From Reichenbachiella versicolor (GTDB lineage: Bacteria; Bacteroidota; Bacteroidia; Cytophagales; Cyclobacteriaceae), in assembly GCF_003171675.1 (NCBI RefSeq), contig NZ_QFZQ01000005.1, forward strand, positions 372,001-436,000: a stretch of DNA of 64,000 nt, read 5' to 3'. Below, in pieces: positions 1-64,000 of the stretch. A model generated the notes under the pieces. That model was not told the origin of the DNA. It did not search any database and saw only the letters and a program-made list of their open reading frames with translations. The translations under genes were made by a program, and so were the position numbers. The stretch's first letter is position 1, and every line of letters begins with the position of its first letter.

Positions 1-1
1 C

Positions 2-1036
2 AACAACAATGATTGTGGTGCTCCGAATAGTGTTTTTGATATCACTACGGATGGCAATTTCGGTAGCTGGGCAAATTCATTCGCTGAGGAGATTTCAGTT
101 TCAAGTCCCTATTCGATACAGAATACTTCGGTTATTCCTACTTCTATGATATCCAACAATTGCCCTAGTGGTGGTGAGAACTATTCGATCAGAGCTCGTG
201 GTGTACAAGGAGATGAACAAATCAACCTCCTGGTGAATGAGGTAATCATAGAGACTTTGACTTTAACTACTCAGTACGAGATATACAGCGTCTCAAGTGA
301 CGCTACTGGAACAGCAAGAGTTGAATTCATCAATGATTCTTTTGACAGAGATGTACAAATAGACTACCTCAGTGTAAATGGTAAGAAGTATGAGTCCGAG
401 GATCAATCTATAAACACTGGGGTGTGGCAGGATAAGTGTGGTGGATCTCACAGCGAGTGGATTCATTGTGCTGGATATATAGAGTACGCTGACCAGTTTT
501 GTGCTAATCCTATTCCTATCAAGTTACCTTTCTATTTTGACGGAGAAGGTGATTTCTGCTGGGAAATATCTCAAGATATCAATTATGTCAATTCGTGGGA
601 AACACAGTCAGTCAAAGTGAATGGTGTTGACTTTACCAATTTTGTTTCGACTGATATACCGCAGGCTATCAAGGGTAAATATTATGTGGAATTCAAAAGT
701 GAATCTGTATGGGGACACTTTGAGGCTGTCAACCCAGAGGCTTTGTCTTCTGAACGGGGTGTCGATGATTACTTGACTAGACCTTCATTGAAAGAAGAGC
801 ATATGACGATATCTCCTAATCCGTCCAATGGTACATTTAACCTGAATCTTGATGGAAATTTCGATGGCTCAGTTACGATTGTCATCCAGTCGGCATTGGG
901 TCAAAACATGGTAAAAATGGAAAATGTCGCAGTGAGTGAAACGATCAAAATGAATACTTCACTGCCTGCCGGGATATATACTGTTTCTATTTTCAATAAG
1001 AAGAATAGCATATCAAACCGATTGGTGATTCATTAA
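2..1036 (+). CDS. Secreted carbohydrate-binding protein with CBM60-like module and T9SS sorting domain (5' partial)
   Basis: The reading frame is open from the first base, so this is the 3' end of a longer gene. The N-terminal half of the visible part resembles a Ca-dependent CBM60-type xylan-binding module: it has IRARG, RVEFIND, VQIDYLSVNG and a Cys/Trp-rich segment with ECxx-like spacing (CGGSHSEWIHCAGYIE). A second beta-rich segment of unknown family follows (FYFDGEGDFCWE to SVWGHFEA). The last ~80 residues, starting near ISPNPSNGTFNLNL and ending in SNRLVIH, are a type A C-terminal sorting domain of the type IX secretion system. The protein is therefore predicted to be exported across the outer membrane and anchored or released. 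The catalytic domain, if there is one, lies upstream of the window. The family of the module is recalled from motif resemblance, not from a search. Confidence 0.8.
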   Translation, partial: NNNDCGAPNSVFDITTDGNFGSWANSFAEEISVSSPYSIQNTSVIPTSMISNNCPSGGENYSIRARGVQGDEQINLLVNEVIIETLTLTTQYEIYSVSSDATGTARVEFINDSFDRDVQIDYLSVNGKKYESEDQSINTGVWQDKCGGSHSEWIHCAGYIEYADQFCANPIPIKLPFYFDGEGDFCWEISQDINYVNSWETQSVKVNGVDFTNFVSTDIPQAIKGKYYVEFKSESVWGHFEAVNPEALSSERGVDDYLTRPSLKEEHMTISPNPSNGTFNLNLDGNFDGSVTIVIQSALGQNMVKMENVAVSETIKMNTSLPAGIYTVSIFNKKNSISNRLVIH

Positions 1037-1117
1037 TAATGAAGAAGTTACTCGACCTAAGCGTAAGTGAATTAAACCTAATAGTCTACCTCCTTATGAT
1101 TAAAATGTAATTCAATG

Positions 1118-1153
1118 AAAGAGATTGCTATCGAACAAAGCAGTCTCTTTTTT
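1118..1153 (+). terminator. Intrinsic terminator after the T9SS cargo gene
   Basis: A 12-bp stem (AAAGAGATTGCT pairing with AGCAGTCTCTTT through one G-U) is followed by a run of T. It lies about 80 bases after the stop codon. Confidence 0.8.
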
Positions 1154-1266
1154 ATGTTTTGAAAGCTTTACGACTCTTCCCCATACTTTTCTTTCATTTA
1201 TGCAGGTGATTAAAACTATCTTAGAAACCCGAAAATGAAGTGCCCAAAATTTAATCAACACACAAA

Positions 1267-1896
1267 ATGCCTTCAATGCCTTTGGACGAAATCCACACCA
1301 TAAAAACCAAGGAAGAATTTACAAATCGCATCAATGAGTTAGCCCAATCACTTAGTCAGGCTTTCTACGATGATCCATATTACAAGTACATCATGCCTAA
1401 TAATGGTAGAAGGCTCAAGCAGCTTTTGTGGTGGATGAAACTTATGCTTCGTTACTCGTTTCTTTGCGGGTATGTCCAATGCAGTAGTGACAACAAAGCT
1501 GCTGCGCTATGGGTAGGACCGAATCGTCCATTTATAAGTGATCTAAAAATGCTCTCATTAGGTATAGCCCTATTTCCCTTTAAAGTTGGCCTTAAAAGTT
1601 TTATCAGATTGATCCGAATTAGTGATTCGTGGTCTAGAGAGCATAAAAAACAAAATAAAAGACACTATTACCTTCTGGTACTGGGGGTCAGTCCAGATAG
1701 TCAAAAGGGTGGTTTAGGTGGACGGTTGCTAAATTCATGGCTGAAAAGAGCAAACGATGAAAATTTGGGTTGTTATCTAGAAACGGTGACAGAAGGAGGG
1801 GCTAGATTTTATGAGCGCAATGGTTTTAAAACAATACTTACAGGAGACTTTAATACCAACGATCACTTTTGGATCATGACTAGGAGCAAGCAGTAG
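1267..1896 (+). CDS. GNAT family N-acetyltransferase
   Basis: This 209-residue protein has the GNAT acetyl-CoA fold in its C-terminal half. The motif A region reads LLVLGVSPDSQKGGLGGRLL (about residues 137-156), matching the Q/RxxGxG/A pyrophosphate-binding loop. ARFYERNGF near the C terminus is the usual motif B. The N-terminal half (residues 20-110) is hydrophobic and aromatic-rich, and carries the acceptor site. The substrate cannot be told from sequence. The gene stands alone on the plus strand between the T9SS cargo gene and the convergent cold-shock genes. The start at 1267 gives MPSMPLDE; the ATG nine bases later is equally possible. Confidence 0.85.
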   Translation: MPSMPLDEIHTIKTKEEFTNRINELAQSLSQAFYDDPYYKYIMPNNGRRLKQLLWWMKLMLRYSFLCGYVQCSSDNKAAALWVGPNRPFISDLKMLSLGIALFPFKVGLKSFIRLIRISDSWSREHKKQNKRHYYLLVLGVSPDSQKGGLGGRLLNSWLKRANDENLGCYLETVTEGGARFYERNGFKTILTGDFNTNDHFWIMTRSKQ

Positions 1897-1957
1897 TTTG
1901 TTTCTCTTTCTTACTACTTGACCTTATAAGCTCCTTGTCCCCATTTTCCTTCTTTCC

Positions 1958-2013
1958 TTTGACTACTACTTCACAAGGTTTGATTTATCAATTATTACGA
2001 AGTAGTAGTCAAA
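1958..2013. terminator. Bidirectional terminator or palindrome between convergent genes
   Basis: A perfect 15-bp inverted repeat (TTTGACTACTACTTC at 1958-1972, complement at 1999-2013) has a 26-base loop. It sits exactly between the GNAT gene (+) and the cold-shock gene (-). No long T-run follows, so a role as shared terminator is inferred from position. Confidence 0.55.
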
Positions 2014-2017
2014 CGAT

Positions 2018-2470
2018 TTAACCAATCTTACTTACATTGATAGCAACAAATCCTCTTTCGCTCTTTTCGATTTTAAACTTGACCTTATCATTTTCAGCGA
2101 TATTTCCCACAACATTCGTTCCGTGAACATAGAACTCGTCATTAGATCCATCCTGAATGATAAATCCGTACCCTTTACTACTTTCATAAAACTTTACCTT
2201 CCCGCGTCGCTCAGCGTCTATATCATCTGAAGCTGATTTAGGTGTGCTCACGTCAATTTGAGATGCATCTATTTCCATGGTCTTATCTTTTTCTTTTGGA
2301 GGTGTATCGATAAGATTTCCATTTTCATCAACATAGACCATCATGTCATCTAAGCTTCCAGACTTTGAATTTTCTTTTCTCAAAGCTTTTTTCTCCTCTT
2401 TGCCTTTTCGTTTTTGTAGCTTCTTTTTCTCTCGTTCTTTCTTTTGAAATGTTTTTTGGGATCTCGCCAT
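2018..2470 (-). CDS. Cold-shock-domain protein with basic N-terminal extension
   Basis: The C-terminal ~65 residues of this 150-residue protein form a cold-shock domain. RGKVKFYESSKGYGFI contains the RNP1-like aromatic strand (KGYGFI), and DEFYVHGTNV corresponds to RNP2. The first ~45 residues are highly basic (runs of Lys/Glu/Arg), followed by an acidic linker. This layout suggests an RNA chaperone with an extra nucleic-acid-contacting tail. It lies downstream of a minimal cold-shock gene and a desaturase on the same strand. The RNP2 segment has Tyr in place of the usual first Phe/Ile. The role is inferred from the domain. Confidence 0.85.
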   Translation of the reverse strand: MARSQKTFQKKEREKKKLQKRKGKEEKKALRKENSKSGSLDDMMVYVDENGNLIDTPPKEKDKTMEIDASQIDVSTPKSASDDIDAERRGKVKFYESSKGYGFIIQDGSNDEFYVHGTNVVGNIAENDKVKFKIEKSERGFVAINVSKIG

Positions 2471-2609
2471 ATATGATTGTTTTGTTCTAAATCTTTTCTA
2501 TTTTGTTATAAGATACCTAGTATCTGATTTACTTGCACTATGTAATCGTAAAGGAAGTTGTATTCTAAGAATGAGAAATTTCGATCAAAGAATACATCTG
2601 AGATATCAA

Positions 2610-2801
2610 TTATTTCACCTGAACTCTTACCGCATTCAAGCCTTTCTTTCCTTGCTCTACTTGAAACTCTACTACATCGTTCTCTCTGATTTCATCTATC
2701 AACCCTGATGAGTGAACGAATATATCTTCATTCGTTTCGTGAGACTTTATGAAACCAAAACCTTTGGCATCATTGAAAAACTTTACTGTTCCTTCTTTCA
2801 T
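2610..2801 (-). CDS. Cold-shock protein, CspA family
   Basis: This is a 63-residue protein consisting of a single cold-shock domain. KFFNDAKGFGFI (RNP1) and EDIFVHSSGL (RNP2) are intact. The length is typical of CspA-family RNA chaperones, which melt mRNA structure at low temperature or during growth. The gene lies 139 bases upstream of the longer cold-shock gene and 84 bases downstream of the desaturase, all on the minus strand. Confidence 0.93.
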   Translation of the reverse strand: MKEGTVKFFNDAKGFGFIKSHETNEDIFVHSSGLIDEIRENDVVEFQVEQGKKGLNAVRVQVK

Positions 2802-2885
2802 AATTATTCTATTTAATTTTTTTCTTTCTTATTTGATCATTGTCTCAGAGCTTTTCTGATAAATCATCATATGATTTTTTATTCG

Positions 2886-3875
2886 TTAGTCATATTTAGA
2901 ATACACATACTGCGTTTCCATTTTCCCTAAAAAATGTAGCATCTTGAAGTGCTGCACTACGGCTGAAATAAAAGTGTCACAGGAATAATATGGCAGGTTA
3001 AATTCATCTGCGGTTTGACGAACGATCGGTGCAATATCCTTATAGTGTACATGGGATATATGTGGAAAAAGGTGATGCTCAATTTGATTAGTCAGCCCTC
3101 CAATAAACCATGATAACCACCTGCTCTTAGGAGCAAAATTGCATGTCGTCATTAGCTGATGCACTAACCGTTCATATTCCATATCTCCGTCTTCATTTGG
3201 AAGAGGGTATGAAGTATCTGGCGTGACATGTGCTATTTGAAAAATTAATGTGATGACAAAACCTGTGACGAAGTGCATGACTATGAAAGCCCCGAGTATT
3301 GCTCCTATTGAAAATGATGAAAAGATCATGGGAATAATTAGAGCAATAGAATAGTATAATACTTTTGAAAGGCAGATTCGAAGCAGACCTTTACGGTATT
3401 CTTTCCTGTCTTTTATTAATCCCATCCGAAAGTACCTTTTGTATTTCACAAAATCTTTCACCGTCACCCATGTCAGGGTGGTTAAGCCATAAAAAAACCA
3501 AGCATATATATGCTGATACTTATGAAGTTTAGTTTTAGGACTATGAGGAGAAAACCTTAAGAATCTCGGAGCATTAATATCATCATCATGTTCCTCCACA
3601 TTGGTATAGCTATGGTGTAATACATTGTGCTGAAGCCTCCATACTTCTACATTGGTCCCTATTAAATTGATGGTATAACTCATCAGTTTATTCACTGTTC
3701 TATTATTAGAATAAGAACCGTGGATAGCGTCATGCATGATACCTATCCCTGCCATACCAAAGCCACTCAATATGTATAGAGTAAACAATATTGGAAGGCT
3801 AGATATCGGGAAAATAGTTATGCTCACCAGTGGAGCAAAAAATAAGGTCAGCATAAAGATGGATTTATAAACCAT
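2886..3875 (-). CDS. Fatty acid desaturase (front-end/acyl-lipid type), start uncertain
   Basis: This integral membrane di-iron desaturase carries all three histidine boxes: HDAIHGS, HNVLHHSYTN and QIEHHLFPH (near residues 48, 82 and 265 counted from the ATG). It has several hydrophobic segments. The Q at the start of the third box is typical of front-end (delta-5/delta-6-like) enzymes. The reported start is the first ATG, but the frame stays open upstream to 4013. That stretch encodes residues resembling the family N terminus (TTLRHRVSEYFK shortly before the ATG). No ATG, GTG or TTG exists there, so the true start may be an ATT at 3987-3989, or the start has been lost. It probably supplies unsaturated lipids in the cold, given the adjacent cold-shock genes. 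Confidence 0.88.
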   Translation of the reverse strand: MVYKSIFMLTLFFAPLVSITIFPISSLPILFTLYILSGFGMAGIGIMHDAIHGSYSNNRTVNKLMSYTINLIGTNVEVWRLQHNVLHHSYTNVEEHDDDINAPRFLRFSPHSPKTKLHKYQHIYAWFFYGLTTLTWVTVKDFVKYKRYFRMGLIKDRKEYRKGLLRICLSKVLYYSIALIIPMIFSSFSIGAILGAFIVMHFVTGFVITLIFQIAHVTPDTSYPLPNEDGDMEYERLVHQLMTTCNFAPKSRWLSWFIGGLTNQIEHHLFPHISHVHYKDIAPIVRQTADEFNLPYYSCDTFISAVVQHFKMLHFLGKMETQYVYSKYD

Positions 3876-3989
3876 CTGATTATTGCCATATATATTCTTA
3901 TTGGAGCTTTTGAAGTATTCCGATACACGATGTCTAAGTGTAGTGGAAAAATCAGAGCTTACTGATTTTGGATATCTGAGCTTCTTAAT

Positions 3990-4457
3990 GAATTTAGATT
4001 TTCTTGAAAAACTTTATTCTAAAACAGAAAAATGTCATTTGACTCTGGGTCAAATTCAAACGTCAAGTAAAATCTAATTGAGAATGCTAAACGGAGGACT
4101 GCTGATCCAGCAGGTATTTTGCTATTTTTTCTAGATCTTTCATCTTATTCCAGATCTAACTTTACAAAGTTAGCAGGATAATATGTACTAACCTATAAAT
4201 GAGAGAAATTAGATAGAATGGTTGAGCGTTTTTGAAAAAGAATGCAGAGTGATTGTACCTATTTAGTTGTAAGTCGAGCTATAATCGTACATCCATCTAT
4301 AGACAGTTGACTCTTCCTTTATTGCGTCATTATTGTCATACATCCATATAGCTAGGCCCAATTTTCAAAACATAAAAAATTCTCTAGATTTGGAATAAGC
4401 ATCATGCTGACATATGACTATATAGTCACCTAATCGTACAAACCACAATTTCCCAAA
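3990..4457. other. Intergenic region with two small dyads
   Basis: I see no gene here. CTGCTG-ATC-CAGCAG at 4099-4113 is a perfect hairpin followed by a T-rich stretch. A 14-bp perfect palindrome lies at 4415-4428 (listed separately). The segments near 4287 and 4337 share ACATCCAT followed by ATAG. Confidence 0.5.
4415..4428. promoter_or_regulatory. Perfect 14-bp palindrome, candidate operator
   Basis: TGACTATATAGTCA lies 29 bases upstream of the ATG of the following membrane-protein gene. Its position suits an operator. No regulator can be named. Confidence 0.35.
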
Positions 4458-5351
4458 ATGGAACCATATTTTTTTGATTTTGCAATCTTTATCCTCCTCC
4501 CTGTGCTTCCTTACATTTTGCTCTTTTCAATGTTGCTATGGGCTATATATCGTTATGTAAAGTCAATAATAAATAGGAAAAGAGTTTTATACTTTTTGTC
4601 AGTTGTATCTTTTTTGGTTGTGATATGCTTAATCAACTCTATTTTCTTCCGTATGCGTGTACCTGAATTTGAATTAGCATTAGAAAAACACTCGGAGTTT
4701 TTTATTACGCTGAATCGATACAAAATCCACATGGAAGACAATGATCGGGGCGGAGGAAATAGAGGTGCTCGTGAAACTTGGGTATACAAACTTCTCAATA
4801 AGAACCTTTATATAGTTCCAGAAAAATATGATAACATCAGTGCTAAGCTTGTCGACGGTCATTGGAAAGTCACAGCTCCTACTTCAATAAAGGAGCATTC
4901 TAAGGAAGAAATAATTGCTGGCTTCGAAGAACTTATAGATAAATTCATGGCTTTCAATCAAAATAAATATGACAATCGTGTTGAATGGAAACGTGAAGGA
5001 AATACATCATTAATCAACACTGTTGATCAGAAATCAAAGGAGCTAAATGACTTTGACGTTTCTGATATTGAATTAGGTTTAAAACCACGGCGGAGTGATG
5101 CAGGCCTCCTTGATTTGAAAGTCCGAACTAATCAAGGGAGTTTTTATATACCTGGCAACTATTATATAGAGGGGCTTGATATCGAACTGTTAGATGATAA
5201 GACTTGGCAAGTAGAAGTATCCGAATCAAATTCATATAAACCTTTAAGCAACATAGATTCTTTACTAAAAGGGTTATTAGAGCACCTCATCGTAGAGCTG
5301 GAGAAAAAAAGAGCAGCTGAAATAAAAAAGGATCAACCTAAAGGCTGGTAG
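4458..5351 (+). CDS. Hypothetical membrane-anchored protein
   Basis: I do not recognise this 297-residue protein. Two hydrophobic helices (about residues 8-35 and 43-66) precede a long hydrophilic region. That region holds two similar beta-containing blocks, each ending in a pattern of the type DGHWKVT / DDKTWQVEV, so an internal duplication is possible. The C terminus is charged (EKKRAAEIKKDQPKGW). It stands alone, with a palindrome just upstream. Confidence 0.7.
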   Translation: MEPYFFDFAIFILLPVLPYILLFSMLLWAIYRYVKSIINRKRVLYFLSVVSFLVVICLINSIFFRMRVPEFELALEKHSEFFITLNRYKIHMEDNDRGGGNRGARETWVYKLLNKNLYIVPEKYDNISAKLVDGHWKVTAPTSIKEHSKEEIIAGFEELIDKFMAFNQNKYDNRVEWKREGNTSLINTVDQKSKELNDFDVSDIELGLKPRRSDAGLLDLKVRTNQGSFYIPGNYYIEGLDIELLDDKTWQVEVSESNSYKPLSNIDSLLKGLLEHLIVELEKKRAAEIKKDQPKGW

Positions 5352-5477
5352 TATATTGATTAGGTCATTTTAATGGGTTTTGGATCTTTATAGTGACTTT
5401 ATTGTTTTTCTCTGAGATTCGAATCACCACAGTACTGGCTGAGAGATGGGCTACCTCTTCATACGATTATTAGATTA

Positions 5478-5840
5478 TTACAACTCTCCGAGCTTTAGAA
5501 GCTCCTCACGTTCGCTTTTCTTCATCCCTTTGACCACTAGTTCATACGAATGATCTATTAATTCATACATGAGGTCATCCGGTAAGTCGCTATTGTTAAG
5601 AATAGTATTCCAATGTTTTTTGTTCATATGATAGCCTGGGCTTACAGCATGATATTGATCTCTAAGTTCGAGTGCTCTTTCAGGATCACACTTCAAGTTG
5701 ACAGATTCGAATAGATCTACATCTGTAATTGCAAACATTTTTGACAACACTTTGAAAGTAAGTGCCTTTTCATCAAATGGAAAGCTCTCAGATACAGCTG
5801 GCTTAGACAAACAGTAATCTCGGAATTCTTCTATGTTCAT
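5478..5840 (-). CDS. MmcQ/YjbR family DNA-binding-like protein
   Basis: This 120-residue protein matches the YjbR/MmcQ fold throughout. It begins MNIEEFRDYCLSKPAVSESF, with the family features FPFDEKALTFKV, KMFAI, LKCDPERALELRDQY and PGYHMNKKHWNTI. The fold resembles double-wing DNA-binding proteins, but its function is unsettled. It is the last gene of the minus-strand molybdenum hydroxylase group, 41 bases after the MocA-like gene, possibly just by co-transcription. Confidence 0.88.
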   Translation of the reverse strand: MNIEEFRDYCLSKPAVSESFPFDEKALTFKVLSKMFAITDVDLFESVNLKCDPERALELRDQYHAVSPGYHMNKKHWNTILNNSDLPDDLMYELIDHSYELVVKGMKKSEREELLKLGEL

Positions 5841-5881
5841 TTTGATAACTAGATGTGGTTAAGGAATAAAGTTAGCCATTT

Positions 5882-6463
5882 TCAGTTGACTAATTCGGTA
5901 ACTGTTTGTTGGTAAATCTCTTCCGTATCGATATCTATTTCCCCTCGTGAAAAAAATACTATTTCGAATTCATCCGAATATTTGGATATGACAGACTTCC
6001 CTCCGTTTTGGTCGGGTATGCTTAAGAAATCTGAATAGTATTTTTTTGGTACAAGTATGGGAATTCCTTTTGCTTGACCATAATCTGAGATCACCAGCTT
6101 GTCAGCTTTTTGGTTATTGACTTGTAAAAATTCTTTCACAATTTGATTTGATAAAAAGGGCTGATCGCAGGCTGAAAGCAATATGGCTTGATGACCAGAA
6201 AGACATTTTATAGCTGACTTGATGGTGGCTCCCATTCCCAACTGCCAATTTTTTACTTGGTGAATCTTGATATCCATCCGTTGAATAACCTTAGCGTGCT
6301 GATCAAACTGTGAACCTAAAAATACATGTACATCAAGTCCTTTGAAACAGTTGATGGTTCTTTCAAGCAATGTTTCTCCTCCAAAATCTAATAGCTGCTT
6401 AGACTGACCATTCATACGAGATGAATTCCCTGCGGCTAATATGGCTACTGCTAAGTGACTCAC
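5882..6463 (-). CDS. MocA/MobA-like molybdenum cofactor nucleotidyltransferase
   Basis: The 193-residue protein is a short GT-A type nucleotidyltransferase. It opens with VAILAAGNSSRMNGQSKQLL, the nucleotide-binding signature LAAGxSxRM-GxxKxLL, and has ACDQPF as the metal-binding segment. The family transfers CMP or GMP to molybdopterin. Its overlap by four bases with xdhC and its place behind iorA/iorB-type genes argue for cytidylyltransferase (MocA) activity, making the MCD cofactor of xanthine-oxidase-family enzymes. The exact nucleotide is inferred. Confidence 0.88.
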   Translation of the reverse strand: MSHLAVAILAAGNSSRMNGQSKQLLDFGGETLLERTINCFKGLDVHVFLGSQFDQHAKVIQRMDIKIHQVKNWQLGMGATIKSAIKCLSGHQAILLSACDQPFLSNQIVKEFLQVNNQKADKLVISDYGQAKGIPILVPKKYYSDFLSIPDQNGGKSVISKYSDEFEIVFFSRGEIDIDTEEIYQQTVTELVN

Positions 6464-7551
6464 TTAATTTTCATCATACTGTCACGCTCTATTTCTTGTG
6501 CACGACGATCATGAATATAGCCTTTTCCTTGGGACAATGGTAATCCAGCTTTCTTATTGAAAAAAGCTTGAACCTCTGCCACGATCGACAATGACATCTC
6601 TTCTGGTGTATTTCCACCAAGGTCCAGTCCTACTGGTGCTTTGACTACCGTGGGAATAGTTTTGCCAAACTGCTCTGTGAGTACTTTTTGTAGTCGTATT
6701 CTATTTCCGATAAGTCCAACAAATTGGGCTCCGTTTGAAATGGTGCTAGATAAAACTTGTTTGATATAATCTGGACTATGAGAGGTAATAACGAATGCCG
6801 TATTTTCTAGCGCGGTCATACCTTCACTGACTTGATCGGCCTGCTGCATAATCACATTATCGGCTTGAGGGTACAGAGCAGGAGCCGAATGAGCAACACA
6901 TGGGTCTGTTAGTGTCACTTCCCAACCAATGGTCTTAGCCAAATTGATCAGCGGCACTATGTGATTACCTCCTCCACAAATCACGATTTTTTTCAAAGCT
7001 GGCAATTCTTGCACAATCCATTCGCCATCACCTGATTTGGTGGAAACGTTGACCATTTGTTCAAAATCTCTTTCTGGTGGCCAACCATCAATTTCACTGA
7101 ATAGCTTTTCGCCTTCTGTCGATAGGAAAGCTCTGAACACGGAATTTTGGTTTTGAGATATTTTGGTCACGAAAAACCCACCTTGATTCATATCCAACAT
7201 AGCTAGTTCATCGAGCCAGTTAGATTTTATTGGTTCGATCATGACTTTCACGATCCCATTACACCCTATGCGTGGACCTAGTGCATTCTCCTCGTCATTG
7301 ACTGTGTCGTACATTACTATGGATGGCTTGCCTTCTTTCAAGCTAGACTTGGCTCTTTTCAGTGCGTCACCTTCTAAACAACCTCCAGAAATTGCACCAT
7401 ACCAGCGACTATTGGCAGTTACTAGCATCATCGCACCAGGCCTTCTAAATGAACTCCCGTAAACCTCTAATACTGTAACTAAAGCTAACTGATTGACGCC
7501 TTCACTTTTCAGGCGTTGATATTCCGAAACTATTTTCCTTATATCTGACAT
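6460..7551 (-). CDS. XdhC/CoxI family molybdenum hydroxylase maturation factor
   Basis: This 363-residue protein has the two XdhC parts. The N-terminal domain contains GSSFRRPGAMM and SGGCLEGD, whose Cys is conserved. The C-terminal Rossmann domain contains IVICGGGNHIVPL and GLIGNRIRL, with DLGGNTPEEMSLSIVAE near the end. XdhC proteins bind the molybdenum cofactor, help its sulfuration and insert it into xanthine-dehydrogenase-type enzymes. It sits three bases after the molybdopterin subunit and overlaps the MocA-like gene, so all are probably co-translated. Confidence 0.93.
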   Translation of the reverse strand: MSDIRKIVSEYQRLKSEGVNQLALVTVLEVYGSSFRRPGAMMLVTANSRWYGAISGGCLEGDALKRAKSSLKEGKPSIVMYDTVNDEENALGPRIGCNGIVKVMIEPIKSNWLDELAMLDMNQGGFFVTKISQNQNSVFRAFLSTEGEKLFSEIDGWPPERDFEQMVNVSTKSGDGEWIVQELPALKKIVICGGGNHIVPLINLAKTIGWEVTLTDPCVAHSAPALYPQADNVIMQQADQVSEGMTALENTAFVITSHSPDYIKQVLSSTISNGAQFVGLIGNRIRLQKVLTEQFGKTIPTVVKAPVGLDLGGNTPEEMSLSIVAEVQAFFNKKAGLPLSQGKGYIHDRRAQEIERDSMMKIK

Positions 7552-7554
7552 GGT

Positions 7555-9636
7555 CTAGACGATTCCGTATTGACTCAATGGAAGATTGTAATATCGTTTT
7601 CCTGTTGCTTGATAAATAGCATTGACCACTGCTGGGGAGGCAGGAGCCATACCTGGCTCGCCGAGACCTGTAGGGTCGTCATTGCTTTCTATGAATGCTA
7701 CTTCTATATCGTCTGGTTTGCAGCTCATTCTTCCTAACCTGTAGTTATGAAAATTTTGAGATTGTGGCGTTCCATCCTTGATCTTAATCTCTCCATAGAA
7801 TGCATGTCCTATCGCATCAATTATTGAACCCTGAATTTGAGCTTCTGCACCTAATGCATTTATCACCTGTCCACAATCAACAGCTGCATAGACTTTGTCT
7901 ACATTGATCTTTCCATTGACTTCTGACACTTCAGCCACCATAGCTACATAAGAAGAATAAGAATAGTAAGCCGCAAACCCTTGTTTTTTAGACTTGTCTT
8001 TTCTCCAGCTTGACATCTCACGCACTTTTTCGACTATGCCTTTCATCTTAGCGGCACTATACTTGATTTCACTATTGATTCCATCAAGCATTTCTAAGCG
8101 ATGAGAAATTGCATCTTTGCCAATCTTCTCAGCTATTTCATCTAGAAAACACTGCTCCGAAAAACCTAAATAATTATGATTTGGGGCTCTCCATGCGAAT
8201 GTGGTTACTTTAGATGGTGCTACATTAGATTCTATTTTAATATTCTCTATGGCTCCAACGGGGAAGTTTTTCTCGTCTACTGATCTTGGAGATTTCATCC
8301 CTAATCCTTTCAGTTCCCAGCCCGTCAGTTTTCCTTCTTTTATAGAGGCTTTGTAATTGTGCAAGGTAGCTGGCTTATAAAAGCCCCCTGTCATATCGTC
8401 TTCTCGTGTCCAGACCAGTTTAATAGGCACACCAGCTTTTTTAGATATCATCGCTGCTTCGACTACAAAATCATTTCTCAGTCTTCGACCAAAACCGCCT
8501 CCCATTCTAGTCAACTCCAGTGTAATATTTTCTTGGGGTATCCCGAGATCATTACTAATTTTTTTTCTAGTTCCTTCTGGAGTTTGAATAGGACCCAGTA
8601 AGTGAACTTTATTTCCTGTGACATTGGCATAAAAGTTCATCGGCTCCATAGTATTGTGAGGTAAGAACGGGGTAAAATAATTAGCCTCTAAAACCTCATC
8701 AGCCTGCGCCATGGCTTGGCCAATATCTCCTATCGACTTTTTCTCTTTTAACTTCCCTTTCTCGATCATCTTCTTCATATCCTCTAGCTGAGATTCTGAT
8801 GATTCGGTATTAGGTAATTCCCATTCTACTTTGACTAATTTTTTAGCTTGGAATATCTCCCAGGTATTAGAGCCCACTACCGCAATGGCATTGCCTATCT
8901 TATATGTTTTGACTTCAGGAAAAGAAGACGCTAAAGAACTATCGTCATGAGAGATATACTTGCCCCCAAAAGCTGGAGTATGAATAATACCAGCATATTT
9001 CATTTCTGGCATAACAGTATCCATCCCATACTTCATCTCACCTTTTACAATTTTCTCTGCATCGAAATTGACCTTCCCCTTACCAATGATTGAAAACTCA
9101 CTTGGTTCTTTAAGTTTAACACCGGAAGGCAGTTCTCTGGATTTAGCAGCTTCGATCAGATCTTCGTATCGAGCAGACTTACCAGACTTATGAGTGACTA
9201 TTCCTTCTTTTGCAGAACAATGCTTCGGCTTTACGTTCCATTTTTGAGCCGCTGTCTCTATAAACAATTGTCGAATAGTGGCTCCAGCTTCTCTTAAAGT
9301 CTTATAACTCGTCCGAATACTACCGCTTCCTCCTGCTACTTGGCGTTTGTATTTTGTAGTGTCCAGTGCAGCTTGTTCTATTACTACTTTCTGCCAGTCC
9401 ACATCCATTTCCTCTGCCACTATCATTGGCATGGATGTTTTTACGCCTTGGCCTATTTCTGGATTAGGTGACATAATGACCACGGTGCCATCAGCCAAGA
9501 ATTTTATATAACCACTCAACTCGGTTTCACCAGCGGAGGCTGCTTTCACCATACCTGGCCAATTGAAACCAATCACCAGTGCTCCGGCAGTAGATGCTCC
9601 TGAGATTTTTAGAAATTTTCTTCTGTCTATTTTCAT
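7555..9636 (-). CDS. Molybdopterin-binding subunit of an isoquinoline 1-oxidoreductase-like hydroxylase (IorB-like)
   Basis: This 693-residue protein belongs to the xanthine oxidase family large subunits. A twin-arginine signal (DRRKFLKISGAST followed by a hydrophobic stretch) directs folded export to the periplasm. Visible cofactor or active-site segments are GGGFGRRLRND, TFAWRAPNHNY and, near the C terminus, GLGEPGMAP, whose Glu is the family's catalytic base. Partner genes are the 2Fe-2S subunit directly upstream and xdhC and mocA downstream. Members oxidise N-heterocycles or aldehydes; the substrate here is unknown. Confidence 0.92.
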   Translation of the reverse strand: MKIDRRKFLKISGASTAGALVIGFNWPGMVKAASAGETELSGYIKFLADGTVVIMSPNPEIGQGVKTSMPMIVAEEMDVDWQKVVIEQAALDTTKYKRQVAGGSGSIRTSYKTLREAGATIRQLFIETAAQKWNVKPKHCSAKEGIVTHKSGKSARYEDLIEAAKSRELPSGVKLKEPSEFSIIGKGKVNFDAEKIVKGEMKYGMDTVMPEMKYAGIIHTPAFGGKYISHDDSSLASSFPEVKTYKIGNAIAVVGSNTWEIFQAKKLVKVEWELPNTESSESQLEDMKKMIEKGKLKEKKSIGDIGQAMAQADEVLEANYFTPFLPHNTMEPMNFYANVTGNKVHLLGPIQTPEGTRKKISNDLGIPQENITLELTRMGGGFGRRLRNDFVVEAAMISKKAGVPIKLVWTREDDMTGGFYKPATLHNYKASIKEGKLTGWELKGLGMKSPRSVDEKNFPVGAIENIKIESNVAPSKVTTFAWRAPNHNYLGFSEQCFLDEIAEKIGKDAISHRLEMLDGINSEIKYSAAKMKGIVEKVREMSSWRKDKSKKQGFAAYYSYSSYVAMVAEVSEVNGKINVDKVYAAVDCGQVINALGAEAQIQGSIIDAIGHAFYGEIKIKDGTPQSQNFHNYRLGRMSCKPDDIEVAFIESNDDPTGLGEPGMAPASPAVVNAIYQATGKRYYNLPLSQYGIV

Positions 9637-9643
9637 GTTAGGC

Positions 9644-10120
9644 TTATTGATTGTTCATTAATTCGGAAGCGTGTTTTACCGCATCTTTGATTCGGTGATA
9701 TGTACCACATCGACAGATATTTCCTTCCATCGCTCGCTCTATCTCTTCATCAGTAGGCTTACTATTTCTCTCTAGTAAATTGACAGCAGTCATCACTTGC
9801 CCTGCTTGACAGTAGCCACACTGAGCTACATCCTTTTCAATCCATGCTTGCTGGACTGGGTGTAGCTTTCCATCTTTTGCGATCCCTTCAATAGTGGTGA
9901 TTTTGGCTCCTTTTGCAGCCTGAATAGGTAACATACAAGAACGGGTGGCCATACCGTTGAAATGAATGGTACAACAACCACACTGAGCCATTCCACAGCC
10001 AAATTTAGTCCCTGTGAATCCAAGTGTATCTCTAATCACCCATAGCAATGGAGTGGTTCCGTCTACATCTACTGACGTAGGTTTACCGTTGAGTTCGAAG
10101 TCAATTTTCATAGCTACCAA
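9644..10120 (-). CDS. 2Fe-2S subunit of the molybdenum hydroxylase (IorA-like)
   Basis: This 158-residue protein has the two-domain small-subunit layout. The N-terminal plant-type ferredoxin cluster has CGMAQCGCC and a later Cys (RSCML). The helical C-terminal cluster has CGYCQAGQ and ICRCGTY. It passes electrons from the molybdenum centre. It lies seven bases upstream of the large subunit, so it heads the operon. There is no Tat signal of its own, so it presumably rides with IorB. The codon for Met4 is an alternative start. Confidence 0.94.
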   Translation of the reverse strand: MVAMKIDFELNGKPTSVDVDGTTPLLWVIRDTLGFTGTKFGCGMAQCGCCTIHFNGMATRSCMLPIQAAKGAKITTIEGIAKDGKLHPVQQAWIEKDVAQCGYCQAGQVMTAVNLLERNSKPTDEEIERAMEGNICRCGTYHRIKDAVKHASELMNNQ

Positions 10121-10181
10121 ATTAAGTAATTACCTATGAAGCATCAGAGTAATTTTATCCAAAAAAAGAGCCTATATATTC

Positions 10182-10221
10182 TAATTGATATAAATACCCC
10201 CCTCTACCAAAATATCAATTA
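10182..10221. promoter_or_regulatory. 9-bp inverted repeat between divergent genes
   Basis: TAATTGATA (10182-10190) is mirrored by TATCAATTA (10213-10221). The repeat lies between the divergent starts of the molybdenum hydroxylase operon and rsgA, so it may be an operator for either. Confidence 0.35.
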
Positions 10222-10379
10222 ACACAATACTTCTATTATTCTTTCTTTAAGGCTTATTGCTGGTTTGTTCAATTAAGTTTTAAGCATAACCCGATTGACC
10301 TAAGAGATTTTTATTGAGTAAAAGGTTGATAATCTTCTTTTCTACTGCGACTACTGCATCTCTTCACTAATTTTGACCT

Positions 10380-11303
10380 ATGCGAGGAATTGTGACAAAA
10401 TCGATGGGACTCTGGTATCACGTCCAGACTGATGAAGGCAAAACTTATAACTGTCGTCTAAAAGGTAAGTTCAAGCTAAAAGGGATGAAAGTATCCAATC
10501 CTGTGGCAGTAGGTGATGAAGTAGAACTAATAGATGATGTCAGCGATGAAAACACGAAAGTGATCAGCAAAATTCTACCTCGAGAAAATTACATTATTAG
10601 AATATCTCCGAAGAAAAAAGGACATAGTCATATCATAGCCAGTAATATTGATCAGGCGATAGTCATAGCTACAGTGGCGGAACCAAGAACTTCTTTGGGA
10701 TTTATTGATAGATTTCTAGTCACAGCTGAAGCTTACAGAATACCTGCTGTAATTCTCTGTAACAAGATAGATTTACTCCCTATGGAGCACCTTGAAGGCC
10801 TGCAAGAAAAAATGAAAGAATATGAAAGTCTGGGATATACTGTCGCTTACATATCTGCTTTGAATAATGACGGCGTAGAAGAATTGAATGACTTGCTGAA
10901 TGGAAAAACTTCATTGCTATCGGGACACTCAGGTGTAGGCAAATCGACATTGATCAATCAATTAGTTCCCGATGCAGAACAAAAGACTTCTGAAATCAGT
11001 GATTTCGTCGGTAAAGGAACTCATACTACTACGTTTGCTGAAAGATTTACAATGGATGACAATACATACATCATTGATACACCTGGTATAAAAGAATTGG
11101 GATTAGCAGAAATAGAAGCTGAAGAATTAAGTCATTATTTCCCTGAATTCCGTGCTTACCTTGGTCAATGCAAGTTCAACAACTGCACACATACTCATGA
11201 ACCTGGCTGTGTGATTCATGCTGCATACGAAGAAGGGGAAATTTCGCATTCAAGATATGACAGCTATTTGAGTATGCTACTAGGAGATGACAACAGACGA
11301 TAG
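10380..11303 (+). CDS. rsgA: Ribosome small subunit-dependent GTPase A
   Basis: RsgA is a 307-residue circularly permuted GTPase that checks and releases maturing 30S subunits. An N-terminal OB-fold (VGDEVEL) leads into G4 (NKIDLL), G5 (ISALN), then G1 (GHSGVGKST) and G3 (DTPGIKE), the permuted order typical of the family. A C-terminal zinc knuckle follows with CKFNNCTHTHEPGC. The gene converges on a glycosyltransferase gene whose stop lies only three bases beyond its own. Confidence 0.96.
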   Translation: MRGIVTKSMGLWYHVQTDEGKTYNCRLKGKFKLKGMKVSNPVAVGDEVELIDDVSDENTKVISKILPRENYIIRISPKKKGHSHIIASNIDQAIVIATVAEPRTSLGFIDRFLVTAEAYRIPAVILCNKIDLLPMEHLEGLQEKMKEYESLGYTVAYISALNNDGVEELNDLLNGKTSLLSGHSGVGKSTLINQLVPDAEQKTSEISDFVGKGTHTTTFAERFTMDDNTYIIDTPGIKELGLAEIEAEELSHYFPEFRAYLGQCKFNNCTHTHEPGCVIHAAYEEGEISHSRYDSYLSMLLGDDNRR

Positions 11304-11306
11304 CTT

Positions 11307-12251
11307 TCAACCATATTTTAGTCTAAAAAATAGTTGCCTAAACCACCTTAAATTAACTCTCAACTTATTTACAAAAAGCAATATGTGAGTAGAAAAACTC
11401 AATCCTTTTATCTCACTTAATAGATTCCCCATCAATTCGGCCTCATAATGATTCGCAGAAAAAACGGCATGTCTTATTTCATATTTCAGCCTTCTCACTA
11501 ATGCGTCATTTTCACTCGGTGTCCTATTAAGGTCTTTGATTTTAAGACAAATCTTATACGTAGAATGCAACTGTTGATCATTTGGCTCATATAACTTATT
11601 GGATAGCGAACCTTCGTGTTTGATGACATCCATCAGCACTTCGCCTTGATAAGCTATATACCAATGCCGTGAAGCTCTTACCCAAAGATCGAAATCCTCA
11701 TAAGCTAAAGATTCATCATATCCACCTAACTCTTCAAATACCTCACGCTTGATCATTACTGACTGAGGAGGTATAAAAAAAGTATCTATAACTTTTTCAT
11801 ATACTTCTCCTGAGTATGGTAGTCGAAATGATTGTCCTTGGAAGTGCCATCCTAATTCATTGATTGATTCATCGACAAAACGTACATCTGAATAAATTAA
11901 TCCGACTTGATTGGATTGATTCTCAAAAAACGCTACTTGCTTTGAGATCTTATCTGAATAGAGAATATCATCACAAGCCAGATCAATAACATATTTCCCC
12001 TTAGCCAACTCCAAGCCTTTGTTAAATGCCTTTGTATTCCCCACATTCTGATTCAAAGCCAAGAATGGAATATCTGATTTATCTTGAAGAACTTTTTTGA
12101 TAATCTCTTGACTGTTGTCTGAACTACAATCGTCCACTACTATAACCTGAAGGTTACTATATTCTTGGTTAAAAACAGATTCCAAGGTCCTTTGGACAAA
12201 CTGAGCCTGATTATAACACAAGCATATGATGGAGACTAAAGGCTGACTCAT
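11307..12251 (-). CDS. Glycosyltransferase family 2
   Basis: This 314-residue protein has a GT-A domain in its first ~200 residues. VSIICLCYNQAQFV opens it, VVDDCSSDNS binds the nucleotide, DLACDDILY occupies the DxD region, and YEDFDLWVRA is the ED-type acceptor segment. It probably transfers sugar to a surface polysaccharide, but no other polysaccharide genes are adjacent. It has no membrane helices apart from a weakly hydrophobic C terminus. Confidence 0.9.
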   Translation of the reverse strand: MSQPLVSIICLCYNQAQFVQRTLESVFNQEYSNLQVIVVDDCSSDNSQEIIKKVLQDKSDIPFLALNQNVGNTKAFNKGLELAKGKYVIDLACDDILYSDKISKQVAFFENQSNQVGLIYSDVRFVDESINELGWHFQGQSFRLPYSGEVYEKVIDTFFIPPQSVMIKREVFEELGGYDESLAYEDFDLWVRASRHWYIAYQGEVLMDVIKHEGSLSNKLYEPNDQQLHSTYKICLKIKDLNRTPSENDALVRRLKYEIRHAVFSANHYEAELMGNLLSEIKGLSFSTHILLFVNKLRVNLRWFRQLFFRLKYG

Positions 12252-12350
12252 TCTGCTAAATTATTATGGGATCACCAAGAAAATGGCGATTTATTGATAT
12301 TACCTGTAAACTTTGATTCATTGGACATCAGAACTTTAAAAGTTAGTATA

Positions 12351-12358
12351 TACATTTG
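12351..12358 (+). promoter_or_regulatory. Bacteroidota -7 box (TACATTTG)
   Basis: TACATTTG matches TAnnTTTG and lies ten bases before the ATG at 12368, so the transcript would be nearly leaderless. The -33 element is not clear. Confidence 0.35.
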
Positions 12359-12367
12359 TTGCGCTTA

Positions 12368-12721
12368 ATGAAAAGGCTACAAAACATAGTATCATTAAAG
12401 TCACTGATCATCATGATCGGGCTAATCATTGCTATTCTAGTAATAGGTCAGCCATTCTTGACAGAAAAGTCTGATTTGTGCGACAAAAAAGTCGAACAAT
12501 CTGATGACAAATCTGAAACAAATGATGAAGCTGTCTCTAGTCTTGAAGCGGTTTCACCCACTCACCAAGTCCAAGATGTATCGACAGCCTATTACATTTT
12601 GGATGAAGTTTTTCTTGACGAAGAGGTTATTCATGAAAAAACCTCTGCTTTCATTGAAAAGGTTCGCACTAATCTAATTCGTGTCCTTTTCAATTTCATT
12701 ATAGCCCCTAACGCACCTTAA
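12368..12721 (+). CDS. Small single-pass membrane protein, unknown function
   Basis: From the ATG at 12368 this encodes 117 residues. There is one N-terminal membrane helix (about residues 8-31, LIIMIGLIIAILVIGQPF) and then an acidic, Ser/Asp/Glu-rich region. A second weakly hydrophobic stretch is near the end (VRTNLIRVLFNFII). I do not recognise the family. It precedes secDF on the same strand by 124 bases. In-frame TTG codons 12 and 9 bases upstream are possible starts but fall in the -7 box. Confidence 0.6.
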   Translation: MKRLQNIVSLKSLIIMIGLIIAILVIGQPFLTEKSDLCDKKVEQSDDKSETNDEAVSSLEAVSPTHQVQDVSTAYYILDEVFLDEEVIHEKTSAFIEKVRTNLIRVLFNFIIAPNAP

Positions 12722-12845
12722 TTAGTCCATAACTCACGGACTGAACTCAAAAGATTTTCAAAGAAATACCTCAGACAATTGAGGTCTTATGCTGTTCACT
12801 GACAGCTACAAATAATTATCAACACATTTTTTTAATTACTATACA

Positions 12846-15800
12846 ATGAAGAATAAAGGCGGAGTGGTCTTTTTGACCGTAATCATCTCCCTATTATGTA
12901 TCTATTATCTCTCTTTCACATTCGTGGAAATGAGAATTAATGAACAAGCTACTGAAGCTGCTACAGTAGGAAACACTACTGACTACACTAAAAAACAACA
13001 ATATCTTGATTCAATTTGGCAAGAGCCAGTTTATAACCTCTTTGGTATTGATTTCACATATCAAGATATCAAAGAGACTGAGCTAAACTTAGGTCTCGAT
13101 CTTAAAGGAGGTATGCACGTGACTTTAGAAGTTTCTCCTGTTGAAATCGTAAAAGGTATCAGTGGAAACAGCTCTGATACTGACTTTTTGAAAGCTCTTG
13201 ATATGGCTAAGGCCAATGTAAAAGGGACTCAATTGAATTACGTTTCTGAATTCTACAAGGCATTCCAAGAGGTAGCTCCAGGAAAATCTCTTGCAAGTGT
13301 ATTTGCTACCGCGGCTAATAAGGGGAGAATCAGCCTTAGTACTTCTGATAAAGAGGTTCTAGATATGATCAATGAAGAGGTAGATGACGCTATCGATAGA
13401 TCATTCAACATTCTAAGAACTAGAATTGATAGATTCGGTACTTCTCAGCCTAACATCCAGAAACTACAAGGTACTGGTAGGATTCAAATTGAACTTCCAG
13501 GTGTAGACAACCCTGAGAGAGTAAGAAAATTATTACAAGGCGTAGCAAAGCTAGAGTTCTGGGAAGTGCATGAAATGCAAGAAATATTCCCTACGCTTCA
13601 AGCCATGAATGATAACTCTGTGAAAAATGCTCAAGCTGCAGAAGCAGAGATTGCTCAACTATCTGCTGACGAAGATGCAGAGCCTGTTATAGAAACTGAA
13701 AGTGAAGATTTAGGAGATCTTTTAAGTACTGATGAGTCTGATTCATCTGCAGAAGGTGATGACTTAGCTGCTCAATTAGAAAGCGATAGTAGCACTGCGG
13801 CTATCGATTCAGCAAACCTCGCTACTCAAGTTTCTCCATTATTCAGCCTATTGAAAGCTCAATATGGATTGATTTACGATTTAAAAGATACTGCTCAGGT
13901 AAACAGAGTAATTGACGCTGCTCAAGCTGCAAGAGTCATCCCTTCAACTATGAAGTTCATGTGGGATGTAAAGCCAATGAAGAATCAGGATGACTTCAGT
14001 ACTGATAAATTTATCCAGCTTCATGCTATCAAAATGAACAGAGGTGGTAAAGCTCCATTATCAGGTGAAGTAATCGTTAATGCTTACCAAGACCTAGATC
14101 AAAGATCTGCTCCATCTATCAGCATGAGCATGAACGCTACAGGTGCTAAGAAATGGAGAAAACTGACTGCTGCTAACATCAACAGAAGAATTGCAGTAGT
14201 ATTGGACGGATATGTTTACTCTGCGCCTAACGTACAAGGTGAGATTCCAAACGGACAGTCTCAAATCACTGGAGACTTCTCTCTAGAGGAAGCACAGGAT
14301 TTAGCTAACATCTTAAAAGCTGGTAGTCTACCTGCTCCTACTACTATCGTAGAGGACGTTGTGATCGGACCTACTCTTGGTAAGGTCGCTCAGAACCAAG
14401 GTTTCCTTTCTATTGTTTGTGGTCTAGGTATCGTGATCGTATTCATGATTCTTTACTACTCTAAAGGTGGAGCTATCGCTAACGTAGCATTATTCTTCAA
14501 TGTATTCTTCATCTTAGGCATCCTAGCACAGTTGAATGCTGCGTTGACGTTACCTGGTATAGCTGGTATCGTATTGACTATAGGTATGTCTATCGATGCT
14601 AACGTGCTGATCTTCGAAAGAATCAAAGAAGAACTAAGAAACGGCGCAGGAATCAAGCAAGCTATTTCTTCAGGTTATAACAAAGCATTCTCTTCTATCG
14701 TCGATGCGAACGTGACTACTTTCTTAGTAGGTATTATTCTTTACACTTTGGGTCAAGGTCCATTGAAAGGATTCGCTATTACATTGATGATCGGTATCGC
14801 TTGTTCATTCTTCTCTGCAGTATTTATCACTAGAGTGATCGTAGAGTGGGCTAGCAAGAAAGGCGATGACAGCAAAATTTCTTTCGCTACTGGTATCGCT
14901 AAGAACTTCTTGACGAACCTAAGCGCAGACTTCATTTCTAAGAGAAAATTCGCTTACCTATTCTCATTGATCTTTATCGGTATCGGTATCGTAGCAATGA
15001 TTGGAAAAGGTTTGACTTATGGTGTTGACTTCACAGGAGGTAGATCTTATGTAGTTGCTTTCGAAGAGCCAGTAATATCATCTGACTTGAAAGTAGCACT
15101 TAGCAAGACTCTAGAAGGAAAAGGTGTAGAGGTAAAAACTTATGGTGCTAATAACATACTGAAAGTGACTACTTCATACATGATAGACGATGAATCTGAT
15201 GCCGCTGATGCTCAAGTAAAAGAAATTGTAGTAAAAGGTATATCTGAATTCACTGGGCTGTCATACATCGAAGATGATACTAAACGTGGAGCTGATGAAT
15301 TCACGATCGCTAGTTCATCAAAAGTGGGAGCTACCATTGCAGACGATATTAAGAATGCATCTTTCGAATCAGTAGTATTCGCGTTGATTGTAATCTTCCT
15401 ATACATCTTAGTTAGATTTAGAAAATGGCAATTTGGGCTTGGTGCTATTATCGCACTATTCCATGATACTATGTTCGTATTGTCTGCATTTGCTATAGCT
15501 AACGTATTAGGCATCTCATTTGAAGTAGATCAAGTATTCATCGCTGCGATGTTGACGATCATAGGTTACTCAATTAATGATACCGTAGTAGTATTCGATA
15601 GAGTAAGAGAAAATATGGGTTTAAAAGAAGGATCAGAATTGAAGCCAGTCTTTAATGAAGCTCTTAATAGTACGATCTCTAGAACCATGATCACATCGAT
15701 TACGACCTTAATTGTAGTTATCGTATTGTTCGTAGCAGGAGGAGCTGTATTAAAAGGATTCTCTTTCGCATTGATCGTTGGTATCTTAATCGGTACTTAC

Positions 15801-15857
15801 TCTTCAATCTTTATTGCTACCCCTGTTGTAATCGATTTCAACAGTAAAAAAGCATAA
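12846..15857 (+). CDS. secDF: Protein translocase subunit SecDF (fused)
   Basis: This 1003-residue protein is a SecD-SecF fusion, the usual form in Bacteroidota. It uses the proton-motive force to help SecYEG export. SecD features are LNLGLDLKGGMHV, RIDRFGTSQPNI and QIELPGVDNPERV, followed by its six-helix membrane domain (TIGMSIDANVLIFERIKEE). The SecF half starts near residue 700 with GVDFTGGRSY and ends with a second membrane domain (TIIGYSINDTVVVFDRVREN). An Asp/Glu/Ser/Ala-rich insertion (about residues 262-320) lies in the SecD periplasmic P1 region. Confidence 0.97.
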   Translation: MKNKGGVVFLTVIISLLCIYYLSFTFVEMRINEQATEAATVGNTTDYTKKQQYLDSIWQEPVYNLFGIDFTYQDIKETELNLGLDLKGGMHVTLEVSPVEIVKGISGNSSDTDFLKALDMAKANVKGTQLNYVSEFYKAFQEVAPGKSLASVFATAANKGRISLSTSDKEVLDMINEEVDDAIDRSFNILRTRIDRFGTSQPNIQKLQGTGRIQIELPGVDNPERVRKLLQGVAKLEFWEVHEMQEIFPTLQAMNDNSVKNAQAAEAEIAQLSADEDAEPVIETESEDLGDLLSTDESDSSAEGDDLAAQLESDSSTAAIDSANLATQVSPLFSLLKAQYGLIYDLKDTAQVNRVIDAAQAARVIPSTMKFMWDVKPMKNQDDFSTDKFIQLHAIKMNRGGKAPLSGEVIVNAYQDLDQRSAPSISMSMNATGAKKWRKLTAANINRRIAVVLDGYVYSAPNVQGEIPNGQSQITGDFSLEEAQDLANILKAGSLPAPTTIVEDVVIGPTLGKVAQNQGFLSIVCGLGIVIVFMILYYSKGGAIANVALFFNVFFILGILAQLNAALTLPGIAGIVLTIGMSIDANVLIFERIKEELRNGAGIKQAISSGYNKAFSSIVDANVTTFLVGIILYTLGQGPLKGFAITLMIGIACSFFSAVFITRVIVEWASKKGDDSKISFATGIAKNFLTNLSADFISKRKFAYLFSLIFIGIGIVAMIGKGLTYGVDFTGGRSYVVAFEEPVISSDLKVALSKTLEGKGVEVKTYGANNILKVTTSYMIDDESDAADAQVKEIVVKGISEFTGLSYIEDDTKRGADEFTIASSSKVGATIADDIKNASFESVVFALIVIFLYILVRFRKWQFGLGAIIALFHDTMFVLSAFAIANVLGISFEVDQVFIAAMLTIIGYSINDTVVVFDRVRENMGLKEGSELKPVFNEALNSTISRTMITSITTLIVVIVLFVAGGAVLKGFSFALIVGILIGTYSSIFIATPVVIDFNSKKA

Positions 15858-15912
15858 GTCTTTTATAATAAATAGACGAAGGACATAAATTCTATTGACT
15901 TTAGTCCTCTTT

Positions 15913-15950
15913 AAACGCCTGTGAAGTTTAATGCTTCGCAGGCGTTTTTT
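15913..15950 (+). terminator. Intrinsic terminator of secDF
   Basis: A 14-bp stem with one G-U (AAACGCCTGTGAAG with CTTCGCAGGCGTTT) is followed by T6, about 55 bases after the stop. Confidence 0.92.
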
Positions 15951-16005
15951 AGTTTAGAACCATCCATGAATAAAACCTTATATTTAGGAATAAAATCAGG
16001 ACACT

Positions 16006-16416
16006 ATGAAACCAATCCTAAAAAACATTCTAGCAGTTCTAGTTGGGTTGCTTTATGGAAGCGCTATCAACATGGCTATAGTTACGGCAAGTAGCTATAT
16101 AATACCTCCACCAGAAGGAGCGGATATCACGACAATGGAAGGCTTAAAGGAATCTATTCACTTATTCCAGCCGAAACATTTTATTATGCCATTTTTAGCT
16201 CATGCATTAGGAACTTTAAATGGTGCAGTTGCTGCTGCATTAATAGCTACAAATCGAATGACTATGGCTATAGTCGTCGGTGTGTTTTTCTTGATTGGTG
16301 GGATAATAAACATCATGATGCTCCCTAGTCCACTCTGGTTCAATTCAATAGATTTGATCTTTGCATATATCCCAATGGCTTGGTTAGGAGGAAAAACAAA
16401 AGCCAAAATATTCTAG
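16006..16416 (+). CDS. Small conserved-looking membrane protein
   Basis: This 136-residue protein has four predicted membrane helices (about residues 7-30, 62-82, 85-103 and 113-128). A short polar loop (EGADITTMEGLKESIHLFQP) follows the first helix. HFIMPFLAHALGTLNGA is the most distinctive segment. I cannot assign a function. It is a single gene between the secDF terminator and the narK-like gene. Confidence 0.75.
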   Translation: MKPILKNILAVLVGLLYGSAINMAIVTASSYIIPPPEGADITTMEGLKESIHLFQPKHFIMPFLAHALGTLNGAVAAALIATNRMTMAIVVGVFFLIGGIINIMMLPSPLWFNSIDLIFAYIPMAWLGGKTKAKIF

Positions 16417-16545
16417 TGGTTGCTAAACCTATAGCCCATATTTTACTTTAAGTAAACAAACAGAAAGTAATCGAATTTTTATATCACTCCTTCGAATCAA
16501 AAAAAGCAAATATTAAACCCCTACAAAACTAAGTAGTTTAATTCG

Positions 16546-16572
16546 TTAATTACGTAAAATACTACGTATTAA
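16546..16572. promoter_or_regulatory. TACGTA dyad upstream of the narK-like gene
   Basis: Two TACGTA hexamers (16551-16556 and 16563-16568) are flanked by TTAAT and TTAA, giving a dyad. It lies just upstream of a plausible promoter (CTTG at 16575-16578, TTCATTTG at 16598-16605). A third TACGTA is at 16618-16623. This fits an activator site next to the -33 element; the factor is unknown. Confidence 0.5.
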
Positions 16573-16665
16573 CACTTGCTTTTACTCACTTTATGCTTTC
16601 ATTTGCACAACGAATTTTACGTAGCACAGTAGAATTCTTAGTTTACTAAATCAAAGCCCATAATT

Positions 16666-18024
16666 ATGGATACTAATTTGTCGCTTGAAAAAGCAACACG
16701 AATCAACTTGTTCGATTTTAAGTCGGTTCAAATGAGAACCTTTCACTTATCATGGTTGGCTTTCTTTCTCTGTTTCTTTGGATGGTTTGCTCATGCACCA
16801 TTAATGAACTCTACTATTGGTCCTGAAATGGACCTCACGAAAGCACAAAAAATCACAGCTTTCATTGCTTCTGTAGGTGTTACAATCTTTGCTAGATTAT
16901 TAATTGGTAGTCTTTGCGATAAAATCGGCCCTAGAAAAAGCTATACTTATTTATTACTCTTCGGAGCTATAGCTGTTGCTGCATCTTCTTTCGCCTACAA
17001 CTGGGAAACGTATTTAATCTCTAGGATGGCTATCGGTGTAATAGGCGCTTCATTTGTAATTACTCAATACCATACAACTAGAATGTTTGCTCCTAACGCA
17101 GTAGGTATTGCAAATGCCACTACTGCTGGTTGGGGTAACCTAGGAGGAGGTGTCACTCAAGCTGTAATGCCATTAATCGCATCTGGCATGTTGGCTTTTG
17201 GGTTTGCGGAATCAGAGCTATCAAAATGGAGACCAGCTATGTTTGTTCCGGCCGCAATAATGTTGATAGTAGCTTACTTATACTGGAAGTTTACTAAAGA
17301 TACTCCTAAAGGTAACTTCGATGAAGCACCTGAAGAAAGGTCCGTAAAGAAAGAAGGTGAGTCAGGACTATTTATGTCAGCTGTAAAAGATAAAAGAGTT
17401 TGGATTCTATTCGCAATCTATGGTGCTTGTTTCGGTCTTGAGCTATTCGTAAATGGAAGAGCTGCAACTTATTATCAAACCAAATTTATGCTGAATGAAA
17501 CCACGGCTGGATTGATCGCTGCCTTGTTCGGTTTAATGAACCTGTTTGCTAGATCAACAGGAGGATATCTAGGAGATAAATTCTCTAGAACTGGAGGACT
17601 AGCTGGTAGAGTAAAATGGTTAGTTCTGGTACTTTTAGCAGAAGGGGCTGCTTTGGTTTTATTTTCACGAATGGATCTGTTAGGACCTGCCATTACTACA
17701 ATGATTATTTTTTCACTTTTTGTGCAAATGGCAGAAGGCGCCACGTATTCAGTAGTTCCGTTCATTAATAAAAAATCACTTGGAGCAGTTGCGGGTATCG
17801 TCGGTGCTGGTGGGAATGTAGGGGCTGTAATCTATGCTCAGTTCTTACTGAGAAGTGGTTCTTCACTACAGGATAGTTTTATGTACTTTGGATTGGCTGT
17901 TGTAGCAATTAGTCTTCTTGGATTCGGTATCAAATTTTCTAAAGATGATGAAGAAGCGGCTATAGAAGAACAAAAACGACTAGAAGAGTTTGAAAGTAAA
18001 CTAAAATTAAAGAAAGTAGCTTAG
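16666..18024 (+). CDS. NarK/NasA-type nitrate/nitrite porter (MFS)
   Basis: This 452-residue protein has about 12 membrane helices. The family hallmarks are FHLSWLAFFLCFFGWFA in helix 1 and the glycine-rich nitrate signature ATTAGWGNLGGGVTQ near residue 150, with a second one (AGIVGAGGNVGAVIYAQ) near residue 380. These mark the nitrate/nitrite porter family of the major facilitator superfamily. Whether it imports nitrate or exports nitrite cannot be told. No nitrate or nitrite reductase gene is nearby. Upstream TACGTA dyads suggest regulation. Confidence 0.9.
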   Translation: MDTNLSLEKATRINLFDFKSVQMRTFHLSWLAFFLCFFGWFAHAPLMNSTIGPEMDLTKAQKITAFIASVGVTIFARLLIGSLCDKIGPRKSYTYLLLFGAIAVAASSFAYNWETYLISRMAIGVIGASFVITQYHTTRMFAPNAVGIANATTAGWGNLGGGVTQAVMPLIASGMLAFGFAESELSKWRPAMFVPAAIMLIVAYLYWKFTKDTPKGNFDEAPEERSVKKEGESGLFMSAVKDKRVWILFAIYGACFGLELFVNGRAATYYQTKFMLNETTAGLIAALFGLMNLFARSTGGYLGDKFSRTGGLAGRVKWLVLVLLAEGAALVLFSRMDLLGPAITTMIIFSLFVQMAEGATYSVVPFINKKSLGAVAGIVGAGGNVGAVIYAQFLLRSGSSLQDSFMYFGLAVVAISLLGFGIKFSKDDEEAAIEEQKRLEEFESKLKLKKVA

Positions 18025-18051
18025 GCTATAAAAGACTTACATGATAACATG

Positions 18052-18079
18052 AAGACTACTCAATCGAGTGGTCTTTTTT
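18052..18079 (+). terminator. Intrinsic terminator of the narK-like gene
   Basis: The stem AAGACTACTC with GAGTGGTCTT (one G-U) has a 4-base loop and is followed by a T-run. Confidence 0.9.
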
Positions 18080-18172
18080 ATTTCCAGACCAAAGAATATA
18101 TACTTGCGGCCTTTTAAGTGATTTACCTATTATACTCTTTACGGAGTTACTCTATTGACGAAAAACCTAATA

Positions 18173-18189
18173 AACGTGAATTTTACGTT
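18173..18189. promoter_or_regulatory. AACGT-N7-ACGTT dyad upstream of the YfiR-like gene
   Basis: AACGT (18173-18177) and ACGTT (18185-18189) form an inverted repeat 15 bases before the ATG. It shares the ACGT core seen in front of the narK-like gene. Confidence 0.35.
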
Positions 18190-18203
18190 ACAAATCAATA
18201 ACA

Positions 18204-18713
18204 ATGAAAAAAACACCTATTAAATTGGCGCGTCTATCCCTTATTGTGCTCATGTTGTGCACAATCTCGTTCTCGTCAAAAGCACAAAACTTAGATAAGT
18301 ATAAAGCTCTGCTTGTATACAAAGTATCTGAGTACATTATATGGCCTGAAGAAGACCACGTAAAGAAAATTGGCGTATTCAAGGATGCAAGTATTTATAA
18401 GGATATAATGTCTTATGCTAGTAAGCGTGAGAACCTTGAAATAGTAACGCTAACTAGTGTATCTGATGCAGTGAATTGCGATATGGTATTCATTTCTACT
18501 GCTCATAACAAGGAACTTTACAATTACGCTAAAGGCATAGATAAGAAGAGTATTCTACTTGTAAGTGAAACGAAAGCACATATTCAGCGAGGTGCTGACT
18601 TGGTGATATATGTAGAAGACAATAAGTTAAAGTACTTATATAATGAGTCTAAAATAAACTTCAAAGGTCTTTCAGCCAGTAGTAAACTATCATCGCTAGG
18701 ACAAAGTATTTAG
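18204..18713 (+). CDS. YfiR-like (DUF4154) periplasmic protein
   Basis: This 169-residue protein has a signal peptide (about residues 1-27, ending SSKAQ). The YfiR/DUF4154 pattern follows: KYKALLVYKVSEYIIWPEE, IGVFKDASIY, and then CDMVFIS near the middle. In gammaproteobacteria YfiR is a periplasmic inhibitor of a diguanylate cyclase; family members in Bacteroidota are mostly uncharacterised. No GGDEF gene is adjacent, so the role stays open. Confidence 0.82.
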   Translation: MKKTPIKLARLSLIVLMLCTISFSSKAQNLDKYKALLVYKVSEYIIWPEEDHVKKIGVFKDASIYKDIMSYASKRENLEIVTLTSVSDAVNCDMVFISTAHNKELYNYAKGIDKKSILLVSETKAHIQRGADLVIYVEDNKLKYLYNESKINFKGLSASSKLSSLGQSI

Positions 18714-18739
18714 TTTAGTCGAATCATCATCATTCTATA

Positions 18740-18771
18740 AAGCACCTGTTGGAATCAATGGGTGCTTTTTT
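18740..18771 (+). terminator. Intrinsic terminator after the YfiR-like gene
   Basis: AAGCACCT pairs with GGGTGCTT over a 12-base loop and is followed by a T-run. Confidence 0.85.
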
Positions 18772-18829
18772 ATTAGTTGAACGGTTTACCACTCTTTAAA
18801 AAACTTATTTCGTATAATAACCAATCCAT

Positions 18830-20728
18830 CTAAGGATTGTCCTCTATACCAGAAAGCTCTTTGATCAGTAAATAACCATTAAAAGAATTAACTTTTAAAA
18901 CACCTGATTTTCGTTCTAAATACAAATGGTCAAAATTGATTCGATATTCAAAAGATTTAGTTCGTCCTTCTAGTATCATATGACTCGGATCAATAGCTGA
19001 ATTATAATCATTGCCATACTTAGATGATAATTCATTTGCCAATGAATCAAGAGGCAAACTTGCACTATCGTTTAGAGACTCAATCTTCATAGAGATACAC
19101 CCTTCACAGTCAAAGGAAATAGTATGCTCGACATTATTGACATTGATTGACTGTGTCTGTTTGCCATTACCTAAATACAATTGACCCAAATTGATTAAAT
19201 AATCATATCCTGAAATTTCAAGAAACTTGTCTTCATCATTTACCCAAAAAGAAAAGTAGTTGTAATCGTTATTGTATAAGTAAACTGCATTCAATCCCAA
19301 TGATTCCATGTAAATCTTTGCCTCATTAATATACCTATGAGAATCTGCTGAAATACTTATGAGAGAATCAAGATTTTGATTGTAAATCGACCTTATACTC
19401 ACAAAACCATGATGATCATCCAAATAGTTTAAAATGGAATACACTTCATTACTCAAAGAATCAGAAAGTGACGCTTTAAGTCTATTACTACCTACCTCAA
19501 GATAAGAATCACCCCTAAATTGCCAAGTCGGCTCAAACTTAGACTTATCATTTTCCAATAGATCATTTTCCTTCAAAATGGTCATCAATCTACTAACTTG
19601 ACTTCTTTCGCTGTATGAAAACATCCCCCAAGGACCAAATGACACTAAAACTAAAATGATGGCGAGTGAGACTGGAATAAACTTGATATTAGTCTTATTA
19701 ATTGAAAAATAAATTGACACTAGTGTCAGCCAAACACCGAGTAAAACAATCACATATCTGTTGATCGTCACACCATAATCTGAAATTCGCATTCCTATCG
19801 CTATGAAAAGAAGAATGACTAATGGGAACAGCAAATAATAATAGACTTTCGAAAACTTCTTAATCCACCCATTCCCGTTTTGAAATCCAAAAGGATGAAT
19901 CAGGAGAAAAGCTAATATACCTATCACTGACACGACAGAGATTAGATAGGAAACTATTCCTTTTGGCCAATTCCATAGACCAATGATCTTAACACCATAT
20001 GCATACAATATGATGATATAGAGTATTAGCAATGGCAACAATATATATTGGGTAAATATTTTCAGCCCTTTCGGGTACGAATAATCCTGTTCCAGCGCAT
20101 CAAAGTCAGTCGGAATGCCAGACAAAAAGAACCAAGTATTGAACAATCCTACAACTAAGAAAAAGGTGTCTAGATACTGCTCTTCATCGATATCCATCCC
20201 AAAAAGTGTATCAAGGGCAAAAAGGGCCAATACTAATCCCAGATAAAGCGCTAAAGAATACAAAATCGAGGTTAGAATTCGAAGAAAAAGAGACTTATTA
20301 TAGTTCCAAAAACCATTCAGCTGCTTTGTCCTAATGTATGGTATAAAAGATACTATGAGATGAACGATCAAATTGAAAATTCCATATCTAATATAAGGCA
20401 GAGAAGTGTTGTGAGTAACTTCTCTATCTGGAAAAGAAAAATATATCAGCACCAAAAAACTTATTGCAGCCCCATAAGTCAGTAATTCATATAGCCTATT
20501 ATTTAAATACTTCTCTTGAAAAATATTAACACAAAAAAAGAGAGGTATACCAAGTGCTGCTACCAATAAAGAATTGATAAACGGGAAATAGTTATCAATA
20601 CTATCCTCATATTCTACCATATAGATGCTAAGAAGTGATCCAATGAACCCACAAATAATAGAAAGAGGAAACCTTTTGAAAGAAGCTAGTGATGCTTTGG
20701 TCAAATAGGAAATAGATGGAAGTTTCAT
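18830..20728 (-). CDS. DUF4153 family membrane protein
   Basis: This 632-residue protein has about 11 to 12 membrane helices in residues 15-370. A hydrophilic, probably extracytoplasmic, C-terminal region follows. Segments such as LALFALDTLFGMDIDEEQY, GIPTDFDAL and FTQYILLPLLILYIIIL fit the DUF4153 family. The C-terminal part has a CEGC motif (FDCEGCISM). The function is unknown. It is a single gene with its 3' end facing the YfiR-like gene. Confidence 0.85.
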   Translation of the reverse strand: MKLPSISYLTKASLASFKRFPLSIICGFIGSLLSIYMVEYEDSIDNYFPFINSLLVAALGIPLFFCVNIFQEKYLNNRLYELLTYGAAISFLVLIYFSFPDREVTHNTSLPYIRYGIFNLIVHLIVSFIPYIRTKQLNGFWNYNKSLFLRILTSILYSLALYLGLVLALFALDTLFGMDIDEEQYLDTFFLVVGLFNTWFFLSGIPTDFDALEQDYSYPKGLKIFTQYILLPLLILYIIILYAYGVKIIGLWNWPKGIVSYLISVVSVIGILAFLLIHPFGFQNGNGWIKKFSKVYYYLLFPLVILLFIAIGMRISDYGVTINRYVIVLLGVWLTLVSIYFSINKTNIKFIPVSLAIILVLVSFGPWGMFSYSERSQVSRLMTILKENDLLENDKSKFEPTWQFRGDSYLEVGSNRLKASLSDSLSNEVYSILNYLDDHHGFVSIRSIYNQNLDSLISISADSHRYINEAKIYMESLGLNAVYLYNNDYNYFSFWVNDEDKFLEISGYDYLINLGQLYLGNGKQTQSINVNNVEHTISFDCEGCISMKIESLNDSASLPLDSLANELSSKYGNDYNSAIDPSHMILEGRTKSFEYRINFDHLYLERKSGVLKVNSFNGYLLIKELSGIEDNP

Positions 20729-20919
20729 ATGTTATAGTTTGAGCTGAATTTAGTGATTTTTTGTTCAGAAACAGCAATATGTGTTATAGCTCTTAATCAG
20801 ATGTTTAGGAGAATTTCATAATCTAATTGCGGTATTTCTTAAATGCACTAAATAGACTGGAAGATGGTGGTTTCAGCCATTACTTTAGTAGAAAAAGTCA
20901 GCAATCGAAAAATTTAGTC

Positions 20920-21288
20920 ATGATCAGAAACGCGTTTAAAATCCTATTAGTTGTTCTCTTATTTTCTAGTTCTTGGGTCTATCTCGTCTCTTTAGGAGAT
21001 AAGGATATACGTCAAGGAGATGCATTGATCGTATCACAGAAAAGTGAAGAGATCACGCTCAATTGGGAAAACGCTATAGATGACACTACTGACAGCTTTG
21101 TATTGTTTCGCTATGACGAATCCAATGAAGCTGACATACTGAAACAAATAGAATCAGGACATCAGTCAATGTTCAACTTTACCGACCATCCTGCCGTAGC
21201 TGGTATATATCGATATGAGGTAATGAAGGTCAATATTGATGGAGTTTATGAAAGTTTTGGTGAGGCTACAGTAGAGTATTCATTGTAA
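20920..21288 (+). CDS. Small membrane-anchored protein with fibronectin-III-like domain
   Basis: From the ATG at 20920 this encodes 122 residues: one N-terminal membrane helix (about residues 7-25), then a beta-sandwich-like region. TLNWENAIDD, SFVLFRYDE and AGIYRYEVMKVN resemble a fibronectin type III domain. The frame extends upstream to a TTG at 20827, but the ATG places the hydrophobic helix at the N terminus as expected. The function is unknown; it is probably anchored in the inner membrane facing the periplasm. Confidence 0.65.
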   Translation: MIRNAFKILLVVLLFSSSWVYLVSLGDKDIRQGDALIVSQKSEEITLNWENAIDDTTDSFVLFRYDESNEADILKQIESGHQSMFNFTDHPAVAGIYRYEVMKVNIDGVYESFGEATVEYSL

Positions 21289-21315
21289 AAAAATTCATAT
21301 AAGTTCATAATTGAG

Positions 21316-21349
21316 AAGCTCACAGCAAGCAATTTGTTGTGAGCTTTTA
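21316..21349 (+). terminator. Intrinsic terminator after the FN3-like gene
   Basis: A 13-bp stem (AAGCTCACAGCAA with TTGTTGTGAGCTT, one G-U) is followed by TTTTA. Confidence 0.88.
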
Positions 21350-21395
21350 TTTTACTATTTCTCTGGTCAAACCTCCTATCTATGTTCATATTTCG

Positions 21396-22724
21396 TCATG
21401 TAGCAAGCTCAAACTCTATGGCAGTTCCCTTGTTCACTTCACTAGAGATCCGCATGGTCGAACCATGTACTTTGAGCAATGATTGACATATCTTAAGTCC
21501 TAGTCCAGTACCTGATTCCATATTAGTACCTTTTCTTGAATTAAAAGTAGATTCTAAACGTTTAACTCTAACTTCATCCATCCCTACACCATGGTCTATC
21601 ACATAAAAACTAACTCTTCCTGCCCCTGAAGAACTCACCTTCAGTTCGATTGAACTTCCTTGTTGACTAAACTTCAAAGCATTGCTAATTAGATTTCTCA
21701 ATACCGCCTTTATCATATCAGGGTGACATTTGACTTGACTGACTTGAATTTGGTAATGAAGATCAACACCCTTTTTAGTCAACTGATCATTGAATATAAA
21801 ACTTAAATCTTGGGCAGCTTGATTCACATCCAAACTCGCCATCTCAATATTTACAGAACTTGCTTGACTCTTAATCCAGACTAATATGTCGTTGATCAGA
21901 AAATCGACCATTAACACCTGATCATCCAATCGAGCTAAGAAATTCCTTGATTCTTCTTCAGTGATTGACTTACTTTTTGTTAAATCTAAAATAGCTCGAA
22001 GGTTGGCAATAGGGGATCTCAAATCATGCGCTAGCACGGAAATAATATTTTTTCTCAAATTGCTTTCTTCATTGACTCGATCCAGACTCTTATTAAGCTT
22101 TTCTCCCTTTTTCTCAAGCCTATTGGTATGCAAAAAATCAGCTCGTTGATAATGTTCAGTTCTATACTTTATCATCAGGGTACCAATGTAAGTCATACCA
22201 TGAATCATGAGGTAATTGATCTTAGTAGTCACTGTAAAGGAAGGCCACCCCAAAAAGATCAAAATTGTAGTTAGTACCACCATAGGTAGCGTCAAATAAA
22301 GTAGATGCTTGTAAATGATCCCTGAGAAAGAATAACAAGCCACTATCACTACTAAGAAGATACTGACCATTCCCGACCCGTCACCATCGTTGATTAGCAA
22401 TAAGGTCAACTGACTAATCATTGTGAACAAAAACAGAAATATTCCTAGCTTAAAAAAACGACCTACTCCATAGATATGCCTTGAAAATAAGAGGTAGAGA
22501 ATCAAGCAAACCGGTAATATGATATAGCCTTGGAATTTAATTGAATCCATACCTCTATCTGTCGGTAACCACATGTCCCTAACCACATAGATCGAATTGA
22601 ATAAAATCAATAAGACGATAAATCGCTTTATATAGATGAGCTCAAGAGAAACAAAGCGTTGGCGAAATTCTCTTTCAATATTTTCATCCTCAAATACTAG
22701 GTTAAATGGGTTTATTGGTTTCAT
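21396..22724 (-). CDS. Sensor histidine kinase
   Basis: This 442-residue protein has about six N-terminal membrane helices (residues 30-190) and no obvious extracytoplasmic sensor. A short coiled coil leads to the HisKA domain with the phospho-acceptor His in VLAHDLRSPIANL (about residue 235). The HATPase domain has NLISNALKF (N box), VIDHGVGMD (G1) and GTGLGLKICQSLL (G2). No response regulator is adjacent, so the output is unknown. The hydrophobic sensor may read the membrane or a small molecule. Confidence 0.93.
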   Translation of the reverse strand: MKPINPFNLVFEDENIEREFRQRFVSLELIYIKRFIVLLILFNSIYVVRDMWLPTDRGMDSIKFQGYIILPVCLILYLLFSRHIYGVGRFFKLGIFLFLFTMISQLTLLLINDGDGSGMVSIFLVVIVACYSFSGIIYKHLLYLTLPMVVLTTILIFLGWPSFTVTTKINYLMIHGMTYIGTLMIKYRTEHYQRADFLHTNRLEKKGEKLNKSLDRVNEESNLRKNIISVLAHDLRSPIANLRAILDLTKSKSITEEESRNFLARLDDQVLMVDFLINDILVWIKSQASSVNIEMASLDVNQAAQDLSFIFNDQLTKKGVDLHYQIQVSQVKCHPDMIKAVLRNLISNALKFSQQGSSIELKVSSSGAGRVSFYVIDHGVGMDEVRVKRLESTFNSRKGTNMESGTGLGLKICQSLLKVHGSTMRISSEVNKGTAIEFELAT

Positions 22725-22850
22725 AGGCAGGTGAAAACCATCAACTATTTACTTATACTTTAATTTAATAAAGTTTGACAGAATTCCGTAACCTAAATAA
22801 AACTCTCCAACAAATGGGGCAGAGAATTAAACCTAATCAGCTATCTACGA

Positions 22851-25670
22851 TTAATGAGCTTCTAACCAATTCATCCCAATTCCCATACCTATCTCCATAG
22901 GAACTGGAAGTTCGATTGCATTCTTCATCATTTCTTCTACGTTGGATTTGAGCATGTCCAATTCATCAATATGTGCATCGAATACCAATTCATCATGTAC
23001 TTGCATGATCATCTTCGACTTGAGATTTTCCTCCTTCATCCATTTATGGATATTGATCATTGCGACTTTGATCATATCAGCGGCACTACCTTGAATAGGA
23101 GCATTGATGGCATTTCGCTCTGCAAAGCCTCTCTGTACAGCATTCCTAGAATTGATATCGCGTAAATACCTTCTTCGTCCCAAAATAGTCTCTACATACT
23201 CTAGTTCCTTAGCCTTATTGACTTGATCATCCATGTAAGACTTTATTTTAGGAAACTCAGTGAAGTATGCCTCAATTATCTCAGCTGCTTCTGTACGGCT
23301 GATGCCTATATTCTGAGATAATCCAAATGCAGAAATTCCATAGATCAGTCCAAAGTTGACCTCCTTAGCCTTGCGGCGAATGTCTGGAGTCATTTCTTCC
23401 ATAGGCACTTTAAAGACTTTGGATGCAGTAGTTGCGTGAATGTCTCTTCCATTTTTAAAAGCATCAATCATATGTTCATCTCCTGCAAACGCAGCTATAA
23501 TACGAAGCTCAATTTGCGAATAATCAGCAGCAAACAATTTATACTCTTCGCTTCTAGGTATGAAAGCCTTTCTGATTTCTCGCCCCTTCGCTGTACGAAT
23601 AGGAATGTTTTGAAGGTTTGGATTGTTAGAACTCAATCGACCTGTAGCAGCTACAGCCTGACGATAATCTGTGTGAATCAACCCATCCTTAGAACTGATC
23701 AATGCTGGTAATGCATCCACATAAGTAGACTTGAGCTTTTGGTATTCCCGGTATTCAAGAATCTTAGCTGCTATTTCATGTTCATTAGCTAGTTTGGAAA
23801 GTATTTCTTCACCAGTAGCGTACTGGCCGGTTTTAGTTTTCTTAGGCTTTTCGACAAGTTTCATCTTCTCGAAAAGTATCTCTCCAAGTTGTTTAGGTGA
23901 ATTGGTATTAAACTCTTGACCTGCTAGTTCAAAAATTTTATCCTGAGCCGTTACAGATAGTCCGTTGAGGTCTTTTGACATTTCTCCCAACACATCGGTA
24001 TCAATCTTCACTCCCGCATACTCCATATCAGCCAATACGATGCTCAATGGCTCTTCTACATCATGCAGAAGTTTACCTAGCTCCTTAGCTTCAATCTCCT
24101 CCGAAAGTTTATGCTTCAGCCTAAGCGTAATGTCTGCATCTTCACAAGCATAGTCAACGACTTCGGACACCGGAATATCTCGCATGTTTTTCTGGGACTT
24201 GCCTTTACCGATCAGGTTCTCAATCGGAACAGGTGTATAATTCAGATACACTTCAGAAAGCACATCCATCTTGTGGCGAGTTTCAGGATCTATTAAATAG
24301 TGAGCTAGTAAAGTATCAAAGAACTTACCCTTTACTTCAACACCATAATTTTTCATCACCTGAATATCATACTTAAGGTTCTGCCCTATTTTAATGATAG
24401 TATCATTTTCAAGTACCGATTTGAACTCGTCAGCTATAGATTGAGCCTCCTTCTGATCAGCCGGAAACGGAACATAATATGCCTCCTTAGCTTGATATGA
24501 AAAGGCTATACCTACTAATTCAGCTTCTTCAGGGTTAAGACTAGTCGTCTCTGTGTCAAAACAAAACTCATTTTGAATAGATAAGAAATGAACCAGAGAC
24601 TTCCTCAATTCAGGGGTATCTACTAAATAATAATCATGTTCAGCATTTGTAATATCTTCTTTTTCTTTTGGGATTGAAACTTCCTCCTTTTCTTCTTTAG
24701 GCGCACTCCCAAATAACCCCAATTGAGATGATGAGGCGGTAGCTTTTTTAGTAGCCTTGGCAGTAGAAGTAGACGTCTCAGATCCTCCTTCATCTCCAAA
24801 AATTCGCTTAAGTGTAGTCCTGAACTCTAGTTCCTCGAAAATCTTAGTAACCTCCTCCTTATTTGGTTCTTTATGCTTCAGAGCTTCTTCGTCAAACTCC
24901 AGTGGAACGTCAATTTTGATAGTTGCCAATTCTTTAGATAGAACACCTTGCTGTCCAAACTCTTCAACTTTCTCCTTCATCTTCCCCTTCAGGTCAGCGG
25001 TATTCTCCAGCAAGCCTTCTACACTTCCGTATTGCTTTACGAACTTGATAGCTGTTTTCTTTCCCACTCCTGGGATACCGGGAATGTTATCTACAGCATC
25101 TCCTTCTAGCCCAAGAATATCCCTCACCTGATCTACGTTATCAATCTCAAACTTGGCGAGTACCTCAGGAATTCCTAATACATCGACACCATTACCCATG
25201 TATGCAGGCTTATAGAGATAAATGTGTTCCTCCACAAGTTGAGCATAATCCTTATCTGGAGTCATCATGAATACTTCGAAATCTTTCCTTGCCGCTACCT
25301 TAGCAAAGGTTCCTATGATATCATCAGCTTCATATCCATCCAGCTCTAATACGGGAATATTGAACGCCCCTAACATATTTTTAATCACTGGAGCCGCCCA
25401 CCTGATATCTTCAGGAGTTTCATCTCTATTAGCCTTATATTCAGGAAACTTTTCATGTCTAAAAGTCGCAGCTTTAGTATCGAATGCTACTCCAATATGA
25501 GTTGGCTTCTCCTTTTTTAATATCTCCAACAGGGAATTGACAAACCCAAAAACAGCACTGGTATTCTGGCCTTTAGAGTTGACACGAGGGTTCTTACTAA
25601 ACGCGAAATGCGCTCTAAATATTAAAGCATAGGCATCTAGTAGGAATAGTTTCTTTTCAGGTTTGCTCAT
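22851..25670 (-). CDS. polA: DNA polymerase I
   Basis: This 939-residue protein has all three PolA domains. The 5'-3' exonuclease fills about residues 1-300 (LLDAYALIFRAHFAF, DGYEADDIIG). A Ser/Thr/Ala/Lys-rich linker of about 50 residues follows. The 3'-5' exonuclease has an intact Exo I motif (FDTETTSL), so proofreading is likely active. The polymerase has motif A (ADYSQIELRIIAA), motif B (RRKAKEVNFGLIYG) and motif C (MQVHDELVF). The gene lies 180 bases downstream of a 21-bp tandem repeat array on the same transcription strand. Confidence 0.97.
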   Translation of the reverse strand: MSKPEKKLFLLDAYALIFRAHFAFSKNPRVNSKGQNTSAVFGFVNSLLEILKKEKPTHIGVAFDTKAATFRHEKFPEYKANRDETPEDIRWAAPVIKNMLGAFNIPVLELDGYEADDIIGTFAKVAARKDFEVFMMTPDKDYAQLVEEHIYLYKPAYMGNGVDVLGIPEVLAKFEIDNVDQVRDILGLEGDAVDNIPGIPGVGKKTAIKFVKQYGSVEGLLENTADLKGKMKEKVEEFGQQGVLSKELATIKIDVPLEFDEEALKHKEPNKEEVTKIFEELEFRTTLKRIFGDEGGSETSTSTAKATKKATASSSQLGLFGSAPKEEKEEVSIPKEKEDITNAEHDYYLVDTPELRKSLVHFLSIQNEFCFDTETTSLNPEEAELVGIAFSYQAKEAYYVPFPADQKEAQSIADEFKSVLENDTIIKIGQNLKYDIQVMKNYGVEVKGKFFDTLLAHYLIDPETRHKMDVLSEVYLNYTPVPIENLIGKGKSQKNMRDIPVSEVVDYACEDADITLRLKHKLSEEIEAKELGKLLHDVEEPLSIVLADMEYAGVKIDTDVLGEMSKDLNGLSVTAQDKIFELAGQEFNTNSPKQLGEILFEKMKLVEKPKKTKTGQYATGEEILSKLANEHEIAAKILEYREYQKLKSTYVDALPALISSKDGLIHTDYRQAVAATGRLSSNNPNLQNIPIRTAKGREIRKAFIPRSEEYKLFAADYSQIELRIIAAFAGDEHMIDAFKNGRDIHATTASKVFKVPMEEMTPDIRRKAKEVNFGLIYGISAFGLSQNIGISRTEAAEIIEAYFTEFPKIKSYMDDQVNKAKELEYVETILGRRRYLRDINSRNAVQRGFAERNAINAPIQGSAADMIKVAMINIHKWMKEENLKSKMIMQVHDELVFDAHIDELDMLKSNVEEMMKNAIELPVPMEIGMGIGMNWLEAH

Positions 25671-25848
25671 GGGATTAAAATTTGTATCTGATTCGAATTC
25701 GCTAAGTTAGTAACAAGGCAACTGCGAGTGAACTTGTTACTAAACTAAAAACCTAGCTAAATATGGAAATTAGAAATTCTAATATAGAGTCAGAAAAATA
25801 CTATCACTTCTCGGATAGAGATATAAATGGAAAACCCCTTTTCTAAGC

Positions 25849-26142
25849 AACCGTCCAATAGAGTCACTACCATGTACTAGGGAGCTCCGACCATGTACCA
25901 GTCATCCACCACCACGTACTAGAGACTGCCGACCGTGTACTTTTGATTGCCAACCATGTACAAATGATCTACTACCATGTACTAGAGGCTACCGACTATG
26001 TACCAATGACAGACGACCATGTACTAGATACTCACGACCACGTACCAAAGGTCGCCAACCATGTACAAATGACTCACGACCACGTACTAGAGATTGCCGA
26101 CCATGTACAAATAACTCACGACCGCGTACCGACGAATACTTA
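25849..26142. repeat. Tandem array of 21-bp units with CCAYGTAC core
   Basis: Thirteen units start at exactly 21-base steps from 25870 to 26122, with no slippage. A decayed unit precedes them. The first eight bases are almost invariant: CCATGTAC in most units, CCACGTAC in three, with CCGTGTAC, CTATGTAC and CCGCGTAC once each. The other 13 bases alternate between a type with TAGAGAYTGCCGA and a type with AAATGACTCACGA, giving a 42-base higher order. 21 bp is two helical turns, so all cores face the same side. Read as protein the unit is a heptapeptide (D/N)HVxxxx, but there is no ATG start. The last unit overlaps the stop codon of the neighbouring membrane-protein gene. Confidence 0.95.
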
Positions 26143-26634
26143 CAAGAAGAAATCCACAAACCCTGAAAGGGAGTCCAAGACATCGTCTGCAAATGGTACT
26201 AGGTCACTAGCAAACTTCACTATCCAAGTGATCGGGTAAGTCTCCACGATACAAGCTATCCACATCCATTTGAAGATTTCACTTTTCTTACCTCCAAATG
26301 CATTCGCTAATACTGCACCTCCTATTGGCATAAATAATAGAGGAGTCAAAAAAGCAATACCCGGGACTCCATACTTTTGCCATATACGAACGTATCGCCG
26401 TGTCTTTGGAGAAAACAACTTCTTCTCTTTCTTTTTCATCAAACGTTGAGAGTAGTGACGAATTGGAGTACCAAAAAACGTTACAATGTAAATGGCAGCC
26501 ATCATCCCAAGAATCGTCAGCGTAGCAGTCATAAATACACTGAATTCAAACGAAGTACCTAGCAGCACCCCAAAGATGATCTTGAAAGTACTACCGAGAA
26601 ACACTATGAAACACTTGATGATATATTCTTGCAT
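26140..26634 (-). CDS. Small integral membrane protein, unknown function
   Basis: From the ATG at 26634 this encodes 164 residues. There are about four membrane helices: FIVFLGSTFKIIFGVLLG, then TLTILGMMAAIYIVTFFG, then VPGIAFLTPLLFMPIGGAV and a C-terminal pair. A basic cytoplasmic loop (RLMKKKEKKLFSPKTRR) separates them. PGIAFLTPLLFMPIGG recalls small-multidrug-export or DedA-like families, but I cannot assign it firmly. Upstream in-frame starts exist, but the extra 35 residues are basic and unlike a membrane-protein N terminus. They also overlap the divergent peptidase promoter region. Confidence 0.72.
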   Translation of the reverse strand: MQEYIIKCFIVFLGSTFKIIFGVLLGTSFEFSVFMTATLTILGMMAAIYIVTFFGTPIRHYSQRLMKKKEKKLFSPKTRRYVRIWQKYGVPGIAFLTPLLFMPIGGAVLANAFGGKKSEIFKWMWIACIVETYPITWIVKFASDLVPFADDVLDSLSGFVDFFL

Positions 26635-26751
26635 GAGTTGACTTTCAGATGATCCCTTTCGAATCGGGGAGGCAAAAGTAAATTTCGTATTTGATTTAGA
26701 CGAAAAAGCTAGAGTTTTGTGGCACATTATTATTGTCATATTCTCAACTCA

Positions 26752-27708
26752 ATGACGAATCACACAGATATGATAGAAAAAGATCTCAATCTTATCCAAG
26801 ACTTAGTCAATGTCTTCGCTCCTTCTGGGCGAGAGTCAGCAATGAAGGAATTCATTATTGATTTTGTACATACACATCAAAGAGATTGGAAAGTAAAGCC
26901 TGAAATCATAGAAGGGTCAGAATTTCAAGATTGTGTTATGTTGAAATTTGGCCAACCAAGAACCGCCGTCTTTGCTCACATGGACTCTATCGGATTCACC
27001 GTTCGATATGAAAATCAATTAGTGCCTATCGGTAGCCCTGATGCAGAAGATGGATATGAACTGACTGGCTCAGATAACTTGGGGCTTATTGATTGCAAGT
27101 TGGTCACCAAAGAAGATGAAATGGGTAGAAATCATCTATTTTATGACTTTGGTAGAGGTATTCAATCAGGAACAGAACTCGTATTCAAATCTAACTTTAG
27201 GTCTGAAGGAGACTATATACAATCATGTTATATGGACAATCGTCTTGGCATTTTCAATTGCCTCAAGATCGCTGAGGACTTAGAGAATGGTATCTTAGTT
27301 TTTTCTACAGGTGAAGAACATGGTGGTGGATCAGTACCTTTTTTAACCAAGTATATCTATGAAAAACTAGGGGTAAAGCAGGCTTTGATTTCTGATATCA
27401 CCTGGGTGACCGAAGGTGTCAAACATGGTGAAGGCGTTGCCATATCGATGCGCGATATGAGTATTCCCCGCCGGTCATATGTTGATAAAATCATTGAACT
27501 TACTAAAGAGTCTGGCGTATCATATCAAATCGAAGTGGAAAGAGCTGGAGGAAGCGACGGACGAGAAATCCAATCTTCACCATATCCAGTTGACTGGTGC
27601 TTTATCGGAGCTCCAGAAGACAATGTTCACTCCCCTAATGAAAAAGTACACAAAGCTGATATTGCAGCTATGGTGGATTTGTACAAATACCTTTTAAAGA
27701 ATCTTTGA
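26752..27708 (+). CDS. M42-type (cocatalytic zinc) aminopeptidase
   Basis: This 318-residue protein has the M42/M20-like metal ligands in order. VFAHMDSIGF supplies the first His, CYMDNRLG a bridging Asp, FSTGEEHGGGS the catalytic Glu pair, LISDITW an Asp and NVHSPNEKV the last His. Such enzymes are cytoplasmic aminopeptidases, some forming dodecamers. The start at 26752 gives MTNHTDMIEKD; an ATG 18 bases later is also possible. It is five bases upstream of hpt. Confidence 0.88.
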   Translation: MTNHTDMIEKDLNLIQDLVNVFAPSGRESAMKEFIIDFVHTHQRDWKVKPEIIEGSEFQDCVMLKFGQPRTAVFAHMDSIGFTVRYENQLVPIGSPDAEDGYELTGSDNLGLIDCKLVTKEDEMGRNHLFYDFGRGIQSGTELVFKSNFRSEGDYIQSCYMDNRLGIFNCLKIAEDLENGILVFSTGEEHGGGSVPFLTKYIYEKLGVKQALISDITWVTEGVKHGEGVAISMRDMSIPRRSYVDKIIELTKESGVSYQIEVERAGGSDGREIQSSPYPVDWCFIGAPEDNVHSPNEKVHKADIAAMVDLYKYLLKNL

Positions 27709-27712
27709 AAAG

Positions 27713-28237
27713 ATGAAAGTATTAGATAAAGAATTTGAGGTCATGATGACCCAGGAAGAAATCGACTCTCTAGTAAGTGACTTGGCCTCTAAACTAGATA
27801 CAGAGTACCAAGGCAAAGACTTAGTCATCGTCGCTATTCTCAATGGATCATTTATATTCGTTTCTGACTTAGTAAGAAAAATGAAACTCGATCCAGAGGT
27901 AATATTCTTAAAGTATAAATCCTATAAAGGCACTAGATCAGGAGAGGTAAAAGTTCAGCTTGAGTTAGAAGATGATATTGAAGACAAGCATGTTCTCATT
28001 CTTGAAGATATAGTTGATACAGGAAAGACTATTGTTCGAATCTCTCAGGATCTTAAAGAACATGAACCTGCTAGCTTGAAATACGGAACGCTCTTTCTCA
28101 AACCAGATTGCTACAATAGTGAAGTTGAACTGTCATTCATCGGCAAAGAGCTACCCAACAAGTTCGTCTTAGGGTATGGTATGGACTACAATGGAAAGGG
28201 CAGAAGTCTGAATGAGCTCTATCAATTAAAGGACTAA
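27713..28237 (+). CDS. hpt: Hypoxanthine phosphoribosyltransferase
   Basis: This 174-residue protein converts hypoxanthine or guanine plus PRPP to IMP or GMP in purine salvage. The PRPP-binding motif is HVLILEDIVDTGKTI (about residues 93-107). The flexible loop is YKSYKGTRSGEV. KPDCYN and LGYGMDYNGKGR lie near the C terminus, with the base-contacting Asp in GMDYN. It is four bases downstream of the M42 peptidase gene. Confidence 0.95.
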   Translation: MKVLDKEFEVMMTQEEIDSLVSDLASKLDTEYQGKDLVIVAILNGSFIFVSDLVRKMKLDPEVIFLKYKSYKGTRSGEVKVQLELEDDIEDKHVLILEDIVDTGKTIVRISQDLKEHEPASLKYGTLFLKPDCYNSEVELSFIGKELPNKFVLGYGMDYNGKGRSLNELYQLKD

Positions 28238-28247
28238 TAGATTTTCG

Positions 28248-28255
28248 TATCTTTG
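28248..28255 (+). promoter_or_regulatory. Bacteroidota -7 box for adk (TATCTTTG)
   Basis: TATCTTTG is a perfect TAnnTTTG box placed right after the hpt stop codon. Transcription would start near 28262, giving an untranslated leader of about 90 bases for adk. No good -33 TTTG is present. Confidence 0.6.
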
Positions 28256-28267
28256 CGACCCTAAAAA

Positions 28268-28320
28268 TGGCTAATAGCTCATCGGACTCGATGTGTAAGA
28301 GTTTGCATCAGCTATTTCCA
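28268..28320 (+). other. Structured 5' leader of adk
   Basis: The predicted leader folds into a two-tier stem-loop. TGG/CCA and AATAGCT (28273-28279) with AGCTATT (28310-28316) form the outer stem. CATCG-GACT-CGATG (28280-28293) is an inner hairpin. No T-run follows, so it is not a terminator. Its function is unknown. Confidence 0.45.
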
Positions 28321-28354
28321 AAAAAAATATTTCAAACTAACAGATCAGAAGAAG

Positions 28355-28927
28355 ATGCTTAACATCGTATTATTTGGACCTCCTGGCGCAGGAAAAGGCA
28401 CTCAAAGTGAAAACATTATTGAAAAATTTAACTTAACTCACCTTTCTACAGGAGACCTTTTTAGAAAGCATTTGGGCGAAGGAACTGACCTTGGTAAGCT
28501 TGCTCAAAAATATATGGACGATGGTAATCTTGTCCCTGACTCCGTAGTGATAGACATGGTAAAGGACAAAATCGCAAGCACTTCTGGAGCTAAAGGGTTC
28601 ATCTTCGATGGTTTTCCTAGAACCGTCCCTCAAGCTGAAGCGCTAGATACTATGCTCAAAGAATTCGACTCAGACATCAGTGGTATGATTGCTCTTGATG
28701 TACCAGACGATGAGTTAAGAACTAGACTTCTTGAAAGAGGAAAAACTTCAGGTAGAGCTGACGATCAAAACGTGGACAAAATCAACAATAGAATCCAAGT
28801 CTACAAGGATGAAACTATTCCGGTAGCTGAGTTTTACGAAAAGCAAGGTAAATTCAATAAAATTCATGGTGTAGGTAGCATAGAAGGAATCTTCGGTGAA
28901 ATCAGCACTGTGATTGAGAAGCTTTAA
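28355..28927 (+). CDS. adk: Adenylate kinase
   Basis: This 190-residue protein catalyses ATP + AMP to 2 ADP. Features are the P-loop FGPPGAGKGTQ at residues 6-16, the AMP-binding THLSTGDLFR, and FDGFPRTVPQAEAL. The LID is the short form (ERGKTSGRADD) without zinc cysteines, which explains the short length. It sits downstream of its own promoter-like box and a structured leader. Confidence 0.96.
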   Translation: MLNIVLFGPPGAGKGTQSENIIEKFNLTHLSTGDLFRKHLGEGTDLGKLAQKYMDDGNLVPDSVVIDMVKDKIASTSGAKGFIFDGFPRTVPQAEALDTMLKEFDSDISGMIALDVPDDELRTRLLERGKTSGRADDQNVDKINNRIQVYKDETIPVAEFYEKQGKFNKIHGVGSIEGIFGEISTVIEKL

Positions 28928-28940
28928 AAAATTACAATTT

Positions 28941-29020
28941 GTCATTTCAAGAGAGTGAAGAATCTATTGCTAAGCATAGATTTAGTGAAAACGATAATCT
29001 CTTCATTCTCTTAAAATGAC
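28941..29020. repeat. Long imperfect palindrome between adk and obg (interspersed-repeat-like)
   Basis: The 21-base arms (28941-28961 and 29000-29020) both begin GTCATTT when read inward. They pair with one mismatch and one G-U. An inner dyad AATCTAT/ATAGATT lies in the loop. A short T-run follows at 29022-29026, so it may also end adk transcription. The GTCATT ends resemble REP-like palindromes scattered in other genomes, and the spacer after hisB has a similar element. Confidence 0.65.
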
Positions 29021-29050
29021 ATTTTTGTTTGAACAATTATCCAATTAAAA

Positions 29051-30046
29051 ATGTCAGGCAGCAACTTCATTGATCACGTACGATTTTGTTCTCGCTCAGG
29101 AAAAGGCGGAGCTGGAGCAGTCAGCTTTCGTAGAGAGAAGCACGTACCAAAAGGAGGGCCTGATGGTGGTAATGGTGGCCGTGGTGGGCACATCATACTT
29201 CGGGGCAATAGACAACTTTGGACTCTTCTCCATTTAAGATACCGTAAGCATGTTATCGCCACAGACGGTGGCAATGGTGAAGGCGGCATCAGATCTGGTG
29301 CAGATGGTGAAGATGTTATTCTTGAGGTACCATTAGGTACTGTAGCTAAGAATGCCGAGACAGAAGAAACTATAGTAGAGATACTCGAAGAAGGTCAAGA
29401 ACTTATTCTAACCAAAGGTGGTAGAGGTGGACTTGGTAATCACAATTTCAAGAACGCCACTAATCAAACGCCTCGCTATGCTCAACCTGGTGAAGAAGGG
29501 ATAGAGGAGTGGATTCTACTGGAACTAAAAGTTCTAGCTGATGTAGGACTTGTTGGTTTTCCAAATGCTGGTAAATCTACTTTACTATCTGTAGTGTCAG
29601 CAGCTAAACCTGAGATAGCTAATTATGCATTTACCACACTTGTTCCAAACCTTGGTGTGGTGGGCTATCGTGATCACAAGTCGTTCGTAATGGCTGATAT
29701 TCCAGGGATAATTGAAGGAGCCTCTGAAGGAAAAGGAATTGGTTTAAGATTCTTAAGGCACATCGAACGCAACTCTACGCTTCTGTTCATGATTCCTGCA
29801 GATACTGATGATATCAAAAAAGAATACGAAATCCTCCTCAATGAGCTGACCGAATTCAATCCCGAATTACTCGATAAACAACGCATGCTGGCTATTACAA
29901 AATCTGACATGCTTGACGAGGAGTTGATGAATGAGATGCAAGCGGAGCTACCTGTAGGAATCCCCAATATATTTATATCTAGTGTTACTCAGTTCAATAT
30001 TGACAAATTGAAGGATATGATCTGGGCTCAACTCAACAATGATTAA
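29051..30046 (+). CDS. obg: GTPase Obg
   Basis: This 331-residue protein is the ribosome-assembly and stress GTPase Obg/CgtA. The Obg fold (residues 1-158) is glycine-rich ([31 protein letters not shown]). The G domain has GFPNAGKST (G1), DIPGIIEGA (G3), TKSD (G4) and ISSVT (G5). It ends without the extra C-terminal OCT domain, usual for this phylum. The RNA-associated function is cytoplasmic. Confidence 0.95.
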
Positions 30047-30208
30047 AAAGCTCCAATTCGATTATTTATTTTAGTGAAAACCGTTCTAAAAGCCTTATCT
30101 GAACATTGAATACTAATATTCTCCATATTATAGACTCTTAGAGTTAACTATTACTCGAGGATCAATCAGGTAGTCTTATTGTGCTAAGTTTAAAACTTGG
30201 ACATGCAT

Positions 30209-30243
30209 TTTGTTCACTGTACTGTTAGAAAAGAGTATCTTAG
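30209..30243 (+). promoter_or_regulatory. Candidate promoter of the peroxiredoxin-like gene
   Basis: TTTG at 30209-30212 and TATCTTAG at 30236-30243 (two mismatches to TAnnTTTG) are spaced about as expected. Transcription would start near 30250. That favours translation from the GTG at 30268 over the upstream TTG. Confidence 0.35.
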
Positions 30244-30267
30244 TCGTTATTGCAAATAAATTTGATT

Positions 30268-30858
30268 GTGAATAAAAGAATACAAGCATTTTTTGTCATC
30301 GCTCTGCTTTCATTAAGTATATGCAACGCACAAAACCCTAATTCTAATTTTAACCCAGGAGATATTGTTCCTAATTTCACAGGAACTGACCAATTCAATA
30401 AACCATTTGAGCTGTATAGTACTTTAGAAAAAGGCCCAGTAGTTCTTATTTTCTACAGAGGCTATTGGTGTCCGTATTGTAATAAACAACTTAGTCAACT
30501 CGAGGACTCATTGAATTTCATTACTCAAAAAGGGGGTACTGTCATCGCAGTCACTCCTGAACAACCAGAGGGAATCGAGAAAACGATAAAGAAAACGGGT
30601 TCTTCATTCAAGATAATTCATGACAAAGACTTGAAAATTATGAACCTTTACAAGGTTGGTTTTTCGATTAGTGAATCTTTAAACAAGCAATATCAAAAAC
30701 ACGGCATTTATGTCGAAAGAAATAATGGATCTAATGGTCCAAATCTCCCTGTACCGGCAACCTATATTATAGGAAAAGATCAAAAGGTACTTTACACCTT
30801 TTATGATCCCGACTATAGAAAGCGAGCCACCGTAGGAAAAATTTTGGATAACCTTTAA
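30268..30858 (+). CDS. Peroxiredoxin-like (AhpC/TSA) exported protein
   Basis: From the GTG at 30268 this encodes about 196 residues. There is a signal peptide (LLSLSICNAQ at its end) and then a thioredoxin-fold redoxin domain. The active site is FYRGYWCPYCNKQL, a CxxC in the place of the peroxidatic Cys. VIAVTPEQPEG and the C-terminal ATYIIGKDQKVLYTF follow the usual fold. It probably detoxifies peroxides or handles thiols in the periplasm. An alternative TTG start at 30250 would add six residues. The EF-hand gene follows after 14 bases, so they may be co-transcribed. Confidence 0.85.
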   Translation: MNKRIQAFFVIALLSLSICNAQNPNSNFNPGDIVPNFTGTDQFNKPFELYSTLEKGPVVLIFYRGYWCPYCNKQLSQLEDSLNFITQKGGTVIAVTPEQPEGIEKTIKKTGSSFKIIHDKDLKIMNLYKVGFSISESLNKQYQKHGIYVERNNGSNGPNLPVPATYIIGKDQKVLYTFYDPDYRKRATVGKILDNL

Positions 30859-30872
30859 TAAGCAAAAACAGT

Positions 30873-31430
30873 ATGCTTTCCCCACTACAAATAAAGAAAC
30901 AAACTCACTTTTTCAACATCTTGGATTTTGATCGTAGCGGTACGATCGAGGAAGATGACTTCGAAGCCATTGGTGATAATCTCAGCATTGTCAGAGACTT
31001 TGATATGGACACGGTCGAGTATGAAACCGTAATGAGACTCACCAAAGGTATCTGGGGTAACCTAGTTCCATTCGTAAAGGGCACTCAGGGTACTCAAGAG
31101 CAATGGCTTCAATTCATGACAGTGCTACTTGCGGATGAAAATGAAGATAAATATGACAAGTACGTTCGTCAGTTTGTTTCAACTTTATTCAAACTCTTTG
31201 ATATTAATGAGGATGGGTATATTTCTCAGACTGAATATATAGACCTATTCATTGGACTGAGGATAGAGGTAAGGTTTGCTCCTAAAGCCTTCCGAAACCT
31301 TGATACTAATAACGATGGAAAACTTTCTCATGATGAAATCATCCAATCAGTAGATGAATTCATGAAAGACTCAGACCCTAAGGCACCAGGTAACTGGCTT
31401 TTCGGAGACTGGGAGGGAACGGTAGTTTAA
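30873..31430 (+). CDS. EF-hand calcium-binding protein
   Basis: This 185-residue protein carries at least three canonical EF-hand loops: DFDRSGTIEEDD (about residues 19-30), DINEDGYISQTE (about 110-121) and DTNNDGKLSHDE (about 144-155). The second site is degenerate (DFDMDTVEYETV region). The four-site layout resembles sarcoplasmic calcium-binding protein/calerythrin. There is no signal peptide, so it is probably a cytoplasmic calcium buffer or sensor. It lies directly behind the peroxiredoxin-like gene. Confidence 0.9.
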   Translation: MLSPLQIKKQTHFFNILDFDRSGTIEEDDFEAIGDNLSIVRDFDMDTVEYETVMRLTKGIWGNLVPFVKGTQGTQEQWLQFMTVLLADENEDKYDKYVRQFVSTLFKLFDINEDGYISQTEYIDLFIGLRIEVRFAPKAFRNLDTNNDGKLSHDEIIQSVDEFMKDSDPKAPGNWLFGDWEGTVV

Positions 31431-31454
31431 TTTCTCTAAAAAATTTAGATCATA

Positions 31455-31479
31455 GATGGCTTCTAATCTAGAAGCCATC
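31455..31479. terminator. Perfect hairpin at the convergent gene ends
   Basis: GATGGCTTCTA-ATC-TAGAAGCCATC is an 11-bp stem with a 3-base loop. It overlaps the stop codon of the minus-strand giant gene. On the minus strand a T-run follows after about 10 bases. It probably serves both converging genes. Confidence 0.7.
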
Positions 31480-34400
31480 ATCTTCATCCTCTTTTACAGG
31501 TTCCTGATTATCTAAAGGTGTTTCTTCCTTTTCTTCAGAGCTTTCATTCCCCTCATCATTAAATTCTTCTTCTGTCTCTTCTTCTACAAACTCATCATCC
31601 TCTGATAAGTTATCATCACTAAATTCATCATCCTCTAATTGCAACTCTGCCGGCATTTGAATTTTATATGGAGTATTAATTCCTAAGTACTTAGACCTGA
31701 AGCCTTCTACGTAATCTAACACCTCAAATTCGTCACCTAAGGTAATTGCATATTCACCAAAGCCTACTTTTTCAACCTTAGACGTTTCCACTACTCTCTC
31801 ATTGAAATCCTCACTAGAAGAATATACTAACAACCTACCCTGACTATAACTGAAATAATACCATGTACCCGCGTTCACTTCAAAGAAAAGGTTGAAAACA
31901 TCTACTCCCTCGTCGTCTTTTTTCACTTCAAGAAATCCATCTAGCATAGCATTGATATCATTATCAAAACTATGGGACAAACCAATTTTAGAAGTACTAT
32001 ACCAAGCTGCGTATTCTTGATTTCGTTTCATCTTTACATTCGTCAAGACCAAAGTTTTTTCAAGCTTATCATCTATTTTATAAAGCGGTGTATACTCTTT
32101 AAGCAATTTGCTTTCATACTTTCTAGCAGACTCATCATCTGTAAGTTGAGCTAGGTTTAGAACCAACTCTGAATTGCTACCATTAGCCTCTTTCACATCG
32201 GTATTGTCAAGTTCTTTCAGAATATCCTTTGCCATCATTTTCATCAGGTCATCGGATATTTTGAAATCCATCATCATCATAGCATTGATTCTAAATAATC
32301 CTGTCTCAGGAATACCTGTTCCTACAATAGCTGTTTGTACATTGAATTGACTGGACTGTTCAAGTAGGTCTACTTTGCCTTCATAACTCAATTGACCATT
32401 TTGGTCATTATAAATAAATGATTTACCTACATAGGAATTGCCATTATGCTTAACTGAATCTTCAATAATGAATTCCTGACTTTTCTCTTCATATGAAAGC
32501 ATTCCCTCTGCCTTGAAAAATGTCTCATCTTCTGGTGTGCGCTTCTCATGTAAATAAGACATGTAAAGTTCGTCATTGCCTAAATCATAATACAATCCAG
32601 CAATCGGTTCCTCACCATTCTCAGTTTTAGAATTAGCAATGTCTATATACACATTAGCAGTATCATTTTGAGCATTATACTCTATCCAATAATCATAACG
32701 ACCTAAAGTTTTGAAATATGGTGAGATATACCCTTCCTTATATAGTTTTTTATTGGCAGCCTGCAACTCAACTTCACCCTTGTAGAAAAAACCTGGCGAA
32801 CTCATTACATTCAAATCTTCTCCGACATGACCGTAGGCAGTTGTCATAGAATCTAGTTCTCCATTGGATTGCTCAACAACTCGGACAGCAAAATCCCGCA
32901 TGACTATGTCAAAAGTCTCTCCAGCACTATTGACTAAATGATAGACAGCATCTCCTTCAAATTTTTTCCTTGAGATGATTGTGATATTCCCTTGGGAGAA
33001 ATGATGATATTGATTCAATGAATCCATCTCCAGTTTCATATTGGTAAATGGTGTCAATACTGAATTCTCTAGAATTGTAGTTTGATTACCTTCAGGGATC
33101 AATCTAGCGTCAGCTACATTGATGTATGGAATACCATAAATATTCAAATCATAAGTCTCCATATCATAATATGCTCCCGAAGCATTGAAAGCAAGAGAAT
33201 CGAGATCTTCTCTAGTTGTATAGAAATACGAATATTTAATATCAACTTGCTCAGGCTTTTCCATGTAAATCTTAGCTGAATCAAGATACCATGTAGCATT
33301 TGACATGGACGTCTTCATCTGTGAATAAGGAAAACTGATTGCAGCAACACCCGCTTCTTCTGGTTGTACTTTTGCTTGATTTTCAGTCAAATCAAATTTC
33401 AACTTAACATCGTCACCTTCCATCGCTGGTTTCCCCGGAACATCCGTTAGAACCTCAAAATGCGCATGACGACCAGAATATTTATCACTTTCAAAATGAT
33501 ATTCTTGTGATATAGTTTTTGAACCTCTAGAGAACATTGTACCAGACCCATATACACCATTTCCTGTGATGTTTGCTTTTCCATCTAAGCTTGCTGATTG
33601 CTCATAAAACATAAATGGATCCTTAAGGTTTTCGATATACATACTGTCCTTATTAGGAAGCCATAGCATTCTGAAATGTTTCATCTCAGCTTGAGGATAA
33701 GACGCTGAACCGATTTGTCCCTCTTTCATGAAACTCTCTTGTCCCTCTGCAGTAACTGAATCCATGTAAAACGTAAACTTATCGGAGTGGATCTCTGCGG
33801 TTTGATAAGTAACGCGGCCATTAGCTGTTAATCCACCAAAATCAAGATTCAGAGAATCATAGAGAACTGCATCTCCTTTATAGAGATTGTATCCTTCGCT
33901 AGGAATAGTGTGTTTAAAACCAAGTGATCTATCAGGCATAATATGCAGAACTTCCTGAATCGGAGGCAAGATACCTCCTGAATAAAAAGTACCTGTAAAT
34001 GACAAAGAATCTATACTTTCTTGCCCTACAGTATCAGATTTGAAAGGAGGTATCAAGAAATAAACAGATCGATCATAGTTACCATCCAATATTTCCTTAC
34101 TATCAAAGTATACCACTGCTTCAGAATCAGATTCAAAGTAAGGGTATTGAGTATATTTTTTTAACCCAGCCTTATTATTTGGATGGTTAATATAAAGTAC
34201 TCCAGAAGTGGTTTCAAGATGCTGCGCTAGTGGTGTTCTTTCTTCTCCTTCTTCTTTTTGAACCTGTATCCTAATAGAATCAATCTTCCTCATATCCACT
34301 AGGTAACGCTCATAGTCAAAGACAAACTCTTTTCCCTTATACTGAAATCCTTCTGCGTTCACCATACCATTGAACTTCATCCCTTTATCCTCGATCAATG

Positions 34401-36459
34401 TCAACACTTTGTCATCTGGCTCTAAATAGACTTCGTTGTCAGGTGTAATATTTACTCTTCTTACACCTCGAACATCCATTTCTTTTCTATCAAAATTCAA
34501 AGAAGCATTTGGTTCATCGGGAGAAATCGATGAAATCAAAAAGTTATCGTAGTCTTTCTTTTTAGATACTGACATTATATAATGAAATGCCTTTCTGAGC
34601 ACCGTTATATCCCCTGTTTCCTTGTCGTAGGTGATGTAAGAGTTTTGGTGTAAGTACTCGACTGCTGTAAATATGAGAGACTGTTTGATATCATAAGTAC
34701 TCACCAGTTCCATGACATTATAGCTTGAATTATGGATTTTACGAGCGTAGTTTACAACCAGCCTGATAGGGTGAAAGCCTGACAATCCTGACATCTTTGC
34801 AAAACGTACAGAATTAAAAAAGTCCTCTGACTCGAATACCGCGGGGATCATTTGCGCCCCATTCATAATAGAAATGTCCAAACTATCAGATTCTATATCC
34901 CACCTAATCCGATCGGCTTTGAATTCCATCTTGAAGAATGAAGAGTAATAATAAGTATTCTTGTAATCTCCTTTATCCTTATAAATAGAGACATAATTTT
35001 TCCCAGCATCTAGTTTCACTTTAACAGCTGGATGATAAATAGAATCCCCTATTCCGTGATATATAGTAAGCTCAGCTAGGTCTGTTTTAATGGTAGAGTC
35101 GTTGTTGAAATAATAGAGCTCTGCTCTGGTTTTCATCGATCTAGGATCAGCACCTCTTACCTCCAACGTAGACGGAATCTTTGAAATAGAGGTTCCTACC
35201 ATTTGCCCTCCCCATAGACCAAAACCTCCTTTATAACTCATGTTATCGTAAGGCAGGTTAAGAACTTTATCTGAGTAAAAGGAAGTAAACCTAGGATATG
35301 GCTTAACCGACTTTTTCCTTCTTTTTAAACTTTTAAATTCGAAGGCTCCGGCTAAAGAATCTTCGAACATTTTTGGAAAGAGCATTCTTGCCCTTGAAGA
35401 TTTAAAAACTGGATTCTTTATTTCAAAATAGAAGTTTGTTAAGTCTACTAACACACCATCTGTACCTCTGATATCACCTGGCCACTCGACTAAACCAGAC
35501 TCTCCTACAAACACTCCATCACGAAGCATCAAGGATCCTTTCACATTCTTAATTCTAATCGTATCAAAAGGAGTAGATACTTTAAACTCCATTCCTTGAA
35601 GTTCTATTACAGCCCCTCCCACCTCTGGAATAAAATCATTGAGCTTGTACTGTGCTACATAATCTGTCTTTTCTAGTTGGAATGTCTTCCTTTCAAAAAC
35701 TTCTTCTTTTTGTTCATCTGGATCAGGTAAGAATCCTAAATCTGAGTCAGAACTCCAGTCTCCCTCATCATTGGATCCCCAGCCACTGTCATCGTCACTA
35801 CCCCAACCATCATTGGACGAATCAGAGGCCCAATCATCATTATCACCAAAATCATTCGCTTGAAACATTTCATCATCTTCGCTGATAATATCCTCTTCAG
35901 GATCGTCTTCCTCTACTTGTTCCTCTAAATTAAACTGTACATTTTCCGACGGCTTTACATCTTCTAAGAGTTTAAGAGAATACTGCCCTCCTTCTGTAGT
36001 CAACTTGTTGTATTTGGAAAAAAACAAGTACCCTCTAGCAAAGAAGTAGGTTAAGGTCTGACTCAAATTGACTACTTCCTTGTCACTATAATTATCAACT
36101 GCGTGCTCCATGACAGCTAGGATACTATCAATATCTTCTTGATCCGCGTTTTCCTGTGTGATAGAATAGGTAAGAAGACTAAAAAGATATCTATAGTGAG
36201 GATTCATACGCATACCTCGCTTTCGCATCTTCTCACAGATGTCAATTACTTTTTGTTTTTGAAGGTTGGTAAGCGATCCATCCCACGCACCACGAAAGTC
36301 ATATGCTACCTTATTAGTGGCTTCAAGCTCTACAGATTTCAATCCACGAATAACGTCCACAGCAAAAGAGTCTGGCTCTGTAGAAAATCGAAAGTACTGA
36401 GCCTTCGAAACCACAGAGGTACTCAACATACACAACACAAAAATTACATACCTATACAT
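31468..36459 (-). CDS. Giant exported protein of unknown function (1663 residues)
   Basis: A signal peptide (residues 1-20, ending VVSKAQ) precedes a helical segment (residues 30-190). Then comes an extremely acidic Asp/Ser/Gly/Trp repeat region (about residues 195-260, with repeats of the type DDSGWGSNDEGDW). The remainder is a very long beta-rich region with many short motifs of the form YxGKGxF / GxVDL. The C-terminal 60 residues are again almost purely acidic. No T9SS sorting domain or membrane barrel signature is visible. It is the last gene of a tpiA-septknot-prmA group, 55 bases after prmA. I do not know its function; its size and export suggest an envelope role. Confidence 0.75.
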   Translation of the reverse strand: MYRYVIFVLCMLSTSVVSKAQYFRFSTEPDSFAVDVIRGLKSVELEATNKVAYDFRGAWDGSLTNLQKQKVIDICEKMRKRGMRMNPHYRYLFSLLTYSITQENADQEDIDSILAVMEHAVDNYSDKEVVNLSQTLTYFFARGYLFFSKYNKLTTEGGQYSLKLLEDVKPSENVQFNLEEQVEEDDPEEDIISEDDEMFQANDFGDNDDWASDSSNDGWGSDDDSGWGSNDEGDWSSDSDLGFLPDPDEQKEEVFERKTFQLEKTDYVAQYKLNDFIPEVGGAVIELQGMEFKVSTPFDTIRIKNVKGSLMLRDGVFVGESGLVEWPGDIRGTDGVLVDLTNFYFEIKNPVFKSSRARMLFPKMFEDSLAGAFEFKSLKRRKKSVKPYPRFTSFYSDKVLNLPYDNMSYKGGFGLWGGQMVGTSISKIPSTLEVRGADPRSMKTRAELYYFNNDSTIKTDLAELTIYHGIGDSIYHPAVKVKLDAGKNYVSIYKDKGDYKNTYYYSSFFKMEFKADRIRWDIESDSLDISIMNGAQMIPAVFESEDFFNSVRFAKMSGLSGFHPIRLVVNYARKIHNSSYNVMELVSTYDIKQSLIFTAVEYLHQNSYITYDKETGDITVLRKAFHYIMSVSKKKDYDNFLISSISPDEPNASLNFDRKEMDVRGVRRVNITPDNEVYLEPDDKVLTLIEDKGMKFNGMVNAEGFQYKGKEFVFDYERYLVDMRKIDSIRIQVQKEEGEERTPLAQHLETTSGVLYINHPNNKAGLKKYTQYPYFESDSEAVVYFDSKEILDGNYDRSVYFLIPPFKSDTVGQESIDSLSFTGTFYSGGILPPIQEVLHIMPDRSLGFKHTIPSEGYNLYKGDAVLYDSLNLDFGGLTANGRVTYQTAEIHSDKFTFYMDSVTAEGQESFMKEGQIGSASYPQAEMKHFRMLWLPNKDSMYIENLKDPFMFYEQSASLDGKANITGNGVYGSGTMFSRGSKTISQEYHFESDKYSGRHAHFEVLTDVPGKPAMEGDDVKLKFDLTENQAKVQPEEAGVAAISFPYSQMKTSMSNATWYLDSAKIYMEKPEQVDIKYSYFYTTREDLDSLAFNASGAYYDMETYDLNIYGIPYINVADARLIPEGNQTTILENSVLTPFTNMKLEMDSLNQYHHFSQGNITIISRKKFEGDAVYHLVNSAGETFDIVMRDFAVRVVEQSNGELDSMTTAYGHVGEDLNVMSSPGFFYKGEVELQAANKKLYKEGYISPYFKTLGRYDYWIEYNAQNDTANVYIDIANSKTENGEEPIAGLYYDLGNDELYMSYLHEKRTPEDETFFKAEGMLSYEEKSQEFIIEDSVKHNGNSYVGKSFIYNDQNGQLSYEGKVDLLEQSSQFNVQTAIVGTGIPETGLFRINAMMMMDFKISDDLMKMMAKDILKELDNTDVKEANGSNSELVLNLAQLTDDESARKYESKLLKEYTPLYKIDDKLEKTLVLTNVKMKRNQEYAAWYSTSKIGLSHSFDNDINAMLDGFLEVKKDDEGVDVFNLFFEVNAGTWYYFSYSQGRLLVYSSSEDFNERVVETSKVEKVGFGEYAITLGDEFEVLDYVEGFRSKYLGINTPYKIQMPAELQLEDDEFSDDNLSEDDEFVEEETEEEFNDEGNESSEEKEETPLDNQEPVKEDEDDGF

Positions 36460-36514
36460 TCGAACAATAATGGTCGATCTAATGGCTAAAGATAAGCAAG
36501 CGAATGAGATAATA

Positions 36515-37348
36515 TCAGGATTTGATCAATTTCAAAGCTGCCCAGTCATTCTTAATAACTGAGTCTACCACTGAAAGATTATGTTTTAGTGCTTCATTTT
36601 TAATTTGATCTATATCCTGTTCATAAAATCCACTTAGAAAAAGAGCACCTCCAGAAGACAAAAGATTTGCATAATACTGCATCTCACTTAACAAAACATT
36701 TTTATTAATATTAGCTAGTACCACATGATACTCTGTCTGCCGAAAGCTAACATTATTGACAGTACCAAGATGACAAGGAATATCTACTAAATCATTCAAA
36801 CCAAAGTTTTCAGCACTATTTTCTATACACCACTCATCGATGTCAGTGCATTCAATAGACTTAGCTCCAAGCTTCATGGCCATTATCGCCAAAATACCTG
36901 TTCCAGTTCCAAGGTCTAAAACACTTTTCCCCACAAAATCATGCTCCATTTCGAGCTTAATCATATTATAGGTAGTGGCATGATGACCTGTACCAAAAGA
37001 CATTTTAGGAATCACAATGATTTCATACTGAAATGAAGGATCCGGATCATGAAAAGTAGCTCTTACTCTGCACTTTCCTTCAACTTCGATGGGATCATAG
37101 TTCTTCTCCCATTCCTCATTCCAGTTTTGTTTTGCAACCTCCTCTAGCTCATATGAAACCTTTGTCATGGATGCATATTGCTCAATAACAGTCTTAAGAT
37201 CGGTTTCTTTAAAATTTTCTTGGGGAATATAGGCATCTATACCTGTTGCTGTTTCTTCAAACGTTTCGAAGCCTATTTCTGCAAGTTCTGCAGTGAATAT
37301 TTCTCCAAATTCGGGAGTAGTAGAAATACTTACTTTGATGAAGCTCAT
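36515..37348 (-). CDS. prmA: Ribosomal protein L11 methyltransferase
   Basis: This 277-residue S-adenosylmethionine-dependent methyltransferase trimethylates ribosomal protein L11. The substrate-recognition domain fills roughly residues 1-110. The catalytic domain has KMSFGTGHHATT, then VLDLGTGTGILAIMAMKLGA (motif I), TDIDEWC, and VLANINKNVLL (the NxNI-like post I motif). It shares one base with the small gene upstream, so the two are translationally coupled. Confidence 0.94.
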   Translation of the reverse strand: MSFIKVSISTTPEFGEIFTAELAEIGFETFEETATGIDAYIPQENFKETDLKTVIEQYASMTKVSYELEEVAKQNWNEEWEKNYDPIEVEGKCRVRATFHDPDPSFQYEIIVIPKMSFGTGHHATTYNMIKLEMEHDFVGKSVLDLGTGTGILAIMAMKLGAKSIECTDIDEWCIENSAENFGLNDLVDIPCHLGTVNNVSFRQTEYHVVLANINKNVLLSEMQYYANLLSSGGALFLSGFYEQDIDQIKNEALKHNLSVVDSVIKNDWAALKLIKS

Positions 37349-37674
37349 TATCTATTGCATCCTGCGAAGGACTCTGTATCTGTAAATGCGATGATGAAAT
37401 CTGCCATATTTTTGCGTTTTGTAAAGTATACATAAGCATTCGCGAATCTCTTGTTTTCTACAAAATGCCATTGCCCTGGATGATCCGCATAAAGGGAATT
37501 TTCATGTTCATAGACTACTAGATCGGCAGAGTACTCGGAGTCTTCTATGTAAACAATATAATCAGCCATTCCCTCTAGCTCTACTTCATATATCTGCCCG
37601 TATACCTTGCAAGGATCTATTGCAGCATTTGGAACTATGAAATGAAGCCAGAAGGAAAGTATAAGGCTAATCAA
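37348..37674 (-). CDS. 7(1) septoil knot (DUF6150-like) small exported protein
   Basis: This 108-residue protein has a hydrophobic N terminus (signal peptide) and a repetitive pattern of VYG-YEVE, ADYIVYIEDSEYSADLVVYE, FANAYVYFT and ADFIIAFTDTESFAGC. Recurring A-D-hydrophobic triplets and two terminal Cys (DPCKVYG and FAGC) fit the family recently named septoil knot. The function is unknown. It lies between tpiA and prmA and overlaps prmA by one base. Confidence 0.75.
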   Translation of the reverse strand: MISLILSFWLHFIVPNAAIDPCKVYGQIYEVELEGMADYIVYIEDSEYSADLVVYEHENSLYADHPGQWHFVENKRFANAYVYFTKRKNMADFIIAFTDTESFAGCNR

Positions 37675-37685
37675 AATTTATTCTT

Positions 37686-38441
37686 TTAAAACGATGTAAC
37701 TACAGCTACAAAATCTTCTGCTTTCAAAGAAGCACCTCCAATCAGACCTCCATCTACATCTGGACAAGCAAATAACTCAGGAGCATTAGCTGGTTTAGCA
37801 CTACCTCCATACAATATAGAGCAATTGTCAGCCGCTTCTTGCCCATACTTTGATGCTAAGTGTGCTCTTAACTCAGCATGCATTTCTTGTGCCTGTTCTG
37901 AAGTTGCAGTTTTACCTGTTCCAATAGCCCAGATTGGCTCGTAAGCAATAACAATCTTTGAGAAATCCTCAGCAGACAAGTGAAAAAGGCTTTCCGTCAA
38001 TTGCTCCTTGACAAATGGATACATATCACCTGCTTCTCTTACTTCTAATGGCTCTCCACAGCAGAAAATAGGAATTAAATCATTAGCCAATGCTTGATTG
38101 ACTTTCTCCGCCAATTCTTCGTTTGACTCGCTAAAATACTCTCTTCTTTCACTGTGCCCTAAAATCACATAATTTGCACCTGTTGACTTAACCATAGATG
38201 CAGATATCTCACCTGTGTAAGCTCCAGATACTTTGTCACTGCAATTCTGAGCGGCAACACCAATTCCATTTTTACCACCTAAAGTTTCTACAACAGCAGT
38301 AATGTGCGTAGCAGGTACACCCAATACGATTTGAGCCTCTTCAGAGCCTGTAGTTTTAGCTAATACATCAGCAGCCAGCGCTTTTCCCTCTTCAAGGCTG
38401 GTGTTCATTTTCCAGTTTCCTGCAACGATTTTTTTTCTCAT
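37686..38441 (-). CDS. tpiA: Triosephosphate isomerase
   Basis: This 251-residue protein interconverts dihydroxyacetone phosphate and glyceraldehyde 3-phosphate. It has the N-terminal [10 protein letters not shown] with the catalytic Lys, [11 protein letters not shown] with the catalytic His, and [14 protein letters not shown] with the catalytic Glu and loop 6. LYGGSAKP lies in the phosphate site. The start at 38441 (MRKKIVAG) is chosen because the family begins there; the frame runs 13 codons further upstream without resemblance. Confidence 0.97.
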
Positions 38442-38571
38442 TGTTCTGTGTTTATAAAAATGCAATTTTAAGATGGACAAAGTTGTCGATTATATACAAC
38501 TATTTATGGTTAATTGAGAAAATGATTGTGTTTATTATTGAGTTAAATCCTAACTAAAATTTCTTAAAATC

Positions 38572-39078
38572 TTATGGTTTTGGTTCAAACATCCAATCTT
38601 TAGCTTCCAAACTATTGAAGGGTTCGTATTTCCCATTCCCTATAGAGTAACCAATAAAATAGATAACTCCTCCCGCTACTAGTGTTGATAGACCAAAGAG
38701 AGCTAAATCATCATCTGATTCATCATCTTCCACTGCAGCTGCGGTGGTAACTAAACCAATTGCAGCCAAGGCGCCACCTATCCATTTAAAGGGTGCTCCA
38801 GCTACTTTCCCCAAGGTCACTTTCTTTACTTCAATCACTCCTATTTCTGAAAAAGATAGTCGTCTATAATCATCATAAGTAAAATAGTTGCCACTGATCT
38901 TTGGTTTACCCTTAAAGTACTCCCCATCTAAAGAGACTGTCCCAAGTACTTTCTTTGTTTTTACTTTTAGTACAGCATCATTTGTTCTGCTCTTTGCTAA
39001 GAATTTTTTTTGAGAAAATCCTTGTCCCGAAAGAAACAAATTAAGACAGATACATAAAAAAAAGAAGCTTCGATTCAT
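38572..39078 (-). CDS. Hypothetical exported protein
   Basis: This 168-residue protein has a signal peptide (residues 1-22, GQGFSQ at the end). A short beta-containing region follows (AVLKVKTKKVLGTVSLDGEY, IGVIEVKKVTLG). Then come two Gly/Ala-rich hydrophobic stretches (GGALAAIGLVTTAAAV and STLVAGGVIYFIGYSIG). The pattern suggests an exported protein tethered to a membrane. I do not recognise the family. A -7-like box on its strand (TAGTTTTG) lies at 39107-39114. Confidence 0.65.
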   Translation of the reverse strand: MNRSFFFLCICLNLFLSGQGFSQKKFLAKSRTNDAVLKVKTKKVLGTVSLDGEYFKGKPKISGNYFTYDDYRRLSFSEIGVIEVKKVTLGKVAGAPFKWIGGALAAIGLVTTAAAVEDDESDDDLALFGLSTLVAGGVIYFIGYSIGNGKYEPFNSLEAKDWMFEPKP

Positions 39079-39320
39079 CAGACTATTTTCAATAAATTCA
39101 AAATGTCAAAACTAAGAAACTTGATCTAGAAGTTACCTCTTATTGTATTTCGCATTTTGATTCAAAATCTTGTGTACCTTTCTAACTTTTTGGCTCTAAA
39201 GCATGAACTAAGTCAGTGAAAATTGAAACAATATTTTTACTTAAAAAAAGATATATTTTATTTTAAATAGACACCTTAGCGAATAATCTCAAAATCTCCA
39301 AAACATGCATTAGTGCAGGT

Positions 39321-39353
39321 TTTGGGCGATTTTATACTACCAAACTATATTTG
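39321..39353 (+). promoter_or_regulatory. Promoter of the GH15 gene
   Basis: TTTG at 39321-39324, a 21-base spacer and TATATTTG at 39346-39353 fit the Bacteroidota -33/-7 consensus well. Transcription would start near 39360, 19 bases before the ATG. The rest of the 300-base gap from 39079 shows no gene. Confidence 0.65.
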
Positions 39354-39378
39354 AAATAAACTAAAACCAATATTACTT

Positions 39379-41166
39379 ATGGGCAGACACGTCTACGACT
39401 ATGGAATCATCGGCAACTGCGCCTTCTCAGCACACATCAAGACTGACACGAATATCGCGTGGATGTGCTGGCCAAGATTCGATAGCAGCTTCATCTTTGG
39501 AAACCTAGTGGATGAAGAGAAAGGTGGTGAATTTTCAATTTTACCAGAAAACGGCAAATTTGATTCAAACCAATACTATATAGAAAATACTAACGTACTC
39601 TGCACAGAAATAGAATGTAGTACCGGTAAATACAAGGTTACTGACTTCGCTCCCCGATTCGAGCAGTTCGACAGATATTACAAACCACTTATGATGATCA
39701 GAAAGATAGAACCTATCTCTGGTCAACCTCAAATTAAGGTAAAATGCAACCCTAAAGGAGACTATGGCAATATTACACCTGAAAGAAGCCAAGGAAGTAA
39801 CCACATAAGGTTTATAGGTCTAGATGCACAAGTGAGATTAACCACCAACATCTCATTAAACTACCTCATGCATGATCAAGAATTTGTTCTCAATGAGACT
39901 AAGTGGTGTGTTCTGACATATGGTCAACCTATGGAAACCGAAATGAAAGAAACTTCACAAATGTTTCTAAATAGAACGGTTAAATATTGGAGGGATTGGA
40001 TCAAGACTGCCTCAGTAGTAAATTTCTATCAGAAGGCTGCTATTAGATCGGCGCTTGCATTGAAAATTCATCAATATGAAGATACAGGAGCTATTGTAGC
40101 TGCATTGACAACAAGTTTACCAGAATCTCCCCAATCTACTCGTAACTGGGACTATAGATTTTGCTGGATGCGTGACACATATTATACCTTGAATGCATTC
40201 AATAACATTGGTCACTTTGAAGAACTTGAACAGTATTTTCACTATATCCAAAACATTCTCATCGGTGAAAATGATAGGTATCAACCGCTAGTAGGCATCG
40301 GTGGAGAAAAAAAATTAGTTGAAATTGAAACTTCGCTGGCAGGCTATCAAGGCGATAACAAACCGGTTCGTGTAGGAAACCAAGCTTATGAACACATTCA
40401 AAATGATGTGTATGGACAAGTATTAGTTTCATTACTTCCTCTTTATTATGATCAACGTATCATTTTCACAGAGAAGTTTGATAGTGGCAACCTGATCATG
40501 AAAACACTGAAGCTAATAGAGGCTACTATGGAGCAGAAAGACGCTGGTCTTTGGGAATTTAGAAACTTACAGCAATATCATTGCTATACCTACCTCTTCC
40601 ATTGGGCTGGTTGCTTAGCAGCAGAAAAAATCGCTGAAGTGGTGAAAGATAACGACATGGCTGCACTTGCTGGTAAGCTCAAAAAAATAGCAAAGGAAAA
40701 AGTAGAAGCCTGCTATGTTCCTGCTAAGAAAGGATATGCTCAGGCTATGGGAACTGACCGCATGGATGCTAGTTGCCTACAGCTTATCAATATGAATTAT
40801 CTTAAAGGAGATTCTGAGGTAGCCAAAGCTCACCTACAAGCTATGGAAAAAGATCTTTTAGCATCAAATGGACTATTCTACAGATACAAACATCAAGATG
40901 ACTTTGGAGAGCCTGAGACTACATTCTTGATCTGTGCCTTCTGGTATGTTGAGGCGTTGGCTTGTGTAGGACGTATTGATGAAGCTATTAAGTATTTTGA
41001 TAATCTAGCAAGCTATAGTAACCATGTAGGACTATTAAGCGAAGACGTTAAAGAAACTGACGGTAGTATGTGGGGTAACTTCCCTCAAGCATATAGTCAC
41101 GTCGGACTTTTGAATGCGGCAAATAGAATTGCCAAGAAGTTAGATACTCCCGATTTCTGTTATTAA
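39379..41166 (+). CDS. Glycoside hydrolase family 15 (glucoamylase/trehalase-like)
   Basis: This 595-residue protein has the bacterial GH15 layout. A beta-sandwich N-terminal domain (residues 1-200, opening YDYGIIGNCAFSAHI) leads into the (alpha/alpha)6 barrel. Family motifs are TRNWDYRFCWMRDTYYTLNA, DAGLWEFR with the likely general acid Glu, ETTFLICAFWYVEAL, and WGNFPQAYSHVGLLNAA near the end. The catalytic base Glu lies in the LLSEDVKE segment. It has no signal peptide, so it acts in the cytoplasm, on alpha-glucans or trehalose. RidA follows after nine bases. Confidence 0.92.
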   Translation: MGRHVYDYGIIGNCAFSAHIKTDTNIAWMCWPRFDSSFIFGNLVDEEKGGEFSILPENGKFDSNQYYIENTNVLCTEIECSTGKYKVTDFAPRFEQFDRYYKPLMMIRKIEPISGQPQIKVKCNPKGDYGNITPERSQGSNHIRFIGLDAQVRLTTNISLNYLMHDQEFVLNETKWCVLTYGQPMETEMKETSQMFLNRTVKYWRDWIKTASVVNFYQKAAIRSALALKIHQYEDTGAIVAALTTSLPESPQSTRNWDYRFCWMRDTYYTLNAFNNIGHFEELEQYFHYIQNILIGENDRYQPLVGIGGEKKLVEIETSLAGYQGDNKPVRVGNQAYEHIQNDVYGQVLVSLLPLYYDQRIIFTEKFDSGNLIMKTLKLIEATMEQKDAGLWEFRNLQQYHCYTYLFHWAGCLAAEKIAEVVKDNDMAALAGKLKKIAKEKVEACYVPAKKGYAQAMGTDRMDASCLQLINMNYLKGDSEVAKAHLQAMEKDLLASNGLFYRYKHQDDFGEPETTFLICAFWYVEALACVGRIDEAIKYFDNLASYSNHVGLLSEDVKETDGSMWGNFPQAYSHVGLLNAANRIAKKLDTPDFCY

Positions 41167-41175
41167 TTTCAGCGG

Positions 41176-41547
41176 ATGAAACATTATTCATCCGGATCAG
41201 AATTCGAAAAATTAATAGGATATTCCAGAGCCGTAAAAGAAGGCAATTTTCTTTTCGTCTCTGGAACTACTGGTTACAACTATGAGACTATGACAATCTC
41301 TGATGGAGTAGTTGATCAGGCAGAGCAAACCATTCAAAACATCATCAAGGTACTCGAAGAAGCTGGCACTAGCCTAGATCGAGTTGTTAGAGTCAGATAC
41401 ATACTCTCCAAAAGAGAGCACTTCGAACCGTGTTGGCCTATACTAAGAAAATACTTTGGAGAAAGTCGTCCAGCAGCTACCGCTATCATTGCTGATCTCA
41501 TGGATGAAAAAATGAAAATCGAAATAGAAGTCACGGCTTCATTATAA
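41176..41547 (+). CDS. RidA family protein
   Basis: This 123-residue protein belongs to the YjgF/RidA family of small trimeric enamine/imine deaminases. The pattern FLFVSGTTGYN, then QAEQTIQNI, LDRVVRVRYIL and the C-terminal KIEIEVTASL is typical. The active-site Arg of canonical RidA is probably represented by ESRPAATAI. It is nine bases downstream of the GH15 gene, probably in the same transcript, which ends at a hairpin 35 bases further on. Confidence 0.9.
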   Translation: MKHYSSGSEFEKLIGYSRAVKEGNFLFVSGTTGYNYETMTISDGVVDQAEQTIQNIIKVLEEAGTSLDRVVRVRYILSKREHFEPCWPILRKYFGESRPAATAIIADLMDEKMKIEIEVTASL

Positions 41548-41581
41548 TTGTGCTGGATTTTCCAAAATGAAACTCCTCCGA

Positions 41582-41614
41582 CCGAAGGGTATGGGGTATC
41601 TTTGGATTTTTTTT
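41582..41614 (+). terminator. Intrinsic terminator after ridA
   Basis: CCGAAGGGTA pairs with TATCTTTGG (two G-U pairs and one bulge) and is followed by ATTTTTTTT. Confidence 0.75.
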
Positions 41615-41674
41615 AAACTCGGTCTTTAGGTCGAGAAATTAAACCCTATGGGCTATCGCCCGGAGATTAAATCA

Positions 41675-42739
41675 ATGGAAGAAAAAATAATATACGGCAT
41701 CCAGCAAATGGGCGTGGGTGTGGACGATGCAGAAAGAGGTTTTCACTGGTATGCCACTCGACTAGGAGCTGACTTAAGTATCTTCGATGATGACAATACA
41801 GCCACTTATATGGCTAAGTATATGGGTGGTGAACCTCGTGAAAAACGAGCCATCCTAGCGATGAATGCACAAGGGGGTAGTGGATATGAAATCTGGCAAC
41901 ACACTGGACGTACTCCTCTAAAACTGGAAGAACCTTTGAACTTTGGAGATCTTGGACTGTTAGCCGCAAAGATCAAATCAAAAGATATTCAAGCTAGCTA
42001 TGACCGACTAAAAGGTCTAGGAGTAGAAGTTCTTACAGATATTGGAACTGAGCCTAATGGAACTAAAGGATTTTACATTATGGATCCTTGGGACAATATT
42101 CTTCATATTAAAGAGCACGACTCATGGAGAAATCAAAAAGGAACTGATGTAGGCGGCATCTTTGGAGCCACGATTGGAGTGAGTGATATTGAAGCTTCTT
42201 TAAAGCTCTATGCTGATGTAATAGGATATAGCGAAGTTATTTATGATGAAACAGGTGTATTCGACGACTTAAAAGGACTTCCCAATGGAGACCAAAAGTT
42301 CAGAAGGGTAGTCTTGACACAAAAAGAAATACAAACCGGTGGATTCAGTCCTCTTTTGGGTACGAGTCAACTTGAGCTGGTCCAAGCAATTGATTACTCG
42401 GGAAAAAAACTATTTGAAGGCCGTTTCTGGGGAGATATTGGTTTTATTCATCTATGCTTCGATATTAAGCATATGAAATCGTTAGTGGAGGAGTGTAAAG
42501 ATGCTGGATTTCCCTTCCAGGTGCTAAGTAATTCAGACTTTGACATGGGTGATGCTAATGGGCATTGGGGATACATTGAGGATCCTGATGGCACATTAGT
42601 AGAGTTCGTAGAGACTCATAAAGTACCATTGATAAAAGCCATCAACTGGAACATTAAACTAAAAGGAAGAGATCCTCACAAACCACTTCCAGGTTGGGTA
42701 TTGGATGCAATGGCTAAAACGAAAAAGGTTAAGTTTTAA
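41675..42739 (+). CDS. VOC family protein with two glyoxalase-fold domains
   Basis: From the ATG at 41675 this encodes 354 residues. The first VOC domain spans about residues 5-130 (GIQQMGVGVDDAERGFHWY to IMDPWDNILHI). The second spans about 145-310 (FGATIGVSDIEASLKLY to YIEDPDGTLVEFVETH). Paired His/Glu metal sites are likely, as in vicinal-oxygen-chelate dioxygenases and isomerases; the substrate is unknown. The frame runs nine codons further upstream, but those lie in a hairpin region and do not resemble the family. Confidence 0.85.
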   Translation: MEEKIIYGIQQMGVGVDDAERGFHWYATRLGADLSIFDDDNTATYMAKYMGGEPREKRAILAMNAQGGSGYEIWQHTGRTPLKLEEPLNFGDLGLLAAKIKSKDIQASYDRLKGLGVEVLTDIGTEPNGTKGFYIMDPWDNILHIKEHDSWRNQKGTDVGGIFGATIGVSDIEASLKLYADVIGYSEVIYDETGVFDDLKGLPNGDQKFRRVVLTQKEIQTGGFSPLLGTSQLELVQAIDYSGKKLFEGRFWGDIGFIHLCFDIKHMKSLVEECKDAGFPFQVLSNSDFDMGDANGHWGYIEDPDGTLVEFVETHKVPLIKAINWNIKLKGRDPHKPLPGWVLDAMAKTKKVKF

Positions 42740-42784
42740 ACTTATAACTTTCTAGTCTCAAGCTAATACAAAGAGACTTTCTAA

Positions 42785-42824
42785 AAACCGCCATGTCTCT
42801 ATTTTAATCCATGGCGGTTTTTTT
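42785..42824. terminator. Bidirectional terminator
   Basis: AAACCGCCATG pairs perfectly with CATGGCGGTTT, with A-rich and T-rich flanks. It lies between the VOC gene (+) and the globin gene (-), so it can stop both. Confidence 0.92.
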
Positions 42825-42837
42825 ATTACATAAAAAG

Positions 42838-43239
42838 TTATTCCCCGGATATTTGTGCTATACCTTTTTGGAGTACTACCTTCCAATCTTTCAAAGTAAT
42901 AGTATCTATACTCTTATCATGGCTCCGCACGGTTTCTAGCAAGGAATTAAGCCAATTTTGATACATCCATTTTGGAATATCCATTGCATCTGCGGCATGT
43001 GATTTTCTTAAATCCTTCATTTTATTTTTGGCAATAGAAGAATCACTCGAAAATTGAATCACAAAGCTCAAACCATGACGCACCAGTTTCTTTTGCTGAG
43101 TCATATCCGTATTTTCAAACATTTTCTTGATTTCGCTATTTGAGTCCATGAACTTTTTATAAAAATCGTCAAAGAACCCATTTGAAATTATACATCTACC
43201 ATAACTCTGCTGTACTCTCTCATAACTCTGTTCACTCAT
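42838..43239 (-). CDS. Single-domain globin
   Basis: This 133-residue protein fits a bacterial globin. YGRCIISNGFFDDFYKKFM covers helices A-B, IKKMFENTDMTQQKKLVRHGLSFVI covers C-E, and LRKSHAADAMDIPKWMY carries the proximal (F8) His before helix G. No reductase domain is attached, so it is a single-domain globin for oxygen, NO or redox sensing. It stands alone and faces the VOC gene. Confidence 0.85.
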   Translation of the reverse strand: MSEQSYERVQQSYGRCIISNGFFDDFYKKFMDSNSEIKKMFENTDMTQQKKLVRHGLSFVIQFSSDSSIAKNKMKDLRKSHAADAMDIPKWMYQNWLNSLLETVRSHDKSIDTITLKDWKVVLQKGIAQISGE

Positions 43240-43628
43240 AATCTTGACTGGTTGTTGAATTTATACTGTAAACAGGCAAAATAAGATTTGATGAATCTGA
43301 ATGAAAATAGAGGATTCCCTTAAATCATACTACTTCAAGCATGACTATAATCATGTCCAATAATTTTGACTAGACTAACTCGTATAAGATTACTACTACT
43401 ATGTCATCTCGAATTTTCAGCTAACAACACCTATAACAGTTCAGTAATGAACTAAACATTAGGCTAGCTTGGAGTGGTCAAAAAAAGAGAAAAACAAGTA
43501 AGATAATTGAATAATATTAAAGAAACTGATGTAACTGAATAAAACTAGCCAATATGTAGTGAAGGTTGGAATCTACCAGACTTTGAGATAAATTGGCAAA
43601 AACATTATAAATCTAATTTTCTTTAATT
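43240..43628. other. Intergenic region, no gene seen
   Basis: This AT-rich stretch separates the divergent globin gene and DUF4389 operon. The only structure noticed is a short dyad CATGA-N6-TCATG at 43340-43355. Confidence 0.5.
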
Positions 43629-44210
43629 ATGACTTTTGAAGTAAAGTACCAAGAATCATATTCACGTGGTGAATTATTATTAAGATCTCTATTTGGAGTC
43701 TTTTACATAGCCTTACCTCATCTTTTTTTATTACTCTTCCTAAGTATCTGGAGCCAGATATTGACATTCATTTCTTTTTGGATCATTTTATTTACGGGTA
43801 GTTACCCAGAATCATTTTTTGATTTCCAAGTGAAACTAATGCAATGGAGTACTAGAGTAAATTTAAGACTATATAACCTGTCAGACGGCTATCCTGCATT
43901 TGGATTATCAGCTGAAGATGAGGCCTTTAAACTTGATATTCCATATCCAGAAAACCTTAGTAGAGGAACTCTTTTACTAAAGGCTTTCTTTGGGTGGTTA
44001 TATGTTCTATTACCTCATGGAATTGCTTTAGGACTTAGAAGCTATGCTACTCTATTTTTAAACTTTCTTGCATTTTGGGTAGTATTATTCACAGGCTCTT
44101 ATCCAGAATCATGGTTTAGGTTTAATGTAGGCACATTGAGATGGGGCTTGAGGTTGAACTTATACCTAAGCTATATGTCTGATGATTACCCTCCGTTCTC
44201 AGGTAAATAA
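43629..44210 (+). CDS. DUF4389 membrane protein with internal duplication
   Basis: This 193-residue protein has two similar halves. Each contains a pair of membrane helices followed by LFTGSYPES(F/W)F, a Trp/Arg-containing stretch, and a terminal LSDGYPAF or MSDDYPPF. This is the DUF4389 pattern. Both repeats are preceded by a short acidic beta segment with SRG(E/T)LL. The function is unknown. It begins an operon with a DUF4870-like gene three bases later and an M48 peptidase. Confidence 0.88.
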   Translation: MTFEVKYQESYSRGELLLRSLFGVFYIALPHLFLLLFLSIWSQILTFISFWIILFTGSYPESFFDFQVKLMQWSTRVNLRLYNLSDGYPAFGLSAEDEAFKLDIPYPENLSRGTLLLKAFFGWLYVLLPHGIALGLRSYATLFLNFLAFWVVLFTGSYPESWFRFNVGTLRWGLRLNLYLSYMSDDYPPFSGK

Positions 44211-44213
44211 TCT

Positions 44214-44699
44214 ATGGAATACCACGAACTGGAACAACCTAGCAGTCTTTCCAAAAAAGAGAAGGAAGATGCTATGGGATCTTATTTAATGATGTTTGCA
44301 GCAATGGGGGCAGGTCTCCCATTGCCCATCATCAATCTAATTGCCGCTATCGTGTACTATTTTGTCCAACAAAAAAATTCTCGTTTTGTTAGGTTTCATA
44401 GTATGCAATCTTTGTATAGTCAGATTCCTACCACCCTTGTTAATGCTGGTGCAGTATTTTGGACTTTACAAATATTCTTATTTAAGAATATGGAAGTAAC
44501 TGATATGTACTTGGGATATCTAATCATGGGTGCTATTCTAAACATTGCATACTTCATTTTCAGCATAGTCGGTGCAGTAAAAGCTAGAAAAGGTCAGATG
44601 TATTATTTCCTGTTTTTCGGAAAATTGTGCTATCATGCTGTTTACCAAATCCGCGATGAAGAAGGTAAAGAGCCAGTCAATCAGCCACCCAAAATATGA
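44214..44699 (+). CDS. DUF4870-like membrane protein
   Basis: This 161-residue protein has four membrane helices. PLPIINLIAAIVYYFVQQK, then FVRFHSMQSLYSQI, then AILNIAYFIFSIVGAVKA match the DUF4870/Tic20-like family (the family signature is a His-Ser/Gly-x-Gln-Ala/Ser segment between helices). It overlaps the M48 peptidase gene by four bases, so the two are coupled. The function is unknown. Confidence 0.78.
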   Translation: MEYHELEQPSSLSKKEKEDAMGSYLMMFAAMGAGLPLPIINLIAAIVYYFVQQKNSRFVRFHSMQSLYSQIPTTLVNAGAVFWTLQIFLFKNMEVTDMYLGYLIMGAILNIAYFIFSIVGAVKARKGQMYYFLFFGKLCYHAVYQIRDEEGKEPVNQPPKI

Positions 44700-45487
44700 G
44701 CACCAAAATCTGGAGAGACTTAATCATCCTCCTCTTAATATTCGGGGGAATATGGGCTGGGTTTTCTCTATACAATTTCAAGGTAGATAAAAATCCATTC
44801 TCGGTTTCAAAAGAAATGGAAGAAGACATGTCTGAGCTTCTTACAGATTATTTGATGAATGATTTTGATGTCATCGAAAATCAAAAATTAGATTCGTCAT
44901 TTTCCATCATCATGGATCGACTAACAGAGTCAATGGATACTGTATCTTATGATTACAAAGTTACCATTATCAGAGACTCACAGGTAAATGCTTTTACATC
45001 ATTGAATGGACAACTTTATGTTTTCACCGGACTCATAGAAAAGCTCGATCATGCGGAAGAAATGGCCTTGATTTTAGCTCATGAAATCGGTCATGCTGAG
45101 AATAAGCATGTAATCGAAAAAATGGTAAAGATTATTGGAATGGAAACTCTATTTTCTATCGCTACTGGCGGTGATCCAGTGCTAATCTCAGAACTAGCTA
45201 AATTGAGTATTTCAACGGCCTTCGATCGCAAAAATGAAGAAGAGGCTGATGATTATGCACTAGAGTTAGCAATAAAAAGTAGGCTAAACCCAAGAAGACT
45301 TGGTCAGTTTTTTCTGAAGATGAAACAGCATGATCATGACATAATACCAGACATAGAGATTATTCAAACCCATCCCATGAACAATGACAGGATAAAAAAA
45401 TCAGCTGAGAAAGAACTTCCTGAAGATTTTAAAGAAGAGAGTTTAAATATCGATTGGTCACTGGTTCAAAACTACATAACTGAATAG
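44696..45487 (+). CDS. M48 family metallopeptidase
   Basis: This 263-residue protein has one N-terminal membrane helix (residues 8-25) and a zinc peptidase domain. The active site is ILAHEIGHAENKH (HExxH), and the third zinc ligand Glu lies in FDRKNEEEADDYALELA. ITFTSLNGQLYVFTG-like residues before it are usual for the family. It may take part in membrane or periplasmic protein quality control, together with the two membrane proteins encoded upstream. It ends 58 bases before the his promoter box. Confidence 0.9.
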   Translation: MSTKIWRDLIILLLIFGGIWAGFSLYNFKVDKNPFSVSKEMEEDMSELLTDYLMNDFDVIENQKLDSSFSIIMDRLTESMDTVSYDYKVTIIRDSQVNAFTSLNGQLYVFTGLIEKLDHAEEMALILAHEIGHAENKHVIEKMVKIIGMETLFSIATGGDPVLISELAKLSISTAFDRKNEEEADDYALELAIKSRLNPRRLGQFFLKMKQHDHDIIPDIEIIQTHPMNNDRIKKSAEKELPEDFKEESLNIDWSLVQNYITE

Positions 45488-45544
45488 ATATGCTATGTCA
45501 TCGTTAGTCATTATCTATAGAATGGTTCATTAACAAAACATTTC

Positions 45545-45552
45545 TATCTTTG
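45545..45552 (+). promoter_or_regulatory. Bacteroidota -7 box of the his operon (TATCTTTG)
   Basis: TATCTTTG matches TAnnTTTG perfectly and is followed by GCC. Transcription is expected near 45558, about a dozen bases before the leader peptide start. The -33 element is not conserved. Confidence 0.7.
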
Positions 45553-45569
45553 CCACGAAATAATAAAAC

Positions 45570-45623
45570 ATGAACAACAAAACATTACATCATCATCACC
45601 ATCCATTCGCTCAGGCGAGGTGA
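45570..45623 (+). CDS. His operon leader peptide
   Basis: This short frame encodes MNNKTLHHHHHPFAQAR and stops at 45623. Five consecutive His codons (45588-45602) make ribosome movement depend on charged tRNA-His. The His codons lie within the 5' arm of a leader hairpin: ACATTACA (45582-45589) and ATCACC (45595-45600) pair with GGTGAT (45619-45624) and TGTAATGT (45627-45634). An intrinsic terminator follows at 45652, then hisG. The layout is that of classical amino-acid attenuation. It is not an ordinary gene and is too short for routine gene callers. Confidence 0.93.
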   Translation: MNNKTLHHHHHPFAQAR

Positions 45624-45651
45624 TATTGTAATGTCTTAAAATATTCAATTC

Positions 45652-45686
45652 AATCCCGTCTGATTAATTTTGGACGGGATTTTTTA
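45652..45686 (+). terminator. His operon attenuator terminator
   Basis: AATCCCGTC (45652-45660) pairs perfectly with GACGGGATT (45673-45681) and is followed by TTTTT. It lies between the leader peptide and hisG, so transcription would stop here when His-tRNA is plentiful. A competing antiterminator is only weakly visible (TGATATTG near 45621 with CAATTCA at 45646). Confidence 0.92.
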
Positions 45687-45726
45687 TACCACCCAAATAA
45701 CTCAGACGACAAACTCTAAAAACACA

Positions 45727-46584
45727 ATGAGTACATTAAAAATTGCGGTACAGAAGTCAGGAAGATTAAATGAAGACTCGATCAAGTTGCTTAAGAACTG
45801 CGGCATAAGAATCGAAAACGGAAAGGATCAATTAAAAGCTAGTGCAGCCAACTTCCCTCTTGATGTGCTATACCTACGCAATGGTGATATTCCTCAGTAT
45901 GTAGAAGATGGCGTAGCAGATATAGCTATTGTAGGAGAAAATTTACTAGTTGAAACTGGCAACGATGTCGAAGTAGTAAGGAAGCTTGGTTTTTCTAAGT
46001 GTAAACTTTCATTAGCAGTTCCAAAGGACACTAACTATCCTGGACCTGAGTTCTTCGAAGGCAAAAAGATTGCTACTTCCTACCCTAATACGGTGAAGCA
46101 ATACATGGAAAAAGTAGGTGTGAAAACTGAAGTACACGTCATCAAGGGCTCTGTAGAGATTGCACCCAATATTGGTTTAGCAGAAGGGATATGTGACTTA
46201 GTGAGTTCAGGTAGTACTTTGTTTAAAAATGGTTTGGTAGAAAAAGACATTATTCTACAATCGGAAGCGGTTCTAGTAAAAAACAAAAATCTCACTGCTG
46301 AGCAAGAAGAACTTCTAGAAACTATACTTTTTAGACTAGATGCGGTTCAAAAAGGTGAAAAGTCTAAGTATGTGTTGATGAACGCTCCTAATGACAAAGT
46401 TGATGAGATTATCAAAGTATTACCAGGAATGAAAAGCCCTACCGTAGTGCCATTAGCAGAGGAAGGATGGTCTTCCGTACATACTGTAATGGAAGAAAGT
46501 AAATTCTGGGAAGTAATAGATCAGCTGAAAGGTGCTGGTGCTGAAGGTTTATTGATCGTTCCAATCGAAAAAATGGTACTATGA
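45727..46584 (+). CDS. hisG: ATP phosphoribosyltransferase, long form
   Basis: HisG joins ATP and PRPP, the first and feedback-controlled step of histidine synthesis. The 285-residue length and the C-terminal domain (SPTVVPLAEEGWSSVHTVM) mark the long, hexameric form with an ACT-like histidine-binding domain that needs no HisZ. The catalytic part starts LKIAVQKSGRLNEDS and has the PRPP loop near ICDLVSSGSTL. The start is the ATG at 45727; an in-frame TTG at 45670 would put the attenuator hairpin inside the gene. It overlaps hisD by four bases. Confidence 0.97.
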   Translation: MSTLKIAVQKSGRLNEDSIKLLKNCGIRIENGKDQLKASAANFPLDVLYLRNGDIPQYVEDGVADIAIVGENLLVETGNDVEVVRKLGFSKCKLSLAVPKDTNYPGPEFFEGKKIATSYPNTVKQYMEKVGVKTEVHVIKGSVEIAPNIGLAEGICDLVSSGSTLFKNGLVEKDIILQSEAVLVKNKNLTAEQEELLETILFRLDAVQKGEKSKYVLMNAPNDKVDEIIKVLPGMKSPTVVPLAEEGWSSVHTVMEESKFWEVIDQLKGAGAEGLLIVPIEKMVL

Positions 46585-47867
46585 TTGTCTCTATCAATCC
46601 CGAAAGATCCGAGTGGAGCGATTTGGTCAAAAGACCTGAACTAGAACAACAAGATCTTCAGTCCTTGGTAAATGGTGTATTTGAAGACATTAAAAAAGCA
46701 GGAGATAGCGCAGTCAAAGAATACACTGCAAAATTTGATAAAGCTCAGTTAGAAGGATTAGCAACTACTCGTGAAGAAGTCGAAGCTGCAGCCGGTCTAA
46801 TCAGCAATGAACTAAAAGATGCAATTGAGTTAGCGGCGAATAACATTGAGGTGTTTCACAAAGCTCAAATGCCGTCTAATGTAGAAATCGAAACTGCATC
46901 AGGAGTAAAATGTTGGCAAGAGCCAAGACCAATACAGAAAGTAGGTATATATATTCCAGGAGGAACGGCTCCTTTATTCTCGACTGTCTTGATGCTGGCT
47001 ATCCCTGCTAAGATTGCAGGTTGTGAAGAAATTGTACTATGCACTCCACCATCTTCTGATGGTAGTGTTAACCCTGCTATTCTTTTTGCTGCTCAATACG
47101 CTGGCGTGAAAAAAATATTCAAAGCGGGAGGAATTCAAGCAATAGGAGCTTTGACCTTTGGAACGGAATCTATTCCAAGTGTAGATAAAATATTTGGTCC
47201 AGGTAATCAATATGTCACAGCGGCCAAACAAAGAGCTGCCCAACTGGGCGTAGCAATAGATATGCCTGCTGGACCATCAGAGCTTTTAGTAATGGCAGAT
47301 CAATCAGCCAAAGCTGAGTTTGTGGTGTCCGATCTACTTTCTCAAGCCGAGCACGGCGTAGATAGTCAGGTAATCTGTGTTGTAAAATCCGAAGATCAGA
47401 TTGCTGAAATACAAAAAGAATTGGAAAAACAAATATCAGTTTTGCCAAGAAAGGAAATTGCCGAGAAAGCAATTAGCAATTCTAAAATCATTTGTATTGG
47501 CGATGATCAAAGTTGCGTTGACTTCATTAATGATTATGCTCCTGAACATTATATCCTTTGCGTAGAAAATGAAGATTTCTATTTGAATGGATTGAAAAAC
47601 GCTGGATCCGTATTTATCGGGAATTACACTCCTGAAAGTGCAGGTGATTATGCCTCTGGCACGAATCATACACTTCCTACTAATGGCTATGCTAGATCAT
47701 ATAGTGGTGTAAACTTGGATGCCTATTTTAAGAAAATCACTTTCCAAAAAATCAGTGCTGAAGGCATTCAGAACATTGGCCCAGCAATAGAGCATATGGC
47801 CGAAGCTGAACTGTTGCAAGCGCACAAAAATGCCGTAACAGTAAGGCTTGATTATTTAAATAAATAA
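46581..47867 (+). CDS. hisD: Histidinol dehydrogenase
   Basis: This 428-residue zinc enzyme carries out the last two oxidations from histidinol to histidine. Family features are VGIYIPGGTAPLFSTVLMLA, FKAGGIQAIGALTFGT, KIFGPGNQYVTAAK, MPAGPSELLVMAD, SQAEHG, and APEH in the zinc/catalytic region. NHTLPTNGYARSYSGV is also diagnostic. It overlaps hisG by four bases. A large palindrome separates it from hisC. Confidence 0.97.
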   Translation: MIVSINPERSEWSDLVKRPELEQQDLQSLVNGVFEDIKKAGDSAVKEYTAKFDKAQLEGLATTREEVEAAAGLISNELKDAIELAANNIEVFHKAQMPSNVEIETASGVKCWQEPRPIQKVGIYIPGGTAPLFSTVLMLAIPAKIAGCEEIVLCTPPSSDGSVNPAILFAAQYAGVKKIFKAGGIQAIGALTFGTESIPSVDKIFGPGNQYVTAAKQRAAQLGVAIDMPAGPSELLVMADQSAKAEFVVSDLLSQAEHGVDSQVICVVKSEDQIAEIQKELEKQISVLPRKEIAEKAISNSKIICIGDDQSCVDFINDYAPEHYILCVENEDFYLNGLKNAGSVFIGNYTPESAGDYASGTNHTLPTNGYARSYSGVNLDAYFKKITFQKISAEGIQNIGPAIEHMAEAELLQAHKNAVTVRLDYLNK

Positions 47868-47875
47868 TTAACTGC

Positions 47876-47955
47876 TTTTTCGACTTTCTGTAGGAATCTA
47901 AAAAAGAGATGTAATTACATTTTTAAAAGTTTAGTCCCTACCTTAAGTCGAAAAA
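47876..47955. repeat. 80-base imperfect palindrome in the hisD-hisC spacer
   Basis: The outer arms TTTTTCGACTT and AAGTCGAAAAA are perfect complements (47876-47886 and 47945-47955). Inner parts GTAGG.../...CCTAC continue the symmetry. The centre is the perfect palindrome ATGTAATTACAT (47909-47920). It nearly fills the spacer, so it may set relative expression of hisC or be an inserted repeat. Confidence 0.75.
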
Positions 47956-47973
47956 CTATTCTTCTATCTAGAA

Positions 47974-49005
47974 GTGGATATAAAAAAACTAATAAGACCC
48001 AATATTCTTGCTCTAACTCCATATTCTTCTGCTAGAGACGAATTCACGGAGATAGCAGAAGTGTATATAGATGCCAATGAGAATCCGTTTGAAAATGGTG
48101 TCAATCGCTATCCTGATCCGTACCAAATGCAGGTAAAAAATCGCTTGAGTGAAATCAAAGGAATTCCTACCGAAAACATGTTGATTGGAAATGGTAGTGA
48201 TGAAGTACTAGATTTAATATTCCGGGTATTTTGCGAGCCAAAACAGGACAACATCATTTCTCACAACCCTAGCTACGGAATGTATCCAGTACTCTGTGAA
48301 GTCAATGATGTAGAACTGAGAAAAGTGAATCTAGAAGAAGGGTTCATACTGAATGCGGAAGAAATAATTAACGCATCAGACGAACGTACTAAGATCTTCT
48401 TTATTTGTTCTCCTAATAACCCTTCAGGTAATTTGCTTCAAGAGGAAGCCATCACCAAGGTTCTTGAAAGTAAAAAAGGAATCGTTGTAATCGACGAAGC
48501 TTACATTGATTTCGCGCATGCTAATTCATGGATTACCAAGCTTAAACAATACTCAAACTTGATTGTTTGCCAAACACTTTCAAAAGCTTGGGGATTAGCC
48601 GGGTTAAGAGTTGGTATGTGTTATGCATCCAAAGAAATCATCACTATACTCAATGCAATTAAGCCTCCGTACAACGTTAATGAGCTTTCTCAGCAAAGAG
48701 CCCTAGAAGCATTAAATAATAAAGATGAATTTGATAAGCACTTGGCAACTATCATGGAAGAAAAAGACAAGATGGAATCAGCTCTTGCTAAGATTGAATT
48801 GATAGAAAAAATTCATCCATCAGATGCTAATTTCCTTTTAGTCAAAGTACCAAATGCAAATGCATTGTATGAATTCTTGCTTGAACACAAGATCATTGTT
48901 AGAAATAGAACCAAGGAGTATTTGTGTAAGGATTGTATTAGAATCACAATAGGCACCCCTGAGGAGAATGTTAAATTGATAGAAGGGATAAAGGCTTTCA
49001 AATAA
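47974..49005 (+). CDS. hisC: Histidinol-phosphate aminotransferase
   Basis: This 343-residue PLP enzyme transaminates imidazole acetol phosphate. It shows YIDANENPFENGVNRYPDPY near the N terminus, GNGSDEVLDLIFRVF, FICSPNNPSGN, VVIDEAYIDF, and the PLP Lys in CQTLSKAWGLAGLRVG. R-I-T-I-G-T near the C terminus binds substrate. The start is a GTG at 47974 (translated MDIKKLIRPN). It follows hisD across a palindrome and is followed by a VOC gene after seven bases. Confidence 0.96.
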   Translation: MDIKKLIRPNILALTPYSSARDEFTEIAEVYIDANENPFENGVNRYPDPYQMQVKNRLSEIKGIPTENMLIGNGSDEVLDLIFRVFCEPKQDNIISHNPSYGMYPVLCEVNDVELRKVNLEEGFILNAEEIINASDERTKIFFICSPNNPSGNLLQEEAITKVLESKKGIVVIDEAYIDFAHANSWITKLKQYSNLIVCQTLSKAWGLAGLRVGMCYASKEIITILNAIKPPYNVNELSQQRALEALNNKDEFDKHLATIMEEKDKMESALAKIELIEKIHPSDANFLLVKVPNANALYEFLLEHKIIVRNRTKEYLCKDCIRITIGTPEENVKLIEGIKAFK

Positions 49006-49012
49006 AAGGAAT

Positions 49013-49432
49013 ATGGATCAACGACTAACTATTATCGGATTGGGAGTAAAAGACTTAGTCTCATCAACTAAGTTCTATGAAGAAAAGTTTGGATGGGCCA
49101 AACTACCAAGCAGTACAGAGTCAATCACTTTTATTCAATTGAATGGAATATTATTATCTCTTTATCCTGAGGATAAATTAGCAGAAGATGCTGAAGTATC
49201 ACCCGAAGGAATAGGCTTCAAAAAGTTTACGTTGGCCTACAACTGTAGATCCAAAGAAGATGTGGATAAGACTATAGCTAATTTAAGATCTAAAGACGTC
49301 AAAATAGTAAAAGAACCACAAGAGGTTTTCTGGGGTGGCTACAGTAGCTATATAGCAGATCCTGATGATAACCTTTGGGAAATAGCTTTCAATCCATTTC
49401 TAGAAATGGATGATACTGGTAATGTGACTTGA
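49013..49432 (+). CDS. VOC family protein
   Basis: This 139-residue single-domain glyoxalase-fold protein begins LTIIGLGVKDLVSSTKFYEE and ends with YIADPDDNLWEIAFNP, the usual metal-site end of the fold. It is seven bases behind hisC, so it is probably transcribed with the first his block. No role in histidine synthesis is known to me. Confidence 0.85.
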   Translation: MDQRLTIIGLGVKDLVSSTKFYEEKFGWAKLPSSTESITFIQLNGILLSLYPEDKLAEDAEVSPEGIGFKKFTLAYNCRSKEDVDKTIANLRSKDVKIVKEPQEVFWGGYSSYIADPDDNLWEIAFNPFLEMDDTGNVT

Positions 49433-49772
49433 TGATAGTTCTTTAAGTATGAATTATAGTAGTTTTAGATTAATAACAATCTATTCAAAAGAGATTTTGA
49501 GACTTTGATAAAATTTCGAAGAGAATTGTCCCTTATGCAGGACAGATTTGTTCCCCTATGCTGTCCAACACTTGTCCCGCATAGGGGAGGTAAAGACATT
49601 GCATTGATTCTAAGGTTACTCAATAGAAGACTGAAAATAGTAGAACTTAGTAAATTCTATTGGAACAGCATAAACCGAATGATATCTCAATATGTACATC
49701 AAGTCCATTGCTTTGATGTACAATTCAAGAGAAGGAAATTCTGATAAAATCCCTCCTCTTGAATTGATGTGA
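49433..49772. other. Structured intergenic region after the first his block
   Basis: No convincing gene. CCCCTATGC (49553-49561) pairs with GCATAGGGG (49579-49587), while GGACAG (49540-49545) pairs with CTGTCC (49561-49566), so the two folds compete at one base. A perfect 10-bp hairpin TGTACATCAA/TTGATGTACA follows at 49693-49722. A terminator-like hairpin at 49721 is listed separately. Confidence 0.6.
49721..49766. terminator. Inverted repeat between convergent VOC and GH16 genes
   Basis: CAATTCAAGAG (49721-49731) pairs perfectly with CTCTTGAATTG (49756-49766) over a 24-base loop. It lies at the convergent gene ends. No T-run, so terminator activity is inferred. Confidence 0.45.
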
Positions 49773-51635
49773 TTACTCTACTACTAGTCTCATTGTTTTA
49801 TTTGATACTTTAACTAGATAGAGGCCAGGAGATAAATTGTCCAATGACAGATTAGGGAAAGAACCATTTATAGTCTGAGTCGAAACTTTTATCCCTTCCA
49901 TAGAGAATATCGAGACCTCATACCTCCCCTGTCCTAATCCTTGAATACCAACAAAATCCGTTGCAGGGTTGGGTACCAAAAGGAGTTGATCATTCATCGA
50001 TGATTCGCTTCCCATACTTATTGCCCTTGAATTAATTGCTCCAACTTTTTTCAATGCAAACCTATCTAGATTCCATGTCCAGTTGGTTCCTCCTGCCGAA
50101 AGCCTAACCACATGTTTTCCCTTTGTAAAGTTTGCCTTGGCAATAGCTTTCAAAGGTTGATAGTTTTCCCAAGAACCCGAGTTAGGAACTATGGTAGAGT
50201 TCCAGACATTCGACCCCATCCCAAACTTGATTGTTGAACCTGTCATAGGAGACGAAACGTAGTATGTAATTTCATAAGCCCCATCTTCAGGAATAGTAAT
50301 TTGATAGTCTGCATAGTCTCCTTTATTTACCCAATTGATTCCAGTTCCAGTATTTATGTTTACTCCAAATGGTACATAACCATCATCAAAAGTACCACCA
50401 TGAGAAGATAAATCCTCTGCTTCTATTGTTATGGAACTGGCCCCACCTCCGCCACCAGAATTCGAGCCTACAGGCTTATATACTCTTACCCAGTCAACTT
50501 TCATCTGATTTTTAGACGCCGAGTTCAGATCAGATTGCGATGGAGTAGCATTAGTCAACCAACTTTGAGACTCCATATTTATTATAATATCTAACTCTTT
50601 TGTGAAACCTTTAGCTTCGACTGTAATTCCATTACCGTCTTCATCAGTATTATCTCCTCCTTGAAACCACCCTGTATCAATCACACTATAACCGTTTGAA
50701 GCATTACTAGCAGCCTTTAGGGTATTAAAGCTGTAATTATTACTAGTACTATGGGTGGTAACCAGTGAATAGCCATCCCCTCCATTTGTAGGAAAAAAGT
50801 ATCCATTGGCATTAGCTGTTACTGAATTATAATAAGTGTATTGCCAAGTCCCATTTATTTTGGTCGCCATGGCGTTATAATACATCACTCTTACCAACTC
50901 TCCATTAATATAATATTCCCAATGCTTTGGACCTATCCAATTCACTCCCATCCTCATATACCGGCGATTACCTCCATTCCAACAATATGGTCCCCAACCA
51001 CCAGCAGCGGTCACTTGAGGGATTGGATACCAACTATTCCTATCTCTTGGCTGATAATCAGTAAAAGGGTTTCTTACAAAAGAATGATGACTAATGTGAG
51101 TGTAATTTTTAAACCAATCTACGCCTCCATAGTTTTCAATAATATCAATCTCCTCAGTATCATCAGGACTCAAAAGCCAAAAACAAGAAGCCAACGAAAT
51201 ATTGGCTACACTTAGTGATGATTCTACATATACTGGATAACTAACTCTAGCATTTGAAGTAACACAGCCAGAAGCAACACCATGTGTACCTCCTTTAGTA
51301 GTTTCAGGTGTATATCCTACGGTAATCACGAGGTTATCACCATCTACTGAAACATTAGAATTATCCCAATAAGTATAACCAGGCCCATCCCATGGGTTGT
51401 GATAGAAATTATACCACTGGTTATTTGGACCAAAATTAGATCTACTTGCAAACTCACCAGCACCAAAGGACGCAGTGTAACTAAAATCGTCTGACAAGGA
51501 GTTTTCTAGACTCCACACATTACCGTTGCCAGGGTTCGCTGGTATCGGTATATTATCCCATTCATACTGAGCAAAAGCGTTTTGATAATTGAACAATAGC
51601 ATACAAGCTACCGTAAATAGGTAAACATTTTTCAT
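49773..51635 (-). CDS. GH16 beta-agarase/porphyranase-like enzyme with CBM6 and T9SS sorting domain
   Basis: This 620-residue secreted enzyme opens with a signal peptide ending NAFAQ. The GH16 domain (about residues 25-385) has the catalytic signature EEIDIIENYGG (ExDxxE), and WDNIPIPANPG at the start is agarase-like. After a Gly/Ser linker (NSGGGGGASS) a CBM6-like module spans about 395-535 (IEAEDLSSHGG to WNLDRFALKKV). The end is a type A T9SS sorting domain (LLVPNPATDFVGIQG to NKTMRLVVE). It probably degrades agar or related red-algal galactans. It lies between the two his blocks on the opposite strand. Confidence 0.9.
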   Translation of the reverse strand: MKNVYLFTVACMLLFNYQNAFAQYEWDNIPIPANPGNGNVWSLENSLSDDFSYTASFGAGEFASRSNFGPNNQWYNFYHNPWDGPGYTYWDNSNVSVDGDNLVITVGYTPETTKGGTHGVASGCVTSNARVSYPVYVESSLSVANISLASCFWLLSPDDTEEIDIIENYGGVDWFKNYTHISHHSFVRNPFTDYQPRDRNSWYPIPQVTAAGGWGPYCWNGGNRRYMRMGVNWIGPKHWEYYINGELVRVMYYNAMATKINGTWQYTYYNSVTANANGYFFPTNGGDGYSLVTTHSTSNNYSFNTLKAASNASNGYSVIDTGWFQGGDNTDEDGNGITVEAKGFTKELDIIINMESQSWLTNATPSQSDLNSASKNQMKVDWVRVYKPVGSNSGGGGGASSITIEAEDLSSHGGTFDDGYVPFGVNINTGTGINWVNKGDYADYQITIPEDGAYEITYYVSSPMTGSTIKFGMGSNVWNSTIVPNSGSWENYQPLKAIAKANFTKGKHVVRLSAGGTNWTWNLDRFALKKVGAINSRAISMGSESSMNDQLLLVPNPATDFVGIQGLGQGRYEVSIFSMEGIKVSTQTINGSFPNLSLDNLSPGLYLVKVSNKTMRLVVE

Positions 51636-51943
51636 AGCTAATAATTGAAAATTAAATAATAACGAGTGTCATCACTCGTCTGTCTGCACTAGTTTAAGTG
51701 ATACAATTAATTAATTTTCAGTATAGCATGAAGAAGAACTGGACTAGACAAAAACGCTACAACCTTCAAAAAGAACGTTGTTAATACAACAGAATTTTTT
51801 AGAGTTAACTTTTTATTTTAAGAATTCCTGAAAGATAGAAGAGCAGCAGTATATAAATTTTTACTACTGATTCGAGTTTAAAAGATACCTCTTGAAACAC
51901 ACAATAGACTTCTCTTGAAAAAGCCTTAATGCATGAATAGTTA
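51636..51943. other. Intergenic region upstream of the GH16 gene
   Basis: No gene is seen apart from an unsupported 18-codon frame at 51729. A perfect 7-bp dyad is at 51662-51679. Confidence 0.5.
51662..51679. promoter_or_regulatory. Hairpin or operator in the GH16 5' leader
   Basis: ACGAGTG-TCAT-CACTCGT lies 27 bases upstream of the GH16 start codon. It may be an operator or an mRNA leader hairpin. Confidence 0.4.
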
Positions 51944-53398
51944 TTATTCAATACCAAGGTTTGCTATACCAGCTGCCCAGTATAAACCTGCCACGTCTTT
52001 TTGATATTGAGATCTAAGTTTTAAAAGCTTGGTCTGAGATTTTAGCATTTTATCAAATTGGACATTGATTTTAAATAAATCACTTTCTCCATTTTCTAGA
52101 TTCAAGCGTTCGGCTTCTAAAATCAATTCATAGCTTCTTACCATATCTTTTTGCTGTTCCAACATATTCCCAGTGACCAATACTGATCTATATCTTGCAG
52201 ATATATCATTTACAATTTCTCTTTCTCTGAAACTTCTTTCGAATTGATTCTGATCAATCTTAATGTTTAGTTGTTTCAATTTAGCCCTCTCTTTTCGGAG
52301 TAATAAAGGAAATGAAAAAGTAGCACCGAACTTATAATTATCTGTAAAATCTATCCCTACATTATCAGATTGAGGTGTCAAAGGCTGATCAAGAATAGTA
52401 TAATCAAGATCCAACTGTGGCTTTAAGTTCTCTTTTGCTAATTTTCTATCAATCGCCAAAGACTCATTTTTTAAGTCAAGCTTAACCAATTCAGGATGAT
52501 TATCCCTAGCCATCTCTACTAACTGACCTAAAATTTCACCGTCCATAGTCTCAGACTGTGACTCTTCTGGTTTTACATCATCTGGAATTTCTAACGGAAA
52601 ACCTCCCTCATTCCATAGATGATTTGAAAGTCTTAAACCAGCATCAATTCGCTCGATATTAGCTTGTTGAAAATCAAGACTTCTTGTCTGCAAAGTAATT
52701 TTTGCTTGCATAGTATCAATAGCTGCAAGCTCTCCTAATTCAAATGCCATTAAAGAACGGTCAAATATATCTTGTGCCAATGTGATACTTTGCTCAAGCA
52801 AATCGTAATTCTTGTACGCAAAATACCATTGCCAATAATCCTTGGCCGCAGTAAGCAAGATCTTATTTATTTCCTTAATTTGCTCAGCATCAGCCATGTT
52901 TTGAAGCACTTTAGCCTTCTTTACCAGAGCTCTTCTTTCATCAATAAAAAGACCTTTTCCTATCGGTAAAGAGATTCCCGCGTATAGTTGCTGATTATTG
53001 GTATCATCCGAGATATAATCTGGACCGTCTCCATCGGCAAACACTCCTTGGTTTTGCTTAAACCCCACCTTTGGATCTATAGGAAACCAAGTAGGGACTT
53101 TTAATCCAGCTCCAATCTTGTTGTAGTATTCTTTACTCTTATACTCTTTATAGTCCCACGACCCTTCTAATTTAGGATCAAAACTACCTCTTGCAAGTCT
53201 AAGCTCCTGAGCTGCACTTTCACTGAGCAATGCTGCCTGTTTGACTATCGGATGATTGTCAATAACATAGGCGTAAAACACATCAAATGTCAATACACCC
53301 ACTGAATCGGATAGACTACCTGAGTCCTTCTCAACAGGTTGCCCCTTGACACTTAAGCAAGCTACGAAAAGTAATGTGGTCAATAAATAACTTCTCAT
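51944..53398 (-). CDS. TolC family outer membrane efflux protein
   Basis: This 484-residue protein has a signal peptide (residues 1-19) and the long alpha-helical repeats of TolC channels. The two outer membrane efflux repeats are visible, for example VKQAALLSESAAQELRLARG and MARDNHPELVKLDLKNESL. It probably forms the outer membrane exit of the HlyD/ABC exporter encoded directly upstream (zero-base spacing, start right after the HlyD stop). Confidence 0.9.
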   Translation of the reverse strand: MRSYLLTTLLFVACLSVKGQPVEKDSGSLSDSVGVLTFDVFYAYVIDNHPIVKQAALLSESAAQELRLARGSFDPKLEGSWDYKEYKSKEYYNKIGAGLKVPTWFPIDPKVGFKQNQGVFADGDGPDYISDDTNNQQLYAGISLPIGKGLFIDERRALVKKAKVLQNMADAEQIKEINKILLTAAKDYWQWYFAYKNYDLLEQSITLAQDIFDRSLMAFELGELAAIDTMQAKITLQTRSLDFQQANIERIDAGLRLSNHLWNEGGFPLEIPDDVKPEESQSETMDGEILGQLVEMARDNHPELVKLDLKNESLAIDRKLAKENLKPQLDLDYTILDQPLTPQSDNVGIDFTDNYKFGATFSFPLLLRKERAKLKQLNIKIDQNQFERSFREREIVNDISARYRSVLVTGNMLEQQKDMVRSYELILEAERLNLENGESDLFKINVQFDKMLKSQTKLLKLRSQYQKDVAGLYWAAGIANLGIE

Positions 53399-54763
53399 CT
53401 ACTTAACCTTCAGTTTAGGTGCTACTTGGCTCTTAGATTTCTTTTCTTTTTCTTCATCTGGTTCCATGTACAAGCTAGGAGGGAATCCATTGAGCTGTCT
53501 CCAAAGTTCAAACCATAAAGGAACACTATCCAGCATAACCCAACCATTGGTGCCAGAGCCAAATCTCAATAAAGCTGGCCAAGGATCATCATCTGGATCC
53601 GGAGTAACAAGAATTCTAAACTTACCTTGCTTACTCTGTACAAAATCTATGACTTGAACAACACCTCCAAATGTACCAACTGACACACTAGGCCATCCAC
53701 TAAACTGCAATGCGGGCCATCCATCAAATTCAATTCTAACTTTTCTTCCAATGGAGATCAAAGGAACATCCATAGCTTGTACATACATCTCTACTGCTAT
53801 ATCTGGATCAGCAGGCATGATGGTAGCGACAGCCTCTCCTTCTTTGATGGTTTCCCCAATACCTGCTCGCATAGCCTTAACCAGATACCCTGATTGTGGA
53901 GCCAACACTTGGTATTGTTCGTTTCTAATCTGCATGTTAGAGTACTCATTTCTTAACTTAGAAAGAGAAGCTTGGCTATCGAACATATCAGCTAAAGTGG
54001 CATTCAGATTTGACTCTGCTTTATTGATTTTGTCTTGATACTCTGCTTGAACACCTGCTAGATTCACTTCTGCATTGATTACCTCCGCCTTCGTTTGAAG
54101 ATATTTGTTTTCAGAAGAAACGATTTTCATTCTTGCCTCCTGATATTTTGATTCTTTATCCTGAAACTTAGTTAGTGTGGTGTTTCCTGCTTCGTACAGC
54201 TTTTTATTTCGCTCATACTGATTTTTGAAGTTTTGAAACCTTACTTCTTGAGCAAGAAAATCAACACTATCACTAGTCAACTTTAGTCTAGTTTGCTTCA
54301 GCTTGTTTTGTGCTTGTTTATACTTGACGTTTTTTGCTTGATTCAGAGCCCTAATTTGACTTCTCAAAGCTTCAGATTTTGAAGTTTTAGAAGAGATACT
54401 TTGCTCTTTTGCTTCTAATTGCTCCCGCATTCTTAAAAGTAAGTCAGGGTCAAAATATTTGTCCTTTATTTCACTTAAAGTCAAAATAGTGTCTCCTTCG
54501 TTCACAAATTGTCCTTCTCTAATATTCCAATTTGCTATTCTACCAGCAATGGCCGATTCTACCGATTGTGGCCTATTCGCTGGAGTAAATGCAGTAATTT
54601 TTCCAGTACCACGAATGTTTTGTTGCCAAGGTAGGAAGAGTAGAATAATAAAAACGGCTGACAGTCCCATCAACCATCTGGCAAGCACTCTACCTGTCCC
54701 TGGAGTCTTGAGTGTTCTTAGTGTATAGATCTCAGTCTCTGTATATTGGGCTTTATTCTCCAT
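53399..54763 (-). CDS. HlyD family periplasmic adaptor
   Basis: This 454-residue adaptor has a short cytoplasmic N terminus, one membrane helix (about residues 28-47) and a lipoyl half (AGRIANWNIREGQFVNEGDT). A long coiled coil spans about residues 110-270. The second lipoyl half and beta-barrel follow (YQVLAPQSGYLVKAMRAG, VEMYVQAMDVPLI). It bridges inner and outer membrane parts of a type I-like exporter. The gene lies between the ABC and TolC genes, three bases and no bases away respectively. Confidence 0.92.
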   Translation of the reverse strand: MENKAQYTETEIYTLRTLKTPGTGRVLARWLMGLSAVFIILLFLPWQQNIRGTGKITAFTPANRPQSVESAIAGRIANWNIREGQFVNEGDTILTLSEIKDKYFDPDLLLRMREQLEAKEQSISSKTSKSEALRSQIRALNQAKNVKYKQAQNKLKQTRLKLTSDSVDFLAQEVRFQNFKNQYERNKKLYEAGNTTLTKFQDKESKYQEARMKIVSSENKYLQTKAEVINAEVNLAGVQAEYQDKINKAESNLNATLADMFDSQASLSKLRNEYSNMQIRNEQYQVLAPQSGYLVKAMRAGIGETIKEGEAVATIMPADPDIAVEMYVQAMDVPLISIGRKVRIEFDGWPALQFSGWPSVSVGTFGGVVQVIDFVQSKQGKFRILVTPDPDDDPWPALLRFGSGTNGWVMLDSVPLWFELWRQLNGFPPSLYMEPDEEKEKKSKSQVAPKLKVK

Positions 54764-54766
54764 GTC

Positions 54767-56923
54767 CTAGTTAATTAAAGCATCTAGCTCACCTTGTTCC
54801 AGAAGTTCTTGATAAGTACCTTCTGTTTTGATAGTTCCTTTTTCCATTATTATCACTCTATCACACTTATCCATTATCAAACGGTCGTTCGATACTACAA
54901 CAAGTGTCCAAGGGTTATCCGGGTCGGCTAGCATATTCATGAGTTCTCTTCGTTCAGATCTCAAGAAATCATTGAAAAAATCATTCAAAATCAAAAGCTC
55001 TGGCCTTTTGGACAGACACCTTGCTAAAATGATTTTATTTATTAAATCCCTAGACAAACCTTTTCCACTACTCATCATAGTAGTATTCAATCCGTCAGGC
55101 ATAGCGTTAATCGCATCAAGAATACCTACTTTCTCTAATGCCCACAGCGCATCTTCAGGAATTGCATTTGGTTTAGACAATATGATATTCTCTAAAATTG
55201 TCCCTTCAAAAATATCATCCTGAGAAACATTTTTACCAATCAAGTCCCTTAGACTCATTAAATCTAAATCTCTCAGAGAATAGTTGTTAATGGTCAGCAA
55301 ACCTTCAAAATGATTATTAAATCCAGAAATTGTACTAGTCAATACTCTTCTACCAGATCCGCCTCTTCCTGCTATACAAACTCGTTCTCTCTTTTCGATT
55401 TTGAGATCTATATTATTCAGTGCGTAGTTAGACTTACCTGGAAACTTATATTTCAACCCTTTCATATGAACGGCAAACCCTTTTCCTATATGCGAAGGTG
55501 GAATATCCAATCCTCCGCTTTTCTCTAGTGGTAAATCAGTAACTAGAGATATCTTATCCACTGCGGTCAACATGTCATAGACAACATCCATATACATGAT
55601 AATCTTCTCAACAGAACTTAAGGTCAAAATGATAATCACTTCTGCTGCAACAAACTGCCCCAATGTAATCTCTCTTTGTACTACCAACATCGTACCTATG
55701 ATCAGCAACCCTCCTGTAACTAAGGTCTTGAATAATAGAACAAATGAATATTGACTCAGCAGTATTCGGAAGTGTATTTTCCTATTTTTCAAATAGTTAT
55801 TCACCATAAAATCCGTCTTTCTCATTGGAAGTGGTGTGTTACCAGATAGCTTAAAAGAATTAATTGTTCGAGCTAATTCTTCCAACCAATAGACCACTCT
55901 GTACTTGAACTTAGACTCTTTAATTGAAGAACTGAGCCCTTTTGGACCGGTGGCATAAAATATAGAAGTAAGTAGACCTACTAAGAACAAACTAAAGAAG
56001 ACAAAAAACGGGTGATAGAAAGAAAGCAGCATGAGACCAAATAGAATTTGAATCACACCAGCTGATAAGTCAATCAAAAGTTTAGGAAGACCCTTTTGAA
56101 TGGTCAAAACATCAAAAAATCTATTCATCAACTCTGGAGCATAGTACTTTAAGAGTGCTTCAGATTTTATCCTAGGAATTCTAAATGCAAATTCAAATGC
56201 AGCTTTCGTAAATACTCGCCGTTGTAAATATTCCACTAAGGTTATCTGTGTGATCTGCAATCCACCAGCAGCTAAAACTCCTACTATCACCAGGCCTATC
56301 AAAACATAGACTGAGCTAAAAAACACACCTCCAGATATAAGACCAACAGTGGCTTGAATACCAACTGGTAGTGACAAACTTATAAGCCCGACTAAAACAG
56401 CATAAAAGTAAATGTATATGATATCCTTTTTCTCTTCTGAAAGTAGTCTTATCAGTCGCTGAAAGGGAGTAAGAGGAGTCTTCTCTTCATCATTACTCAC
56501 TAAACTTTTATATGCAAAGACTCCAAGAAAAATCACTATACCATCTTCTACGTGAATCTTGGGAAGATTTTCTCTACTGATTTCTACCACCTCAGAAGAG
56601 TTTTCGCGAATTCTAAGCATCATATTTTTCCTTTTGACATTATAAAATATCAAAGGAGTCAATTGATCCTCATTTTCTTCGAAAGCAACTATTGGAATGT
56701 GTGATTCGCATAAAAATGATACGAATTCGTCATATCCCAATGTATTTTCTAGATAAACGATGCCTTGCCCATTAGCAGCTTCTATCAAGTCTCTTTTAAA
56801 TTCAGCTCTATCCACTACTTCATAGTGCCTAGGTGTGGGCTGAATATTAGTAACTGTAAAGTCTTCATGCTGAAGAATAGCAGCAGACTCTTTTATTATT
56901 TGTACTATATGATCACTTCTCAT
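54767..56923 (-). CDS. ABC exporter-like protein with degenerate nucleotide-binding domain
   Basis: This 718-residue protein has a soluble N-terminal domain (about 1-155) without a visible C39 peptidase triad. A six-helix exporter membrane domain spans about 165-450. The C-terminal ABC ATPase domain spans about 480-718. Nearly every ATPase signature is altered. Walker A reads GRGGSGRRVL (519-528), with Lys to Arg and Ser/Thr to Arg. The signature is LSRDL instead of LSGGQ. Walker B reads LLILND, where Asp-Glu has become Asn-Asp. The switch His is Asn in VVSNDRL. Only the Q-loop (VSQDD) looks normal. It lies in a TetR-ABC-HlyD-TolC operon. It may be a non-hydrolysing pseudo-transporter or need an unlinked partner. 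Confidence 0.9.
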   Translation of the reverse strand: MRSDHIVQIIKESAAILQHEDFTVTNIQPTPRHYEVVDRAEFKRDLIEAANGQGIVYLENTLGYDEFVSFLCESHIPIVAFEENEDQLTPLIFYNVKRKNMMLRIRENSSEVVEISRENLPKIHVEDGIVIFLGVFAYKSLVSNDEEKTPLTPFQRLIRLLSEEKKDIIYIYFYAVLVGLISLSLPVGIQATVGLISGGVFFSSVYVLIGLVIVGVLAAGGLQITQITLVEYLQRRVFTKAAFEFAFRIPRIKSEALLKYYAPELMNRFFDVLTIQKGLPKLLIDLSAGVIQILFGLMLLSFYHPFFVFFSLFLVGLLTSIFYATGPKGLSSSIKESKFKYRVVYWLEELARTINSFKLSGNTPLPMRKTDFMVNNYLKNRKIHFRILLSQYSFVLLFKTLVTGGLLIIGTMLVVQREITLGQFVAAEVIIILTLSSVEKIIMYMDVVYDMLTAVDKISLVTDLPLEKSGGLDIPPSHIGKGFAVHMKGLKYKFPGKSNYALNNIDLKIEKRERVCIAGRGGSGRRVLTSTISGFNNHFEGLLTINNYSLRDLDLMSLRDLIGKNVSQDDIFEGTILENIILSKPNAIPEDALWALEKVGILDAINAMPDGLNTTMMSSGKGLSRDLINKIILARCLSKRPELLILNDFFNDFLRSERRELMNMLADPDNPWTLVVVSNDRLIMDKCDRVIIMEKGTIKTEGTYQELLEQGELDALIN

Positions 56924-56930
56924 AAATGCT

Positions 56931-57611
56931 TTAGCTGGTTTTTATGCAATTAAACACTACGTTCTGTAGAAAATCTTCATTCTTTTGATAGATATTCATT
57001 TCTTCTTGGTTTAGATCAGTAAGCGTAGGTATATGTTCCGCGTAGAACACTTGTTGGTGTGCTGCCTGCATCACTGTACTAATAAGTGAATGTGGATATT
57101 TAAATGAAGCATCAATCTCTGTCACTATAGAAGCAACTTTTTCGCAAAGAGACTTAAAACCTCTGAATAAACCATCTCTATTATCCTCATCTACTGTCTT
57201 AGTCAAAAAAGTTTTGTTGGATTCGGAAATTACTATTCTATGAAGCGCATCTTCCATGACCTGAGGAAATAGTGGATCTGGCTCTTTTTTTTCCGTGATT
57301 ATTTTGAGAGCTACTTTCAACCTATCTACTGGATTTTCAATGTTGTGAGTACCAAAATCGATTTTATATTCAAGCCAATTCCAGTACCAAGCTATTACGT
57401 ATACTAACAGTCGATGCTTATTTTCGAAATATCGATAAATAGAAGCTTCAGTTGAATCAATTTTAGCTGCTAGTTTTTTGAAAGTAAAACCTTCAAAACC
57501 CAATTCATCAATCATGGTTACACTCTCTTTAATTATCTTTTTGCCAAGTTCTGTTTCCTGTGGATCCTTCACAAATAGATTTTTATTCAAGAGTAGTTGA
57601 ATAGCAGGCAT
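56931..57611 (-). CDS. TetR/AcrR family transcriptional regulator
   Basis: This 226-residue protein has a TetR helix-turn-helix (about residues 35-70): FTFKKLAAKIDSTEASIYRYFENKHRLL. The ligand domain is rich in aromatic residues (VIAWYWNWLEYKIDF). It is seven bases upstream of the ABC-exporter gene and heads the operon. It probably represses the exporter and itself; dyads upstream (57643-57679) are candidate operators. Confidence 0.92.
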   Translation of the reverse strand: MPAIQLLLNKNLFVKDPQETELGKKIIKESVTMIDELGFEGFTFKKLAAKIDSTEASIYRYFENKHRLLVYVIAWYWNWLEYKIDFGTHNIENPVDRLKVALKIITEKKEPDPLFPQVMEDALHRIVISESNKTFLTKTVDEDNRDGLFRGFKSLCEKVASIVTEIDASFKYPHSLISTVMQAAHQQVFYAEHIPTLTDLNQEEMNIYQKNEDFLQNVVFNCIKTS

Positions 57612-57616
57612 ATTAT

Positions 57617-57679
57617 CAAAAATAGTTTTTTAGTTAGTCACGGTAATATTACTATCATCAATAATAATAGTTACACTAT
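57617..57679 (-). promoter_or_regulatory. Promoter/operator region of the TetR-exporter operon
   Basis: On the minus strand TATTTTTG (57617-57624) fits a -7 box, giving a leaderless tetR transcript. Further out lie the perfect dyads GTAATATTAC (57643-57652) and ATAGT-TAC-ACTAT (57667-57679). ACTATCAT repeats directly at 57651 and 57675, 24 bases apart. This suits autorepression by the TetR protein. Confidence 0.45.
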
Positions 57680-57819
57680 CATTGATTTATTTACTTTATG
57701 ACATGGATAATACAATATTTATGAATGACTCAAATTGTATTTTCTTTCATTAATTCAAAATGCAGTGATTCGCATTGTCTCTTATACTTTTTTAGATTCC
57801 CATGTTCATGATTATAAAG

Positions 57820-57827
57820 TAACTTTG
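57820..57827 (+). promoter_or_regulatory. Bacteroidota -7 box of the second his block (TAACTTTG)
   Basis: TAACTTTG followed by CG lies 55 bases before the hisB ATG. No His-rich leader peptide or terminator hairpin lies between them, so this block seems to lack the attenuator. A -33 element is not clear. Confidence 0.55.
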
Positions 57828-57882
57828 CGCTCTTATTCTCAAATTCAGACTAAAAACTGATCAGGAGAACAAAAAAATAAGC

Positions 57883-59016
57883 ATGAAAAAAGTTTTATTC
57901 ATAGATCGGGACGGTACTTTGGTTCTCGAACCACCAGTCGATTACCAACTAGATTCACTTGAAAAACTGGAGTTCTATCCTGGAGCCTTTCAGTGGATGG
58001 CAAAAATTTCCAAACTTGGATATGAATTAGTAATGGTCACAAACCAAGACGGACTTGGCACTGACTCATTTCCAGAGGACACTTTCTGGCCTGCACACAA
58101 CAAATGTATGAAGGCCTTTGAGAACGAGGGCGTAATATTTGATGCCGTAAAAATCGATAGAAGTTTCCCCGCAGATAATGCTCCAACTCGTAAACCTAGG
58201 ACAGGTATGCTAACTAAGTATTTAGAAGGCGATTATGATTTAGCCAATTCTTTCGTAATCGGGGATAGAATTACCGATGTAGAATTAGCAAAGAATCTCG
58301 GAGCAAAAGCTATTTTTATACAGAATGAAGAAGGTTTAGGCGCAGAAGAACTTGCTAATAAAATAGAAGACCTACAGCCAACTATTGCACTGACCACTAC
58401 AGACTGGGAAGAGATCTATAATCTTGTAAGTAAAGGAAGCCGCACTTCTTCTGTAAAGAGAACAACGAAAGAAACTGATATTGATATACAGGTAGAACTT
58501 GACGGAACTGGTCAAGCTGACGTAAATACTGGATTGAAATTTTTCGATCACATGCTGGATCAAATTGCTAAGCATGGTCTCTTGGATTTAAAAATCCATG
58601 TAAAAGGAGATCTTGAAGTGGACGAGCATCATACAATCGAAGATACAGGTATTGCTCTGGGGGAAGCTATTAATGAAGCACTTGGTAATAAAAAAGGCAT
58701 CGAAAGATATGGGTTCTGCCTTCCAATGGATGACTGTCTATGCCAAGTAGCATTGGATTTTGGTGGTCGAAATTGGATTGAATGGGACGCAGAATTTAAA
58801 AGAGAAATGGTGGGTAAGATGCCTACTGAAATGTTCTTTCATTTCTTTAAATCATTTTCTGATGCAGCAAAATGTAACCTAAACATCAAAGCTGAAGGTG
58901 ACAATGAGCATCATAAGATTGAAGGTATTTTCAAAGCTTTTGCTAAAGCTATCAAAATGGCTGTAAAAAGAGATAAGGACAAAATGATATTACCCTCTAC
59001 GAAGGGGATGCTATAA
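57883..59016 (+). CDS. hisB: Bifunctional histidinol-phosphatase / imidazoleglycerol-phosphate dehydratase
   Basis: This 377-residue fusion performs two steps of histidine synthesis. The N-terminal HAD phosphatase (about 1-165) has [10 protein letters not shown] with the nucleophile Asp and [17 protein letters not shown]. The C-terminal dehydratase (about 185-377) has [27 protein letters not shown] and [17 protein letters not shown], the His/Glu metal sites. It opens the second his block behind its own promoter-like box. Confidence 0.97.
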
Positions 59017-59023
59017 AATATTA

Positions 59024-59094
59024 GTCAATGCAGGTAAGAAATGAAGCTAAACCATCTGTCAACTAAACAGACCTCTTCTTTATCGCAATGACAC
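59024..59094. repeat. Imperfect palindrome in the hisB-hisH spacer (REP-like)
   Basis: The arms 59024-59059 and 59067-59094 share, read inward, GTCAATGC versus GTCATTGC, then TAAGAAA/TAAAGAA, GAAG and TCTGT. The ends resemble GTCATTGCGA-type interspersed palindromes of other genomes and the adk-obg element in this window. Confidence 0.5.
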
Positions 59095-59107
59095 TGACAC
59101 AAATACA

Positions 59108-59695
59108 ATGAGCAAAGTAGTAATAATCGATTACGGGGCTGGAAACGTAAAGTCTGTAAAGTTCGCATGCGAACGACTGGGGCTCAATGCAGAGCTTAGC
59201 AACGATCCTGAAGTTATCAAATCTGCTGACAAACTAATATTCCCTGGACAAGGTGAAGCTAGTTCCTCTATGCGAGACTTGAAAGCCAACAACCTTATAG
59301 ATGTAATTAAAGAGGCCAAACAGCCTTTTTTAGGCATCTGCCTAGGTATGCAAATGATGTGTAATTATATGCAGGAAGGAAATACAGATGGATTGGGAAT
59401 CTTCCCTCTATCAGTAGATCTTTTTGAAGGTAATGAAGTCAAAGTTCCGCATATGGGGTGGAATCAAATCGAAGGGCTTAAAACTCCTCTCATGGAAGGA
59501 TTAAAAGAGAACGAGCACGTCTACTTCGTACACTCCTACTTCGTTCCTGCTTCCGAATGGACAATAGCTAAAGCTAACTATCCAGAAGCATTCAGTGCTG
59601 CTTTGCATAAAGATAACTTCTACGGGTGTCAATTTCACCCTGAAAAAAGTGGTTTAGCAGGTCAGAAAATTTTAGAAAACTTCATAAAAATGTAA
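59108..59695 (+). CDS. hisH: Imidazole glycerol phosphate synthase, glutaminase subunit
   Basis: This 195-residue class I glutamine amidotransferase feeds ammonia to HisF. The catalytic triad is Cys in LGICLGMQMM (about residue 78) and His-Glu in QFHPEKSG near the C terminus. VVIDYGAGNVKSV opens the fold. It is two bases upstream of hisA. Confidence 0.97.
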   Translation: MSKVVIIDYGAGNVKSVKFACERLGLNAELSNDPEVIKSADKLIFPGQGEASSSMRDLKANNLIDVIKEAKQPFLGICLGMQMMCNYMQEGNTDGLGIFPLSVDLFEGNEVKVPHMGWNQIEGLKTPLMEGLKENEHVYFVHSYFVPASEWTIAKANYPEAFSAALHKDNFYGCQFHPEKSGLAGQKILENFIKM

Positions 59696-59697
59696 TC

Positions 59698-60417
59698 ATG
59701 CGAATTATTCCAGCGATTGATTTGATAGATGGTAAATGTGTTCGCTTAACTAAAGGTGACTACGACCAAAAGAAAATATACAACGAAAACCCATTAGAGG
59801 TAGCTAAGGAATTTGAAGATGCTGGTATCAAATATCTTCATCTTGTAGATCTTGATGGTTCAAAAGCTCGTGAGATCAAAAACGCTGCAGTATTAGAAAC
59901 TATAGCTTCTAATACTGGACTTACTATTGACTTTGGCGGTGGTATTCGTTCTGATAAGGACATTGATATAGCTTTCAATGCTGGTGCTTCTCAAGTGAAC
60001 TTAGGAAGTGTTGCACTGGAAAATAAAGAGCTATTTGAAGAATGGCTTAAGAGGTTTGGTGCTGAAAAAATTATTCTTAGTGCAGATTCAACAAATCGGA
60101 AAATTGCTATCAATGGGTGGCAAGAAGAATCCAAAGTAGACTTGTTCGACCTTGTCAAAGAATATGAATCTATGGGTAATAAATATATGGTATGCACGGA
60201 TATCAGCAAAGACGGCATGCTTCAAGGAATAGCTGTAGATTTGTATCGTGATTTGATCGGAGAATTCCCAAGTCAAAAAATCATAGCTAGTGGTGGAGTA
60301 AAAGACATCAAAGATGTAGAGGATGCTGCTGAGCTAAGTATGGACGGTATTATTATAGGTAAGGCCATCTATGAAAATAAAATTTCATTGAAACAATTAG
60401 AAGCTTATGCTGACTAA
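59698..60417 (+). CDS. hisA: ProFAR isomerase
   Basis: HisA, a 239-residue (beta/alpha)8 barrel, isomerises ProFAR to PRFAR. It opens with [20 protein letters not shown], with the catalytic Asp8. The two phosphate-binding motifs are [10 protein letters not shown] and [10 protein letters not shown]. The catalytic Asp at about 130 is in SADSTN. It overlaps hisF by 11 bases. Confidence 0.97.
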
Positions 60418-61162
60418 GCGAATAGTTCCTTGTTTGGATATCAAAGACGGTCGCACCGTGAAAGGAGTCAACTTCGTCAACTTACGTGATGCGGGTGACC
60501 CCGTAGAATTAGCTGCTGCTTACTCTGAACAAGGAGCTGATGAATTAGTTTTTCTTGATATCACTGCGACTGGTGATGGTCGTAAAACTACTGCTGACCT
60601 AGTAGAAAGAGTTGCCGAAAAGGTTAATATACCATTTACCGTAGGAGGAGGAATCAAATCGGTAGAAGATGTGTACACACTTCTCCATAGAGGCGCTGAC
60701 AAGATATCAATCAACTCTTGGGCAGTAAAAGAACCTAAGGTATTGGAGGAGTTAGCTACTCAATTTGGAAGTCAGTGTGTGGTACTTGCTGTAGATGCCA
60801 AACAAATTGATGGCAAATGGAAAGTTCATTTAGTTGGAGGAAAAGTCCCCACAGAGATCGACTTATTTGACTGGGTAAAGGAAGCCGAAAATAAAGGCGC
60901 TGGAGAGATCCTTTTCACATCAATGGATCACGATGGTTCTAAGAATGGCTTTGCAAATGAGGCTCTGGCAAAAATTTCTGATATGGTCAATATTCCTGTG
61001 ATCGCGTCAGGAGGAGCTGGTAGTATGCAAGACTTTGCAGATACATTCAAAGAAGGAAAGGCTGATGCAGCATTGGCGGCCAGCGTTTTTCACTTTAAAG
61101 AAATTGAAATACCAAAACTCAAGCAGGAACTGAAAGATCAGGGAATTGCAATAAGAATTTAA
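60407..61162 (+). CDS. hisF: Imidazole glycerol phosphate synthase, cyclase subunit
   Basis: HisF is a 251-residue (beta/alpha)8 barrel that forms imidazole glycerol phosphate and AICAR with ammonia from HisH. It starts [20 protein letters not shown], with the catalytic Asp11. [10 protein letters not shown] and [11 protein letters not shown] are the phosphate sites. VVLAVDAK carries the second catalytic Asp. Confidence 0.97.
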
Positions 61163-61171
61163 ATTAGTCAA

Positions 61172-61216
61172 TAGATAATAGTCATAGCCAATCTCCTTGG
61201 TTGATACTATAATCTA
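61172..61216. repeat. Imperfect hairpin in the hisF-hisIE spacer
   Basis: TAGATAATAGT (61172-61182) mirrors ACTATAATCTA (61206-61216) with one mismatch. CCAA/TTGG continue the stem inside. There is no T-run, so it is not a standard terminator. Confidence 0.5.
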
Positions 61217-61236
61217 TAGACCATCAATATCAAATT

Positions 61237-61830
61237 ATGGAAATTGATTGGAAAAAGGTAGATGGACTAGTTCCAGCGGTAGTACAAGATGCCACTACTA
61301 AAAATGTATTAATGCTTGGCTACATGAATGAAGAAGCATTGGCCACTACCAAAGAAAAAGGGAAAGTGACATTCTTTAGTAGAACCAAAGAAAGACTTTG
61401 GACTAAGGGAGAAGAAAGTGGAAACTTCCTAGAACTTGTAAATATCAAACTAGACTGTGATAACGACACACTGCTGATTCAGGCTAATCCAGTCGGCCCT
61501 ACCTGCCATAAAGGTGACGATACTTGCTGGGCAGAAGATAATAATCCAAATTTTGGATTTTTAAACACATTAGAATCAGTCATCAAAGACCGCTATGACA
61601 ATCAAGAGCAGAAGTCATACACTAGTTCTCTTTTTAAAAAGGGAATTAATAAAGTGGCTCAAAAAGTAGGTGAAGAAGCGGTAGAAGTTGTAATCGAAGC
61701 GAAAGATGATAATGAGGAGCTTTTCCTCAATGAATCTGCAGACTTACTTTATCATTATTTAATTCTGCTTAGAGCTAAAGGTTATGAACTGAACGATGTC
61801 GTCAAAGTCCTAGAAGAAAGGCATAAGTAA
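61237..61830 (+). CDS. hisIE: Bifunctional phosphoribosyl-AMP cyclohydrolase / phosphoribosyl-ATP diphosphatase
   Basis: This 197-residue fusion performs steps two and three of histidine synthesis. The cyclohydrolase part (about 1-110) has MLGYMNEEAL, SRTKERLWTKGEESGN, and zinc-binding DCDNDTLL and TCHKGDDTCW. The diphosphatase part (about 110-197) has LFKKGINKVAQKVGEEAVEV and ADLLYHYLILL. It ends the second his block, followed by a strong terminator. Confidence 0.96.
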   Translation: MEIDWKKVDGLVPAVVQDATTKNVLMLGYMNEEALATTKEKGKVTFFSRTKERLWTKGEESGNFLELVNIKLDCDNDTLLIQANPVGPTCHKGDDTCWAEDNNPNFGFLNTLESVIKDRYDNQEQKSYTSSLFKKGINKVAQKVGEEAVEVVIEAKDDNEELFLNESADLLYHYLILLRAKGYELNDVVKVLEERHK

Positions 61831-61852
61831 TCAACTTTAAATTATGTGACGG

Positions 61853-61905
61853 AAACCAAAGAGCCCTTCCAGACTTGGTCAGAAAGGACTCTTTGGTTTT
61901 TTAGT
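61853..61905. terminator. Bidirectional terminator after hisIE
   Basis: AAACCAAAGAG (61853-61863) pairs with CTCTTTGGTTT (61889-61899); CCTT/AAGG extends the stem. A T-run follows on the plus strand, and the stop codon of the convergent M56-M23 gene overlaps the 3' side. Confidence 0.9.
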
Positions 61906-63280
61906 TTTTTGAATTATCTCTTTTCGGTTTCATATATTTAACTGGATTTACCTTTTCACCATTTACAATTACTTCATAGTGTAAATGTGGAGCAGTGGAC
62001 TTTCCAGTATTTCCAACAAAGCCGATAATATCACCTTTTTTTACTTTTTGGCCTGCTTGTACCTCAAAGCCATCCATGTGAGCATAGAATGTAGAGACAC
62101 CATTTCCATGGTTGATTTGCATATGCTTACCAAATTTATCAAAATCGGACTTTAGCAGAACAATAATTCCATCAGCTGTAGCGTAAATATTTGTGCCTTT
62201 AGGAGCAGCAAAGTCTACTCCAGAATGGAATTTTCTTACTTTGAATATCGGGTGAATCCTATATCCATACCCTGAAGAAAGACGAGTAAGATCTTCATCT
62301 TTAATAGGAGAAATACTTGGTACAGCATTGTCAGAAATAGCTAACAACTCTTCTACCGAGTCACTTTCTAAGACACTAAACTCTGGCAAATAGTCTTCAA
62401 CTTTTGAAATATGACTTTGCTTAAAAGCCATAGTTGACAACATCAATACCGGTATTAAAGAACTATATATACCCAACTTAAGTCTTTTACTCTTTTTCTT
62501 CGCCAGCATTTCAACCCTAATTTTCATAGTATTTGAACTACCGAAACTACTTGTCAAACTAAGACGCTCCTCAGGTATTACACTTTTAAGCATTAGTGAG
62601 AGATACTCAGATTTGGAAGTTGAATTGGCTATCACCTGCTCGTCTGCTTGAAACTCATGTACAGATCTTAGAAGCCTTCGAAAAAGAAAAACGAAAGGGT
62701 TGAACCAAGTGATAGCAATAAATAATTCTGTTGCCAATAAGTCCACTGAATGCTTTAATCTTATATGAGCCAGTTCGTGTTTCATCATTGGATGATCACT
62801 ATCGAGATGCTGATTTTCAGGAACGAAAATCCATTTAAAGCATGAAAAAACACTCCGTACATTTGATTTTACTATTGAATATCCTTGAAATGAAGAATTC
62901 ACAGAGCTACGCGTATATTGAAAGAGCTTACAAACGCTTACAATGAGTATTAATAGGTAAACCAACAAGCCTATTCCGTAAAAATATTGAAGATACGGCC
63001 AAAACGATATCGAAGCAGATTCAGTCGTTTCTTTGACTTCATTTATTACTGGAAAAAATTCATCCTCGATCCATTCCGTCGCTTCAATTGAATGAATGAT
63101 GGAAGAATGAAAGTCAATATTCAACACTGGTATTAAGAATGAAAGTGGAATTGAAAGCAATAAAATAATTCGATTCAGTCCATGAAAAGTCAGCTTTCTA
63201 AAGAACACTATGTATGTCAATGTGAACAGTGAAAATACCGCGCTCACTTTCAATAAATAGATGATTAGATTACTCATCAT
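61901..63280 (-). CDS. M56 (BlaR1-like) metallopeptidase fused to M23 peptidase domain
   Basis: This 459-residue membrane protein has four predicted membrane helices. Between the third and fourth lies an M56 zinc site (KHELAHIRLKHSVD, with the downstream Glu in HEFQADEQV). The C-terminal region (about residues 335-450) is an M23 LytM-type endopeptidase. It has HSGVDFAAPKGT, YAHMDGFEV and HLHYEVIVNG, with the zinc ligands His, Asp and His. The fusion suggests a sensor that processes its repressor and carries a periplasmic cell-wall domain. It overlaps the BlaI-type gene by 11 bases. Confidence 0.9.
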   Translation of the reverse strand: MMSNLIIYLLKVSAVFSLFTLTYIVFFRKLTFHGLNRIILLLSIPLSFLIPVLNIDFHSSIIHSIEATEWIEDEFFPVINEVKETTESASISFWPYLQYFYGIGLLVYLLILIVSVCKLFQYTRSSVNSSFQGYSIVKSNVRSVFSCFKWIFVPENQHLDSDHPMMKHELAHIRLKHSVDLLATELFIAITWFNPFVFLFRRLLRSVHEFQADEQVIANSTSKSEYLSLMLKSVIPEERLSLTSSFGSSNTMKIRVEMLAKKKSKRLKLGIYSSLIPVLMLSTMAFKQSHISKVEDYLPEFSVLESDSVEELLAISDNAVPSISPIKDEDLTRLSSGYGYRIHPIFKVRKFHSGVDFAAPKGTNIYATADGIIVLLKSDFDKFGKHMQINHGNGVSTFYAHMDGFEVQAGQKVKKGDIIGFVGNTGKSTAPHLHYEVIVNGEKVNPVKYMKPKRDNSKN

Positions 63281-63653
63281 TCTTCTTTAACTCATCAATT
63301 TTAGACTCTAATAGTTCCTTCATCTGCTCTAATTCTTGAATACTCATATCCTGATTTTCGGTAAAAAAAGATGCGAACTTTCTTGATGATCCATCAAAGA
63401 AATTTTTTATCACTCCTCCAAGGTGATCTTTGAAATAGACATCTTTGGATACTTTAGGGAAATACTCATTTACCTTACCATAAGTCTTAAAACCTAAAAA
63501 TTCCTTCTTAACTAAAACCCTAATCACTGTAGAAACTGTAGTATATGCGGGTTTTGGCTCCGGAAATTCCTCCACTACATCTTTCAAAAAAGCGTTTTCT
63601 AGCTTCCATATAATACGCATTACTTGTTCTTCTGCTTTTGTCAACTCTTTCAT
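63270..63653 (-). CDS. BlaI/MecI/CopY family repressor
   Basis: This 127-residue protein has the winged-helix domain typical of BlaI. LTKAEEQVMRIIWKLENAFL opens it, AYTTVSTVIRVLVKKEFL is the recognition region and KVNEYFPKVSKD the wing. The C-terminal dimer region follows. It is translated just before the M56-M23 peptidase, which presumably cleaves it. It probably binds the palindrome 55 bases upstream. Confidence 0.94.
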   Translation of the reverse strand: MKELTKAEEQVMRIIWKLENAFLKDVVEEFPEPKPAYTTVSTVIRVLVKKEFLGFKTYGKVNEYFPKVSKDVYFKDHLGGVIKNFFDGSSRKFASFFTENQDMSIQELEQMKELLESKIDELKKNDE

Positions 63654-63683
63654 AATACAAGTATATAACGATATAGGTAGTAG

Positions 63684-63727
63684 TAAAACTATTTTTATAA
63701 TTTTATAACTACAACTATAGTTATAGT
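63684..63727. promoter_or_regulatory. Candidate BlaI-type operator between divergent genes
   Basis: A 20-base near-perfect palindrome (63708-63727, ACTACAACT/ATAGTTATAGT, one mismatched pair) is centred at 63717. A minus-strand -7-like box TAGTTTTA (63684-63691) lies towards the blaI-type gene. The plus-strand box TATAATTG (near 63740) lies towards the right-edge gene. A single repressor site could therefore serve both. Confidence 0.6.
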
Positions 63728-63789
63728 CGTAACAATATATTTATAATTGCTCCGAAATTCAATTTGAATAAATCTAAAACACGACGACT

Positions 63790-64000
63790 ATGAAACTTAT
63801 TAGAAATCTAGCTTTCCTGCTTATTCTACATTCCGTTGTATTTATCAGCTCAGCTCACCCTAAAGACTCAACTAGCTTTTCATTAGACTCTAGTTTACTC
63901 ATTCTTAAAAGAGACACTGCTCAAAAACTAGAAGTAAACTCCGATTTTTGGCAAAATGAAGTTTACAATCCTTATAAATCACATTCTCAAAAATTTCCAT
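63790..64000 (+). CDS. Exported protein, possibly M23 peptidase (3' partial)
   Basis: The ATG at 63790 opens a frame that runs past the window end. A signal peptide (LAFLLILHSVVFISSAHP) precedes a polar region with FWQNEVYNPYKSHSQKFP. That layout resembles the segment before the catalytic domain in exported M23 peptidases of this phylum, but the catalytic part is missing, so this is a guess. Divergence from the blaI-type gene across the palindrome suggests co-regulation. Confidence 0.6.
   Translation, partial: MKLIRNLAFLLILHSVVFISSAHPKDSTSFSLDSSLLILKRDTAQKLEVNSDFWQNEVYNPYKSHSQKFP

Follow-up and report, generated by a model that had tools for sequence, protein, structure and literature searches.

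Tripartite export operons in Bacteroidota built around ABC-exporter-derived proteins with degenerate or absent nucleotide-binding domains

Introduction

The locus described here raises the question of how an exporter can be organized around an ABC protein whose nucleotide-binding domain (NBD) has lost the residues for ATP hydrolysis. It lies in a stretch of 64,000 nucleotides from Reichenbachiella versicolor (assembly GCF_003171675.1, contig NZ_QFZQ01000005.1, forward-strand positions 372,001 to 436,000), referred to below as the window. An earlier note, made from the sequence alone, had read the protein as a likely kept pseudo-ATPase that may run without hydrolysis of its own or with an unlinked partner. 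For the family to which the protein belongs, there is good support for a pseudo-ATPase. The new finding here is a graded series of relatives, which comprises catalytic proteins, a degenerate majority and one clade that has no NBD. Literature searches, which left most subscription journals outside their reach, found no paper describing this exporter family.

Results and Discussion

The operon and its neighborhood

The ABC-exporter-derived protein (P0001) is encoded on the minus strand (54767..56923) in an unbroken frame of 718 codons, and its AlphaFold2 model has a pLDDT of 86.4. The operon begins with a TetR-family regulator (56931..57611, minus strand; PF00440, 29.9 bits), and the ABC gene is followed by genes for a HlyD-type periplasmic adaptor (53399..54763, minus strand; PF13437, 44.3 bits) and a TolC-type outer-membrane channel (51944..53398, minus strand; PF02321, 141 bits). 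Gaps of 7 nt (TetR-ABC), 3 nt (ABC-HlyD) and 0 nt (HlyD-TolC) separate the four genes, and the intact frame and tight spacing are thus as first described. Elsewhere in the window, plus-strand frames resembling HisB, HisH, HisA, HisF and HisIE (57883-61830) presumably form a histidine biosynthesis run, divergent from the TetR gene. A 459-aa minus-strand frame (61901-63280) is taken to resemble a fusion of a BlaR1/M56-type membrane peptidase with an M23-type endopeptidase domain, which seems an unusual pairing, and a 620-aa secreted-looking protein (49773-51635, minus strand) presumably combines a glycoside hydrolase, a carbohydrate-binding module and a type IX secretion tail.

The operon is kept in the family. 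Within the sequence stretch around each of 140 loci (L031-L170), HlyD is encoded at 134, TolC at 129 and a TetR relative at 83. HlyD is missing from L120, where a contig end cuts the locus, and from L124, L126, L138, L145 and L147. These last five show neither HlyD nor TolC in the available stretch, and some of their contigs are short.

Domains and motif changes of the window protein

The protein consists of a soluble N-terminal domain, a six-helix transmembrane domain (TMD) and an NBD. The first PDB matches of the full model in Foldseek are PCAT1 and HlyB (8dck, TM 0.74/0.77), and the six-helix exporter TMD is present in the model (aa 150-475; 55499..56476, minus strand); it is the best-conserved region of the protein. 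The membrane domain had been called normal, which holds for its fold but not for its sequence score, as PF00664 reaches 20.8 bits against a cut-off of 28. No curated subfamily cut-off was reached among the best 25 of 110 NCBIfam matches, TIGR03375 scoring 154 bits against 693.

The N-terminal domain (aa 1-145; 56489..56923, minus strand; pLDDT 90.5) has a fold that may be C39-like. Its first Foldseek matches are the peptidase domains of ComA and PCAT1, which are weak (E 0.012 and 0.014, with none below 0.001). Among 43 long-form sequences, Cys occurs in at most 6 of 43 in any column and His in 18 of 43 in one column; there is therefore no conserved Cys-His pair, in agreement with the earlier reading that the domain lacks a clear peptidase triad.

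The NBD (aa 482-710; 54794..55480, minus strand), placed by Pfam match and motif alignment, still matches ABC_tran (PF00005) with 42.4 bits against a cut-off of 25. Every motif change first claimed for it is present, all on the minus strand. Walker A reads AGRGGSGRRV (55343..55372), with K525R and S/T526R; the signature reads GKGLSRDLI (55040..55066) and lacks GGQ; Walker B, LLILNDFFNDFL (54962..54997), has Asn-Asp instead of Asp-Glu (LLILNDFF); and the switch reads VSND (54878..54901), with Asn for His at aa 679. In four aligned ABC exporters from the same genome (L171, L172, L173 and L176), Walker A GK[ST] and the switch His are intact throughout; Asp-Glu is present in three of them, and L173 has Asp-Asp. 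Since these controls mostly keep their motifs, the loss in the window protein is more than chance.

Motif loss across the family

Relatives are common in the taxonomic family of the host, with a match of E 1e-50 or better in 125 of 148 genomes, its own included; the other 23 gave weaker matches only, presumably to ordinary ABC proteins. The family has two forms: the long one, about 725 aa, includes the N-terminal domain, and the short one, about 575 aa, lacks it. The best match in two genomes of the same genus (G068 and G124) is a short form with 48% identity. The window genome has a single family copy, the next match scoring 95.7 bits.

Motifs were surveyed in 155 distinct sequences (97 long and 58 short, the window protein included), which were picked by similarity to the window protein and are thus not a random sample. 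None has a canonical NBD, and the maximum is four of seven canonical positions. The Walker A Lys is present in 149, Walker B Asp-Glu in 2 and the switch His in 2. This count scores L089 as Lys-keeping despite its gapped P-loop (GxxxxGK itself occurs in 148 of 155) and excludes from Asp-Glu the ambiguous DDE of L148, which is included in the count from the 230-row alignment described below. A2 covers 73 and A3 42 of the 80 named loci. In the 97 long-form sequences, common states are Asn in place of the Walker B Asp (76), Asp for the catalytic Glu (89) and Asn where the switch His would be (73). One locus, L310, has its family gene split into two frames and its HlyD gene also in pieces, perhaps through an assembly error, and was omitted from the counts.

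The five changes are not all shared by homologs. Losses in Walker B, the signature and the switch are found throughout the family. The Walker A changes, Lys to Arg and Thr to Arg, are local, because the Lys is present in 149 of 155 sequences; it changes seven times on the tree, the window loss among them. A family of intact homologs with a lone degenerate copy in the window was not found among the 155 sequences.

Degeneration extends past Bacteroidota. A query with an NBD-less relative matched 19 plasmid records, 7 from Bacteroidota and 12 from Sphingomonadales. Four of the 12 Sphingomonadales proteins were aligned (L329, L331, L332 and L334). None of them retains Walker A, Walker B Asp-Glu or the switch His; the operon on these plasmids thus has an NBD without even a P-loop. 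Two of the four are annotated just as "ABC transporter transmembrane domain-containing protein", with HlyD and TolC as neighbors, and two as ATP-binding protein.

The motif survey bears on the possibility of a residual or binding-only ATP cycle, in which degenerate NBDs bind ATP and slow turnover suffices for gating or slow export. Among 176 degenerate members, the P-loop Lys is kept in 169, GxxxxGK[ST] in 136, and Asp or Glu at position 648 in 142. The acid at 648 counts against a reading without hydrolysis, because Glu-to-Asp sites can still hydrolyze slowly according to the available part of one source (PMC7756269). However, Walker A is gone from the window copy and the four Sphingomonadales relatives, the switch His is lost almost family-wide, and the NBD is absent altogether at 28 loci. 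A residual cycle is accordingly considered rather improbable.

Constraint on the TMD and the NBD

Estimates of dN/dS place the NBD under purifying selection. Median omega is 0.049 for the NBD and 0.022 for the TMD, the NBD being higher in 16 of 17 pairs; these come from the 17 of 47 pairs with usable (finite) dS and are rough, since dS is often saturated. In the clade without an NBD, omega ranges from 0.03 to 0.22 (6 of 10 pairs usable).

Pairwise identities show an NBD that is retained, yet less constrained than usual. Mean identity in the long form is 0.64 for the TMD and 0.46 for the NBD, with the TMD above the NBD in all 4656 pairs; the short form gives 0.56 and 0.36, again with the TMD above in all 1653 pairs. 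In contrast, 30 MsbA-like control proteins from the same taxonomic family have 0.61 for the TMD and 0.67 for the NBD, and the TMD is higher in just 80 of 435 pairs. Catalytic relatives are intermediate (TMD 0.51, NBD 0.45). The TMD is already the more alike in 138 of their 190 pairs, which argues that the loosening of the NBD predates the loss of its catalytic residues.

These results also bear on ordinary decay, by which the window copy and its relatives would be pseudogenes on their way out. The window motifs are indeed broken at five places; against this, frames are intact across genera, the NBD has an omega of about 0.05 and the operon is retained, which makes decay very hard to credit. 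Purifying selection on the NBD, combined with family-wide loss of hydrolysis residues, upholds for the family the view of a kept pseudo-ATPase.

From catalytic relatives to loss of the NBD

A query with the TMD only found matches in 98 of 395 genomes of the phylum, in 39 of 101 of one family and in at least 147 of 194 of the order of the window. They include 20 remote relatives with frames of 591-839 aa, adjoined by HlyD in all 20 and by TolC in 19. Walker A Lys, Asp-Glu and the switch His occur together in 18 of the 20, and 17 of those 18 lack the double Gly of the signature.

At the other end of the series are 28 loci whose frames, of 334-374 aa, end just past TM6 and are followed directly downstream by HlyD and then TolC in every case. 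This kind occurs in 11 of the 39 matched genomes of the one family. Like the short form, these proteins have no N-terminal domain. In two of them, L252 and L248, PF00664 is above its cut-off and is the sole Pfam match. In one genome, G739 (L307 and L321), a copy without an NBD coexists with at least one fused copy, among three matches.

The alignment of 250 rows was reduced to 230 by removing L310, whose frame is broken, L255, whose frame is split, L311 and L120, both truncated at a contig end, and 16 rows with identical ends. On a TMD tree of 106 of the 230 rows, made by a quick method under LG+G4, the 21 rows without an NBD fall into a single clade (SH-aLRT 99) within the degenerate members. 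A branch of support 100 sets off the 13 catalytic rows, and with them one degenerate and three partly degenerate ones. The direction of change is read as loss on the established view that ABC exporters hold an NBD by descent. Several independent losses of the NBD were considered and set aside, one change being enough on the trees; transfer between lineages may have played a part.

A possible partner ATPase in trans

An exporter of this kind might borrow a catalytic NBD in trans, or pair as a heterodimer with an active half-transporter from an unlinked ABC gene. Several ordinary ABC exporters are encoded in the genomes, and coupling helix 1, a loop of the TMD, is retained in the proteins that lack an NBD; both would fit such a partner. 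Six of the 28 NBD-less loci also have an ABC ATPase gene of another kind within about 16 kb downstream. L335 and L351 have 286-aa frames at 4.2 and 4.5 kb and L342 one of 303 aa at 8.8 kb. At L353, L358 and L361, which represent three of the nine NBD-less genomes with genus code g85, the gene encodes a canonical exporter of 613-641 aa and lies 5.1-5.8 kb away on the same strand.

However, 22 of the 28 loci have no NBD frame over about 16 kb downstream (7-13 kb in three; two of the 22 with only 7-8 kb), and 26 of the 28 have none within the first 5-6 kb or so of flanks. A whole-genome search of the 28 NBD-less genomes, with the NBD of L136, a close fused relative, as query, gave no orphan NBD of the family type. 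The best score was 105.7 bits, whereas the fused control G332 gave 375.4, and among the matches listed the frames were of at least 577 aa save two of 343 and 323 aa. At the 140 loci, another NBD-like frame occurs in the flanks of 13, at scattered positions. As to a linked catalytic subunit, matching to the window protein found a full exporter in the flanks of just L143 and L150. There, a canonical MsbA-like exporter lies upstream of the degenerate gene (3403-5337 in L143, 3-1733 in L150); as it is confined to these two sister loci, it was dismissed as the partner.

Neither the neighborhoods nor the 28 genomes searched thus yielded a consistent partner. Where the NBD is gone, so is the conservation of coupling helix 2, and the window genome has its single family copy. 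A catalytic NBD in trans is quite improbable on these grounds. The unlinked partner that the earlier note had allowed for finds no support, some relatives being wholly without an NBD.

Coupling loops and acids of TM6

Two intracellular loops of the TMD are named here, by alignment rather than from a contact map, as what we take to be coupling helices 1 and 2 (CH1 and CH2). CH1, in the first loop (aa 258-272; 56108..56152, minus strand), carries the motif PELxNRFFD; CH2 is in the second (aa 354-368; 55820..55864, minus strand). The three classes were compared at like TMD divergence, with pairs at 0.42-0.62. Identity in CH1 is 0.64 in degenerate, 0.70 in catalytic and 0.66 in NBD-less proteins, whereas in CH2 it is 0.44, 0.36 and 0.15, respectively. 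The loss of conservation in CH2 is taken as a sign of lost contact with an NBD, and by the same token the NBD of the degenerate class may still dock there.

Several features of the TMD are family-wide: NRFFD in CH1, K277, S337, K340, E428, E439, K440, D450 and K457. E428 and E439 of the window protein lie within the hydrophobic stretch of TM6, and together with D450 they share one face of TM6 and its extension (aa 421-450; 55574..55663, minus strand). Positions 428 and 439 each carry an acid in 229 of 230 rows, and in none of the four ordinary exporters of the same genome. The four Sphingomonadales relatives keep E428 and lack E439. Acids at 428, 439 and 450 are present in 17, 18 and 16 of 18 catalytic relatives; being in nearly all of these, the TM6 acids predate the decay of the NBD and were not invented to replace ATP. 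A scan of TMD columns found no new conserved acid in the NBD-less clade. Acids gained upon loss of the NBD were rejected on the same scan, whose only changes are a gain of Lys or Arg at 389 (28 of 28 NBD-less proteins against 3%) and the loss, in most, of Arg352.

The conserved charges also weigh on the idea of a passive conduit or scaffold, in which the TMD anchors and gates HlyD-TolC while the substrate enters from the periplasm or follows its own gradient. As a rule the gene is accompanied by HlyD and TolC (134 and 129 of 140 loci, and all 28 NBD-less ones), and both soluble domains are absent from some members, as a conduit would allow. Charged residues in TM6 and the first loop are strictly conserved. 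This suggests that the TMD does more than serve as an anchor, and a purely passive role is seen as unlikely.

A proposed mechanism and its meaning

The reading preferred here is a tripartite exporter whose export does not depend on its own ATP hydrolysis. It is judged probable from sequence comparisons, and is strongly suggested by the clade that lacks an NBD and keeps the TMD-HlyD-TolC arrangement. A TMD homodimer would join HlyD and TolC in an inner-to-outer-membrane exporter derived from one of C39/HlyB type. In most relatives, where the P-loop is kept, the NBD may survive as a cap that either binds ATP or is structural and that docks by way of coupling helix 2. In the window protein the cap is probably structural, since its P-loop is gone as well.

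The TMD may be driven by the proton gradient as in SbmA, a proposal that falls a little short of an even chance and draws on the analogy with that protein and on the TM6 acids, of which E428 and E439 would be the candidate proton carriers. Retention of CH1 in the NBD-less proteins and the absence of E439 from the four Sphingomonadales relatives speak against an SbmA-like drive. Further points against the preferred reading are the TMD-NBD imbalance already seen in the catalytic relatives, the presence of the TM6 acids in those same relatives, and the ABC ATPase genes downstream of six of the 28 NBD-less loci. As for the substrate, the presence of a TetR gene and a C39-like fold would suit small molecules or peptides.

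The family bears on how an ATP-driven pump can become a secondary transporter, for which the case that the literature searches turned up is SbmA, an importer (PMC13316013). The window family supplies many living intermediates for an exporter. It is tentatively suggested that the family shifted from ATP drive to proton drive and that all the stages are still living, namely catalytic, pseudo-ATPase, P-loop-less and NBD-less, the last of which would amount to type-I-like secretion that dispenses with an ATPase. If this is true, many Bacteroidota genes annotated "ABC transporter ATP-binding protein", together with some from Sphingomonadales, do not encode working ATPases.

Comparison with known systems

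The C39-domain exporters HlyB, PCAT1 and ComA, of type I secretion, resemble the window protein in the fold of the full model and in the HlyD and TolC partners; the N-terminal fold has C39 domains as its first, weak matches. The window family differs from type IV ABC exporters of this class in that it lacks catalytic NBD residues, scores far below curated cut-offs and has members that have no NBD. The NHLM bacteriocin exporters (TIGR03796 and TIGR03797) are the best curated matches of two scanned NBD-less members, but the scores are 60.6 and 50.4 against a cut-off of 853.

Another group with lost catalytic residues is that of the exporters with one degenerate site. In the heterodimers TmrAB, TM287/288 and MsRv1273c/72c and the one-chain CFTR, one site is active, as described in the available parts of two sources (PMC7756269; PMC12038006). 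Like the window family, they have lost the Walker B Glu and further catalytic residues in the degenerate site; however, a homodimer from the single window gene would have both sites degenerate.

SbmA is not known to work with HlyD or TolC. Its sequence family is not matched here, as L252 and L248 give PF00664 alone and the window protein gives PF00005 and PF00664. Like the NBD-less relatives, SbmA/BacA (SLiPT) is an ABC-type TMD that has lost its NBD; SbmA has conserved glutamates lining its path and is proton-driven via a glutamate ladder, as far as the available text describes it (PMC13316013). In that same text, YddA, an NBD-bearing relative of SbmA, carries part of the ladder, a parallel in which ladder residues predate NBD loss as the TM6 acids do here (PMC13316013). 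SbmA is there an importer with added TM0 helices and lost coupling helices (PMC13316013), whereas in the window family CH1 is kept in all three classes and conservation of CH2 is lost in the NBD-less relatives only. The window protein itself retains a degenerate NBD, which is absent just from the 28 relatives. The families differ further in that many intermediates with degenerate NBDs survive in that of the window.
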